Below, piece by piece: positions 1-40,656 of a stretch of DNA of 40,656 nucleotides. Origin of the DNA: a virus. Every line of letters begins with the position of its first letter. The first letter of the stretch is position 1. The translations under genes were made by a program, and so were the position numbers. Under the pieces are notes generated by a model. That model ran no database searches. It saw nothing but the letters and a program-made list of their open reading frames with translations, and had not been told where the DNA came from. The stretch is from positions 1 to 40,656 of the IMG/VR virus record IMGVR_UViG_3300044617_000810. One strand, given 5' to 3'.

Positions 1-127
1 ATTCTTCCTGCTCCCGCTCGGTCGTACGAGAGATCCACTCCAACGGCGGTCTAGGATAATCCTGCGGAGTGTTACGAGCTTTCTCAGCAAGCTGTTCTTG
101 GCTCATCCAGGCTTCGTCGGGCCAAGG
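1..127. repeat. Left copy of the contig-end repeat, exact to 39815-39941
   Basis: These 127 bases match 39815-39941 exactly. The first mismatch is A at 128 against C at 39942, and similarity continues with a few substitutions to about 175. Together with the second shared block (817-930), this means the right end of the window re-enters its left end. An exact 127-base match is what a de Bruijn assembly with k=127 would leave at a branch; that explanation is inference. It is not a usual phage direct terminal repeat, because the sequence between the two shared blocks differs. Confidence 0.95.
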
Positions 128-148
128 ACGGTTGCGGACAGTTCCCAT
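1..148 (-). CDS. Reverse-strand hypothetical (moron-like), partial copy; 3' end outside the window
   Basis: This is the first 49 codons of a gene whose full copy lies at 39726-39962. The start ATG (146-148 on the reverse strand) is preceded by CAGGAG eight bases upstream, a good Shine-Dalgarno that fixes the start. The readable product begins MGTVRNRPWPDEAWMSQEQL; differences from the other copy are synonymous in the readable part. No family is recognised. It lies against the direction of the late operon and has its own promoter-like sequence (219-247), the usual arrangement of a moron expressed separately from lytic genes. Confidence 0.7.
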   Translation of the reverse strand, partial: MGTVRNRPWPDEAWMSQEQLAEKARNTPQDYPRPPLEWISRTTEREQEE

Positions 149-218
149 AACTGGATCTCCTGTTTAGCTGTTTGCGCAGGGAGCGCCGGTAGCAAGTGGA
201 TTAAATCACCAAGAGTGT

Positions 219-247
219 TTCTTACGCCATTTGGGGTGTTTGGTCAA
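219..247 (-). promoter_or_regulatory. Putative promoter of the reverse-strand moron gene (left allele)
   Basis: Reading the reverse strand, TTGACC (242-247) and TAAGAA (219-224) are separated by exactly 17 bases. The other allele keeps the same layout (TTGACG, 17 bases, TAACAT at 40032-40060), although the spacer sequence has diverged. Conservation of the boxes but not the spacer supports a real promoter. Transcription would begin near 212 and leave an untranslated leader of about 63 bases before the ATG at 148. Confidence 0.5.
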
Positions 248-261
248 ATCGCGAGGGTTGC

Positions 262-375
262 ATGAAATACGGAAGCTCTAAGTCAATGGGAAAATTCAAA
301 CCCTGCGCAGGATGTCCATCTCTTGCCAAATGCAAGGCAGCTGGCGCCTGCATGGGCAGGAAAGGTCGTAAGTGA
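262..375 (+). CDS. Small Cys-rich basic protein (37 aa), left-allele cassette
   Basis: A 37-codon frame with four Cys in two pairs: CAGC near residues 14-17, then CK and AC spaced downstream. The C-terminus is very basic (MGRKGRK). The product is small enough to be a zinc- or iron-binding peptide, but no family is recognised. Its stop overlaps the next start as ATGA at 375, suggesting translational coupling to the following two genes. No strong Shine-Dalgarno is seen; GAGGG ends six bases before the ATG. It is absent from the other allele of this locus. Confidence 0.6.
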   Translation: MKYGSSKSMGKFKPCAGCPSLAKCKAAGACMGRKGRK

Positions 376-521
376 TGAAAGGGCTTTATGCCAACATTCA
401 CGCCAAGCGTGAGCGCATTGCAGCTGGCTCTGGCGAGAAGATGCGCAAGCCTGGCTCCAAGGGAGCGCCATCTGCCGCAGCTTTCAAGGCTTCAGCCAAG
501 ACGGTGAAGAAGGGCAAGTGA
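375..521 (+). CDS. Small basic conserved phage protein (48 aa)
   Basis: Begins MKGLYANIHAKRERIAAGSG and is rich in Lys, Arg, Ala and Gly, with no predicted membrane segment. I recognise the opening motif as typical of very small proteins encoded near the portal-scaffold region of many podoviruses (recalled, not searched); the function is unknown. It is joined to both neighbours by ATGA overlaps (375 and 521), so the three small genes 262-781 probably form a coupled set. This gene is missing from the right-end allele. Confidence 0.75.
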   Translation: MKGLYANIHAKRERIAAGSGEKMRKPGSKGAPSAAAFKASAKTVKKGK

Positions 522-781
522 TGGCGAAAGACCCGAAACTCACCCGCGCCGGTGTCTCTGGATACAACAAGCCAAAACGCACCCCAAGCCATCCGACAAA
601 GTCGCATGTCGTGGTCGCCAAGTCTGGCGACAAGACAAAAACGATCAGGTTTGGTCAGCAAGGCGTGAGCGGTTCGCCGGATGGAACGAGCAGGAACAAG
701 TCATTCAAGGCTCGCCACGAAGACAATATCGCGAGGGGTAAGATGTGGGCGGCATATTGGTCGGACAAGGTCAAATGGTGA
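521..781 (+). CDS. Conserved small phage protein of the KRTPSHPTKSHVVVAK type (86 aa)
   Basis: The 86-residue product contains the run KRTPSHPTKSHVVVAK, then KTIRFGQQGVSGSP, and ends AAYWSDKVKW. This pattern occurs in a family of unknown function found in podoviruses and some large viruses; I recall the motif but not a validated role. The ATG at 521 overlaps the preceding stop (ATGA). A GTG at 518 in the same frame is possible, but the ATG fits the overlap. The end at 781 overlaps the next gene. It is absent from the right-end allele. Confidence 0.75.
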   Translation: MAKDPKLTRAGVSGYNKPKRTPSHPTKSHVVVAKSGDKTKTIRFGQQGVSGSPDGTSRNKSFKARHEDNIARGKMWAAYWSDKVKW

Positions 782-1029
782 TCTTATCCGACGACATCGC
801 CCGCCGCGCGAAACAACTTTTGGATGATGAAGTCATCCAGCAGGCATTCGCCTCTCTTGAGGGGCGATACATCAACGAGTGGCGCAATACGCCACCCGCT
901 GACGTCCAGAAGCGAGAAGCTGCATATGCAGCCATTCGTGCTCTGGATGACATCAAGACGAGGCTTGGTTCGATGGCAAATGCGCCAAAGGTCGAGGCTC
1001 ACAACAACAGAAACGCTGCGAAGCGTTAA
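775..1029 (+). CDS. Hypothetical 84-aa protein upstream of scaffold
   Basis: A helical, charged protein (SSDDIARRAKQLLDDEVIQQ in the right-end copy) with no recognised family. Here the start is either ATG 775 or GTG 778 (GTGA with the previous stop). In the right-end copy the start is ATG 40504, equivalent to codon GTG 778. The sequences of the two copies become identical from 817. Its position just before the scaffold gene in a tightly packed late operon suggests a virion-assembly role, but nothing in the sequence proves it. Confidence 0.75.
   Translation: MVILSDDIARRAKQLLDDEVIQQAFASLEGRYINEWRNTPPADVQKREAAYAAIRALDDIKTRLGSMANAPKVEAHNNRNAAKR
817..930. repeat. Second block shared between the contig ends, exact to 40543-40656
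   Basis: These 114 bases are identical to the last 114 bases of the window. The first mismatches upstream are at 816/40542 and a few positions in the first codons of the gene at 775. The offset from the other shared block differs by 88 bases, so the right-end version of the intervening cassette is 88 bases shorter. Confidence 0.95.
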
Positions 1030-1080
1030 ATCCATAACCCAATTCAACGCTGTGAAGCGTCGAAGAAAGGTGATATAAGA

Positions 1081-2079
1081 ATGACGACCACCGATACGCC
1101 TTCTGGCATCGGTTTGACTGAAGCTGCGAGTCAGTTCGCTGCCATTCTGGACGGCAAAGCCGATACCCAGACGCCCGAACAGGACGCTGCTGAAGAAGGC
1201 CCGGCCTCTGAAGATCAGGCCGAGGCGCTAGAGGCTGCCGCCGAGGATGAGACACCAGCTGACGAGGCTGGCGCCGAGGAAGAGGAAGCCGCTGCTAATG
1301 ACGAGGATGCTGAAGAGGCTTCCGACCCAATGGAGCAGCTCGTCACCGTCAAGATCGACGGCAAAGAAGAGCAGGTTCCACTGAAGGAAGCGATAGCCGG
1401 CTACCAGAGGCAAGCAGATTACAGCCGCAAGACTGGCGCATTGTCCGAGCAGCGCAAGCAGCTCGAGCAGGAAGCCAGTCAGGTGATGGTAGAGCGCCAG
1501 CAGTACGCTCAACTCCTTCAGGCTTTGCAGTCACAGCTTCAAGAAGCTGTGCAGCAGCAGCCCGACTGGGAGAAGCTCTATGCTGAAGACCCGCTCGAAT
1601 ATGTACACCAGAAAGAGCTATATCGCGAAAACAACGAACGGCTGCAGGCAGCAGCTGCGGAGCATCAGAGAGTGTCTGCTCTCATGCAACAGCAGCAAGT
1701 GGCTCAGCTTCGCGACATGGTTCAGAAGGGCCGTGAGAAACTCACCGAAACGATCCCGGCTTGGAAGGATCAAAAGGTGTGGGAGAGTGACCGCGTCAAG
1801 CTGCGCGAATATGGGCAGAAACTCGGATACTCTGAAGACGAATTAAGCCAGGTCTATGACCCGCGTGCTGTGATCGCCGTCTACAAGGCGATGAAGTACG
1901 ACCAGATCATGGCGAAGCGTCCAACTCCGGTTGCGCAGAATGGCCCCCGGCCACTGCGTGCTGGTTCGCCTCAAACGGCACCAGCCAGGCGTCACTCGGA
2001 AGTCACCAAGGCAAAACAGCGTCTCGCTCAAACCGGCCACGTCCGTGACGCGGCCAAGTTATTTGAAGGACTGATCTAG
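1081..2079 (+). CDS. Capsid scaffolding (assembly) protein
   Basis: A 332-residue protein that would guide procapsid assembly and then leave the shell. Residues about 15-90 are extremely acidic (Glu/Asp/Ala-rich). A conserved stretch follows (VTVKIDGKEEQVPLKEAIAG, about residues 90-110), then a long Gln/Glu/Lys coiled-coil region to about 215, and a basic C-terminus that would contact the capsid protein. Acidic N-terminus, coiled coil, basic tail and position directly before the capsid gene are the standard marks of podovirus scaffolds. The start ATG is preceded by AAAGGTGAT. The capsid gene follows after 14 bases. Confidence 0.88.
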   Translation: MTTTDTPSGIGLTEAASQFAAILDGKADTQTPEQDAAEEGPASEDQAEALEAAAEDETPADEAGAEEEEAAANDEDAEEASDPMEQLVTVKIDGKEEQVPLKEAIAGYQRQADYSRKTGALSEQRKQLEQEASQVMVERQQYAQLLQALQSQLQEAVQQQPDWEKLYAEDPLEYVHQKELYRENNERLQAAAAEHQRVSALMQQQQVAQLRDMVQKGREKLTETIPAWKDQKVWESDRVKLREYGQKLGYSEDELSQVYDPRAVIAVYKAMKYDQIMAKRPTPVAQNGPRPLRAGSPQTAPARRHSEVTKAKQRLAQTGHVRDAAKLFEGLI

Positions 2080-2093
2080 AAAGGATCGAGACA

Positions 2094-3074
2094 ATGGCAC
2101 AGCCCACCAACCTGTTCGACCGCTACGACGGTACGAAGGCAGTTCGTGAAGACCTCGCCAACATCATTTACAACATCAGCCCCGAAGACACGCCGTTCAT
2201 GTCGTCTGTTGGGCGCGAGAATGTTTCCAACACCTATTACGAATGGCAGACCGACGCTCTGGCGGCGGCCAGCACGTCGAATGCTGCGATCGAAGGCGAC
2301 GAGGCCACTCTCGACGCCCGCGCTGCTACCAACCGCGTCGGAAACTACACGCAGATCAGCCGCAAGGTGATCGGTGTGTCTGGCACGGTCGAAGCCGTCG
2401 ATAAGGCCGGCATGAAGTCATACCTAGCTTACGAAATGGCCAAGGCGTCTTCTGAGCTGAAGCGCGACATGGAGAGCATCCTGCTCTTCAACCAGGCGGC
2501 GGCTGTCGGCTCTGCTTCTGTTGCCCGCAAGACCGCCGGTCTGCCGGCGTGGCTTCGCACCAACGTCAGCAAGCACTCTGGCGGTAGCAACCCGACGATG
2601 TCGTCCACTGATGACGGCTATCCGAATGCGGCCCGCACCGATGGCACCCAGCGCGCCTTTACCGAGGCGATGCTGAAGACTGTCATTCAGAGCGTCTGGT
2701 CGCAGGGTGGTGACCCGAAGGTCGCGATGATGGGTCCGTTCAACAAGACGGCTGCATCGGCCTTCACCGGCATCGGTTCCAACCGTATCAACCAGGTGAA
2801 CGGTTCACCGAAGGCGTTCTCGATCGTAGCGTCTGCTGATGTCTATCTTTCCGATTTCGGGAAGGTCGCGTTTGTAGCAAATCGGTTCCAGCGCGAGCGT
2901 GATGTCTTCGTGCTTGATCCTGAGTATGCGTCGGTTGCCTATCTGCGCAACTTCAAGACTGACACCTTGAGCAAGACCGGCGACTCCGAGCGCCGCATGC
3001 TGACGGTGGAATATGGCCTGAAGGTGAAGGCCGAGAAGGCTCACGGCATCATCGCCGACCTGACCACGTCTTAA
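2094..3074 (+). CDS. Major capsid protein, SU10/DUF5309 type
   Basis: A 326-residue HK97-fold capsid subunit. The N-terminus (NLFDRYDGTKAVREDLANII, then SPEDTPFMSSVGR and YEWQTDALAAAS) is characteristic of the DUF5309 family that includes the phage SU10 capsid protein. The length is normal for that family. AAGGA lies nine bases before the ATG. A strong hairpin terminator follows at 3082-3107, so this gene probably closes a high-expression segment that includes scaffold. Recognition is by sequence pattern only. Confidence 0.92.
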   Translation: MAQPTNLFDRYDGTKAVREDLANIIYNISPEDTPFMSSVGRENVSNTYYEWQTDALAAASTSNAAIEGDEATLDARAATNRVGNYTQISRKVIGVSGTVEAVDKAGMKSYLAYEMAKASSELKRDMESILLFNQAAAVGSASVARKTAGLPAWLRTNVSKHSGGSNPTMSSTDDGYPNAARTDGTQRAFTEAMLKTVIQSVWSQGGDPKVAMMGPFNKTAASAFTGIGSNRINQVNGSPKAFSIVASADVYLSDFGKVAFVANRFQRERDVFVLDPEYASVAYLRNFKTDTLSKTGDSERRMLTVEYGLKVKAEKAHGIIADLTTS

Positions 3075-3081
3075 CGAAGTC

Positions 3082-3107
3082 GGGGCAGGAGGCGAACCTC
3101 CTGCCCC
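3082..3107 (+). terminator. Rho-independent-like hairpin after the capsid gene
   Basis: A perfect 11-base stem GGGGCAGGAGG / CCTCCTGCCCC closes on a CGAA tetraloop eight bases after the capsid stop. The U-rich tail is short (TCTCAT), so it may only reduce read-through, which would give more capsid than downstream products. Confidence 0.8.
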
Positions 3108-3147
3108 TCTCATAGCTGACCCGCCGTGATGGCGGCATGGCCCTTAG

Positions 3148-3462
3148 ATGGAGTTTCTTTTGAAGCTACCGTTTTCTTATGACCCGGTGCTCGGCATCAA
3201 GCGGACGTTCCATTGGGACGACACCACTGATGAGTTCCTGATCCAGACTGAACAGGAAACGACCGACATCGTGGAAGCCAACAAGGCTGCCTACAATGAT
3301 GCGCCAGATCGCTGGGGCGAGTGGACCCGTGTCGCATCAATACCGATCTCTCTGTACTTTGACCTCAAGAAAAAGGGCATTGCGGACGACGAAGAGGCAA
3401 TGAAGCGGTGGCTGAATGATGGCGACAATCGCTTCTTCCGCACCAGGCCGGGGAACGTGTGA
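3148..3462 (+). CDS. Hypothetical 104-aa protein downstream of capsid
   Basis: A soluble, slightly acidic protein beginning MEFLLKLPFSYDPVLGIKRT, with Trp-rich stretches (KRTFHWDDTTDEF, DRWGEWTR). No family is recognised, and no membrane segment or signal peptide is seen. The last base of its stop is the A of the next gene's ATG (TGATG at 3460-3464), so it is coupled to the glycosyltransferase. Position between capsid and head-tail adaptor suggests a minor structural or capsid-decorating role, which is only inference. Confidence 0.7.
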   Translation: MEFLLKLPFSYDPVLGIKRTFHWDDTTDEFLIQTEQETTDIVEANKAAYNDAPDRWGEWTRVASIPISLYFDLKKKGIADDEEAMKRWLNDGDNRFFRTRPGNV

Positions 3463-4133
3463 TGAGCTACCGTCTCGCCATATGCCTTCCATGCCGCGAC
3501 ATGCTTCATACGTCTTTCGCCTATGATCTTGCGCGTCTGACTGCCTATTGGTCTGCCAAGCACGTTCCGAATGGTGGATCTCTGTTGATGTTCACATCGC
3601 AGGGTACGCTGATCGCCAATCAGCGACAGGAACTGGCCATCGAGGCTTTGAACGCAGGAGCGGATTATATCCTGTGGCTTGATAGCGACCATCGCTTTCC
3701 AAAGGACATTGTCGATCGCCTGCAGTCGCACGACAAGGATGTTGTGGCCTGCAATTACTCGACAAGACGCTTGCCGTGTAAGCCGGTGGCTTTCAAAGAC
3801 CATTTCTGCCGCAGTCTTGTCTACACCTCAGATGACAGCACCGGGCTTGAGGTCGTTGCCGCGGTCGGAATGGGCGTCATGCTTGAGAAGGCTGACGTCT
3901 ACAAAAAGCTGGGGTTGCCATATTTCTCGATCGGCTACAGCCAGGCGAGCCATGATTTCTTTGGCGAAGACATATTCCACTGTCACAAGCTGAAAGAAAT
4001 TGGTGTCGATGTGCATGTCGATCACGACGCATCCAAACTCATCAAACACATCGGCATGTTTGAGTTTGGAAACGAGCACGCCGACGCCCACAAGGAATTT
4101 GTAAAAGAGGAGGGCGTGCAGAATGTCGCTTAA
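3462..4133 (+). CDS. GT-A-type glycosyltransferase in the head gene cluster
   Basis: A 223-residue protein whose central LWLDSDHRFP (Asp74-Ser-Asp76) is the nucleotide-sugar/metal-binding DXD of GT-A enzymes. An Asn-Gln-Arg helix (IANQRQELAIEAL) precedes it, and His-rich stretches follow (FHCHK, VHVDHD). Phage proteins of this type are usually annotated as glycosyltransferases; the acceptor is unknown. Lying among head genes, it may modify a virion protein or host glycans. The start ATG overlaps the previous stop (TGATG); GTG 3459 is an alternative. Its end overlaps the adaptor gene by 11 bases. Confidence 0.75.
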   Translation: MSYRLAICLPCRDMLHTSFAYDLARLTAYWSAKHVPNGGSLLMFTSQGTLIANQRQELAIEALNAGADYILWLDSDHRFPKDIVDRLQSHDKDVVACNYSTRRLPCKPVAFKDHFCRSLVYTSDDSTGLEVVAAVGMGVMLEKADVYKKLGLPYFSIGYSQASHDFFGEDIFHCHKLKEIGVDVHVDHDASKLIKHIGMFEFGNEHADAHKEFVKEEGVQNVA

Positions 4134-4746
4134 CACTTACGCCACCCTGAAAACGTCAATTGCAAACTGGCTTAATCGTGAAGACTTGACCAGTCAGATA
4201 CCTGATTTCATCACGCTGGCAGAAGCACGGTTCAACCGTGAACTTCGTGTCAACTCAATGCTGCAGCGTGATTATACGGTGGCGTCAACGGGCTACGTTG
4301 AACTGCCGTCTGACTGGCTGCAGCATGTCTCTATCACGGTAACGTCTCCAACTGACACTTATAGTGCATTGGAGTACATTTCTGCCGAGCGTTACTATGA
4401 TCTGCGCAATGATGGTCTGACTGGTACGCCCAGGTATTACACGATTATTGACGACAACATTCTTCTGCTTCCGGCGCCAACTGGCAACGCGACGCTTGAG
4501 ATCATCTATTACGGCAAGATCCCTGCGCTTTCTGATAGCAACACGTCGAACTGGTTGCTGGCGCGCTCGCCAGATCTCTATCTGTACGCTGCTCTTATCC
4601 AGGCTGAAGCATACCTTCAGAACGATGAGCGCATCCAGCTTTGGAATGCGGCTGCAGATAAAATCATTGCCGACATGGATCGTGAAAGCGAGCGAGCAAA
4701 ACGCCCGCAGGGAGCCTTGTCGGCAAGAAAACGCACTTTTGGATAA
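4123..4746 (+). CDS. Head-tail adaptor protein (SU10 adaptor-like)
   Basis: A 207-residue protein beginning with the helical SLNTYATLKTSIANWLNRED, followed by ITLAEARFNRELRVN and a beta-rich middle (LPSDWLQHVSI, LEYISAERYYDL, YYTIIDDNILLLPAP). It finishes with a helix and a basic tail. This order matches the adaptor family that bridges the portal ring and tail in SU10-like podoviruses. It overlaps the glycosyltransferase by 11 bases. Neighbouring capsid and tail genes agree with the call. Confidence 0.82.
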   Translation: MSLNTYATLKTSIANWLNREDLTSQIPDFITLAEARFNRELRVNSMLQRDYTVASTGYVELPSDWLQHVSITVTSPTDTYSALEYISAERYYDLRNDGLTGTPRYYTIIDDNILLLPAPTGNATLEIIYYGKIPALSDSNTSNWLLARSPDLYLYAALIQAEAYLQNDERIQLWNAAADKIIADMDRESERAKRPQGALSARKRTFG

Positions 4747-4756
4747 GAGGTAGACA

Positions 4757-5164
4757 ATGGCACTTCAATATTCAGTTTCCGTTCGCAATGCCCAGCTTGA
4801 TGCCTTTGAAACTGCAGTTGGGACGTCGGCAATTCTGCGCATCAGAACTGGCGTACCTCCAGCTACTTGCGCGACCGCTGATAGTGGCACTGTGCTGGCA
4901 ACAATGACGTTGCCGACCGACTGGATGGCGGCTGCATCAAGTGGGTCTAAGGCGCTCAGTGGCACCTGGCAGGATACCTCGGCTGACGCCACTGGTACGG
5001 CTGGTCATTTCAGGATTTACGACAGCGCAGGCACGACATGCCACGCCCAGGGTACGATCACTGCAACTGGCGGCGGCGGTGACATGACGCTCGACAACAC
5101 GTCGATCGCGACCGGCCAGGCTGTTTCTGTCACGACCTTCACGCTGACGGCTGGAAATAGCTAA
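4757..5164 (+). CDS. Probable virion/tail structural protein (135 aa)
   Basis: A Thr/Ala/Gly-rich, beta-predicted protein with little charge (LRIRTGVPPATCATADSGTV, then GTAGHFRIYDSAGTTCHAQG and VSVTTFTLTAGNS). I recognise the pattern from small structural proteins next to adaptor and fibre genes in podoviruses, but cannot name a function. AGAGGT before the ATG is a good ribosome site. Three bases separate it from the following gene, which is translated in the same direction. Confidence 0.7.
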   Translation: MALQYSVSVRNAQLDAFETAVGTSAILRIRTGVPPATCATADSGTVLATMTLPTDWMAAASSGSKALSGTWQDTSADATGTAGHFRIYDSAGTTCHAQGTITATGGGGDMTLDNTSIATGQAVSVTTFTLTAGNS

Positions 5165-5166
5165 AA

Positions 5167-6222
5167 ATGCCGGCTGGCAGCCTTAACCGCACTCAAGACA
5201 ACCAAACCAATAGACGGGGTTTTGGGTCTGGCGCCTATGGCGTCAGCATTTACGGTTACGGTGCCACCACCACAGTTGCCACAGTCAGGGTCGCCGGGAC
5301 ATTAGCGGCGACCCAAGCTGGAAATGGTGTCTCCTCCTCCGGTGCAGTGGCTGTCAAATCTGCGGCAACAATCACAGAGGGCGCCGATACAGTAAGCTCT
5401 GCGGCAAAGGTCGCAGTAAAAGCTTCTGCGTCAATTTCTGAGGCTGCAGATACCCTCACAGCGTCATCAGCAGTCCAGGTCAAAGCCAGCGCCAGCATTA
5501 CCGAGGCGTCTGATACGGTTGGCGGATCTGGTAGAGTTTCAGTTTCTTCCAGTGCCGCCATTTCTGTCAGTGGTAATAATTCGTCAGCGTCCGGTAGAGT
5601 TTTGCTCACTGGACAATTTGTAAACGATCAGCAGAACAACAGCATATCAGCAATTGCTACCCAGCTGATTTTTGGCAATGCCAACATAACGCAGGGCGAC
5701 AACGTCGTATCATCAAGTTCCGGTGTCTTGGTGTCGGCATCGGTTTCTGCTCTGCAGGACAATGTCACTGTTTCAGCAGCAACCCAGAATAGAGTTGCCG
5801 GCGCACTGTCTTTGACGCAGTCGTCCAACGGCGTTTCGGCATCTGTCATCTGCACTACCCGCGTTCAGGCAAGCATAACACAAGCCAGCCAGTCAGTTTC
5901 TGGAACAATCATTTCCAGAATATCTGCGAGCGTTTTGGCTACCCAGCAAAGCCAGATCTCGTCGTCTTCTGGCACGTCGTCAATCAAAGCAGCTGCCTCG
6001 ATTGTTTCAGGGCGCGACACCAGTGCCTCATTGGTGACGGTGAGGGGCTGGATCGACACGGCTGCTGAACCCGAGAATTGGCAAGAAATACCGCCAGATG
6101 GCGATGTTTGGTCTTCTATTTCCAGTGAAAATGATGTATGGTCGCCTTCAACAGCTGGGACAGCGATTTGGTCTTCAGCCGGGGCAACCGCATCAACCTG
6201 GACCCCTATTGTTCCAACTTGA
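5167..6222 (+). CDS. Repetitive Ala/Ser/Val-rich tail fibre or spike component
   Basis: A 351-residue protein built from imperfect repeats of roughly 25 residues. Each has a VxVxASxSITEASDTV-like unit (for example KASASISEAADTL and KASASITEASDTV), which would form stacked beta-strands. The N-terminus is GFGSGAYGVSIYGYG. The last about 45 residues change to short Trp repeats (GDVWSSI, NDVWSPS, TAIWSSAG, STWTP). The architecture suits an elongated fibre or virion appendage. It follows a structural gene and precedes a clear fibre gene. No enzymatic motif is seen. Confidence 0.65.
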   Translation: MPAGSLNRTQDNQTNRRGFGSGAYGVSIYGYGATTTVATVRVAGTLAATQAGNGVSSSGAVAVKSAATITEGADTVSSAAKVAVKASASISEAADTLTASSAVQVKASASITEASDTVGGSGRVSVSSSAAISVSGNNSSASGRVLLTGQFVNDQQNNSISAIATQLIFGNANITQGDNVVSSSSGVLVSASVSALQDNVTVSAATQNRVAGALSLTQSSNGVSASVICTTRVQASITQASQSVSGTIISRISASVLATQQSQISSSSGTSSIKAAASIVSGRDTSASLVTVRGWIDTAAEPENWQEIPPDGDVWSSISSENDVWSPSTAGTAIWSSAGATASTWTPIVPT

Positions 6223-6237
6223 TGATGCGGTGACCAA

Positions 6238-8118
6238 ATGGCTGATACAAACACCACAAATCTGAACCTGACGAAGCCCGAGGTTGGCGCCAGTGCTGAC
6301 AGCTGGGGTACGAAACTCAACACCAACCTTGACAGCATCGACGGCCTGTTCACGACCGGGCCAGCTCTTTTGCTTGCAAAAGGCGGCACCAGTGCCACTA
6401 CGGCAGCGGGCGCCAGAACCAATCTCGGCCTTGGAACGATAGCGACCCAGGATGCCAGCTCAGTGGCGATCACTGGCGGGACTGCGACACTCAGCAATAC
6501 TGGCTTGAAGCTGCGGGATACCAACGCTTCGCACACCCTCACAGTAGCGCCAGGATCAGATTTGACGGTTGACAGGACGCTGACTGTTACAACTGGCGAC
6601 GCCGATCGCACTTTGTCCCTGCAGGCCAATCTGACCGTCAATTCGGCTACGACGATTTCAACAGCCGGTGCGGCCCTTATTGACGACGCTGACGCCGCTG
6701 CTCAACGCACGACGCTTGGACTGGTGATCGGAACGAATGTCCAGGCTTATGATGCAGAACTTGCGGCGATCGCTGGCCTAACATCCGCAGCCGACACCAT
6801 TCCGTATTTTACGGGTGCTGGTACTGCAGCCACAACTACATTCACTGCTGCCGGTCGGGCGCTGGTAGATGATGCAGATGCGGCGGCACAGCGGACGACG
6901 CTGGGCTTGGTTATTGGAACCAACGTGCAAGCCTATGACGCAGAGCTGGCTGCAATTGCAGGACTTACATCTGCTGCTGATCGCCTTCCATATTTTACCG
7001 GATCTGGTACGGCTGCTCTTGCAACCTTTACTGCAGCCGGTCGCGCCTTGGTTGATGACGCTGATGCGGCAGCGCAACGCACGACACTTGGGCTTGGTGG
7101 GCTATCCACTTTATCGACTGTTGGTACGACAGAAATTACCAATGATGCAGTAACATATGCTAAAATTCAGAACGTATCAGTTGCTGATCGTATTCTTGGT
7201 CGCGTGACAGCAGGCGCTGGCGACATCGAGGAAATTACCTGCACCGCTGCAGGTCGAGCGTTGATTGATGACGCTGACGCTGACGCACAACGCACGACAT
7301 TAGGTCTTGGGACCACTAGCAACCCGCAGTTCGCGACAATTGAACTCGGTGCTGCGACTGACACAACAATAAGCCGTTCTGCCGCTGGTGTAATTGCTGT
7401 TGAAGGCAAGCCTGTTGTAATGACTACAGGCGCTCAGACTGTTGAGTTTGCTGCCGGTACTGTATCGCTTCCATCTATTACGACAACCGGCGACACAAAC
7501 ACCGGTATCTTCTTTCCTGCTGCTGATACAATTGCGTTTACCGAAGGTGGCACCGAAACTTTTCGTATCGGCTCATCCGGTCAGCTTGGTGTAGCGGGTG
7601 CTAACTACGGCACATCCGGTCAGGTGCTTACATCTGGTGGTGCTTCTGCTGCACCTAGCTGGGCTACGCCTTCTTCAGGCGGAATGACCCTGCTTGGGAC
7701 GATCACCACGACAACTGGTACTTCTAGAACTTTGACGGGTCTAACGCTTACTGGCTATCAATTTGTAGTTCTTTATTGGAAGGGAGTTTCCAGCAGTGGT
7801 AACGGCATACAGGTTGGTGTTAATGATGGAACAGATACAATTTCAGTTAATTCGAGAGATGCGACCTCCTCATCATCCGGGAGTGCTATTCACTTTACCA
7901 CTTGGCTAAACCTGACGAATGGTTCGTTTTTTAGTTCTGGTTGGACAACCATACCAGGTGATTACGGTAGCGCATTTGTTGATACCAACCCCGGCGGTGG
8001 AGGAAAATTTGGAACCGGCAGAACAAGAATAAGCACAGCCACAACGACAATTGACGTTCGAATACAGGCTGGAACCGCCTTTGACGCTGGCAGCGTTGAT
8101 GTTTATGGAGTGAAGTAA
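6238..8118 (+). CDS. Tail fibre / receptor-binding protein with tandem repeats
   Basis: A 626-residue fibre. The N-terminal [20 protein letters not shown] is a common virion-attachment motif of phage fibres. The middle has repeated [14 protein letters not shown] units (four copies) linked by [19 protein letters not shown] (two copies). [20 protein letters not shown] and [19 protein letters not shown] section follows, and a beta-rich, Gly/Ser/Thr-rich C-terminal domain from about residue 480 would bind receptor. The last 450 bases are more AT-rich than the rest, suggesting an exchanged binding domain. The stop overlaps the next start (TAATG). Confidence 0.88.
6682..7320 (+). repeat. Protein-level tandem repeats in the fibre, codon-diverged
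   Basis: Four copies of a [14 protein letters not shown] unit, at about 6682, 6868, 7054 and 7264. The first two are followed by an identical 24-residue segment encoded at 6724-6795 and 6910-6981. Amino acids are the same in all 24 positions, but only 4 of the 24 codons are (GGA, TAT, GCA, ACA). At DNA level the copies are therefore poorly matched although the protein repeat is perfect. Confidence 0.9.
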
Positions 8119-8414
8119 TGGAATATTTTCAAGTAAATAAAGACTCGGTAACAGGTGAGGAAACAATCCGACCGTTTACAGAAGATGAAATTGCTGAACA
8201 CAAGAGACTTGAGCGTGAGGTTTTGCTCTGGTCCCTTCGTGAAAGGCGAAATCAACTCCTTGCGGAAAGCGACAGCTTCACACTTCCAGACCGTTGGAAC
8301 TCTTTATCTGACGAAAAGAAATCGGAATGGACAGCATACCGACAGGCTCTTCGCGACATGCCCCAGAACACAACTGATCTCTATAACCCGGAATGGCCTG
8401 TCAAGCCGGTATAG
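8118..8414 (+). CDS. Tail fibre assembly chaperone-like protein
   Basis: A 98-residue protein with RERRNQLLAESDSFTLPDRW and WTAYRQALRDMPQ, ending WPVKPV. This matches the phage tail assembly chaperone family (Phage_tail_APC-like), whose members help fold or trim fibres and usually sit immediately downstream of them. It starts inside the fibre's stop (TAATG), so expression is coupled. Codon use is AT-rich like the fibre's C-terminal part, consistent with the two moving together. Confidence 0.8.
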   Translation: MEYFQVNKDSVTGEETIRPFTEDEIAEHKRLEREVLLWSLRERRNQLLAESDSFTLPDRWNSLSDEKKSEWTAYRQALRDMPQNTTDLYNPEWPVKPV

Positions 8415-8442
8415 CACGGAATAAACGCAGGAGCGTCTCTGA

Positions 8443-10170
8443 ATGACCTTCATGCCAATCAAACTACCGCCGGGGATCGTCAGGGGAGCAAACCCTGACG
8501 ATGCGGTTGGTCGCTGGTTTGACGCGAGCTTGGTAAGGTGGCGTGACGGTGTGATGGAGCCAGTAGGTGGCTGGGCCAAGGTGACTTCGTCTGCATTGGG
8601 ATCGAAGGTCAGAAAGATCCATCAGTGGCGTTTGAACAACAATCTGCTCATGTCTCTGTATGGTGCTGATGAGAACCTGTACTCCGACAATGTCGGTACA
8701 ATTACAGATGTTGCGCCAACTGACATTGTAAATCTGAACAGTGGCGTCACGTCTGCCGGATATGGTGCGTCAACCTACAACACCGGCACATACGGAACCG
8801 CCAGAACCGGCGCCACAACCCTGCCACCAAACAATCCGGCATGGACGTTTGCCAATTGGGGCGAAGATGTTCTGGCTGTCTCCAGCGCAGACGGACGTCT
8901 TCTATACTTCGATGCGTCATCGCCATCGACCGATTGCGTTCCTGTTGGTGTCTACTCGGTGTCCACGATCAGCAGGACGTCGAATGTTACGACGATCGTG
9001 ACGTCTACGCCGCACAACCTATCGACTGGCAACACAGTCAACGTAACTGGCGTCACGGATACATCATTTAACGTCACTGGCGTGTCAGTCACAGTCACCA
9101 ACACGACGACATTTACCTACTCAAATTCTGGTTCGAACGGCTCATCCAGTGGCGGCAAAGTAAGAGATTTGTCGGTTCCGACAACAAACCGTGCGGTGGT
9201 TGTCACGCCAGAGCGTCATGTCGTCCTGCTGCAAGCCGGCGGCGAGTCGAGGCGTGTAGCCTGGTCAAGCCGTGAGGATCATACGGACTGGAATTTCTCG
9301 TCCACCACAAATACCGCAGGATACATTGACCTGACATCAGAGACGCCACTTCAGGCGGCAGTGTCAGTTCGTGAGGGAACGCTTATCTGGTCGGCAAACA
9401 GGCTGTTCCTGATGCGCTATGTTGGCCTTCCATTCATCTATGGCACCGACGAACTGGGATCGACCGGACTGTACTCTCCAAATGCGTATGCCCAGTTCGA
9501 CGGCAAGTGCGCCTGGATGGATAACAGCGGGTTCATGGTTTATCAGGGCGGAAACATCCAGGCTCTGGAATGCCCGCTCAACGACTACATCTTCTCAGAC
9601 ATTGACACACTGTATGGCCCCAGAGTGTCGCACGCATGCGTCAATGGCGTGTTCAACGAGATCTGGTTCTTCTACCCATCGAGCGGAAATTCAGAGTGCA
9701 ACAGATATGTGATCTGGAACTGGGTTGAGAACTGGTGGTCAATGGGGTCGCTTGCGCGGACTGCAGCATTCCCGGCAGGTGTCCAGGGTCGCCCGATCAT
9801 GTCTGGCACAGACAATCACATCTACCAGCACGAAAATGGCTTCACGACATACCAAGGTCTGAGCGTGGCCAATAACATCTTCATTTCTTCTGGAACGATC
9901 AACATTCCAGGCGACGAGAATGTGGTCAACATCACTCAAGTTGTTCCGTCAAACGGCAACAACTATGCCCTGACGAACTACACTCTGCTGACGCGAATGA
10001 CGCCAAGCGGCTCAGAGCGCACGTTCGGACCATATAACAGCCGAAGCGACGGGTACGTTGACACCAGGGCGTCAGGCAGGGACGTTCGGATCAAGATTGC
10101 AGCGCGCGATGCTGGAGACTGGTCGATCGGGCGGTTGCGCATGAAAGTATCTGCGGGTGGCAGACGATGA
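8443..10170 (+). CDS. Large tail/virion structural protein (575 aa)
   Basis: Begins MTFMPIKLPPGIVRGANPDD; this opening with the following GRWFDASLVRWRDGVMEPVG is typical of a conserved podovirus structural protein encoded after the head-tail genes. Residues about 173-235 form an inserted Thr/Ser/Val beta module (STISRTSNVTTIVTSTPHNL followed by VNVTGVTDTSF), of a kind that recurs in phage virion proteins. The rest looks beta-rich with many aromatic residues. A beta-propeller or tail-nozzle role is possible but unproven. CAGGAG precedes the ATG by about ten bases. Confidence 0.75.
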   Translation: MTFMPIKLPPGIVRGANPDDAVGRWFDASLVRWRDGVMEPVGGWAKVTSSALGSKVRKIHQWRLNNNLLMSLYGADENLYSDNVGTITDVAPTDIVNLNSGVTSAGYGASTYNTGTYGTARTGATTLPPNNPAWTFANWGEDVLAVSSADGRLLYFDASSPSTDCVPVGVYSVSTISRTSNVTTIVTSTPHNLSTGNTVNVTGVTDTSFNVTGVSVTVTNTTTFTYSNSGSNGSSSGGKVRDLSVPTTNRAVVVTPERHVVLLQAGGESRRVAWSSREDHTDWNFSSTTNTAGYIDLTSETPLQAAVSVREGTLIWSANRLFLMRYVGLPFIYGTDELGSTGLYSPNAYAQFDGKCAWMDNSGFMVYQGGNIQALECPLNDYIFSDIDTLYGPRVSHACVNGVFNEIWFFYPSSGNSECNRYVIWNWVENWWSMGSLARTAAFPAGVQGRPIMSGTDNHIYQHENGFTTYQGLSVANNIFISSGTINIPGDENVVNITQVVPSNGNNYALTNYTLLTRMTPSGSERTFGPYNSRSDGYVDTRASGRDVRIKIAARDAGDWSIGRLRMKVSAGGRR

Positions 10171-10370
10171 ACATTCTGCTTCCACCACCCACCACTCCAC
10201 TAGGAACGATATTGGACACGATACGACGGGCCTTGATCCCCGCCATCTCACAAGATGAGGCGGCGACGCGAGTGCTTCTTCGTTCACCCAATGGCACAGT
10301 TTATTCAGTGACGGTTGATGATGCCGGCACGCTGTCCACTGCGGTGAATGATGGCAAAACTAGGCTCTGA
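10167..10370 (+). CDS. Small hypothetical protein (67 aa)
   Basis: A short protein beginning MNILLPPPTTPLGTILDTIR, with a possible beta-hairpin (LLRSPNGTVYSVTVDDAGTL). The ATG overlaps the preceding stop as ATGA, and the 3' end overlaps the next gene by 23 bases. Both support genuine translation in this compact operon. No family is recognised; its place among tail and internal virion genes suggests a minor structural part. Confidence 0.6.
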   Translation: MNILLPPPTTPLGTILDTIRRALIPAISQDEAATRVLLRSPNGTVYSVTVDDAGTLSTAVNDGKTRL

Positions 10371-10716
10371 CGAACTCAAGCGCAGACTGAAACGGGCTCT
10401 TGGCGTGGCTGGAAACACCCACGGCCCTGAAGACGTTGCCTCGGCAGTAAGCCAAGGCAGAATGCAGGCGTGGACGAATGGCGACAGCCTGGTCGTCACA
10501 GAGGTGCTGCAATACCCGCGTGGCAGCGCGCTCAACGTCTTCTTGGCAGTCGGTAACATCAATGAAGTGATGGCAATGCAGCCGTCCATTGAGGCGTTTG
10601 GCCGCCAGCATGGATGCAAGGCATTGCGCATGGAAGGTCGCAAGGGCTGGTCCCGCGTTCTTCCCGAATTTGGCTGGAAGGCCGATCCAAAAGTTATTTA
10701 CGAAAGGGCTCTCTGA
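10348..10716 (+). CDS. GNAT-fold-like conserved podovirus protein (122 aa)
   Basis: Contains MQAWTNGDSLVVTEVLQYPR, then LNVFLAVGNINEVMAM and CKALRMEGRKGWSRVLPEFG. This pattern belongs to a family of small podovirus proteins that often lies before internal virion genes and is sometimes labelled acetyltransferase-like. I cannot see a clear acetyl-CoA loop, so enzymatic activity is doubtful. It overlaps its upstream neighbour by 23 bases, and its stop overlaps the next ATG (TGATG at 10714-10718). Confidence 0.7.
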   Translation: MMAKLGSDELKRRLKRALGVAGNTHGPEDVASAVSQGRMQAWTNGDSLVVTEVLQYPRGSALNVFLAVGNINEVMAMQPSIEAFGRQHGCKALRMEGRKGWSRVLPEFGWKADPKVIYERAL

Positions 10717-12224
10717 TGGGCAAGTCATCTGGAAACCAGAAGGTCACTCAGGAGACAAAACTTCCTGCGTGGTATGAAACCGCCGCCAAGGATGTCATCA
10801 AAGACGCCGGGACGACGGCTGACAATCTGGCTCAGCCATATCAGGGCAATACTGTTGCCGGCCTTGACCCCCTGCAGACGCAGGCGATCAATCTGACCGG
10901 GCAGAATATCGGCGCAACAAACCCGGCCTTTTCTCAGGCGCAGGGCGGTGCCACCGCCGCCATGAACTACAATCCGCAGATGGTAGGCAATGGCTACAAC
11001 GCCATGATGTTGGGCGCCAACTACAGCCCTCAGAATGTCGCTGCCGGTAGCCAACAGTATGGATACCAACCAGAGCGGGTCGGGTTTGGTCAGCAGGAAT
11101 ATGGCTATAATCCGACGAGTGTCTTCAGCGGCAGCCAGAGTTACAATTTCAACCCACTTGAGGTGTCTGGCGGTTCTTTCCTGACTGGCGACATGTCACG
11201 TTACATGAACCCCTATATCGACAATGTTGAGCAGGCCGCGCTGCGCAACATGCAGCAGGGATACGAGCAGGGGCTCAACACCATTGCCGATCGGGCGATT
11301 GGCGCAGGAGCCTTTGGCAGCTCGCGGCAGGGCGTAATGGAAGGAACTGCCGCTGCAGAGTTCGCGCGACAGTATGGCGACCTGTCGGCCAACCTCAGAA
11401 GCCAGGCATACAACGCTGCGACCGATCTGGCTGGTCAGGATCTCAGCCGCGGCATGCAGGCCCAGCTTGCCAATCAGCAGGCCGGAATGGGCAATGCCCA
11501 GTTCGGAGCCAATTTGGGCATGCAGAACATTGCCAACAATCTGCAGGCGCAGCAGTTCAACGCCACGCAGGGACTGGATAACGCCCAGTTCGGCGCCAAC
11601 CTTGGTTTTCAGGGTCAGCAGCAAGCCATGCAGGCGGCACTGGCTAACCAGCAGGCTGGCATGTCGAACGCCCAGTTTGGTGCCAATCTTGGCATGCAGA
11701 ACATTGAAAATGCCTTGCAGGCGGCCTTGGCCAACCAGCAGACCGGCTTGCAGGGGGCTCAGCTCAACCAGCAGGCCATGCTGGCCAATCAGGACGCTCT
11801 GTATAACCAGTACGCACTGCAGCAGCAGGCTCAGCTTGCCAACCAGAATGCTGGCCTGCAGGGCGCTCAGCTCAACCTGCAGGGATCACAATCCCTTGGT
11901 GATCTCGCCACCGCCGGACAGAACGCCTACCTGCAGTCGCTTCAGTCTGCACTGGCAGCCGGCCAGATCAATCAGGACCAGGCACAGGCCATGCTGGCGC
12001 AGCAGGCAGCCCAATATGACGCCATGCGGAATTACCCGCTGGAGCAGCTGAACATCAATCTGGCTGCCCTTGGTGGGACGCAGGTGCCAACCTCTACGAC
12101 GACCACCCGGCCAACGTCAGGGAACTGGCTGACGGGTGCGGCTGGCGGCGCCTTGGCGGGTGCGCCAATGGGTATACCTGGAATGATCGCTGGCGGCCTG
12201 CTCGGCGGACTGGCGAGCCGCTAA
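10716..12224 (+). CDS. Gln/Asn/Ala-rich internal virion (ejection) protein
   Basis: A 502-residue protein starting MGKSSGNQKVTQETKLPAWY. The start is the ATG overlapping the previous stop; an in-frame start about 100 bases upstream would lie wholly inside the preceding gene. Residues about 245-420 are repeats around NAQFGANLGMQNI and ALANQQAG, suggesting long helices. The C-terminal 34 residues form a Gly-zipper hydrophobic hairpin (GAAGGALAGAPMGIPGMIAG), typical of proteins that insert in a membrane during DNA ejection. The transglycosylase gene follows two bases later. The function is inferred from composition and position. Confidence 0.72.
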   Translation: MGKSSGNQKVTQETKLPAWYETAAKDVIKDAGTTADNLAQPYQGNTVAGLDPLQTQAINLTGQNIGATNPAFSQAQGGATAAMNYNPQMVGNGYNAMMLGANYSPQNVAAGSQQYGYQPERVGFGQQEYGYNPTSVFSGSQSYNFNPLEVSGGSFLTGDMSRYMNPYIDNVEQAALRNMQQGYEQGLNTIADRAIGAGAFGSSRQGVMEGTAAAEFARQYGDLSANLRSQAYNAATDLAGQDLSRGMQAQLANQQAGMGNAQFGANLGMQNIANNLQAQQFNATQGLDNAQFGANLGFQGQQQAMQAALANQQAGMSNAQFGANLGMQNIENALQAALANQQTGLQGAQLNQQAMLANQDALYNQYALQQQAQLANQNAGLQGAQLNLQGSQSLGDLATAGQNAYLQSLQSALAAGQINQDQAQAMLAQQAAQYDAMRNYPLEQLNINLAALGGTQVPTSTTTTRPTSGNWLTGAAGGALAGAPMGIPGMIAGGLLGGLASR

Positions 12225-12225
12225 A

Positions 12226-12825
12226 ATGATGCCATCAGTCGCAGAAATGGAAGCTTACATCCGCCAAGCCGCACTTGCGCGTGGCATTGACCCTGATGTG
12301 GCAGTCCGGGTCGCCAGGACGGAAGGCTTGGGCGATGGCATTTGGCAAAGCAATGTGACCCTGGATTATGGCCGTGAGCAGTCTTACGGGCCATTCCAGC
12401 TGCATGTAGCGCCAGCTGGCCGCTCTCCTGGCCTTGGCAACGCCTTTATGGAGCAGACCGGCCTTGATCCCTCGGACCCCAGCACATGGCGCCAGGGCGT
12501 CGATTTCGCCTTGGAGAACGCTGCCAAGGGCGGCTGGTCGCCGTGGATGGGTGCTGCCAAGGCTGGCATCACCGGCATGGACGGCATTGGCGTGCGCGAC
12601 GATCGAGGTGGTTCCTATAATTCTGGATACGGCAGCTCCGCTCCGTCAATGCAGACGCCAGGTCTGTTGGACGCATCCATCGACGTGAACTCACTCAGCA
12701 AGATGGGTCTGAAGGCGCTGCAAAACGATCAGGCCGACGATCAGGAAAATGAAGAAGACCGCATCAGTGCGGTCGTGTTGCAGCCCTTGCGCCGCATCCA
12801 GCTTGGGAAAGGATTACTCGGATGA
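12226..12825 (+). CDS. Virion lytic transglycosylase-like internal protein
   Basis: A 199-residue protein with AAYIRQAALARGIDPD-like opening and VAVRVARTEG (Glu33 as probable catalytic acid), then SYGPFQLHV and ALENAAKGGWSPWMGA, as in lysozyme-fold transglycosylases carried inside podovirus virions. It would open peptidoglycan locally during infection. There is no signal peptide, which fits delivery with the virion. Tandem ATGs occur at 12226 and 12229. The end overlaps the next gene by four bases (ATGA). Confidence 0.75.
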   Translation: MMPSVAEMEAYIRQAALARGIDPDVAVRVARTEGLGDGIWQSNVTLDYGREQSYGPFQLHVAPAGRSPGLGNAFMEQTGLDPSDPSTWRQGVDFALENAAKGGWSPWMGAAKAGITGMDGIGVRDDRGGSYNSGYGSSAPSMQTPGLLDASIDVNSLSKMGLKALQNDQADDQENEEDRISAVVLQPLRRIQLGKGLLG

Positions 12826-14147
12826 GCTTTCTTGACACACTGAAGAGCCTTGGCCTCTGGCAGGGACAGCAGCCGCAGGCACAACAGAACCCATACGGTC
12901 TTGATCCTGCCTTGATGCAGCAGGCGCGTTTGCAATCTCTTGGCAACATCGGCAGCCAGATCATGGCGATGTCGGCTCAGATGACGCCAGACCAGCGCGC
13001 CCGCATGATGGCCAACGCTGACTTCTCAGGTGGATACCAGACGAACCTCTATAACGCGGCGCAGATGCAAATGCTCTCGCAGGCGCAGAAACAGAAACAA
13101 ATCGAGGCTACGCGAGCAGAAGAAGCCCGTGTTTCCATCGCCAATATGATCAAGAAAACGCCACCTAGCCGGCTACGTGATGCGGCAATGTTCTTTTTCC
13201 AGTCTGGCGACTACGACAAAGCTGGTGAGTTGCTCTGGAAGCGCGAGCGGCGTTTCGATCCAATGACTGGTGGTGAGATTGAGGTGAACGCATTGGGTGA
13301 GCCAATTGGCTCTGTACAGGACAGCGTGAACGCAGGACAGCCGCAAATTGTTCAAACATCATCTTCTGCAGCTCCATCAACTGACGCACCTACAACAACT
13401 GCTGTTGGTGGTGATGTTGATCAGCTCACTAGGAATTGGCGATCACTTCTTGGCGATCCAACATTAACGCCATTGGAAGCTCGCACAATCGCATCGCAAG
13501 GAAGTCAGAAGGGTGCCTACGACACTTATCAGGAAATACTCAAAAAGCGCGACGACAAAGAAAAAGCAAACCTTGATGCCTTAAACAAAGATGAGGATCA
13601 GTCACGTCAGCTTACCAAAGATCAAGCTGAAATGGCAAACACCGTGCTTGATGATCGTCGTGCGCAGATGGAATTGCCACAGCGCGTAGTAGATTTTGCC
13701 CAGAGTATTGAAGATACGCTTCAAATGGGAGATCCGACTTCAATGCGCGCACTTGCTACGCAGGTGCTGTTTGCCAAGGTTCTTGATCCCGGTTCAGCGT
13801 TCATGACTGGAGAAGCTGATTTGCAGCAGTCGGCGGCCTCTTGGTCGCAGAGGGTTGGGCGTTTTCTTAGCAGCACAACTGAAGGCACGCCACTTCCGGC
13901 TGAACTTGTATTAGAGATGCGTGACATAGCAAGACAACTTGGAAGAAGATCGCTCGCCAAACTAGAAGCTATCGACAAACAGGCAAAAACAAGAGCCCGT
14001 GCTTCTAATCTTAGCGACGAGCTACTTGGAGGCCAGTTTCCGTTGCGATGGAACAGGTTTGCTGATCCGGGGCTTGATGAAACTGGCACATCACGCCGTG
14101 AGCCGCCTGCGCAAGTACTCAATGACATTGAAAATTACGGAGGCTGA
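12822..14147 (+). CDS. Putative internal virion protein (441 aa)
   Basis: A mostly helical protein, Gln/Ala/Met-rich at the N-terminus (MSFLDTLKSLGLWQGQQPQA), with a Ser/Thr-rich linker about residues 170-190 and a long helical C-terminal half containing DEDQSRQLTKDQAEMANTVL. No enzymatic motif is recognised. ATGA overlap with the transglycosylase and a two-base gap to the next large gene place it in the ejection-protein block. DNA from about 13.1 kb is more AT-rich than the surrounding structural genes. Confidence 0.65.
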   Translation: MSFLDTLKSLGLWQGQQPQAQQNPYGLDPALMQQARLQSLGNIGSQIMAMSAQMTPDQRARMMANADFSGGYQTNLYNAAQMQMLSQAQKQKQIEATRAEEARVSIANMIKKTPPSRLRDAAMFFFQSGDYDKAGELLWKRERRFDPMTGGEIEVNALGEPIGSVQDSVNAGQPQIVQTSSSAAPSTDAPTTTAVGGDVDQLTRNWRSLLGDPTLTPLEARTIASQGSQKGAYDTYQEILKKRDDKEKANLDALNKDEDQSRQLTKDQAEMANTVLDDRRAQMELPQRVVDFAQSIEDTLQMGDPTSMRALATQVLFAKVLDPGSAFMTGEADLQQSAASWSQRVGRFLSSTTEGTPLPAELVLEMRDIARQLGRRSLAKLEAIDKQAKTRARASNLSDELLGGQFPLRWNRFADPGLDETGTSRREPPAQVLNDIENYGG

Positions 14148-14149
14148 TT

Positions 14150-15919
14150 ATGGCCGACCTTGCAAAGATCCAGCGCGCGATTGCTAATGCTAAAGCAAAT
14201 GGCGACCTTGCCGCTGCAAGCCGCATGGAGGCTTATCTTTCCCAGCTTCAATCAAATCCTCCGCCTGGAGTGGTCGGACGTGATTGGGACACAGTCGCAA
14301 GCCAAGCGGCTAAAAATTTTGGTCCAAGCCTTTACAATTACGGTAGTGACATGGTGACGGCAGTCACCAACCCCATTGATACAATAGGAACATTAGGCGA
14401 TCTTGGTGCTGGTGCGCTCAGAGAGGGTGCAAAGGCAGTATTGCCAACGCCTGTTTTCGACACGCTTGATAGCATTGGTAATCAACAGGCCGGCAAACGT
14501 GCATCAGCAGTCGCGAATGCTGTCGGCGGTCATTACAAAGGCCGATATGGCTCTTGGGAAGGCTTCAAACAAGGTATTGCTGAAGATCCTGTTGGCGTCA
14601 TGTCAGACCTCTCATTGCCCGTTACTGGTGCAGGTGGACTTGTCGCACGTACTGGAGGCGTTACTGGGAAGATTGGTCGTTTTGCTCAAGTGGCTGGCGA
14701 CATGCTGGACCCTGTTTCGGCAGCTATCCGGTCTGGTCGCGCTGGCGGTAGGGCTGTCAGTTCAATTGCAGGATATGCGTCAGGAATGGGAGACGAACCT
14801 GCCAGATCAATATTCAATGCTCGCCGTGCAGGTGGACCACAAGCAGAAGCCGCTAACCGTGGGATGAGATCGCCGCCTCGCGACGAATTGGCCGATGAGG
14901 CATTTGCCAAAATGGACGTTCGCCGCCGGCAGGCGCAAGCGGATTATCAAAATGAAATTGCCGCAACTCATGGAAGTAACGCTCGCATAAACTGGAACAA
15001 TATCTTTCGATCAATCCATGACACTCTTCGCAGCAATATGACGGTGCGTGGAAATCGCTTTTATGGCGGACCTTCCGGAAGGAAGATGATGCAGGATGTA
15101 TTATCAACAGTGCAGGAATACGTCGCAGATCCGGCACTACATAATCTTGAAGGATTAGATGCTCTGAAAAAGGAGCTTTCGCTCTTGCAGGAGCCAATTG
15201 GTGCTCAACCGGCAAAGGGAGCTGAAAATTCAAACAGACTGGTAAGTGAAGTTATTGACGGAGTGAAAGACGAGATAATTCGTCTTGAGCCAAGCTACGC
15301 AACGGCGTCAGAGAATTATCAAGTCTGGAAGGAGTTGCAAGGAGAGCTGCGTAAAGCGTTATCGTTGAACGACAAGGCTGCTGCTGACACTGTGATGCGC
15401 AAGCTACAAAGCACAATGCGCAATAATGTTCAGACAAACTATGGTAGCCGCACGCAACTGCTTGATGAGTTGGATAGCGTATCCGCTCCATCTCGGCCAG
15501 GGCGTCCTGAGCTGCACGCTGGTACACTTCGTGCTGAATTAGCTGGGCAAGCAGCAAACACATGGATGCCGCGGGGCATAGCCAGAAGCGGTGGAGCTTT
15601 TGCAATACCAGCTGGCATTGCGGCAGCGTCAGGTGTTTTGGTTAACAACCCTGGATACGCAGCTTTGGCTGCGCCATTTATTCCAATGGCATCACCACGA
15701 TTGGTTGGTGAAGTGGCAGGTCTTCTTGGTAGCGGTGCGCGTGTTGTCGATGATGCTGCTGCTGCTAGCCCCGAAATTGCTAGGGCAGCTCGCGCAGCAA
15801 CAGGACGGGTTGGGCGACAGGTAAATAGGCAGATAGGTCAGGCTGTAAATGAACGCGAAGGCATCATTCAAGATGCCAACGGCGTTTGGTACGACATCAA
15901 CGGCAATATCGTGCAGTGA
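14150..15919 (+). CDS. Large putative DNA-ejection protein (589 aa)
   Basis: Begins MADLAKIQRAIANAKANGDL, followed by a long Ala/Gly-rich helical region with NPIDTIGTLGDLGAGALREG and a Gly-rich loop. Basic helices follow, then a hydrophobic stretch near residues 480-535 (GIARSGGAFAIPAGIAAASG) and an ending DANGVWYDINGNIVQ. The mix of amphipathic helices and membrane-seeking segments fits podovirus ejection proteins. No catalytic motif is visible. AT-rich codon use continues from the previous gene, as if the two were acquired together. Confidence 0.65.
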   Translation: MADLAKIQRAIANAKANGDLAAASRMEAYLSQLQSNPPPGVVGRDWDTVASQAAKNFGPSLYNYGSDMVTAVTNPIDTIGTLGDLGAGALREGAKAVLPTPVFDTLDSIGNQQAGKRASAVANAVGGHYKGRYGSWEGFKQGIAEDPVGVMSDLSLPVTGAGGLVARTGGVTGKIGRFAQVAGDMLDPVSAAIRSGRAGGRAVSSIAGYASGMGDEPARSIFNARRAGGPQAEAANRGMRSPPRDELADEAFAKMDVRRRQAQADYQNEIAATHGSNARINWNNIFRSIHDTLRSNMTVRGNRFYGGPSGRKMMQDVLSTVQEYVADPALHNLEGLDALKKELSLLQEPIGAQPAKGAENSNRLVSEVIDGVKDEIIRLEPSYATASENYQVWKELQGELRKALSLNDKAAADTVMRKLQSTMRNNVQTNYGSRTQLLDELDSVSAPSRPGRPELHAGTLRAELAGQAANTWMPRGIARSGGAFAIPAGIAAASGVLVNNPGYAALAAPFIPMASPRLVGEVAGLLGSGARVVDDAAAASPEIARAARAATGRVGRQVNRQIGQAVNEREGIIQDANGVWYDINGNIVQ

Positions 15920-15928
15920 GGCTGAACC

Positions 15929-16171
15929 ATGATCGATGACCAGATGCTGAAAATGCTCGGCGCAATCATGCAGTGGATCGTAATGCCAGTTTCAGCATTC
16001 GTGTGGGTGATCTACCGGCAGCAGCAGAAGCACGACACGGCGATCGCGGTATTGCAGGCACAAACCGAAACAGCCCGCGAGGCGCATGATCGTGAGATCA
16101 AGGAAATACGCGAAACCAGCCGCGCCATCATGAAGAAACTGGACAGCATCGAAGAGGCGTTGAGAAAATGA
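15929..16171 (+). CDS. Membrane-anchored coiled-coil lysis protein (holin/XhlA-like)
   Basis: An 80-residue protein with one N-terminal hydrophobic segment (about residues 9-27, including IMQWIVMPVSAFVWVIY) and a charged C-terminal coiled coil (EIKEIRETSRAIMKKLDSIE). This one-helix plus coiled-coil plan is shared by haemolysin XhlA-type phage lysis proteins. It directly precedes the endolysin segment and ends in an ATGA overlap with the next small gene. It could be a holin partner or a spanin-like part; the exact role is unproven. Confidence 0.65.
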   Translation: MIDDQMLKMLGAIMQWIVMPVSAFVWVIYRQQQKHDTAIAVLQAQTETAREAHDREIKEIRETSRAIMKKLDSIEEALRK

Positions 16172-16284
16172 AAAAGACCGGCAACGGCAACGTCAAGCCG
16201 TGGCGCAGGAAGATCGTGCGCCGTCGCAGGGCGCACCCGCTGAACCACCAGAAGAAGCTAGGGCCGAAGGAGCAGCACGCATGA
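16168..16284 (+). CDS. Very basic 38-aa protein coupled to the endolysin
   Basis: The frame has 38 codons and about 15 Lys/Arg (including KPWRRKIVRRRRAHP). It starts at an ATGA overlap with the previous gene (16168) and stops at an ATGA overlap with the endolysin (16281). Two exact coupling junctions in so short a frame make chance less likely. No family is recognised. It could be a real peptide or a translational bridge that carries ribosomes to the endolysin start. Confidence 0.5.
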   Translation: MKKTGNGNVKPWRRKIVRRRRAHPLNHQKKLGPKEQHA

Positions 16285-16667
16285 AGCTGTCGGCTAGTTC
16301 ACTCGCTAAGCTGAAAGGCGTCCATCCTGACCTGGTGCGCGTCATTAAGAAGGCAGCCGAGATCACCAAGGTGGAGTTCGCCGTGATCGAAGGTCTGCGG
16401 ACGCTGGAGCGCCAGAAGCAGCTGGTTGCTGCTGGCGCCAGCAAGACACTTAAATCGCGACACCTCACCGGCCACGCGGTCGATGTCGTGCCGTTGGTGG
16501 ATGGCAAGATCCGGTGGGACTGGCCTCTCTACCACATGCTCGCGCCGTTCATCCAAGCTGCCGCGCGAGCTGTTGATCCTCCCGTGCCTATCGAATGGGG
16601 TGGCCTCTGGACGAGTTTTCCAGACGGGCCGCACTGGCAGCTGCCTCGAAGAAAACCCTACATTTAA
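16281..16667 (+). CDS. Endolysin, peptidase M15 (L-alanyl-D-glutamate type)
   Basis: A 128-residue enzyme that would cut the peptide stem of peptidoglycan at lysis. SRHLTGHAVDVV supplies the SxHxxGxAxD motif (His61 and Asp68), and DGPHWQL supplies the third zinc ligand (His118); EWGGLW precedes it as in T5-like endolysins. The length is normal for a single catalytic domain, with no signal peptide, so holins would release it. The ATG at 16281 overlaps the preceding stop. A longer frame exists upstream but would overlap the 38-codon gene entirely. Confidence 0.88.
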   Translation: MKLSASSLAKLKGVHPDLVRVIKKAAEITKVEFAVIEGLRTLERQKQLVAAGASKTLKSRHLTGHAVDVVPLVDGKIRWDWPLYHMLAPFIQAAARAVDPPVPIEWGGLWTSFPDGPHWQLPRRKPYI

Positions 16668-16676
16668 GGAAACACA

Positions 16677-16853
16677 ATGCTGAAAGGCTATCGGACCTAC
16701 ATTCTTGGCGCCGTAACGATCATTGGATCAGTCGCCGCATATTTGGTTGGCGACGCCAGCCTCTCTGAGACGATCAACCTTTGCGTGACTGCGGCAATGG
16801 GTATGTTCATTCGCAGCGGTGTCAATACTGCTGTCAAGAGCATTGCCAACTGA
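16677..16853 (+). CDS. Holin-like two-helix membrane protein (58 aa)
   Basis: Begins MLKGYRTYILGAVTIIGSVA and has two hydrophobic segments (about 7-24 and 30-44) separated by a short polar turn with Asp/Ser/Glu. This is the plan of small holin-like proteins in rhizobial phages. AAGGA lies six bases before the ATG. It follows the endolysin by nine bases, and its stop overlaps the next start (TGATG), placing it firmly in the lysis cassette. Confidence 0.75.
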   Translation: MLKGYRTYILGAVTIIGSVAAYLVGDASLSETINLCVTAAMGMFIRSGVNTAVKSIAN

Positions 16854-17083
16854 TGATGACAACCGACGCAGCACTGTTTGCTGTCGTGTTGCTCGGACTT
16901 TTTGCGGGCGGCTTCATGGTCGCCCGCAGCCCTACATTCTGGTTTGGTGTGGGGCAAGAAATCATCAAGTCAATGATCCCAATTCTCATGAAACGCATGC
17001 CGCCTGAAAAAGAGCAGGAGTGGCGCGACTGCATCCGACGAGGCGGTGAGTGGGATCACATCCGCAAAAAGTGCAAGAGGTAA
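16853..17083 (+). CDS. Single-span membrane protein of the lysis cassette
   Basis: A 76-residue protein with one hydrophobic helix near the N-terminus (LFAVVLLGLFAGGFMVA) and a basic cytoplasmic-type tail with WRDCIRRGGEWDHIRKKC. The paired Cys/Trp tail resembles small proteins next to holins in rhizobial phages (recalled). It may be a holin regulator or spanin subunit, but it lacks a lipobox. ATG at 16853 overlaps the holin stop; ATG at 16856 is an in-frame alternative. Confidence 0.65.
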   Translation: MMTTDAALFAVVLLGLFAGGFMVARSPTFWFGVGQEIIKSMIPILMKRMPPEKEQEWRDCIRRGGEWDHIRKKCKR

Positions 17084-17084
17084 C

Positions 17085-18140
17085 ATGCCGACTGGCGAAC
17101 GCCTTACTGACGAGCAGTGCCTTCAGGGTCTGCGTGCTCTTGAAACATTCGGCAGTTTGAAGGCTGCATCCGAAGCAACCGGCCTAGCCCGCCAGACGAT
17201 CAGAAGGTGGTCTGAGCAGGCGAGACTTCGTGGACTAGCTGCACCATCAAATGCCAGCGACATCGAGCTGCCAGACTTCCCGGCTGACGACATACCGATC
17301 GAGCGCGTCATCGACCTGATGGTCGAGAGGTCAAAGATCAGGGCTGAGAGCTACGAGGCGCACACCTGGTTTCCGGTAAAGGTCAAGGACGACAAGCCGA
17401 TCGGCATTCTGTGGTTTGGTGACCCGCACATTGACGACAACGGCTGCGACTGGACGCTGCTGCGCCACTATGCTGACCTCTGCGCCAAGACGCCTGGACT
17501 ATATGGGTCGAATATCGGCGACACGACGAATAACTGGGCTGGCAGGTTGGCGGCGCTTTACGCCAAGCAAGACACGTCGGTAAAGACAGCTCGCAGACTG
17601 GCGCAGTGGTTCATGCTGGACAGTGGCATCAAGTGGCTGCTGTGGCTTATTGGTAATCACGACCAGTGGGGAGACGGCGCCGAGATCCTCGCCCAGATGG
17701 CGGCGAAGCATAAGACGCAGAAGATCGTGTGCCACGACTGGGAAGCGCGGTTCGTGCTGCAGTTCAAGAATGGCTGCGAGATCCGGGTAAATGCTGCGCA
17801 CGATTTCGCTGGCAACTCGATGTGGAACCCGCTGCATGGCGCCGTGAAGACAGCGAAGCAAGGCGACAAGATCGACTTGCTGGTGTGTGGCCATAAACAC
17901 AACTGGGCGATCTCGCAGTGGGAGATGGCCGCCCAGGGGAACGTGCCTGTCATGATCCGGGTGAAGGGCTTCAAGACATACGACGACTACGCCACCAAGC
18001 TCGGCCACTACGAGCAGAAGGAAGGCGCTGCCATCCTCACAGTCATCGACCCGACCGCCAAGACAAGGGCAGGGCGGGTGACAGCTTTTGCCGACGTTGA
18101 CAGCGGTGTCGATTATCTGAACTGGTTGCGGAGCCGGTGA
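17085..18140 (+). CDS. Metallophosphoesterase with N-terminal helix-turn-helix
   Basis: A 351-residue protein. Residues about 5-50 form a DNA-binding-like helix-turn-helix (FGSLKAASEATGLARQTIRR). The catalytic part has calcineurin-like motifs in order: GDPHID (112), GDTTNNW (145), GNHD (190) and GHKHN (269). Such enzymes hydrolyse phosphodiesters with two metals; the natural substrate is unknown. It stands at the end of the late operon after the lysis cassette. The ATG at 17085 follows AAGAGG, a good ribosome site. Confidence 0.85.
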   Translation: MPTGERLTDEQCLQGLRALETFGSLKAASEATGLARQTIRRWSEQARLRGLAAPSNASDIELPDFPADDIPIERVIDLMVERSKIRAESYEAHTWFPVKVKDDKPIGILWFGDPHIDDNGCDWTLLRHYADLCAKTPGLYGSNIGDTTNNWAGRLAALYAKQDTSVKTARRLAQWFMLDSGIKWLLWLIGNHDQWGDGAEILAQMAAKHKTQKIVCHDWEARFVLQFKNGCEIRVNAAHDFAGNSMWNPLHGAVKTAKQGDKIDLLVCGHKHNWAISQWEMAAQGNVPVMIRVKGFKTYDDYATKLGHYEQKEGAAILTVIDPTAKTRAGRVTAFADVDSGVDYLNWLRSR

Positions 18141-18141
18141 C

Positions 18142-18405
18142 ATGGCTCGGAAGAAGCGGTTCAGGAAGATCAAGATTGAATGGCAAGAAATGAAAACCAC
18201 TTGGGGTCTGGCCTATCCAGACGACAAGCCGGCAAGGATGGTGCTCGATCCACGTATGGATTGCACGACGCTTCTAGATGTTGCCAGCCATGAGACGATC
18301 CATATCGTTGCCCCATATCTTGAGGAAGATGAGGTCGAATTGCTGGGAAGACAAATTGGAGACGTGCTCTCTCGTCTGGGGTTCAAGCGGGTGGTTGAGG
18401 AATAG
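18142..18405 (+). CDS. Small HExxH zinc-protease-like protein (87 aa)
   Basis: Contains DVASHETIHIVAPYL, where HETIH (residues 50-54) is a zinc-metallopeptidase motif, in a small basic protein. Similar phage proteins are known downstream of phosphoesterase genes (recalled). Whether it is an active protease is unclear because the third ligand is not obvious; a Glu-rich helix follows (LEEDEVELLG). It starts one base after the preceding stop and overlaps the last leftward gene by 23 bases in a convergent arrangement. Confidence 0.7.
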   Translation: MARKKRFRKIKIEWQEMKTTWGLAYPDDKPARMVLDPRMDCTTLLDVASHETIHIVAPYLEEDEVELLGRQIGDVLSRLGFKRVVEE

Positions 18406-18583
18406 CCTCCTCATACCAACACCTCAACGGGAAATGACCATCTGCCCATTCATCTATGATGCTGCGCGGATAACCCTGCTCCACCATCCACGCGACGATG
18501 TCATGTCGGCGGTCATCCGGCACGGCTTTTGGAAATCCGTATTTCCAACCTTGTGGCGGATCAACGATCAGGGTGTCAGTCAT
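18383..18583 (-). CDS. Hypothetical 66-aa protein, last gene of leftward operon
   Basis: Begins MTDTLIVDPPQGWKYGFPKA and contains several Trp and Pro and a Cys (FPLRCWYEEA). No family is recognised. The start ATG at 18583 overlaps the stop of the gene before it (TGATG on the reverse strand). It converges with the HExxH gene and overlaps it by 23 bases, so the two operons meet here without an evident terminator. Confidence 0.65.
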   Translation of the reverse strand: MTDTLIVDPPQGWKYGFPKAVPDDRRHDIVAWMVEQGYPRSIIDEWADGHFPLRCWYEEAIPQPPA

Positions 18584-18741
18584 CACTTCCCCCTTTCCAG
18601 ATCCGCTGCCCGCTTGGCATCGACCAGCTCGGCCTCAAGCTTTCGGATCGTGGCGTCGGCACGGCTGAGATCGGCCATCAGCTGCTGCACTTGCACTGAC
18701 AGCGCCCGGTTCACAGCCTCAATGGTCGGCTCGCGGGTCAC
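18583..18741 (-). CDS. Short coiled-coil protein (52 aa) with GTG start
   Basis: A 52-residue acidic/basic heptad-like helix (VQQLMADLSRADATIRKLEA). The GTG at 18741 overlaps the stop of the transglycosylase gene (GTGA), and its own stop overlaps the following ATG. A longer frame exists upstream but lies entirely inside the transglycosylase gene, so the short form is preferred. It may be a spanin-like or regulatory helix, but there is no membrane segment to support that. Confidence 0.6.
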   Translation of the reverse strand: MTREPTIEAVNRALSVQVQQLMADLSRADATIRKLEAELVDAKRAADLERGK

Positions 18742-19226
18742 CTGACCACCCGCCTGGCATAGGCAGCACCGGCACGGCTGACCCGCTGCAGTGCGCTGAC
18801 GCCTTGGTAGTGGCAAGCGGCGGCGATCCGGCGATCGCCTTTGGCGCCGCGGTAGCACATGGCCAGGTGGCGCATCCCCCATTCGGTCTGGACCGCGCAG
18901 CTAGCCCGCCTGATCGATGGCCCTCTGTAGCCCATAGCGCGGGCTGTAGACGGCATGATCTGAAGCGGGCCACTGGCACCGCTCTTGTTATGGCGATGGC
19001 ACTGTAGCCCGCTCTCTGCCCTTCCTACACGCAGCGCCAGGTCTACCGGCACCCGGTGCCGTTTGGCCGCGGCTGTCACCAGTGCGGTGGCGTCGGAGGC
19101 GGTGGCCGGTTTAGGCGCGGTTAAAATAACGCCAATCAAAACAATCCCGGCCATGCCATAGGTATAGGCAAGCAAGTGCTTTGAAAACGCTTGGGAATTA
19201 TACTGCTGCCGGGGTCGCCATTTCAT
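18738..19226 (-). CDS. Exported SLT-type lytic transglycosylase
   Basis: A 162-residue protein with an N-terminal hydrophobic signal/anchor (about 19-36, GMAGIVLIGVILTA) ending near PATASDA. An SLT domain follows: RVGRAESGLQ (Glu71 as catalytic acid), GASGPLQIMPSTARAMGY, and a C-terminal AACHYQG. It would cleave peptidoglycan in the periplasm. Unlike the virion enzyme at 12226 it is exported, and it is encoded with integrase in the leftward operon. A role in superinfection exclusion or envelope change is possible. The ATG overlaps the integrase stop (TAATG). Confidence 0.82.
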   Translation of the reverse strand: MKWRPRQQYNSQAFSKHLLAYTYGMAGIVLIGVILTAPKPATASDATALVTAAAKRHRVPVDLALRVGRAESGLQCHRHNKSGASGPLQIMPSTARAMGYRGPSIRRASCAVQTEWGMRHLAMCYRGAKGDRRIAAACHYQGVSALQRVSRAGAAYARRVVR

Positions 19227-20299
19227 TACTTCGCCCTTGTTTTAATTGGGGAAATTTGATTTTTGCCTAAACCTGGTGGGGGTGGTTTAGGCAGATTGTG
19301 CTCAATACGTTCCGCCGTGACCGCCGCCAAACGCTTCCGGTTGGCAGTCTCCGTGTACCTCTCAGCCTCGCTCAGACGGCTCCAGGTGAACATCGCCATG
19401 AGCTCGTGCGCCGAGGCGCCAGCCTCTGCCGCGATCGTCGCCCCAGCCTTCCTCAGACCGTGGGCGCGTCCCGGCACACCGGCTGCCCGGCACGCCTTGC
19501 CAAACCAATTGCCGAAACTGGCCTCGCTAGCAAAGGGCGTGCCTTTCTCCGTCACCAAAAACACCAGGTCGCCGGTAGGGGCAGCGTCGATCGACGCCTG
19601 CAGCCGGGCGAAAACCGGAATGCTCGCCCAGGCTTTGGTCTTCTGGGTCTGGATCGTGATCACCCCGTCCCGAACATGCTGGCGACCGACCCGGTAGAGA
19701 TCGGAGCGCCGCAAGCCGGTGAACAGGGCAAGGTCCATTGCCAGCCGCTCGCGCGTGCCAACAGGCCAGCGGGCGTGAAACCGCTCAACCTCGTCCACCG
19801 TCCATGTATGGAAGCCCTGGTTTTTGATTTTCGGCCGACGCGCCTGATCCACCGGGTTGACGGCCACGAGCTCCACCGACACAGCCCAGCTGAACAGTTG
19901 GCTCATTACTTTGCGGAACGTCGCCCCGGCGTGCGGCAGCTTCCGGTCGATTGCCTCGTTGATATGTTTCTTGCCGATCGCCTTGAACGGGACGTGGCCT
20001 GCCTCACGCACGACATGCTGCAGGATATTGTCGCGCATGCGGCGCGTCGAGCCCGCCAGCTGCGCCCAGTGCGCCGACCGTTTGTAAGCCTCAATCAACC
20101 AGCGCAGAGTGCGCGGGTCAGCCTTGGAAGGCGGCGCAACGGCAGCGCCCGTCAAAGCGGCGGCATAGGCGGCGTCGAAGCCGGGATCATTCAAATCCGG
20201 CAGGCGCGTCCAGGCGCCATGACTTTTGCGGAAATAAAACATGACCTTGCCGTGCCTGGTGCGGACACGGTTGACGTAACGCGGCAAGAGCTTGGGCAT
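19226..20299 (-). CDS. int: Tyrosine-recombinase integrase
   Basis: A 357-residue phage integrase for site-specific insertion in the host chromosome. The N-terminal MPKLLPRYVN plus TRHGKVMFYFRKSHG is typical of rhizobial integrases. A SAM-like core-binding domain spans about 60-150. Catalytic residues visible: Arg197 (TGLRRSD), Lys220 (TQK), His280 and Arg283 (HGLRKAG), Trp306 in the usual His/Trp position, and Tyr315 (ERYTETAN). The ATG at 20299 is preferred over GTG codons at 20308/20311 because the protein family starts at MPK. No attP was identified next to it. Confidence 0.9.
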   Translation of the reverse strand: MPKLLPRYVNRVRTRHGKVMFYFRKSHGAWTRLPDLNDPGFDAAYAAALTGAAVAPPSKADPRTLRWLIEAYKRSAHWAQLAGSTRRMRDNILQHVVREAGHVPFKAIGKKHINEAIDRKLPHAGATFRKVMSQLFSWAVSVELVAVNPVDQARRPKIKNQGFHTWTVDEVERFHARWPVGTRERLAMDLALFTGLRRSDLYRVGRQHVRDGVITIQTQKTKAWASIPVFARLQASIDAAPTGDLVFLVTEKGTPFASEASFGNWFGKACRAAGVPGRAHGLRKAGATIAAEAGASAHELMAMFTWSRLSEAERYTETANRKRLAAVTAERIEHNLPKPPPPGLGKNQISPIKTRAK

Positions 20300-20304
20300 G
20301 ACGG

Positions 20305-20496
20305 TCACCACAGTTTGATTTCGCCAGCATAGTGAGTCTGGCTCCTGTTTTCCGCAAGTCCTTCATCATTGAATGGCTCTAACACAATGTTTCCATTGGC
20401 AGAAATCTCTACTTTCATCTGCATTCCGGCCTGTTTCACTGCCCGCAAAACGCGCGCGATGTCGGCCTGAGTAACCTTTGCAGCGGTGCGCGGCAT
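20305..20496 (-). CDS. Small protein next to integrase (possible directionality factor)
   Basis: A 63-residue protein with KVTQADIARVLRAVKQAG, a helical opening typical of small proteins immediately before integrases in rhizobial prophages, followed by a beta-like stretch (KVEISANGNIVLEP). It may help integrase, for example as an excision factor, but this is not proven. The ATG at 20496 overlaps the glycosyltransferase stop (TGATG). The stop is six bases before the integrase ATG. Confidence 0.65.
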   Translation of the reverse strand: MPRTAAKVTQADIARVLRAVKQAGMQMKVEISANGNIVLEPFNDEGLAENRSQTHYAGEIKLW

Positions 20497-21104
20497 CAAT
20501 ATCTCCCCAACGTCGAACCCCAGTGCTGCCTGGCGTATGGCTGCTCTGGGCCTTGGTGCTTGGTGCCGGAATAGTGCTCCGGGTTGAACGTCCACGACGG
20601 CAGTATTTTCACGTCAGGCCAGTCGCGCGTCTCATAGGTGTTTTGCATCAGCAGATTGCCGACACAGCGCCACGGCTCACCAGCTGCCGCACCCGAAGCT
20701 GCCTCGATCATGGCTGCCGCGAAGCGCGACCGTGGCGCCGAGGCATAGAGCGGCGTCAACAGACCCGGCGCCACCTCTTCATTTTCGGCCACCGCATAGG
20801 CACGGATGCCGGCATCATCGAACAGCTCGTCTACCGGGCGCAGACATTCGCTGTCAGCCCCCGGCATGAAGCCGCCGTGCTCATGCAGGATCTCGTAGCG
20901 GATCACGTCAGCAACGCCCCGCCATTCCTCACGGTCGCGATAGGCGTTGACGAGGCGCTGGTTACGCCAGGCGCGGCGAAACACGGTTTCGTCACCCCAT
21001 GTGATGTAGCGCCACGACGGGTGGTGCTTGCGCCAAGTGTCCATCCACTGGCGCGGTGCGGGACGAGGTCCGACCCATATTTGATGAATAATCCGCGGGA
21101 TCAT
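20496..21104 (-). CDS. GT32-like glycosyltransferase with altered DXD motif
   Basis: A 202-residue protein. MIPRIIHQIWVG and GVADVIRYEILHEHGG match the sugar-transferase family with a DXD motif (GT32 type). Where that family has Asp-x-Asp after the Gly-Gly, this protein has Gly82-Ala-Asp84 (FMPGADSECLRP), so the first Asp is lost. It sits in the leftward operon with integrase, where it could modify surface glycans in lysogens. It may be inactive or use a different metal geometry. The ATG overlaps the preceding stop (TGATG). Confidence 0.78.
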   Translation of the reverse strand: MIPRIIHQIWVGPRPAPRQWMDTWRKHHPSWRYITWGDETVFRRAWRNQRLVNAYRDREEWRGVADVIRYEILHEHGGFMPGADSECLRPVDELFDDAGIRAYAVAENEEVAPGLLTPLYASAPRSRFAAAMIEAASGAAAGEPWRCVGNLLMQNTYETRDWPDVKILPSWTFNPEHYSGTKHQGPEQPYARQHWGSTLGRY

Positions 21105-21238
21105 CAGACGCCCGTTGGATAGTCGTCGTCAGGCGTTCGAGGCTGTGGCCGGCCCAGCTGAAAACCCAGCACAATGCCGATCACGATACCCAACGGTATC
21201 CCGCACAGAAGCGAAATCGCTGCAAGCATTACGGTCAT
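21104..21238 (-). CDS. Small membrane protein (44 aa)
   Basis: Begins MTVMLAAISLLCGIPLGIVI: one hydrophobic helix of about 24 residues, then a short charged tail with PQPRTPDDDYP. ATG 21238 overlaps the previous stop (ATGA), and its stop overlaps the glycosyltransferase ATG. A longer frame upstream would lie inside its neighbours. It may anchor or assist an envelope function of this operon; no family is recognised. Confidence 0.6.
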   Translation of the reverse strand: MTVMLAAISLLCGIPLGIVIGIVLGFQLGRPQPRTPDDDYPTGV

Positions 21239-21390
21239 TGCGTGCGCTCCCGGCGCAATCGTTTTGCGATGGCGCGATCGAACATTGCGATGACCTCCAC
21301 CAGGTCTTTTCCATCTTGGAGGTTCGCCAGCAGCATGTCGCGAAAATCCATCATCACCGCGGTGCGGTCTGCTTCTGTGGTACGTGGCAT
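21235..21390 (-). CDS. Small helical hypothetical (51 aa)
   Basis: A 51-codon frame with product beginning MPRTTEADRTAVMMDFRDML and a basic C-terminus (AIAKRLRRERTQ). It overlaps the next gene by ATGA at 21238 and starts two bases after the DUF6378-like gene, giving continuous coding in the operon. It is probably a helical protein-protein interaction factor; no family is recognised. Confidence 0.6.
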   Translation of the reverse strand: MPRTTEADRTAVMMDFRDMLLANLQDGKDLVEVIAMFDRAIAKRLRRERTQ

Positions 21391-21392
21391 GA

Positions 21393-21680
21393 TCACCTGG
21401 CCCTGCCATCCAAACGATCCGCCACCAGAGTTGCGTATCCAGCAATGTCTCTCCAGCTGTCGATGTGATCGCTATCGCCGTTGATGATACGGGCGATCTT
21501 AGACGAGATGAGCATCAGCGCCTCATCCTGATCTGGCGCCAGCTGCTTGTTTCTCGCATCCAGCTTCAACCTGATGATGCCGCGAAGTTCGAGGGCAATT
21601 TCAGCCAGATCGATAAAACGACCATACGTCCTGTGACGCTGGTCGAGGATGGCATCGACAGTTTCCTGCATTTCATCCAC
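21393..21680 (-). CDS. DUF6378-like phage protein (95 aa)
   Basis: Contains ILDQRHRTYGRFIDLAEIAL and a C-terminal DHIDSWRDIAGYATLVADRL, a pattern of the phage DUF6378 family (function unknown; found near replication or nucleotide genes). The GTG at 21680 has GGAG eight bases upstream and is preferred. ATG 21671 lacks a ribosome site, and an ATG further upstream lies deep in the resolvase gene. It overlaps the resolvase gene by eight bases. Confidence 0.75.
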   Translation of the reverse strand: MDEMQETVDAILDQRHRTYGRFIDLAEIALELRGIIRLKLDARNKQLAPDQDEALMLISSKIARIINGDSDHIDSWRDIAGYATLVADRLDGRAR

Positions 21681-22152
21681 GCGCAATTCTCCGTCCGTAC
21701 TCGGCAATCAGCGCCGCCTCGGCGCGGTTGTGATCCATCTTGCGTTTGAAAAAACTTGAGCTGTCAGGCCATAGTTCCAACGCCTTGGCGCGTGACACCT
21801 CGGCTTCTGAGTTCAAACCCATCGCCTTTTTCCACATTGCTGGGCGTACCAGCTCAGTGCGAATGCCACAGGTTTGAAGCACGGCGACGGTGGCCCCAAA
21901 AGCCTCGCCAAATCGAAAGGCTGATGTGACGCCCATCTGCGGGCTTGATGCCACATGCTCGATATAGGCCACCGAAATGCGTACATCGCCGATCAACTCA
22001 TCATGTAGGAGTGCGGGCGCCACGCGCTGCCTGGAGCCCTTCCCATGCGCCTCTTCGACGGTTGGAATGTCAAAGACGTTGAGTAGGGTGCCGTCGCCAT
22101 GAAGAATGGCAACAGCACCCGACAGGCCGGGATCTATTCCGGCTATGATCAT
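21673..22152 (-). CDS. RuvC-like Holliday-junction resolvase
   Basis: A 159-residue RNase-H-fold nuclease. GIDPGLSGA carries the first Asp (7), VAYIEHV the Glu (65), and KMDHNRAEAALIA the C-terminal Asp/Glu (140, 145), the layout of RuvC-type resolvases. In phages these cut branched replication or recombination DNA before packaging. The start overlaps the stop of the ssDNA-binding-like gene (TGATG). It belongs to a small recombination module with the exonuclease-like gene at 23309. Confidence 0.88.
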   Translation of the reverse strand: MIIAGIDPGLSGAVAILHGDGTLLNVFDIPTVEEAHGKGSRQRVAPALLHDELIGDVRISVAYIEHVASSPQMGVTSAFRFGEAFGATVAVLQTCGIRTELVRPAMWKKAMGLNSEAEVSRAKALELWPDSSSFFKRKMDHNRAEAALIAEYGRRIARG

Positions 22153-22796
22153 CAGCCAAAATCCATTGAGACACTGGTCGGTGCCTTTGCTGCAGGCGGC
22201 GGCACGGGTGTCGATCCGGTGGCCGGTGGCGTGGCTGATGGGGCAGGGGCTGAGGCGGCTACGTTGTCAAACGACGCGGGACGGTCCACCCAGCTGATGA
22301 TGTCGAAGTTCGGAGAGAAGTTCCGAGTGGTCTGCCCGTTCGGCATCTTGCTTTCGACCATCGTCATGCCGTTGATCTTCACGACGGGCAGCTTGCCTGC
22401 AGCTCGCTCTTGGGCGGATAGGTATACCGTGTGCAGGTTATCGACAGCATCCTTTACAGCCTTGGCGGTCGAGGAGAACTCATGCACGCCACCACCCAGC
22501 GCAGCTGGCAGCGCCACTTGCATCAGGAAGCCTTCCTTGTACTGATCAGACGGGCGTGGGGAGCGAGGCTCGCCGATCGCGCTCATGACATATGCCGGCG
22601 CAGCGCCAGTTACGAAATAGGCCCAGCCCACCTTGATGTTGGCGAGGTCGAACACGGCCTGAAAGTTTTCGGTGATGTCCACGTCGGACTGCTCACCCTT
22701 TTCCATGTTCTTACGACGGAGAGCGCGCCCAGAACGGGCGTCGATCTTGACATAGCTGGAGAACTTTCCGTCTCCACTCGAGAAACCAAGCGACAT
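22152..22796 (-). CDS. Possible ssDNA-binding protein of the recombination module
   Basis: A 214-residue beta-rich protein (SSYVKIDARSGRALRRKN, NFQAVFDLANIKVGWAYF) with a Pro/Ala/Thr-rich flexible tail ending SVSMDFG. The pattern resembles a phage family that is often located beside exonucleases and thought to bind ssDNA; this is recalled and not certain. ATG 22796 is preferred because AAGGACAAGG precedes it; an upstream ATG at 22817 would add seven residues. Neighbours (nuclease, HNH, RuvC-like) agree with DNA metabolism. Confidence 0.6.
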   Translation of the reverse strand: MSLGFSSGDGKFSSYVKIDARSGRALRRKNMEKGEQSDVDITENFQAVFDLANIKVGWAYFVTGAAPAYVMSAIGEPRSPRPSDQYKEGFLMQVALPAALGGGVHEFSSTAKAVKDAVDNLHTVYLSAQERAAGKLPVVKINGMTMVESKMPNGQTTRNFSPNFDIISWVDRPASFDNVAASAPAPSATPPATGSTPVPPPAAKAPTSVSMDFG

Positions 22797-22817
22797 GATA
22801 CCTTGTCCTTTTTCCAT

Positions 22818-23312
22818 TTACTGATTTGGCTGAACTAGCGCAGCCGACGCCCTGGCCCTTTCGACCATTCTCTGAAGAAGCCTCGCGACCTCTCTCTGTT
22901 CTTTTCGATCTTCTTGCCTTGTCCTGTCTCGGATGCGCTCGCATTCACGGCAGCGTGCAACCTTTTTGCTGCCTGCGTAGTAGAGGTTGGTCGCGAGGTC
23001 GTGCCCCCTGAAACACCTCTCCTTACCGATTAATGTGCAGCCAGCACCGCGTCGCAGGTTAACTTGGCGTGTTACCGGCTCAAGGTGATCTGGATTGACG
23101 CAACACCGCACGCGGCACAGATGATCCAGATCAATCTTTTGCGGCGGCATGTAGCCACGAATGATGGCAAACGCGGCACGGTGCGCCGGTATAGCATTGC
23201 CACCATATCTGAACTGACCATAGCCATTCGGCATCAGGTAGCCCGTCCAAATCCAGCAACCGCTCTCGGTTACCGGCTCAATGAATTTCATGATGCGGTC
23301 TATGTCGCTCAT
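22818..23312 (-). CDS. HNH endonuclease (HNH_3-like)
   Basis: A 164-residue protein. AHRAAFAIIRGYM and DLDHLCRVRCCVNPDHLEPV form the beta-beta-alpha metal HNH core; later CRECERIRDR gives Cys pairs for structural zinc. It could be a free-standing homing nuclease or a DNA-processing enzyme of the operon. It starts in an ATGA overlap with the nuclease gene before it (23309-23312), indicating established co-expression, not a recent insertion. Confidence 0.85.
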   Translation of the reverse strand: MSDIDRIMKFIEPVTESGCWIWTGYLMPNGYGQFRYGGNAIPAHRAAFAIIRGYMPPQKIDLDHLCRVRCCVNPDHLEPVTRQVNLRRGAGCTLIGKERCFRGHDLATNLYYAGSKKVARCRECERIRDRTRQEDRKEQREVARLLQRMVERARASAALVQPNQ

Positions 23313-24076
23313 ATGCCGAAGATCTCGAATGCCTTCTGTCGTGTCGTGCGGTCGGAGTAATAGAAGCTGTCCACGTCTGGAACGACGAGCCGCTTCAGCT
23401 CGTCTGGTGTAGGCGCCACTGAAAGAAATGCGTCGATCGCTTTGGCAATTCTGACCAGCGCATCGACATGCTGACGCATGTTCTCGACACGATAGGTCGC
23501 TGCTTTCTTGGGCGTCACATAAGTAACGCGGCCATCGTAATTGTCACCCTGCGCGCCTGCGTATAGAGCGACCTGGCGCGCGTGATTGTTTGAAATCTCT
23601 GATGTCAGGCGCAGCTGTGACTTGAGATCCACGATAATCCCGTGGTCCTGCCACATGAAGTCGATGAACCCAATGAAAGGCAGGGGAAGATCAGGGTGCT
23701 GCCACTCGATCTTGTGCTGGGTGTGCGAAGGCTTGCCGTAAGGACGAAGCTCAATCAGCCCCTGTTCGACTATGCCAGGCACCGCGTCCCGTTCCTTTTC
23801 ACGGTTCGGGTCGGTGGACAGTGCCGACAGGCGGTCAAACTCTTTCAGCGCCAATTCTTGGCATTCTTCCAGCGGCTTGTCGGTATTCATCAAACCAGCT
23901 TCTATGCCCCGCTCGGCGGCAGATCCGCGGTGAGCAGCACACCCGACGCTGCCACGTATGCCCATGATTTTTTCCATGAGGAATAGAGCTGGCTCTGCCT
24001 GAAACAGATTGCAGGTCGATGCCGAGTAATGCTTCAGCCATTTTGCTGCGCCCACTAAGGCGATTTCGTTTGTCAT
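23309..24076 (-). CDS. PD-(D/E)XK nuclease, RecB/Cas4-like
   Basis: A 255-residue exonuclease-like protein. An early His in GCAAHRGSAAERG (about 49), GFIDF (Asp139) and IIVDLKSQLR (Asp150 and Lys152) give the PD-(D/E)XK active site. Phage members prepare single-stranded ends for recombination together with an SSB or annealing protein, which fits the next genes (22152, 21673). ATGA overlaps link it to both neighbours. Confidence 0.85.
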   Translation of the reverse strand: MTNEIALVGAAKWLKHYSASTCNLFQAEPALFLMEKIMGIRGSVGCAAHRGSAAERGIEAGLMNTDKPLEECQELALKEFDRLSALSTDPNREKERDAVPGIVEQGLIELRPYGKPSHTQHKIEWQHPDLPLPFIGFIDFMWQDHGIIVDLKSQLRLTSEISNNHARQVALYAGAQGDNYDGRVTYVTPKKAATYRVENMRQHVDALVRIAKAIDAFLSVAPTPDELKRLVVPDVDSFYYSDRTTRQKAFEIFGI

Positions 24077-24570
24077 GCGAGCAGCAGCAAAACGTATGCG
24101 ATCGAGCCAAACGTCGCGAGCCCCAGCAGCACCGTCGCCACTTCGACTGCGTGATGGATGAACCCCGTGGCGTGGTTACTGCCATCCACGGGGCCATCAC
24201 AGTCAGTTTGGGGCGATCGATTTTTGGGTTGCCTTGAGCTCTCAACGATTTGACGCAGTACCGCTGCGCCACCGGCATCCACCATTGTGGTGGAAGGGCG
24301 TCTGATCCACCGCTCGGCGGTGGCATCATAAGAAGGAGCCTCGTCCCACGATGGGAACGAGGCCAAGTTGCCCGCCTGCGATCCAGTGCGGCGGGTCAGG
24401 GAGTTGATAGGTGCGGCCCGCTCACGGGTCGGGAGGACGACTGAGCGGGCCGCCGCCTCTAGCCCCCAAGCAAGGTCAGGGCGAGGCATCTGGAGATATG
24501 CGCCGCAGCTTTGAGCCGCGTCGCGGGGGAAACGATTGTTGACGGCGGCAATGATGATGCGGGAGGTCAT
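24073..24570 (-). CDS. Hypothetical protein with C-terminal membrane helix (165 aa)
   Basis: The N-terminus is MTSRIIIAAVNNRFPRDAAQ. A Ser/Thr/Arg-rich middle follows, without recognisable motifs, and the C-terminal hydrophobic segment of about 22 residues (VATVLLGLATFGSIAYVLLL) suggests tail anchoring in the inner membrane. ATGA overlaps with genes on both sides support it as a real gene. No family is recognised. Confidence 0.65.
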   Translation of the reverse strand: MTSRIIIAAVNNRFPRDAAQSCGAYLQMPRPDLAWGLEAAARSVVLPTRERAAPINSLTRRTGSQAGNLASFPSWDEAPSYDATAERWIRRPSTTMVDAGGAAVLRQIVESSRQPKNRSPQTDCDGPVDGSNHATGFIHHAVEVATVLLGLATFGSIAYVLLLLA

Positions 24571-24785
24571 TGCTCGACCTCTTGATCCAGCCAGCTCAGG
24601 AAAGTTGTGACGGCAATCGTTTGCTCAAAAGCGTTGATCGCCTTGCTTGGCCGCTTGATTGCAGGAAGCCAGCTGTAAATGTGCTGGCGCCGTTCCTCGA
24701 CCGTAAGCCCGTCCAGGTAGACGGCGTGGCGGGTCAAGAAATCGGTTGCAGTGGGTCCAAGGCCGTCAGGAATTGTGTATTGCAC
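24567..24785 (-). CDS. First gene of the leftward early operon, hypothetical (72 aa)
   Basis: A 72-residue protein (IPDGLGPTATDFLTRHAVYL, ERRQHIYSWLPAIKRPSKAI), small and soluble. The GTG at 24785 is preceded by GGGAGG five bases upstream, so it is preferred to the GTG at 24803, which has no such site. The gene is the promoter-proximal member of the leftward operon. Its promoter-like element lies at 24812-24840 beside an operator. No family is recognised. Confidence 0.65.
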   Translation of the reverse strand: MQYTIPDGLGPTATDFLTRHAVYLDGLTVEERRQHIYSWLPAIKRPSKAINAFEQTIAVTTFLSWLDQEVEQ

Positions 24786-24811
24786 GTCGTCCTCCCGAAA
24801 CACGAGGACGA

Positions 24812-24840
24812 GAAATAAACGGAAATGTTTAATCAGTCAA
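24812..24840 (-). promoter_or_regulatory. Putative leftward early promoter
   Basis: Reverse strand TTGACT (24835-24840), 17 bases, then TATTTC (24812-24817). The layout mirrors the cro-side promoter (TTGACG, 17 bases, TATTTT). A transcript from about 24805 would reach the GTG at 24785 after a 20-base leader containing GGGAGG. The -35 box touches the operator-like site 24839-24856. Confidence 0.55.
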
Positions 24841-24856
24841 TACACAAAAGTATATT
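24827..24856. promoter_or_regulatory. Left operator region: 11-bp element plus AATACAC inverted site
   Basis: GTTTAATCAGT (24827-24837) is identical to 25519-25529. It is followed by AATACAC-AAAA-GTATATT (24839-24856), a 6-of-7 inverted repeat related to the perfect one at 25538-25557 but with a 4-base spacer. It starts right after the repressor stop (reverse strand) and overlaps the leftward -35 box, like an OL. Confidence 0.6.
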
Positions 24857-24857
24857 T

Positions 24858-25427
24858 TCAGAAAGACCGTTTTGGTTTAACAAAAGCAATGGGATAGGCA
24901 CGTTCCACAACCGCGTCTGGAATGGCTGGGCCGTTAAGACTGAGCAAATTAAAGGTTCCTGGGCGTGATCCCAGCTGCAGGCGTTTGAGAAAACACCGCC
25001 CGTCTGATAGTTGCAGATAACAGATATTGCCAATGAGCGATTCAATGGCGTGGAGCGTCTTCTCAATATAAATGATTTCGCCATCATCATATTTTGGCGA
25101 CATTGAATCGCCTCTGACTATCAGCGCAATGCCATTTAGCATGCCAGGCGGGGCCGGAACTTGCTCGATGCCATCGCCTTTTGCGTGATCGTCAATGGCA
25201 AACACTTCTGCGCCAGCTCCAATAAACCCAACAACTGGCACCGTTGCCTGTGTGTTGTCAGATAAGTTAAGAAGCTTTAGCATTGGCGCAAGATACTTAG
25301 AGTTGCGGACGTCGCCACTTTCAATGCGCTGCACGTCGGCTTGTTTGCAGCCCACCATTTCAGCAAGCTGCGCTTGCGTTAAATCACGCGCCAACCGGAT
25401 TTCTTTTACTTTTTTACCGATACCCAT
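24858..25427 (-). CDS. Lysogeny repressor, HTH plus LexA/S24 peptidase domain
   Basis: A 189-residue CI-like regulator. Residues 1-55 form an XRE-type helix-turn-helix (LTQAQLAEMVGCKQADVQRI). VVGFIGAGAEVF (about 65-76) has the Ala-Gly self-cleavage site. GDSMSP gives Ser108 and CFLKRL gives Lys148 as the catalytic pair, so RecA-stimulated autocleavage on DNA damage is expected. ATG 25427 is chosen; an upstream in-frame start would add four residues. It faces the cro-like gene across a 139-base control region and has an operator-like site after its stop. Confidence 0.9.
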   Translation of the reverse strand: MGIGKKVKEIRLARDLTQAQLAEMVGCKQADVQRIESGDVRNSKYLAPMLKLLNLSDNTQATVPVVGFIGAGAEVFAIDDHAKGDGIEQVPAPPGMLNGIALIVRGDSMSPKYDDGEIIYIEKTLHAIESLIGNICYLQLSDGRCFLKRLQLGSRPGTFNLLSLNGPAIPDAVVERAYPIAFVKPKRSF

Positions 25428-25466
25428 ATTGGTCAGCACCCAAGAAACGCGCAGTCGTCAGAAACA

Positions 25467-25488
25467 TATAACACAACGCCGTGTGATA
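25467..25488. promoter_or_regulatory. Operator-like inverted repeat in the repressor leader
   Basis: ACAC-N6-GTGT (25471-25484), extended outward by TAT/ATA with one mismatch. It has the same ACAC-N6-GTGT core as 25541-25554. It lies between a possible repressor -10 (TATATT on the reverse strand, 25499-25504) and the repressor ATG, where bound repressor could limit its own expression. Confidence 0.5.
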
Positions 25489-25518
25489 GGCTGCGCTTAA
25501 TATAGGGATCGATGATAC

Positions 25519-25559
25519 GTTTAATCAGTATTGACGCAATACACGTGAATGTGTATTTT
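25519..25559 (+). promoter_or_regulatory. cro-side promoter with embedded perfect operator
   Basis: TTGACG (25531-25536), a 17-base spacer, and TATTTT (25554-25559). A perfect 7-base inverted repeat AATACAC-N6-GTGTATT (25538-25557) fills the spacer and overlaps the -10. GTTTAATCAGT (25519-25529), repeated near the left operator, lies just upstream. Transcription would begin at about 25566-25567, at the ATG of the next gene. Confidence 0.7.
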
Positions 25560-25566
25560 CGTGCGG

Positions 25567-25776
25567 ATGAAGCGAAGTTCTCTTTTACAAGTTGCAATTC
25601 AGCAATTCGGTAGCCAATCAGCTTTAGCCTCTGCAATCGGTTTCAGTCAGCACGCTGTCTGGCATGCGCTGCAGCGGGGAAGCGTATCACCGCGGATGGC
25701 AGTGGCGATCGAGAAGGCGACCAAGGGCGCCGTCACCAAGGTTCAGCTCTGCCCAGATGTGTTTGGTGACGCATGA
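25567..25776 (+). CDS. Cro-like regulator (YdaS/Cro helix-turn-helix)
   Basis: A 69-residue DNA-binding protein: FGSQSALASAIGFSQHAVWH is a helix-turn-helix of the YdaS/Cro type, then a second helix SPRMAVAIEKATKG. It faces the repressor and would act as its antagonist at the same operators. The ATG at 25567 has no Shine-Dalgarno. It coincides with the expected transcription start, so the mRNA may be leaderless. An earlier in-frame start (25549) lies inside the operator. It is coupled to the next gene by ATGA. Confidence 0.82.
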   Translation: MKRSSLLQVAIQQFGSQSALASAIGFSQHAVWHALQRGSVSPRMAVAIEKATKGAVTKVQLCPDVFGDA

Positions 25777-26075
25777 CGCTTGAAGAGCTGATGAAGGCCA
25801 AACTGGATGGCACCTTCACGAAATTCACATCGGAAGGTCGGGTGAAGACCATCGACGTCGAGGTCGAATACATTCCGAAAAAATGCCGTGGCTGGAAAAA
25901 TCAATACCGCGACAGATCCGAGCGCATCGCTTGGACGCAAGCAGATGACGACTTTCTGCTGACGCTGCGCGAGCAAAAGACCGCGATCAAGTACATCGCA
26001 TACAAGATGGATCGAACGCCCAGCAGCGTGAAGAACCGGCTGGAAATTCTGCGCCGTGCGGTGAGGGCGGCGTGA
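25773..26075 (+). CDS. Small HTH (Myb/SANT-like) hypothetical protein
   Basis: A 100-residue protein with a basic N-terminal half and a C-terminal helix bundle (IAWTQADDDFLLTLREQKT, YIAYKMDRTPSSVKNRLEIL) that resembles a Myb/SANT-type DNA-binding domain. It may regulate the rightward early operon or bind replication sites; neither is shown. It is joined by ATGA to cro and by GTGA to the methyltransferase. Confidence 0.7.
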   Translation: MTLEELMKAKLDGTFTKFTSEGRVKTIDVEVEYIPKKCRGWKNQYRDRSERIAWTQADDDFLLTLREQKTAIKYIAYKMDRTPSSVKNRLEILRRAVRAA

Positions 26076-27553
26076 AGTATTTGTCAGTCTGTTCCGGCAT
26101 TGAAGCCGCATCGGTTGCCTGGCACCCATTGGGGTGGAAGCCGCTGGCGTTTTCCGAAATTGAGCCGTTCCCACGCGCCGTGTTGGCTCATCACTATCCG
26201 CATGTGCCGTGCCACGGCGACTTCACCGTGTTGCGTGATCAGCCGTGGATAGTCGATGCCGATGTGCTGGTCGGCGGTACGCCATGTCAAGCATTCAGCG
26301 TAGCGGGTCTTCGTAAATCGCTCAACGATGATCGCGGCAATCTTTCATTGGAATTTGTGAGGCTCGCAGATGCAATTGATGCTTTTCGATCTGGTGCAGG
26401 ACGAGAACCGGGTGTCATCGTCTGGGAAAACGTCCCAGGCGTCCTCTCCGTCAAAGACAACGCATTCGGATGCTTCCTTGCTGCCTTGGCGGGAGACGTT
26501 ACATCCATTGATCCGCCGCGAGGCAAATGGAGTAACGCGGGTGTGGTTGATGGACCCCAAAGGAAAGTGGCCTGGCGCATCCTTGACGCCCAATATTTCG
26601 GACTGGCCCAACGACGCCGCCGTGTGTTCGTTGTCGCAAGTGCTCGAGCGGGGTTCGATCCCGCAGCGGTTCTTCTTGAGTTCGAAGGCGTGCGCCGGGA
26701 TACTCCGCCGCGCAGAGAAAAGGGGCAAGCAGCTTCCGGCGGCGCTACAAGCCGCACTGGAGAGCGTAGCCATTGGGACGGAGTAGAGCACCCGCACCCT
26801 ACACTGAACCAGAGTGCCAAGGCCAGCGGCGGCGTTGGCGCTTCCAATCAGGAACTATTCTCGCAGCGCGGGGCGTACTTGGTTCAAGAGCCCGTCATCA
26901 TGTCAAGCGGCCAAGCCAACGCAGAAATCAGGACGGACGGCGGCGCTCCGGTGCTGACTTGTCTTCATGAGGCACCAATTATAGCGGGTGCCTTACTCGC
27001 AGGTGGACACACTAACAATCCTCTTGATGAGACGCTCGTCACCCACTCCCTCCGCCCCGAAGGCTTCGACGCCAGCGAGGACGGCACGGGGCGCGGCACG
27101 CCGCTGGTGCCGGTGGCCTTCCACCCAACGCAAGACCCTATCAGCAGCACGGACGGCAGCACGCATGCGCTGGGATGCGGGTCGAAGGGCGGTCAGGCAA
27201 GTGTGGCGATCGCAGAACCATATACCATTGCCATTCGTGGCCGCGGCGATACGCACAATTTGGAGGCTCGGCAGGACGGCACAGCCAATGCGCTACTCAC
27301 TCCAAATGGGGGGCGCGGCGGAATTGGTGTCGGTGCGGTGGCTGCCGGCATGGCCGTGCGCCGTTTGACACCCACAGAGTGCGAGCGGCTGCAGGGCTTC
27401 CCTGACGGATACACGCTGATCCCGTGGAAGAAGAAGCCCGCCTCCGAGTGCCCTGACGGCCCACGCTACAAGGCGCTCGGCAACAGCATGGCCGTGCCGG
27501 TCATGCGCTGGATCGGCAAACGGATCAGCCAATATCTGAGGGGCGAGATATGA
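26072..27553 (+). CDS. C5 cytosine DNA methyltransferase
   Basis: A 493-residue enzyme methylating cytosine at C5. SAM-binding motif I (SVCSGIEAASVAW, 5-17) is followed by catalytic GGTPCQAFSVAG (Cys72), the ENV motif (119-121) and QRRRRVFVVAS (180-190). A variable target-recognition region spans about 200-430, then RLTPTECERLQGFPDGY and ALGNSMAVPVMRWIG. The start is GTG, overlapping the previous stop (GTGA). No cognate restriction enzyme is evident, so it is probably a protective or epigenetic solitary methyltransferase. Codons 100-238 also carry a second open frame (26370-26786). Confidence 0.93.
   Translation: MKYLSVCSGIEAASVAWHPLGWKPLAFSEIEPFPRAVLAHHYPHVPCHGDFTVLRDQPWIVDADVLVGGTPCQAFSVAGLRKSLNDDRGNLSLEFVRLADAIDAFRSGAGREPGVIVWENVPGVLSVKDNAFGCFLAALAGDVTSIDPPRGKWSNAGVVDGPQRKVAWRILDAQYFGLAQRRRRVFVVASARAGFDPAAVLLEFEGVRRDTPPRREKGQAASGGATSRTGERSHWDGVEHPHPTLNQSAKASGGVGASNQELFSQRGAYLVQEPVIMSSGQANAEIRTDGGAPVLTCLHEAPIIAGALLAGGHTNNPLDETLVTHSLRPEGFDASEDGTGRGTPLVPVAFHPTQDPISSTDGSTHALGCGSKGGQASVAIAEPYTIAIRGRGDTHNLEARQDGTANALLTPNGGRGGIGVGAVAAGMAVRRLTPTECERLQGFPDGYTLIPWKKKPASECPDGPRYKALGNSMAVPVMRWIGKRISQYLRGEI
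26370..26786 (+). CDS. Second open frame inside the methyltransferase gene (possible dual coding)
   Basis: A 138-codon frame one base out of register with the methyltransferase. It starts with ATG at 26370, preceded by GAGG seven bases upstream (26359-26362), a proper ribosome site inside another gene. The product begins MQLMLFDLVQDENRVSSSGK, contains WPNDAAVCSLSQVLERGSIP and LSSKACAGILRRAEKRGK, and has unbiased composition, unlike a usual shadow frame. I recall this C-terminal pattern in phage proteins linked to cytosine methyltransferases (no search done). It may be a real overprinted gene or a passive image of conserved methyltransferase codons. Confidence 0.5.
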   Translation: MQLMLFDLVQDENRVSSSGKTSQASSPSKTTHSDASLLPWRETLHPLIRREANGVTRVWLMDPKGKWPGASLTPNISDWPNDAAVCSLSQVLERGSIPQRFFLSSKACAGILRRAEKRGKQLPAALQAALESVAIGTE

Positions 27554-29700
27554 GCATGACGGATGCAGCTGAAATACTGCGCTCCAATCGCGGTGACATG
27601 CGCAAGCACCTCGAGCTGCAGTTCGCGCGTGCAAACGATTACGACGATGGCTTGATTGAGATCGCCGTCAACACCGGACGCGGGTGGCTGGGGCAGCTTT
27701 TTACGATCGACGCCATTGACGAGGCGGTTGATTACGCCGCCTCGAAGAACGAGGCCGGGTGCAACACCTACGTCGGCGTGGCGCTGCGAGATCCAGATAC
27801 CGCACCATTCGGTCGTGCGAGCGACGCTGATCACTATGCGACGACGGTGGTGGGTGGCGATCTGGACACTGCAGCAGCGTCTGCAGCGGCAATCGAAAGG
27901 ACGAGGCACCTGCCTCCGACCTATGTCGTATGCACCGGCCAGCACCCGCACGTCAGGCTGCAGCCGTTCTGGCGATTGGACGAGCCGATCACAGATCAGG
28001 AACAGCACCGGCAACTCTTCGCCGGCATCGCTGACATGCTCGATGGCGACCGGGCGGTCATCAATCCAGGCCGCATCATGAGGCTGGCGGGATCGATCGC
28101 GTGGCCAACCAAAGAAGGCCGCGTACCTGAGTTGACGAAGCTTTTCCCGGTGAAGGACGAGGCCAGAGCATATTCTGTCGAGGCGATCGCAAGAGCATAC
28201 CCCAATCAGTCGCGCGTCACGGCATTCGATCCGGCACACAAGAACGAGCCCATCGAAAGGGTTGGTGCCAAGAACGGCTTGGGTTTGGACACGGGCGTCA
28301 TTGACGATGGTCGCGAGAAGTACATGCGCGACACCATCCTGGCGGTGATGATCCAGTGGATTGGTGAAACGGGTGCGGCGCCGACCGATCAGGAGCTGTT
28401 TGACGCCGCGTGGCCGCAATACTCAGCGAAGGTTGACCTGTCCCGACCGGGCCGGGGTCAAGAGGAAATGGTGCGGAAGATCCGTAGTACTTTGCGCCGC
28501 TTTGACCGCGGCCAGCTTAAAGGTCTGCCAGACATGGATGCTGCGGCTGCGAGATATAAGACAAAGCAAAAGCTGGAGCGCACGATGCCGGCAGCGGTCG
28601 AGCCCAAGACGCACAAGGGGCAACTGTTCCTCCGCGCCAAGTTCTTCGCCGCCAACTGGCAGCCGGCTGAGTATCTGGTGGATGGCATACTGCAGCGCGG
28701 ATACTGCTACAGCCTCACCAGTCCGACAGGTCATGGCAAGACGAGCGTCATCCTGAACCTGGCGGCGTCGATCGGCACGGGCAGGAATTTTGCCGGGGCC
28801 GAGACGCTGAAGGGCAGGGTGGGGTACTTTGCCGCCGAGAACCCGAACGACATCCAGGCGCGCTGGATCGGCATGATGGAGGCGATGGGGTTCGATGACG
28901 CCGACGTCTGGTTCTGCCCGTTCACGATCGACCTATCCACCAGCTTCGACCAGATCAAAAGCGAGGTGGAGGCAGCAGGTGGATTTGATCTGATTGTGGT
29001 TGACACCAGCCAGGCGTTCTTTGGTGGCGAGGACGAGAACTCAAACACCCAGATGGTCGCCCACGCCAAGGCCATGCGCAGGCTCACGCAGCTGCCTGGA
29101 AACCCGTGCGTGATCATCCTGACGCACCCGGTCAAGAACCCGTCCAAGGATAACCTGCTGCCGCGTGGCGGGGGTGGCTTTCTGGCCGAGGTGGACGGCA
29201 ACCTGACCATCTGGAACGACAGCGACAACATCGTCCTGCATCATCAGGGGAAGTTTCGGGGAGCCGGTTTTGCTCCGGTGAATTTCGTGCTGAAGCCGGT
29301 GCAGCCAAAAGTGCTGAAGGACGCCAAGGGCAGGCAGATACCTACGGTTGTGGCTGAGCATGTCAGCGAGGAAATTTACAAACGCCAGCTGATCGACAAC
29401 GCCACCGACCAGGACAAGGTCATGATCCTGATCCTGAGCCGGAAGGGCGACATCACTTATGCCGACGTTGCCACCCTCAATGGTTGGGTCAGCCCGTTGG
29501 GTGTTCCGAACAAGGCCAAGGTCGCTCGCCACGTCCAGCAGCTCAAGGACGCCAAGCTGGTCGTCGTCAAGAGGAACGGAAAGCTGGCCCTGACCAAAGC
29601 CGGCAAGGCCGAGATCGGACCAAAGGCGAGGGCAATGGGCGTGTCTGGCGCCGGTCTGGATGACGCCGAAGAGAGCGATCTGGAGGCCGATTTTGGGTGA
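27550..29700 (+). CDS. Primase-helicase (RepB-like primase plus RepA/AAA_25-like ATPase)
   Basis: A 716-residue replication protein. The N-terminal half (about 1-230) has GGDLDT, YVVCTGQHPHVRLQPFW and IMRLAGSIAWPTK, as in RepB/archaeo-eukaryotic-type primases. The C-terminal half has Walker A (SPTGHGKT, about 390-397), Walker B (FDLIVVDTSQAFF, about 478-490) and an RGGGGFLAEVDG loop, as in RepA-like hexameric helicases. A winged-helix-like end follows. It would open and prime the origin; the iteron array begins nine bases after its stop. It starts with ATGA overlapping the methyltransferase. Confidence 0.88.
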   Translation: MSMTDAAEILRSNRGDMRKHLELQFARANDYDDGLIEIAVNTGRGWLGQLFTIDAIDEAVDYAASKNEAGCNTYVGVALRDPDTAPFGRASDADHYATTVVGGDLDTAAASAAAIERTRHLPPTYVVCTGQHPHVRLQPFWRLDEPITDQEQHRQLFAGIADMLDGDRAVINPGRIMRLAGSIAWPTKEGRVPELTKLFPVKDEARAYSVEAIARAYPNQSRVTAFDPAHKNEPIERVGAKNGLGLDTGVIDDGREKYMRDTILAVMIQWIGETGAAPTDQELFDAAWPQYSAKVDLSRPGRGQEEMVRKIRSTLRRFDRGQLKGLPDMDAAAARYKTKQKLERTMPAAVEPKTHKGQLFLRAKFFAANWQPAEYLVDGILQRGYCYSLTSPTGHGKTSVILNLAASIGTGRNFAGAETLKGRVGYFAAENPNDIQARWIGMMEAMGFDDADVWFCPFTIDLSTSFDQIKSEVEAAGGFDLIVVDTSQAFFGGEDENSNTQMVAHAKAMRRLTQLPGNPCVIILTHPVKNPSKDNLLPRGGGGFLAEVDGNLTIWNDSDNIVLHHQGKFRGAGFAPVNFVLKPVQPKVLKDAKGRQIPTVVAEHVSEEIYKRQLIDNATDQDKVMILILSRKGDITYADVATLNGWVSPLGVPNKAKVARHVQQLKDAKLVVVKRNGKLALTKAGKAEIGPKARAMGVSGAGLDDAEESDLEADFG

Positions 29701-29719
29701 GAAAAAAGTGAAACGCTGG

Positions 29720-29755
29720 AGTGAAACGCTGACCCCCTTTGCGTTTCACTTTTTG
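29720..29755 (+). terminator. Hairpin with U-tract after the primase-helicase, made of iterons
   Basis: AGTGAAACGC (29720-29729) pairs perfectly with GCGTTTCACT (29741-29750) across an 11-base loop. TTTT follows, giving a rho-independent-like terminator. The stem arms are a direct and an inverted iteron. It would end the rightward early transcript in front of the origin core. Confidence 0.6.
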
Positions 29756-29844
29756 GGCTGAAACGATTTTGAAACGATCGTGAAACGCTACCTCATGCAA
29801 GTAATTGAAATAAATAGAAAAACGCCTGAAACGCTTGCTGAAAC

Positions 29845-29864
29845 GCACCTGAAACGGTGCTTTT
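29845..29864 (+). terminator. Second short hairpin within the origin region
   Basis: GCACC (29845-29849) pairs with GGTGC (29856-29860) around TGAAAC, followed by TTTT. The same left arm can instead pair with GCACCCGTTTCAGG downstream (about 29869-29882), giving a longer stem with one bulge. The two folds are mutually exclusive, so this may act in origin opening or transcription control. Confidence 0.4.
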
Positions 29865-29925
29865 CTGAGCACCCGTTTCAGGCGGTGAAACGATTTTCCC
29901 TTTTCTACTATGAAACGGTGCAAAA

Positions 29926-30321
29926 ATGACAAGTTCGAAGACTGCCGACGTGGCGAAGCAGGCGACCGCCGAAATGGACGCCACGATCCAGTTGCTGGAG
30001 AAGGCGACCAGGTTGGCGACGGACATGCGCCGCGATCTGGTGGCTGCACAATCTATGCGCGAGCTGGACAAGGTGGTGCAAAAGGCGTGGAAGCGTGACC
30101 CGGTGGCTTACGGGTCGATGATGGCGGCGCAGGTGCTGGCGATCCAAGAAACCGAGTTCGACGCCTCGCTGCTGTTTGCGCTGATCTATGCGCTGGAGCG
30201 GCTGCCCATGATCGCCGGGTGGCTGGAAGAGCGCGAGGAATTGGTGGCGTCGGTAAGAGACACGCAAGACTTGCAGAGGCTGATCGCGCTCATGGCGGCA
30301 CCGAAAGGGGTGGCCAATTGA
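29926..30321 (+). CDS. Hypothetical helical protein (131 aa)
   Basis: A helical protein, MTSSKTADVAKQATAEMDAT followed by long amphipathic helices (IQLLEKATRLATDMRRDLVA, LLFALIYALERLPMIAGWL). It is the first gene after the origin region. No family is recognised; it could be an initiator accessory or a small packaging factor. The last iteron lies nine bases before its ATG, which means transcription of this gene would be affected by an origin-bound protein. It ends in a TTGA overlap with the next gene. Confidence 0.65.
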   Translation: MTSSKTADVAKQATAEMDATIQLLEKATRLATDMRRDLVAAQSMRELDKVVQKAWKRDPVAYGSMMAAQVLAIQETEFDASLLFALIYALERLPMIAGWLEEREELVASVRDTQDLQRLIALMAAPKGVAN

Positions 30322-30866
30322 AGTCACGGTCACAAATCGCGGTTGAGGCGCTTGACGAAGTGGCGGGGCAGATGGAGCGGAAGTGGGGCGTCGGACGCCT
30401 GCCGCGGCTTGTGGGGGTGGATCTGGCCGAGAAGTTCTATCGCCAGGCTGAATTGCTTGATCAGGCGCTAAAGGACGAGGCGACGGGCGGCTCGATGGCC
30501 AATGTGGAATATCATGCTGGAAGAATGGTCAATGCGTGGATGGCCCTAAATGCGGCTGCGGAGGCCGCTGGGGCCGTTCCTGCGTCTGGCAAGTACTTGA
30601 CAGCCCGAATGGCAGATGGCCGTTCCTTGGTCATTTGTGTGGATTCTGAGGCCGTTGGGGTTTGGCACGCCGAGAACAAGGGCAGCGCGGCGGCTGTCTG
30701 GACGATGGATGAGGTGGCAAAAATGCTTGAGGGGTTCGACCTCGTGAACCGGACTAAGCACCTGTTTGAAGGCGCCACAATTACTGACTTTCGCGCAAGT
30801 GCCTCATTTAATTGGAAGAAAGGCGACGATCTGCCGCCTGAAATGTTGCTGGCTTTTGCTGGATGA
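30318..30866 (+). CDS. Hypothetical 182-aa protein with TTG start
   Basis: The probable start is TTG at 30318, overlapping the previous stop as TTGA, with AAAGGGG about seven bases upstream. A longer frame upstream lies wholly inside the preceding gene. The product begins with Met at TTG, then KSRSQIAVEALDEVAGQMER, and includes a beta-rich C-terminal part (RSLVICVDSEAVGVWHAENK, AVWTMDEVAKMLEGFDL). No family is recognised. Use of TTG in a coupled junction recurs at the portal gene. Confidence 0.65.
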   Translation: MKSRSQIAVEALDEVAGQMERKWGVGRLPRLVGVDLAEKFYRQAELLDQALKDEATGGSMANVEYHAGRMVNAWMALNAAAEAAGAVPASGKYLTARMADGRSLVICVDSEAVGVWHAENKGSAAAVWTMDEVAKMLEGFDLVNRTKHLFEGATITDFRASASFNWKKGDDLPPEMLLAFAG

Positions 30867-30875
30867 CCTGTCGTA

Positions 30876-30906
30876 AAATGATGTAATCACCTCAACAAAT
30901 GATGTA
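30876..30906 (+). repeat. AAATGATGTA direct repeat, 21-bp period, before the small-terminase-like gene
   Basis: AAATGATGTA occurs at 30876-30885 and 30897-30906, exactly 21 bases apart (two helical turns), in the 51-base gap before the packaging genes. It could be a binding site for a late regulator. No clear -35/-10 pair is seen around it. Confidence 0.45.
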
Positions 30907-30917
30907 TTGCCTAAAAA

Positions 30918-31295
30918 ATGCCTAAACGACCAATCCATCCAAACACACTCGCCGCGCTTCGCCCAGCAAAACCTGGCGAGGTGCGCAACCCGACAGGTCG
31001 CCCGAAAACGCCGCCTGACGTGAAGCAGGCGCTCCAGGCGATGCTGCCGCAAGCAGTAACGCGACTGGGCGAGCTGCTGATGTCCAACAACGAGAAGATC
31101 GCGCTCGCGGCAACGCAGGTCGTGCTCGATCGCAACCTGGGCAAAGCGGTGGCGACCAAGATCGACGTGAAGGCCGACCTTGGCGCTATGCACCTGCAAC
31201 TGCTCGAGGACATCAGGGCGCGCCGGCAAGAGCGGCTCGGCGGGCAGATCGTGGATGTGACGCCGAACGAGAATAAAGACGAAGAGGGGGCTTGA
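30918..31295 (+). CDS. Small terminase-like / DUF5681-like DNA-binding protein
   Basis: A 125-residue protein. AKPGEVRNPTGRPKTPPDVK is a DUF5681-type opening with a GRPK DNA-contact motif; a helical body follows (NEKIALAATQVVLDRNLGKA) and an acidic tail. Being the first gene of the packaging block, upstream of the large terminase, it is the best candidate for the small terminase subunit that recognises phage DNA. The serine recombinase and an HNH gene separate it from the large subunit, which is unusual. Confidence 0.6.
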   Translation: MPKRPIHPNTLAALRPAKPGEVRNPTGRPKTPPDVKQALQAMLPQAVTRLGELLMSNNEKIALAATQVVLDRNLGKAVATKIDVKADLGAMHLQLLEDIRARRQERLGGQIVDVTPNENKDEEGA

Positions 31296-31349
31296 ACCTA
31301 TCCATCTGTTCGCTTATCTGAAGAGCAGAAAACACGGAGAGTGTTCAAC

Positions 31350-32087
31350 ATGCCGAAGGAATTGAAGAAAGCGTTCGGTTACATGAGAACGTCCAGTGCC
31401 ACGAACGTGGGCGAGGACAAGGATAGCGACAAGCGACAGCGTGCGGCCATCGAGGCATTCGCCAAGCGCAACGGGTATGAGTTGGTCGATGTCTTCTATG
31501 ACGCTGCGGTGTCGGGGGCGGACCCGATCGACACCCGGCCTGGCTTCCTGCGCCTGCTGGCTGCCGCCAAGACCCCCCACGGGGGTGCGACCACCCCGCC
31601 CCCCGCTGCCGGTGACGACACTCCTCACGCGCCACCCTCCAAAAAATACATTTTGGTCGAGAGCCCCGACCGCTTTGCCCGCGACCTGATTGTACAGCTG
31701 ACCGGCCACGACCTATTGAAGGCGCACGGCATAGAGTTGATCCCCACAACGGCGCCTGATTTCTTTATAGCCGACACCCCCACGGCAGTCATGGTGAGGC
31801 AGATCATGGGCTCAATCGCCGAGTTCCAGCGCGCCAATCTTGTTGCGCAATTGGCAGGCGCCCGCGCACGAAAGAAGGAGCTCACTGGCCGGTGCGAGGG
31901 CCGCAAGCCGATTTCTGCGACCTACCCCGAGGCAGCCTCCTTGGCGAAGCGTCTTCGCCGCAAGAAACCAAAGGGCGGCGTAATGAGCCTCCGGGCCATC
32001 AGCGCCGAACTCGCCGCCCAAGGCCACCTCAATGAGCGAGGCGCCCCGTTCAATCCCCGTGCCGTGCTTGAGATGGTCAATTCATAG
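31350..32087 (+). CDS. Serine recombinase (resolvase/invertase type)
   Basis: A 245-residue recombinase. The N-terminal catalytic part has FGYMRTSSATN (Ser nucleophile following YMRT) and VESPDRFARDLIVQ (catalytic Arg pair). FFIADTPTAVMVRQIMGSIA leads into the long E helix. A C-terminal helix-turn-helix (SLRAISAELAAQGHLNERG) would bind DNA. A Pro/Thr/Gly insert (about residues 73-97, from C-rich DNA) interrupts the usual LLAA-to-VESPDRFARD link. It lies between packaging genes, not by a tail-fibre switch. GGAGAG eight bases before ATG 31350 supports this start. Confidence 0.88.
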   Translation: MPKELKKAFGYMRTSSATNVGEDKDSDKRQRAAIEAFAKRNGYELVDVFYDAAVSGADPIDTRPGFLRLLAAAKTPHGGATTPPPAAGDDTPHAPPSKKYILVESPDRFARDLIVQLTGHDLLKAHGIELIPTTAPDFFIADTPTAVMVRQIMGSIAEFQRANLVAQLAGARARKKELTGRCEGRKPISATYPEAASLAKRLRRKKPKGGVMSLRAISAELAAQGHLNERGAPFNPRAVLEMVNS

Positions 32088-32095
32088 GTGTGGTG

Positions 32096-32563
32096 ATGGC
32101 AAAATCCCCAAGAGATCCCAATCGAAACAAACTGCCCAAACCACAGCAGATTGTTGATTACTGGAGAACGCGCGTCTCTGATCTTGGCGTGTATCACGAC
32201 TGGCAAGAGGAGTTGAGCGAAACCGAGTGCTTCGCGTGCGGGGATGGCCGTCGCGTTGCGAGGTGCCATATTGTCCCATACGCGCATGGCGGCGCCAACA
32301 GTGTCGAGAACTTGATGCTGCTCTGTCCACGTTGCCACGAGGAAAGTGAGCATATTCCGCCCGATGTCTTTTGGACGTGGTTACACAATCAGCGCCGCAC
32401 TGTGTGGGAAACGCCTATTGACCACCAGTTGCGCCGCATCAGGTCTTACGGGCTTGTAGAGAAAGCACTGGCGGCTGGCGTTGATCCAGACAATCCGAAG
32501 CAGGTTTTGGACTTCATGCGTCTTGCCATGTCGCCATTGAAAAACAAGGATGACGCGCAATGA
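32096..32563 (+). CDS. HNH endonuclease next to the large terminase
   Basis: A 155-residue HNH protein: CFACGD, then RCHIVPYAHGGANSVENLML and LCPRCHEES give the zinc-supported HNH core. HNH proteins beside terminases often assist DNA packaging (cleavage at cos or pac), though many are homing nucleases. The start at ATG 32096 is preferred over two in-frame GTGs just upstream (32090 and 32093). It ends in an ATGA overlap with a short frame leading to the terminase. Confidence 0.83.
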   Translation: MAKSPRDPNRNKLPKPQQIVDYWRTRVSDLGVYHDWQEELSETECFACGDGRRVARCHIVPYAHGGANSVENLMLLCPRCHEESEHIPPDVFWTWLHNQRRTVWETPIDHQLRRIRSYGLVEKALAAGVDPDNPKQVLDFMRLAMSPLKNKDDAQ

Positions 32564-32634
32564 GCCCCCGCCTGCATGGCGTCGGCACCTACACCGCGCA
32601 ACGCATCAAGAGGGAGATGGATGGCGTTCAATAA
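32560..32634 (+). CDS. 24-codon frame bridging HNH and terminase (possible leader peptide)
   Basis: Starts as ATGA with the HNH stop (32560) and reads MSPRLHGVGTYTAQRIKREM, ending four codons later at TAA 32634, 14 bases inside the terminase frame. It could couple translation of the terminase, or be chance. The short size gives little evidence. Confidence 0.3.
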   Translation: MSPRLHGVGTYTAQRIKREMDGVQ

Positions 32635-34246
32635 CAAGCTCACCCCCAAAGGTTTCAAGTCTCAGGTGGAGGTGCCGAAAGCGCCTCCACCCAAACCGTT
32701 CAAGTACAAACCGCCCCCACCCCCTCCACCCCCACCCCCGACACCCCAAGAGGAAATGGCGGCCATGACAAAAAAATTGCAGGAAAAAAACGAGGCCGAA
32801 GGGCTGGAAATTGCGCCAGCCCCAGACCCTGCTGCAGCCAAGCCTGCCGAGCGAGAGGCGATTGCGCAAAGCCTGCAGGCCGTTCTGGTGATGTATGCTG
32901 ATGACCCGGTTGGCTTTGTGACCGACGTCCTGAAGGCATCACCAGACCCGTGGCAAGGCGATTTGCTGATGGCGGTGGCAAAGGGCGAGCGGCGCATCAC
33001 GGTGCGTGCCGGCCACGGCGTAGGAAAGAGCACCACCTGCGCCTGGCTGCTGATCTGGCATATGGTGACGAGGTTTCCGCAGAAGGCCGTCGTCACGGCT
33101 CCAACTGCCGGTCAGCTGTTCGACGCTTTGTTTGCCGAGGTAAAGGTCTGGATCAACCGGCTGCCGGCTCCGATCCGCGAACTGTTCGACATGACGTCCG
33201 AGAAGATTGTTCTGAAGGCGGCACCCGAAGCCAGCTTCATCTCGGCGCGCACGTCGAGTGCCGATCGACCGGAAGCATTGGCCGGCGTTCACTCCGAGCA
33301 CGTCCTGCTGATCTGCGACGAGGCGTCGGCCATCCCCGAGGCTGTTTATGAAAGTGCGGCTGGCTCGATGTCAGGCGAGCATGCGTGTACGGTGTTGATC
33401 GGCAACCCGACCAGAAATTCTGGTCTGTTTTTCAAGACGCATCACCAGCTGGCGTCGGAATGGAGGACGATGCACGTCTCCTGCCTGAACAGCAAGCGCG
33501 TGAGTTCTGATTTCGTAAAACAAATTGCCGACACCTATGGCCCCGAAAGCACAGCCTACCGCGTGCGTGTCCTGGGTGAGTTTGCCCTCCGCGACGACGA
33601 CACGCTGATCTCTGCCGAGCTGGTGGATAGCGCGATGTCACGGGACGTGGCGCTGGTGGCGACTGATCCGCTGGTCTACGGCATCGACGTGGCGCGGTTT
33701 GGCGATGACCGATCGGTGATGTGCAAGCGGCGCGGCAACGTCGTGCTGGAGTTCAAGACCTGGCAGGGTCTGGATCTGATGCAGCTGACCGGCGCGATCG
33801 TGAACGAGGCCAAGACCGACAAGCCTGCCGAAATCTGCGTTGACTCGATCGGCCTGGGGTCTGGCGTTGCCGACCGGCTGCGCGAATTGGGGCAGGTGGT
33901 GCGGGATGTCAATGTTTCCGAATCCTCGGCCATGAACCCGCAGGCGGCGAAGCTTCGCGACGAGCTGTGGTTGAGCGTGAAGGAATGGCTCAATGCGCGG
34001 GCATGCAAACTGCCCAAGATGGTAGAGCTGCGGCAGGAGCTGGTAGCGCCGACTTACACTTTTACGTCCAACGGCAAGATCAAGGTCGAGGGCAAGCAGG
34101 AGATGAAACGCCGCGGCATGCGTTCGCCAGACCTGGCGGATGCCTTGTGCGTGACCTTTGCGTCGGTGGCTTCAAGGGTAGGGGGCAGATCTCCAAAGTG
34201 GGTGCCAGGCAAGCCAATACGAAGAAGCATCAAAGGCGTTGTTTAG
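32621..34246 (+). CDS. terL: Terminase large subunit
   Basis: A 541-residue DNA-packaging motor. Walker A is RAGHGVGKST (about 129-138), Walker B LLICDEAS (about 229-236). The RNase-H-like nuclease domain has GIDVARFGDDRSV (about 353), ICVDSIGLGSG and SPDLADALCV. ATG 32621, with AGAGGGAG just before it, is chosen; an upstream in-frame ATG (32576) lacks a ribosome site. The N-terminal region has a run of about ten Pro (residues 27-37) encoded by C-rich DNA, unusual for terminases. It acts at the portal ring encoded downstream. Confidence 0.93.
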   Translation: MAFNNKLTPKGFKSQVEVPKAPPPKPFKYKPPPPPPPPPPTPQEEMAAMTKKLQEKNEAEGLEIAPAPDPAAAKPAEREAIAQSLQAVLVMYADDPVGFVTDVLKASPDPWQGDLLMAVAKGERRITVRAGHGVGKSTTCAWLLIWHMVTRFPQKAVVTAPTAGQLFDALFAEVKVWINRLPAPIRELFDMTSEKIVLKAAPEASFISARTSSADRPEALAGVHSEHVLLICDEASAIPEAVYESAAGSMSGEHACTVLIGNPTRNSGLFFKTHHQLASEWRTMHVSCLNSKRVSSDFVKQIADTYGPESTAYRVRVLGEFALRDDDTLISAELVDSAMSRDVALVATDPLVYGIDVARFGDDRSVMCKRRGNVVLEFKTWQGLDLMQLTGAIVNEAKTDKPAEICVDSIGLGSGVADRLRELGQVVRDVNVSESSAMNPQAAKLRDELWLSVKEWLNARACKLPKMVELRQELVAPTYTFTSNGKIKVEGKQEMKRRGMRSPDLADALCVTFASVASRVGGRSPKWVPGKPIRRSIKGVV

Positions 34247-34271
34247 GTCTTTTTTTTGGGCGGATGGATGT

Positions 34272-34285
34272 AATGTTATAACATT
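34272..34285. promoter_or_regulatory. Perfect 14-bp palindrome in the gap after terL
   Basis: AATGTTATAACATT is perfectly self-complementary. It lies in the 96-base AT-rich gap between the terminase and the Gly-rich gene, upstream of a TATAGT box (34297-34302). It could bind a dimeric regulator or be a weak promoter element. A run of eight T at 34250-34257, without a clear stem, follows the terminase stop. Confidence 0.4.
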
Positions 34286-34342
34286 GCAAATCAAGATATA
34301 GTATGTTACAGGCTATAGACCCCCAATAGGTTGAGGGATGAT

Positions 34343-35080
34343 ATGCCAAAAGATGATACCGCTTACGGGCCGAGTTCGAACCCATCTTCCTCCGGTTACA
34401 AAGGGGGCGGGGGTGGCGGCAACCGTGGCGGTAATGCCGGCAACTCTTCCAGTCGCAGCAATAGTGGCGGCGGCAACTGGTCCCAGAACACCAATGCCGC
34501 ACGCAATCAGGTGGCTGGGCCGCGTGGGCAGGGTGGTCCGCCGGCTGGCACTGGCCTGACGACCGGCAAGACGGTTTACGGCAATACGGCGTATGGACCT
34601 GCCGGTGGCAGGGCAACTGGCTACGCAACCATGTCCCGCCCCGGCGCCAACTATGGCGTTGGTCCGTCCACGGCGACCTATTCCAACTATCGCAATCTGG
34701 ACGGCTCGCAGAGGTTTGCCGGCAATCCGTCCGTGTCGGCTCGCAACGCTGGCGTCGGGGCCAACCAGATCGCAGCGCGCCAATCTGCAATGGCGCCAGC
34801 AGTCATGCCGACTGGTGGCTTGCTTGATCCGCAGCCTTCGACCATTCAGTCGCGGGAATTTCCATATGGAAGCTATCAGGTCGGCGGCTACGGCATGCCG
34901 GGATATATTGGCGGCGACTATGGAATGTGGGCCGGAGTAAGCGGCCAGCCCGTAAACAATAAATTTCTCCAGCGGCCTGGCATCGACACGACATATCCGG
35001 GTGGGCAAGGCAACATTGCGCTCGCACCTGGCATTTCTCGCCCAATCAGCCCCAGCACTGGATTGCAGAGGGTCAGATAA
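34343..35080 (+). CDS. Glycine-rich low-complexity protein (245 aa)
   Basis: Begins MPKDDTAYGPSSNPSSSGYK. Residues 20-60 are Gly/Asn/Ser-rich and the rest Gly/Tyr/Ala-rich (YGNTAYGPAGGRATGY, YQVGGYGMPGYIGGDYG). It is likely disordered or fibrous. It sits between terminase and portal, where some podoviruses encode internal or head proteins; the role is unknown. GAGGG before the ATG at 34343 fixes the start (an in-frame start 12 bases upstream has no such site). TAATG couples it to the next gene. Confidence 0.7.
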   Translation: MPKDDTAYGPSSNPSSSGYKGGGGGGNRGGNAGNSSSRSNSGGGNWSQNTNAARNQVAGPRGQGGPPAGTGLTTGKTVYGNTAYGPAGGRATGYATMSRPGANYGVGPSTATYSNYRNLDGSQRFAGNPSVSARNAGVGANQIAARQSAMAPAVMPTGGLLDPQPSTIQSREFPYGSYQVGGYGMPGYIGGDYGMWAGVSGQPVNNKFLQRPGIDTTYPGGQGNIALAPGISRPISPSTGLQRVR

Positions 35081-35436
35081 TGGCAGACACCCCTCAGACA
35101 CCCAGCAAAGGGTCGGAAGCCATTGATCGCATCAAGTGGCTGTTCAATAATGCTTCCAGCAACATGCGCAGCGGCCCAGGAATATTGCCGCTGTTGATGA
35201 TGGGCATGACTGGCCAGCCTATGCCTGGCTTCAATTATCGTCATTTTTACAACCAGGCCATCAACCGCGGCCAGAACCCGGCAGAAGTATTACCGTGGCT
35301 GAACGGTGATTGGTCTGGTTCCTCTCAGTCTTCCAGCAATCAGCAGCCGGCAAATCCGATCGGCGGCATGCCGCAGTGGTATCAGGATTGGTACAGCTCG
35401 CAAGGCAAGTTCGGTGGCCCGCGGGGTCTGCTTTGA
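35080..35436 (+). CDS. Hypothetical 118-aa protein upstream of portal
   Basis: A Ser/Asn/Pro/Gly-rich protein (RIKWLFNNASSNMRSGPGIL then PLLMMGMTGQPMPGFN), ending in aromatic-rich MPQWYQDWYSSQGKFGG. No family is recognised. It starts in the TAATG overlap with the Gly-rich gene and ends in TTGA with the portal, so the three are translated together. It may be a minor head component. Confidence 0.65.
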   Translation: MADTPQTPSKGSEAIDRIKWLFNNASSNMRSGPGILPLLMMGMTGQPMPGFNYRHFYNQAINRGQNPAEVLPWLNGDWSGSSQSSSNQQPANPIGGMPQWYQDWYSSQGKFGGPRGLL

Positions 35437-37601
35437 GCGAAGATGATTTCACCGAAAACACACTAGCAGCAATGGGCCTCGACGGCGAAGACGCCGCTTC
35501 CGAGGGTATGTCGAAGGAAGAGTTTCAGGGTGCGGTGAAGGCCGCCATCACTGACGCCTGCGATTACATTGATGACGAGATCGCGCCGGCTCGAGAGAAG
35601 GCGCAGAAATATTATCGCGGCGATCCGTTCGGCAATGAGGAGGAAGGCAGATCTCAGGTCGTTATGACCGAAGTCCACGACGTCATTCTTGCCATGATGC
35701 CGTCTCTCTTGCGTGTGTTCACTGCATCGGAAAAGCCAGTCGAATTTGCGCCCCGCCGGTTTGAAGATGTTCCAATGGCGGAACAGGCGACAGACTACGT
35801 TTCTTATGTTTTTTCCGTGGACAATCCCGGTTTTACGATCTTGCACTCGGCGTTCAAGGACGCACTCAAGAGCAAGATTGGAATTTTCAAGTGGTATACC
35901 GCCACGACCTACAACATCAGCGAAGAGAAATATTCTGGCATTGATGTGGGTCAGCTGAACCTGCTGCAGCAAAACGGCCAGATCGAAATGATCTCCGTGG
36001 CAGAGCGCGGCGAAGGCGAGCCCGATCCGTTGACTGGTATGCCTTCGCCTCTTTTCGACGTCATGATTAGGCGTCGGGAAGAAAAGAAACGTCAGGTGAT
36101 TGAGTGCGTACCACCTGAAGAGTTCATCATTGCGCGCAATGCCCGCGATCTCGACAACGCAGATTATGTTGGCCACCGTTCGCTGAAGACGCTCTCTGAA
36201 CTGGTGGCGATGGGCTACGATCGCGAGGATATTGAAGAGCACGGCAACAGCGCATCTACTTTTGAGATGAACCTCGAAGCTCAGACGCGCAACCCGGCGC
36301 TGCGCGAATGGCTTGGCGGCGCCACAGACAATTCCGTTGACCCGGCCATGCGCCGTTACGAGTACATCGAAAGCTACATTCGCATCGACAAGGACGGTGA
36401 CGGCATTGCCGAGCTTCGCCGCGTCTGCACGATTGGTCAGGCTTGCTACATCCTGCACGATGAAGTCGTTGATCGTGTCAAGATGTCCGTCATCTGCCCA
36501 GATCCCGAAAGCCATATGGTCATCGGATCATCCATTGCAGACCAGGTGATGGACCTGCAGCTGATCAAGTCCAACGTGGTCCGCAACACCCTCGACAGCC
36601 TGGCGCAGGTGATCCACCCCCGCACGGTCGTGGTCGAGGGCATGGTCAATATGGATGATGTTCTGAACGTCGAGACTGGCGGCGTGATCCGCGCAACTCA
36701 GCCAGGCATGATCCAAGAGTTGGGCAACACATTTGTTGGCCAGCAGGCGCTTCCCATGCTGGGATACTTGGACGACATCAAGTCAAGTCGCACTGGCATA
36801 TCCAAGGCGTCTCAAGGTCTGGACCCTGATGTCCTGCAATCAACCACCAAGGCGGCTGTGACTGCGACCATGAGTGCTGCGCAAGAGCGACTTGAGATGG
36901 TTGCCCGCATTTTTGCCGAGACTGGCATCAAGCGTCTGTTTCGCGGCCTTTTGAAAGAAGTCATTGAGAACCAGGATCGCCCCCGCATGGTGCGTCTGCG
37001 TAATCAGTGGGTGCCAATTGATCCGCGGTCGTGGGATGCCGACATGGACGTGATTGTCAATGTTGGATTGGGTACTGGATCAATCGAGCAGCGGGTGCAG
37101 TCGCTGATGGCGATCGTGGCTCAGCAGAAGGAAATCTTGCAGACACTTGGGCCAAACAATCCGTTGGTCAGCGTCAAGCAATTCCGCAACACCTTGGCGC
37201 AGATCATTGAGCTTCAAGGTTTCAAAGACCCGTCTCGTTATTTCAACGAGATCACGCCCGAAGCTGAAGCGCAGATGGCGCAACCCCAGCAGCAGCAACA
37301 GGCCGACCCTGCTCAGATTTTGGCGCAGGTCGAAGCTCAGAAAATCCAGAAGGATATGCAGATCGCGCAGATGAAGGCCGAGCTTGAGGTCGAGAAGCAG
37401 CGCAAGGCTGACGATCTGGAGCGCGACCGCCTCGACGCCGACATCTGGCTGAAGGCAACCGAGATGCAGCTGAAATACGGCACGCAGATCCAGGTCGAGC
37501 AGCTGTACGCCATGCTCCAGCGCGATCGTGACGCTGCAAAGCTAGCGGCGCAACAGCAGGCTGCGGCGATGCGTCAGCAACAGCCGATTGGGGTGCAGTG
37601 A
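35433..37601 (+). CDS. Portal protein with probable TTG start
   Basis: A 722-residue portal, the dodecameric DNA gate between capsid and tail. Recognisable segments are CDYIDDEIAPAREKAQKYYR near the N-terminus, then VTEVHDVILAMMPSLLRVFT-like wing and stem regions. SSRTGISKASQGLDPDVLQS and TKAAVTATMSAAQERLEM match SU10-like podovirus portals, and a Gln-rich coiled tail (about 650-722) follows. The in-frame start that fits the operon is TTG 35433 (TTGA overlap); an ATG at 35472 lacks a ribosome site. It follows the terminase, as expected. Confidence 0.9.
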   Translation: MSEDDFTENTLAAMGLDGEDAASEGMSKEEFQGAVKAAITDACDYIDDEIAPAREKAQKYYRGDPFGNEEEGRSQVVMTEVHDVILAMMPSLLRVFTASEKPVEFAPRRFEDVPMAEQATDYVSYVFSVDNPGFTILHSAFKDALKSKIGIFKWYTATTYNISEEKYSGIDVGQLNLLQQNGQIEMISVAERGEGEPDPLTGMPSPLFDVMIRRREEKKRQVIECVPPEEFIIARNARDLDNADYVGHRSLKTLSELVAMGYDREDIEEHGNSASTFEMNLEAQTRNPALREWLGGATDNSVDPAMRRYEYIESYIRIDKDGDGIAELRRVCTIGQACYILHDEVVDRVKMSVICPDPESHMVIGSSIADQVMDLQLIKSNVVRNTLDSLAQVIHPRTVVVEGMVNMDDVLNVETGGVIRATQPGMIQELGNTFVGQQALPMLGYLDDIKSSRTGISKASQGLDPDVLQSTTKAAVTATMSAAQERLEMVARIFAETGIKRLFRGLLKEVIENQDRPRMVRLRNQWVPIDPRSWDADMDVIVNVGLGTGSIEQRVQSLMAIVAQQKEILQTLGPNNPLVSVKQFRNTLAQIIELQGFKDPSRYFNEITPEAEAQMAQPQQQQQADPAQILAQVEAQKIQKDMQIAQMKAELEVEKQRKADDLERDRLDADIWLKATEMQLKYGTQIQVEQLYAMLQRDRDAAKLAAQQQAAAMRQQQPIGVQ

Positions 37602-39778
37602 TGGCGATGTCCTACACACCACGCATTCCCGGTTATCTGAGCGATGGTAGCGAGCTTTCCTCATATGAACCGACGTTTCGCGAGCGCGCGACAGATTGGA
37701 TGCGCGGCTTGCTTTACAGTGATGATCGCGAAGGGCAGCTCAAGGCAGAGCAGCTGTCAAATGTGCTTGAGTTTACGCCATATGGTGTCGCGACCGGCAT
37801 TGATGACGTGCGCGAGGCTTTAGGTACTGGAGACTATCTAACTGCTGGTACGATGGCCGCTATGGCTGCGTTACCTGGCGCCACACCAAAGCGCATGACG
37901 CAGTTACCAAATCTGCGCGAGATGCCGGTAGAACAGGCTGTCAAAGTGGCTCGCAAAGAGCCTCATTTGATGCCCTCATCCGATCGTACTGAGGGCGCTT
38001 TCATTGGTGGTCCACGCAGTATTCAAGATCGTAAAGACCTGCTCAAGATGCGCCGTGAGCTTGACAAGACGGTAGCGCGCGATCCTCGTGGCGGTGATTG
38101 GTATGATCGGTATCGCGCCAGCGTTAACGAGGTTACAGGCGGAGATACTCGCGATAATCTTTGGATGACGAACATTCAAGGCCAATATTCTGCTGGCGTT
38201 TCACCGCAGGCAGAATTGGCTTTTGCATTAAAGGATACCAATTCCTCTATTGCCACCGGCAAACCAGTAAAAGCGGCCCGCCCTGCTCAACAGCAGGCTT
38301 CCATGCGTGCAATTGTAAACAATGACCCGACCGAGTTTCAGTTGGGTGCAAAGACGGGTGAGTATGCACGCCGGGTGAACCCGGATCAGCCTGGACCGGC
38401 TACGGCTACGGGCGTCAATGATTTCCGGCATGCTAGAAATCTAGGATACACGGAGCCAGACGGTACTCCACAGCGCAATGCTCTTTCAGGAGCACAGCAT
38501 ATCTTCTCAGATTACGAAACAGCCCTTGCGGTTGATCGCGCCAACAAGAAGAACCTTTCCGGTCGTAGCAACTGGACAGGCGAGCAGTTGCAGGCCGTTC
38601 CGTGGGTGGTGCAGAAGGCAGATGATCTATGGTCACGCCAGTCTGCCGGCTACATTTCTGAAGCGCGCTCGATGCTGAAGGGCGGAACGCAGCAGGAAAT
38701 TGAAAATGCCGCTCGCGAGCTTGCATTTCAGGACGCAAACAAAACGATCGGCGACTTCTTTCCCAAGCACACGGCCTATGCGACCTATGAGGCACAGCCT
38801 GGCGCTATGACAGGGCATCTTCCGGGCTCTGTAGGTGCGCCAAGCTGGCAGCGTGATTTGTATGCCAATGACACGCGTAGCGCATGGAACACAGCTCCTG
38901 GTGGCCGTGACGCGCTTTATTCAGGTATGCGATTGGGAGACACTGGATACGGCATGCGTGTGCGCCCTTCGCTTGAAATGCAGGGCATGTATACTCCGCC
39001 TGGCGGCGCCACAGAATTTAATCCTGGAAACGTGGCTCGTCCGCTTGTGGCGTTCCAATCTGGCGATGTGAAAAGCGTCCCTATGGCAGACCGCGGGCTG
39101 CTTGATGGGGTCGAGGCTACGCGTGCTTACATTGACGCACAAGGCGCAGGTGCGTGGCACAAGCCTTGGACAGATGGTTCGCCCGGCCAGTCGAATAGTG
39201 TCTTCATTACAAAAAAAACGCCCGGCATCCTTGACCCGGTTGAAATGCAGAATTTACAGCAGATCGGCGCGCAAGCTGGATTGCCTGACATCGTGGACGT
39301 GAACGAAGGTGTCACGATGACGAGTTTCTATCCAGAACCCGTTGGCCGTACGCCTAAACAGCAGAAAAGCCTTTCGGCAAACATTGCTAACGCTGGCGAC
39401 TACCGCTCGATTGAGCGCGCCAAGGTGGACAGCGGCTATATTGGTTATGAAAAAGCCTGGGAGCAGCAAGGCAAGGGTGGAGCAACCCGCAAGCTGCTCC
39501 GTACCATTGACGACTTGCCGCGCGCAACGCAGAGGGCTTTGGACAACAATCCGGCCGTCCCTCAAGGCGCTTTGGCACGCCTTGAGCGCGACGAACAATG
39601 GGCAGCAACTTGGGGAGCAACGCGCGCCGACATCCAAAACGCCAGAAAGATTATTGGCGACGGGCCGGGCTGGATTGGCCGGCTTCGTGTTGCGGTGCGT
39701 CGAAAAGAAATCCTTCCGGCGATCGCTACCGCTCTTGTGGCTTCTTCAGCAATGCAGGGGGTCGGGGATGAGCAATAG
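37601..39778 (+). CDS. Large hypothetical virion (ejection-like) protein, 725 aa
   Basis: Begins MAMSYTPRIPGYLSDGSELS. Then come LEFTPYGVATGIDDVREALG and an Ala/Met-rich hydrophobic hairpin (DYLTAGTMAAMAALPGAT), like the start of large phage ejection or head proteins. The middle and end are soluble with many Asp/Arg and no motif I can name; it ends with a small hydrophobic helix (ILPAIATALVASSAMQG). The TGATG overlap links it to the portal. The 3' end overlaps the reverse-strand gene by 53 bases. Confidence 0.7.
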   Translation: MAMSYTPRIPGYLSDGSELSSYEPTFRERATDWMRGLLYSDDREGQLKAEQLSNVLEFTPYGVATGIDDVREALGTGDYLTAGTMAAMAALPGATPKRMTQLPNLREMPVEQAVKVARKEPHLMPSSDRTEGAFIGGPRSIQDRKDLLKMRRELDKTVARDPRGGDWYDRYRASVNEVTGGDTRDNLWMTNIQGQYSAGVSPQAELAFALKDTNSSIATGKPVKAARPAQQQASMRAIVNNDPTEFQLGAKTGEYARRVNPDQPGPATATGVNDFRHARNLGYTEPDGTPQRNALSGAQHIFSDYETALAVDRANKKNLSGRSNWTGEQLQAVPWVVQKADDLWSRQSAGYISEARSMLKGGTQQEIENAARELAFQDANKTIGDFFPKHTAYATYEAQPGAMTGHLPGSVGAPSWQRDLYANDTRSAWNTAPGGRDALYSGMRLGDTGYGMRVRPSLEMQGMYTPPGGATEFNPGNVARPLVAFQSGDVKSVPMADRGLLDGVEATRAYIDAQGAGAWHKPWTDGSPGQSNSVFITKKTPGILDPVEMQNLQQIGAQAGLPDIVDVNEGVTMTSFYPEPVGRTPKQQKSLSANIANAGDYRSIERAKVDSGYIGYEKAWEQQGKGGATRKLLRTIDDLPRATQRALDNNPAVPQGALARLERDEQWAATWGATRADIQNARKIIGDGPGWIGRLRVAVRRKEILPAIATALVASSAMQGVGDEQ

Positions 39779-39962
39779 CCACCGAGTTAATCCCGCTGTC
39801 GATCATCCGGTAAAATTCTTCCTGCTCCCGCTCGGTCGTACGAGAGATCCACTCCAACGGCGGTCTAGGATAATCCTGCGGAGTGTTACGAGCTTTCTCA
39901 GCAAGCTGTTCTTGGCTCATCCAGGCTTCGTCGGGCCAAGGCCGGTTGCGGACAGTTCCCAT
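39726..39962 (-). CDS. Reverse-strand moron-like hypothetical protein (78 aa)
   Basis: The complete copy of the gene truncated at the left edge. It is a small, Pro/Arg/Glu-rich protein (WMSQEQLAEKARNTPQDYPR, then PPLEWISRTTEREQEEFYRM). CAGGAG precedes the ATG at 39962. It faces the late operon and overlaps the end of the 725-residue gene by 53 bases; its own promoter-like boxes lie at 40032-40060. No family is recognised. It is the stable flank of the variable cassette. Confidence 0.75.
   Translation of the reverse strand: MGTVRNRPWPDEAWMSQEQLAEKARNTPQDYPRPPLEWISRTTEREQEEFYRMIDSGINSVAIAHPRPPALLKKPQER
39815..39941. repeat. Right copy of the contig-end repeat, exact to 1-127
   Basis: Partner of 1-127 (offset 39814). 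It contains the coding start half of the reverse-strand gene. After 39941 the two copies differ at scattered sites, then diverge strongly from about 39990. Confidence 0.95.
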
Positions 39963-40031
39963 AACTTGATCTCCTGTTTAGCTGTTTGGGCAGGTGGCCC
40001 TGGCCGCAAGTTGGTTAAATCGCCAAAAGCG

Positions 40032-40060
40032 ATGTTACGCTCATTCTGCGCTAGCGTCAA
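40032..40060 (-). promoter_or_regulatory. Putative promoter of the reverse-strand gene (right allele)
   Basis: Reverse strand TTGACG (40055-40060), 17 bases, TAACAT (40032-40037). It has the same spacing as in the left allele with a different spacer sequence. Downstream, a GATTTAA-containing leader is also shared by both alleles. Confidence 0.5.
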
Positions 40061-40075
40061 ATACGGTGTATGTAT

Positions 40076-40507
40076 ATGAAAAAACTAACAAAAATGGACG
40101 CGTCCAAGGTTATAGAAGGTATTCTTGAGGATGCAGATGGCGAAGACATTGGCACCGCTCGCAAGAACGAACGTAACCGCCAGAACGTGATCAACAATTG
40201 GGAACTTGGTCCAGAAAAAGCATCGGTCGATCCGAAGGCGAATGGCGCCTACTGGCAGAAGATGGCTGACATCTGGGAGATGGACGAAGCGCAGGCCCGC
40301 CGTCAGCTGTGCGCGAATTGCGAATATTTCAATAACACGCCCGACATGCAGGAGAAAATGGAGAGCGTTCCGCTCGACCAGTACGACCGCGACGGCGGTG
40401 GTCGTGGCTACTGCGTGAAGTTTGATTTCATCTGCCACAATCTGCGTGTCTGCCAGGCGTGGGAGGAAAAGTCGTTTGAAACTCCTGACGATGAGAACGA
40501 CGAATGA
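40076..40507 (+). CDS. Cys-rich possible iron-sulfur protein, right-allele cassette
   Basis: A 143-residue acidic protein whose C-terminal half has CANCEYFNN and GYCVKFDFICHNLRVCQAWE. Five Cys in CxxC plus spaced-Cys order resemble the high-potential iron-sulfur-like fold or a zinc ribbon seen in podovirus proteins (recalled). The N-terminus is helical. ATG 40076 is preferred over 40070, with GGTG upstream. It ends in ATGA with the following gene. It occupies the position taken by three small genes in the left allele. Confidence 0.75.
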   Translation: MKKLTKMDASKVIEGILEDADGEDIGTARKNERNRQNVINNWELGPEKASVDPKANGAYWQKMADIWEMDEAQARRQLCANCEYFNNTPDMQEKMESVPLDQYDRDGGGRGYCVKFDFICHNLRVCQAWEEKSFETPDDENDE

Positions 40508-40656
40508 TCTCATCCGACGACATCGCCCGCCGCGCAAAACAGCTTTTGGATGATGAAGTCATCCAGCAGGCATTCGCCTCTCTTGAGGGGCGATACATCA
40601 ACGAGTGGCGCAATACGCCACCCGCTGACGTCCAGAAGCGAGAAGCTGCATATGCA
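40504..40656 (+). CDS. Right-end partial copy of the 84-aa gene at 775
   Basis: The first 51 codons of the gene whose complete copy is at 775-1029. The ATG overlaps the preceding stop (ATGA). The first 38 bases differ slightly from the left copy, while 40543-40656 are identical to 817-930. It is cut off by the window end; on a closed genome it would continue as at 931-1029. Confidence 0.85.
   Translation, partial: MISSDDIARRAKQLLDDEVIQQAFASLEGRYINEWRNTPPADVQKREAAYA

Follow-up and report, generated by a model that had tools for sequence, protein, structure and literature searches.

The two ends of the window, by which we mean the whole 40656-nt record from a virus collection that was analysed, almost certainly carry two strain versions of a single gene slot that were joined by the assembler, with the slot itself being an ordinary site of cassette swapping. 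Bases 1-127 are identical to 39815-39941, with the first mismatch at base 128, and the 114 nt at 817-930 are identical to 40543-40656. The interiors are unrelated, and the right copy (allele B, 842 nt) is 88 nt shorter than the left (allele A, 930 nt). An earlier note on this DNA had reported these end repeats around differing interiors, and exact comparison confirms them, as it does the gene sizes given there (37, 48 and 86 codons on the left, and 143 on the right if counted from the ATG at 40076). No other same-strand exact repeat of at least 30 nt was found in the 40.7 kb window, and this excludes a chance origin for the pair. The features of the locus and of the neighbouring head genes are listed in Table 1.

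Table 1. Features of the cassette locus and head module in the window
Feature	Position	Strand	Remarks
Left copy of shared 127-nt branch-point sequence, 5' part of rev78	1..127	.	exact match to 39815-39941
Allele A leader: promoter-like site and 5' UTR of rev78, then g37 start codon	128..264	.	TTGACC-17-TAAGAA on - strand
g37, allele A, 37 aa, Cys-rich	262..375	+	no family match
g48, allele A, small basic protein	378..521	+	phrog_16028, E 9.6e-26
g86, allele A, widespread in phage contigs	521..781	+	phrog_7595, E 2.7e-34
g84, conserved gene ahead of scaffold gene	775..1029	+	phrog_8161; start is right cassette border
Head scaffolding protein	1081..2079	+	phrog_3927, E 1.6e-67
Major capsid protein	2094..3074	+	phrog_1328, E 1.2e-102
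Portal protein	35310..37601	+	phrog_1216; SU10_portal E 9.9e-211
p726, accessory gene after portal gene	37598..39778	+	missing from many relatives
rev78, with a conserved promoter-like site of its own; convergent to p726 and overlapping it	39726..39962	-	
Right copy of shared 127-nt branch-point sequence	39815..39941	.	exact match to 1-127
Allele B stretch, probably second strain	39942..40656	.	identical to L004, L005
R145, allele B, five invariant Cys and a His, HiPIP-like motif	40076..40507	+	143 codons from ATG 40076; 145 from ATG 40070
g84 5' part in allele B strain, truncated by contig end	40505..40656	+	84-codon gene; left copy starts at 775

We suggest that at least two strains were present in the sample, one carrying cassette A (g37, g48 and g86) and another cassette B (R145), in one variable slot that lies between rev78 and g84 among the head genes of a circular map. 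A de Bruijn graph assembler would then meet a branch at the 127-nt k-mer 39815-39941, and the contig would start in A, go once round the genome and end in B. Contigs from metaSPAdes and MEGAHIT that are broken at repeats share ends of maxK length, and COBRA tests within-population variation as a cause of such breaks (PMC10914622), while strain bubbles in assembly graphs have been described by Phables (PMC10563150). Like the bubbles of these two studies, the window has a circular component, two paths between shared k-mers and an end overlap of maxK length, but it differs from them in retaining both alleles as the ends of one contig and in having a short overlap on the right. At 127 nt the overlap at the start equals the highest k-mer size in common use with metaSPAdes, and it stops at the first divergent base. 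The left edge of exactness was thus probably set by the assembler, being a branch point in the graph and not a biological border. At the merge point the full k-mer is not reached, as the right end falls 13 nt short of k=127, a shortfall that may be due to trimming.

Each path is found singly in an independent contig. L172 is identical to the window over 4200 of 4200 nt at 35615-39814 and continues with 455 nt identical to window 1-455, and so into allele A, but it stops inside the cassette, and A running into g84 is seen in the window only. L004 and L005 each have a single copy of the locus, in the order portal, p726, rev78, R145, g84, scaffold and capsid, and both are identical to allele B across all 842 nt. 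The same 4.2 kb therefore precedes A in L172 and B in the window, so that the window core with A would belong to one strain and the B tail to another. The right flank of the window has 38 differences from L004 in the 4.3 kb up to 39807 and zero afterwards, with 39808-39941 being a stretch common to the window core and the L004-type strain, at which the second strain would be entered. We take the window contig to be probably a join of two strains, with its B tail derived from an L004-like second strain. A and the L004-type strains share the 161 nt at 817-977, and the merge point would thus lie just beyond the right end of the contig. The mixed population with cassette replacement proposed in the earlier note fits well with these contigs, as A occurs alone in L172 and B alone in L004 and L005, at the same locus. 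That note had given tandem copies in one molecule as the observation that would overturn it, and L172 and L004 jointly contradict this; tandem duplication is likewise at odds with L005.

There are two further observations on these contigs. At the end of L172 (equivalent to window 456-489, within g48) 9 of 34 bases differ from allele A, and this is either a third g48 variant or a chimeric contig end. At window 2279-4500 the differences from L004 are concentrated in the capsid gene and immediately downstream of it, at up to 22 per 250 nt, whereas the preceding 1.2 kb has zero differences; the capsid protein is 99% identical, and the pattern looks like a recombination tract.

The same contigs bear on the possibility of true terminal redundancy, in which every virion chromosome would carry both copies as terminal repeats that differ from each other and measure 842 and 930 nt. 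Direct terminal repeats can occur in such phages, and Sinorhizobium phage phiM5 (MF074189) has repeats of 357 nt upstream of its terminase gene. However terminal repeats are as a rule exact copies, and in the window the two copies at the ends are not identical, having unrelated interiors. Furthermore L004 and L005 cross the locus without interruption and have it only once, and one and the same p726 gene is joined to A in L172 and to B in the window. The contigs of relatives, too, span the locus and break elsewhere. We consider terminal redundancy of this type very improbable.

The window phage is, on its gene content, a temperate, podovirus-like phage, with profile matches for scaffold, capsid, portal, terminase, tail fibre, endolysin, tyrosine integrase, CI-like repressor and serine recombinase. 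The order at the locus is portal - p726 - rev78 - cassette - g84 - scaffold - capsid. Four near-complete relatives (G003, G004, G005 and G006) share this gene circle but are broken at other places, as a circular map, also put forward in the earlier note, would lead one to expect. G006 (IMGVR_UViG_3300031857_000472) has an inexact end overlap of its own, of 245 nt with a single mismatch at offset 118, and is likewise a near-circular record. From the different opening points and the overlapping ends of G006 we infer a circular phage map, arising by permutation or from collapsed terminal repeats. phiM5 has portal, an 85-aa g84-like gene, scaffold and capsid in the same order as the window, but it has no cassette, lacks p726 and rev78, and has its physical ends upstream of terminase. 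A search for the portal protein in bacterial genomes gave a single distant match, in Enterovirga aerilata (46%), and with this lone match an alphaproteobacterial host is a guess.

With the join of two strains as the preferred explanation of the contig ends, there remains the nature of the slot. The likeness of the two copies extends past the exact part: on the left it is 94% as far as base 215 or so, and on the right 98% across 779-930. The cassette borders are thus less sharp than was stated in the earlier note, which placed them correctly as to the genes concerned (the rev78 leader and the start of g84) but took as a sharp edge what for the 127-nt repeat is probably a k-mer effect. When A, B and the relative L198 are aligned, all three have a common leader, and on its minus strand lies the promoter-like site of rev78, TTGAC(C/G)-17 nt-TAA(G/C/A). 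In L198 the site is empty, with the leader running directly into g84, and the site is also empty in G005, phiM5 and MW202711. The last 23 nt of the A leader, start codon included, are identical to L198, and in the viral collection an exact copy of this leader end is present only in L172 and the L198 contig, while B diverges from the A/L198 leader some 50 nt ahead of the start codon. The right-hand border falls at the g84 start codon, with a stop/start overlap in both alleles. As judged from these alignments the biological borders are the rev78 promoter region, which is kept in all variants, and the g84 start codon. Sequences closely matching the leader were confined to the two allele copies, which speaks against a repeated regulatory motif.

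Conserved flanks with unrelated inserts (A and B) or none are as expected for cassette replacement. Whole-gene cassettes would replace one another among relatives through recombination in the conserved flanks, namely the rev78 promoter region and the g84 start, and the cargo would consist of accessory late-region genes. The interval from portal to scaffold, in contigs whose portal gene is related, ranges from about 280-430 nt with g84 only, the empty state, up to 4192 nt when filled, a range that marks it as a cargo site in this phage group. The arrangement resembles phage mosaicism and the moron-type insertions of late operons, in which accessory genes lie at the borders between conserved head genes; as in those insertions there is a gene, rev78, with its own promoter-like site, and there are relatives with empty sites. 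R145 is also the neighbour of g84 in G003, G004 and L006-L011, with an identity of about 70%, and B would thus probably be the older state in this group, with A a newcomer. Somewhat against this, the A leader is closer than that of B to the empty-site leader.

Two other histories of the slot need to be considered. The alleles could be complementary deletions from an ancestral cassette that had R145 and g37-g48-g86 together, and not replacements. Relatives of R145, g48 and g86 do occur in the same fetched stretch at 10 of 152 loci, often close together, but both sets together were not found in any contig of this lineage, and G001-G008 all lack g86 while five of the eight have R145. The empty site in L198 also argues against deletion, as does the divergence of the B leader well ahead of the start codon, which a plain downstream deletion would not yield, and we regard this history as unlikely. 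In the second the phage itself would swap the cassette by site-specific recombination. The window does encode a serine recombinase (Resolvase domain, 31341-32087) besides its tyrosine integrase, but there is no further cassette copy elsewhere in the genome to act as partner, no flanking recombination sites were seen, with the only long direct repeats being the allele copies themselves, and the borders are homologous flanks. Such programmed switching seems to us scarcely credible. The tyrosine integrase is at 19226-20311, and there are no long inverted repeats near the serine recombinase.

Exchange of cassettes between relatives being the preferred history, the case is most likely one of ordinary phage mosaicism caught by an assembly bubble. 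It is thus appropriate to read a public viral record of this sort as a circular map in which one locus is represented by the versions of two strains, and not as a linear genome with both, since if the record is taken at face value gene counts will be off by one cassette. A second outcome is that the stretch from portal to scaffold can be recognised in this phage group as a place for cargo, for which there are clear empty states. A more far-reaching view, which we think quite unlikely, is that the slot is under balancing selection, with two functionally distinct cargoes kept and exchanged between otherwise near-identical phages, and with a third variant, that of g48, in L172; if so, cargo and genome backbone would be reshuffled on ecological time scales.

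With regard to the cargo genes, g48 and g86 fall into PHROG families without an assigned function, and relatives of g86 are abundant in phage contigs. In L024 and L058, g86 relatives are located with g37 and g48 between the terminase and portal genes. R145 belongs to a Cys-rich family with at least 116 relatives in viral contigs, including loci L095-L171, in which C79, C82, C113, C120, H121 and C126 are invariant and for which there was no family match in PHROGs. Its GenBank relatives carry the name high potential iron-sulfur protein, and it shares with HiPIP (PF01355) the pattern CxxC ... GYC ... C-x-AW, but it has an additional invariant Cys-His and its Pfam scores are under the cut-off (best 13.1 bits against a cut-off of 22, with 5 of 35 members weakly matched). 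Sequence searches of PDB with R145 gave no relative, and a fold search of PDB with its AlphaFold model, which is poor (pLDDT 57), gave no significant match. R145 cannot on this basis be treated as a proven HiPIP. As a guess, it may be a small accessory protein with metal or Fe-S binding.

In the case of rev78, the conservation of the upstream TTGAC(C/G)-17-TAA site in three variants makes it a candidate moron. It is a lone reverse gene in the head region, and overlaps the end of p726 by 53 nt.

Follow-up and report, generated by a model that had tools for sequence, protein, structure and literature searches.

A C5-cytosine methyltransferase gene in the viral record IMGVR_UViG_3300044617_000810, analyzed over its whole length of 40,656 nucleotides (the window), is near certain to contain a second, overlapping gene that is real and unannotated, which we term ORF2. 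We consider it likely that ORF2 has its own start and yields a small polypeptide working with the methyltransferase, as the beta chain of M.EcoHK31I does; on sequence resemblance and by analogy, we would regard this polypeptide as a methyltransferase subunit. The parts of the locus are as follows.

26072..27553, plus strand: C5-cytosine methyltransferase, large (alpha) polypeptide of 493 aa, with a GTG start and motifs I-VIII, IX, and X in the same frame
26359..26362, plus strand: GAGG, the Shine-Dalgarno sequence of ORF2, within methyltransferase codons 96-97
26370..26786, plus strand: ORF2, 138 aa, in the +1 frame inside the methyltransferase; proposed small (beta-like) subunit
26370..26372, plus strand: ATG of ORF2, formed by residue 100 (Asp or Asn, GAT or AAT) and Ala101 (GCN)
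26622..26738, plus strand: C-terminal element of ORF2, residues 85-123, VCSLSQVLERGSIPQRFFLSSKACAGILRRAEKRGKQLP
26660..26767, plus strand: methyltransferase codons 197-232, a weakly constrained spacer in the methyltransferase frame, with the ORF2 frame constrained

ORF2 lies where the initial annotation had placed it, with its ATG at 26370, 138 codons in the +1 frame relative to the methyltransferase, and GAGG seven bases before the ATG, and its product contains both of the peptides quoted there. The stop codon occupies 26784-26786, and the overlap covers methyltransferase codons 100-238. An in-frame TGA just 5' of the start (26358-26360) leaves little room for an earlier beginning of the frame. 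Matches to PF00145 (E=1e-35), TIGR00675 (above the cut-off), and phrog_116 (E=4e-88), together with motifs IV (PCQ), VI (ENV), VIII (QRRRR), IX, and X, identify the large protein as a C5-methyltransferase. The 493-aa chain includes motif IX (VRRLTPTECERLQGFP), which ORF2 lacks. ORF2 itself is Ser/Thr-rich in its N-terminal half, has no match in Pfam, NCBIfam, or PADLOC, and matches phrog_16143 weakly over residues 66-107 (E=0.0018). That PHROG family, with 139 positions and the label DNA methyltransferase, appears to be the second frame itself. Upstream of the methyltransferase, window positions 24858-25776 are a temperate-phage switch region, in which a CI-like repressor gene (24858-25439, minus strand) diverges from a Cro/YdaS-like gene (25549-25776, plus strand).

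Selection on the second frame

We assembled 78 distinct methyltransferase homologues by searching with the methyltransferase sequence alone; as ORF2 was not used to fetch them, selection bias is avoided. Expected values were obtained by synonymous shuffling within each gene, which keeps every amino acid and the gene's own codon use. Over codons 101-231, the +1 frame has 0 stops in these homologues versus ≈180 expected and is open in all 78 versus ≈11 expected; the homologues share descent, and such expectations are not formal probabilities, a point addressed by thinning and by control regions. In the same stretch, the +2 frame has 335 stops, and in the control regions up- and downstream, +1 stops are as many as expected. 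Identity of the +1 translation to that of the window is 55% in the overlap, compared with 28% after shuffling, and 29-30% in the control regions, compared with 25-26%. The antisense frames over the stretch are also open in the window, as ORFs of 150 and 186 aa, but these are not preserved in the homologues, and their stops are not depleted as those of the +1 frame are.

Synonymous sites follow the same boundaries. Conservation of the identical codon is 2.04 times the expectation in codons 101-238, compared with 1.21 upstream and 1.16 downstream. When the set is thinned to 27 sequences that are <75% alike, the three consecutive thirds of the overlap give ratios of 1.5, 2.1, and 2.7, and the sequence beyond it gives about 1.1-1.2; the edges of the constraint fall at codons 96 and 235, and the excess ends with ORF2. 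Normally the third codon position varies more than the first, but in codons 191-230 of the methyltransferase this order is inverted. Each of the three outcomes that would have spoken against the overprinted gene of the initial annotation is contradicted: the homologues have no stops in the second frame, synonymous variation is strongly reduced over the ORF2 overlap alone, and the product has relatives. That an open frame might simply follow from conserved methyltransferase motifs and codon bias is scarcely credible on these data: the conserved motif VIII does partly fix the +1 residues, but shuffles that retain it predict ≈180 stops and 28% identity where 0 and 55% are observed, and no such effect appears in the flanking regions or in the KP15-type enzymes, in which +1 stops are not depleted. 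Shuffling, control regions, and thinned data together rule out an artifact of chance or codon bias. ORF2 has purifying selection in the second frame, a start and ribosome-binding site of its own, and no stops, as befits an overlapping gene.

An overlap-aware substitution count that treats both frames (dNN/dSN for the methyltransferase, Dcm, and dNN/dNS for ORF2) locates this selection within the overlap. Both frames are constrained in codons 141-185, with ratios of 0.25 for the methyltransferase and 0.36 for ORF2. In codons 197-232, the methyltransferase ratio rises to 1.16 whereas that of ORF2 is 0.32, and selection there therefore preserves the C-terminal part of ORF2 and not the methyltransferase. 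The reverse is found in codons 102-140, with 0.28 for the methyltransferase and 1.58 for ORF2, so that by this measure there is no purifying selection on the N-terminal 40 residues of ORF2. Over codons 141-232 as a whole, the ORF2 ratio is 0.32-0.47, compared with ≈0.9 outside. The earlier suggestion that both frames are selected consequently stands for about codons 141-196, gives way to the ORF2 frame only in codons 197-232, and yields to a dominant methyltransferase frame in codons 102-140. In an AlphaFold model of the large chain, pLDDT is about 46-60 from residue 201 on, low for the spacer and low for the recognition domain too; the ORF2 model has low confidence apart from C-terminal helices. 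A fold search with ORF2 gave no match at E<0.001, and solved structures searched by sequence and fold offered nothing usable for it.

The ORF2 start

The start codon and its upstream pairing are maintained by silent codon choice. Residue 100 is Asn AAT in 41 homologues, Asp GAT in 35, and Asp GAC in 2, giving xAT in 76 of 78, although Asp elsewhere is encoded by GAT in only 50% of cases; the following codon begins with G in 77 of 78, and the ORF2 ATG is kept in 76 of 78. Pairing with the anti-Shine-Dalgarno sequence upstream of this ATG exceeds that in synonymous shuffles in 70 of 76 homologues (p=1e-12), whereas 930 other ATGs in the +1 frame show no excess. The same holds in two other clades. 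In the Firmicutes clade, the ORF2 start is ATG in 70 of 71 sequences with a strong Shine-Dalgarno sequence in 69 of 70, and in the Streptococcus clade an ATG is found at codon 51 in 63 of 72, with a Shine-Dalgarno sequence stronger than shuffled in 62 of 63. A conserved ATG and a selected Shine-Dalgarno sequence across clades therefore indicate internal initiation and not frameshifting. Programmed ribosomal frameshifting into the +1 frame would have the merit of placing the +1 segment directly behind motif VIII, where other enzymes have it. It is nevertheless highly improbable given the start signals and the in-frame stop a few codons upstream; moreover, the +1 frame has a stop of its own, so that a single frameshift would yield an enzyme lacking motifs IX-X.

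The C-terminal element and two-chain methyltransferases

The C-terminal segment of ORF2 (LSQVLE..IPQRFFLSSKACAGILRRAEKRGK) resembles a segment that other enzymes carry in frame, 23-57 residues after motif VIII, as in Staphylococcus IME-SA4 (LVDILEKDVDESYYLSEEK), KP15 (VGDILEPDNDQYTISDRAWKG), and Bacteroides BT638P6 (LRDILQTGVPEKYYLSDK). An HMM built from the in-frame copies only and run against 53,974 six-frame segments finds ORF2s as its strong hits outside the methyltransferase frames (E to 6.5e-8), and profile-profile comparison of ORF2 with the in-frame element by hhalign gives E=4e-5 at 70% probability, a homology that rests on ≈25-35 residues. As far as sequence can tell, the C-terminal half of ORF2 resembles, in another frame, the segment by which other C5-methyltransferases connect motif VIII to the recognition domain.

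A closely comparable arrangement is present in Escherichia coli, where a related methyltransferase occurs in 106 of 5,426 genomes (chromosomes). In the two loci read as RefSeq records (L628 and L629), the alpha chain has 309 aa and a +1 ORF, beta, extends for 176 codons from its first Met (2793-3320); beta is unannotated in both records. An HMM of the ORF2 family matches this beta (E≈2e-14, 47 bits). Motif IX is in beta and absent from the 309-aa alpha, and at one of the two loci a NotI-family nuclease adjoins the methyltransferase. At a further genome locus, L627, motifs I-VIII and X are in the frame-0 chain, whereas the ORF2 segment and motif IX are in the +1 ORF; the matches of PF00145 and TIGR00675 to this beta are weak, begin just past motif VIII, extend to motif IX, and are collinear with C5-methyltransferases. 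The chains of M.EcoHK31I have 309 and 176 aa and are encoded by overlapping genes, and by agreement in these chain sizes, in motif layout, and in neighbor the E. coli locus is probably M.EcoHK31I. M.EcoHK31I alpha/beta is a two-polypeptide C5-methyltransferase (PMC3404938, PMC3439449), a natural one in which the larger polypeptide carries motifs I-VIII and X and the smaller carries motif IX (PMC3404938).

The window shares with M.EcoHK31I and the L628/L629 loci a large chain of the same type and a small ORF in its +1 frame that starts near codon 100-104 and has the same C-terminal element. Unlike the M.EcoHK31I type, however, in which motif IX is only in the small chain, the window has motif IX in the large chain, and ORF2 ends before any such motif; we therefore describe the window locus as a shorter variant of the M.EcoHK31I type and not as a member of it. 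The E. coli pair adjoins a restriction enzyme, whereas the window pair does not. Other two-chain C5-methyltransferases, M.AquI and the artificially split M.HhaI and M.SssI, are likewise divided near motif VIII and the recognition domain (PMC3404938), but their chains are collinear pieces, whereas ORF2 shares the DNA of the large chain in another frame. The ShiLan domain and other out-of-frame HNH endonucleases (PMC11855218) are further proteins concealed in a second frame of a phage methylase gene. They are homing HNH nucleases encoded in an insertion (PMC11855218); ORF2 overlaps conserved catalytic motifs, it has no Pfam HNH match, and the methyltransferase aligns through it with no insertion. 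In Mycobacterium phage Schatzie (L164, 878-2401), an HNH gene interrupts the methylase and ends just before the ORF2 match, an arrangement comparable with the ShiLan type (PMC11855218); the record states that the intron boundaries are undetermined.

In the model that we favor, ORF2 would be translated from its own ribosome-binding site and start codon, and the coupled translation of overlapping genes would balance the two chains. The large chain, with all catalytic motifs but a spacer where its relatives have the junction segment, would be bound by the ORF2 protein, which would supply that segment in trans between the catalytic and recognition domains, and the active enzyme would be alpha plus beta. 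For M.SssI fragments, complementation is strongest if the start of the C-terminal piece falls in the interval from motif VIII to the recognition domain (PMC3404938). Against a subunit role, the large chain has all motifs, IX included, and could therefore act alone. The retention of motifs I-X, and the mimicry by ORF2 of a segment found in frame in related enzymes, would also suit an ORF2 that regulates the methyltransferase around it, as a decoy junction segment either competing for a self-active large chain or assisting its folding. We regard this as improbable: motif IX belongs to the overlapping chain in E. coli and L627, and the large chain has an unconstrained spacer instead of the junction segment, which favors supply in trans.

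ORF2 might instead be a real overprinted gene with another function, such as anti-restriction or host takeover, that merely shares DNA with the methyltransferase. The evidence of selection would fit any protein function, and the Ser/Thr-rich N-terminal half and the lack of a Pfam or PADLOC match are in keeping with it, but the C-terminal half resembles a methyltransferase segment, the E. coli relative has motif IX, and we found no free-standing ORF2 homologue outside C5-methyltransferase genes in 621 loci or in the phage and plasmid sets. We consider this alternative unlikely. The overprinted gene of the initial annotation is in this respect a real second gene that is better read as a methyltransferase subunit than as an unrelated protein; its product does have relatives, but instead of independent homologues all those found are themselves overlapping.

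Should ORF2 prove to be a subunit, a methyltransferase that was cloned or mis-expressed in its absence would look inactive, codon optimization that destroys the second frame being one example of its loss, and M.EcoHK31I would belong to a far larger class. Methyltransferases taken for single proteins may often be two-part enzymes.

Distribution and proposed movement between frames

A tblastn search with ORF2 finds it in 148 phage records and in 533 plasmid records, mostly from E. coli. Its counterparts sit in hundreds of phage methyltransferases, including the dmt gene of phage P1, where it is unannotated; it is missing from the annotations that we inspected, and we found no description of the overlapping gene in the open-access literature. 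The overlap spans phages of Pseudomonadota, Firmicutes, Streptococcus, and actinobacteria. Tailed phages, to our knowledge, seldom keep long same-strand overlaps over great distances. The pattern recurs in two distant clades, one from Firmicutes and one from Streptococcus phages. Among 71 distinct sequences of the Firmicutes clade, fetched with a Terrisporobacter phage methyltransferase, there is one +1 stop versus 161 expected, the frame is open in 70, and the constraint profile matches over codons 106-240. The Streptococcus clade has the +1 pattern with an earlier start, and its ORF2s match PHROG 16143 strongly (E to 2.7e-36). ORF2 was undetected in the sampled Arthrobacter, Paenibacillus, and Mycobacterium Starcevich enzymes.

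In 507 of the 621 loci, the methyltransferase occupies a single complete frame and ORF2 lies in a different one. When the two states, in-frame and +1, are placed on a tree of the catalytic part, they interchange at least three or four times, changes that could stem from exchange of recognition domains. ORF2 offers a plain example of the movement of a protein segment between overlapping frames. We give about even credence to the broader proposal that many phage C5-methyltransferases, including P1 Dmt, are undetected two-chain enzymes whose junction peptide has moved repeatedly between the methyltransferase frame and a +1 gene. An apparent non-overlapping ORF2 in Bacteroides phage Dmt (L415) proved to be an ordinary methyltransferase with the element in frame.

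Staphylococcus phages (L410, 2151-2492, and L504-L516) have a 114-codon +1 ORF that covers methyltransferase codons 51-164 and ends at motif VIII, in methyltransferases that carry the junction segment in frame. This ORF is possibly an older form of the overlapping gene, a reading that is only suggestive because the members are closely related.

Three close relatives have a poly-G tract in the recognition domain, of 6, 15, and 7 G in L178 (4451-4490), L310 (4451-4490), and L543 (1951-1990), respectively; motifs IX-X fall in the ORF2 frame in L178 and L310 and in a third frame in L543. These are probably phase-variable methyltransferases. In L178 and L310, ORF2 reads on in frame into the recognition domain and motifs IX-X, but this fusion was set aside as key evidence because its frame depends on the length of the poly-G tract, which phase variation or a tract error would explain. 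In five other loci (L207, L246, L301, L168, and L414), a +1 shift splits the methyltransferase within the ORF2 overlap, apparently beside poly-C in some; the splits are either real or sequencing errors. In L246 and L301, the C-terminal half of the split methyltransferase reads from the ORF2 start codon. Homologous methyltransferases in L083 (about 1977-2858) and L109 (about 1983-2840) carry in-frame inteins at the catalytic cysteine of motif IV (GGTPC-FTAGH...VVHN-CQAFS).
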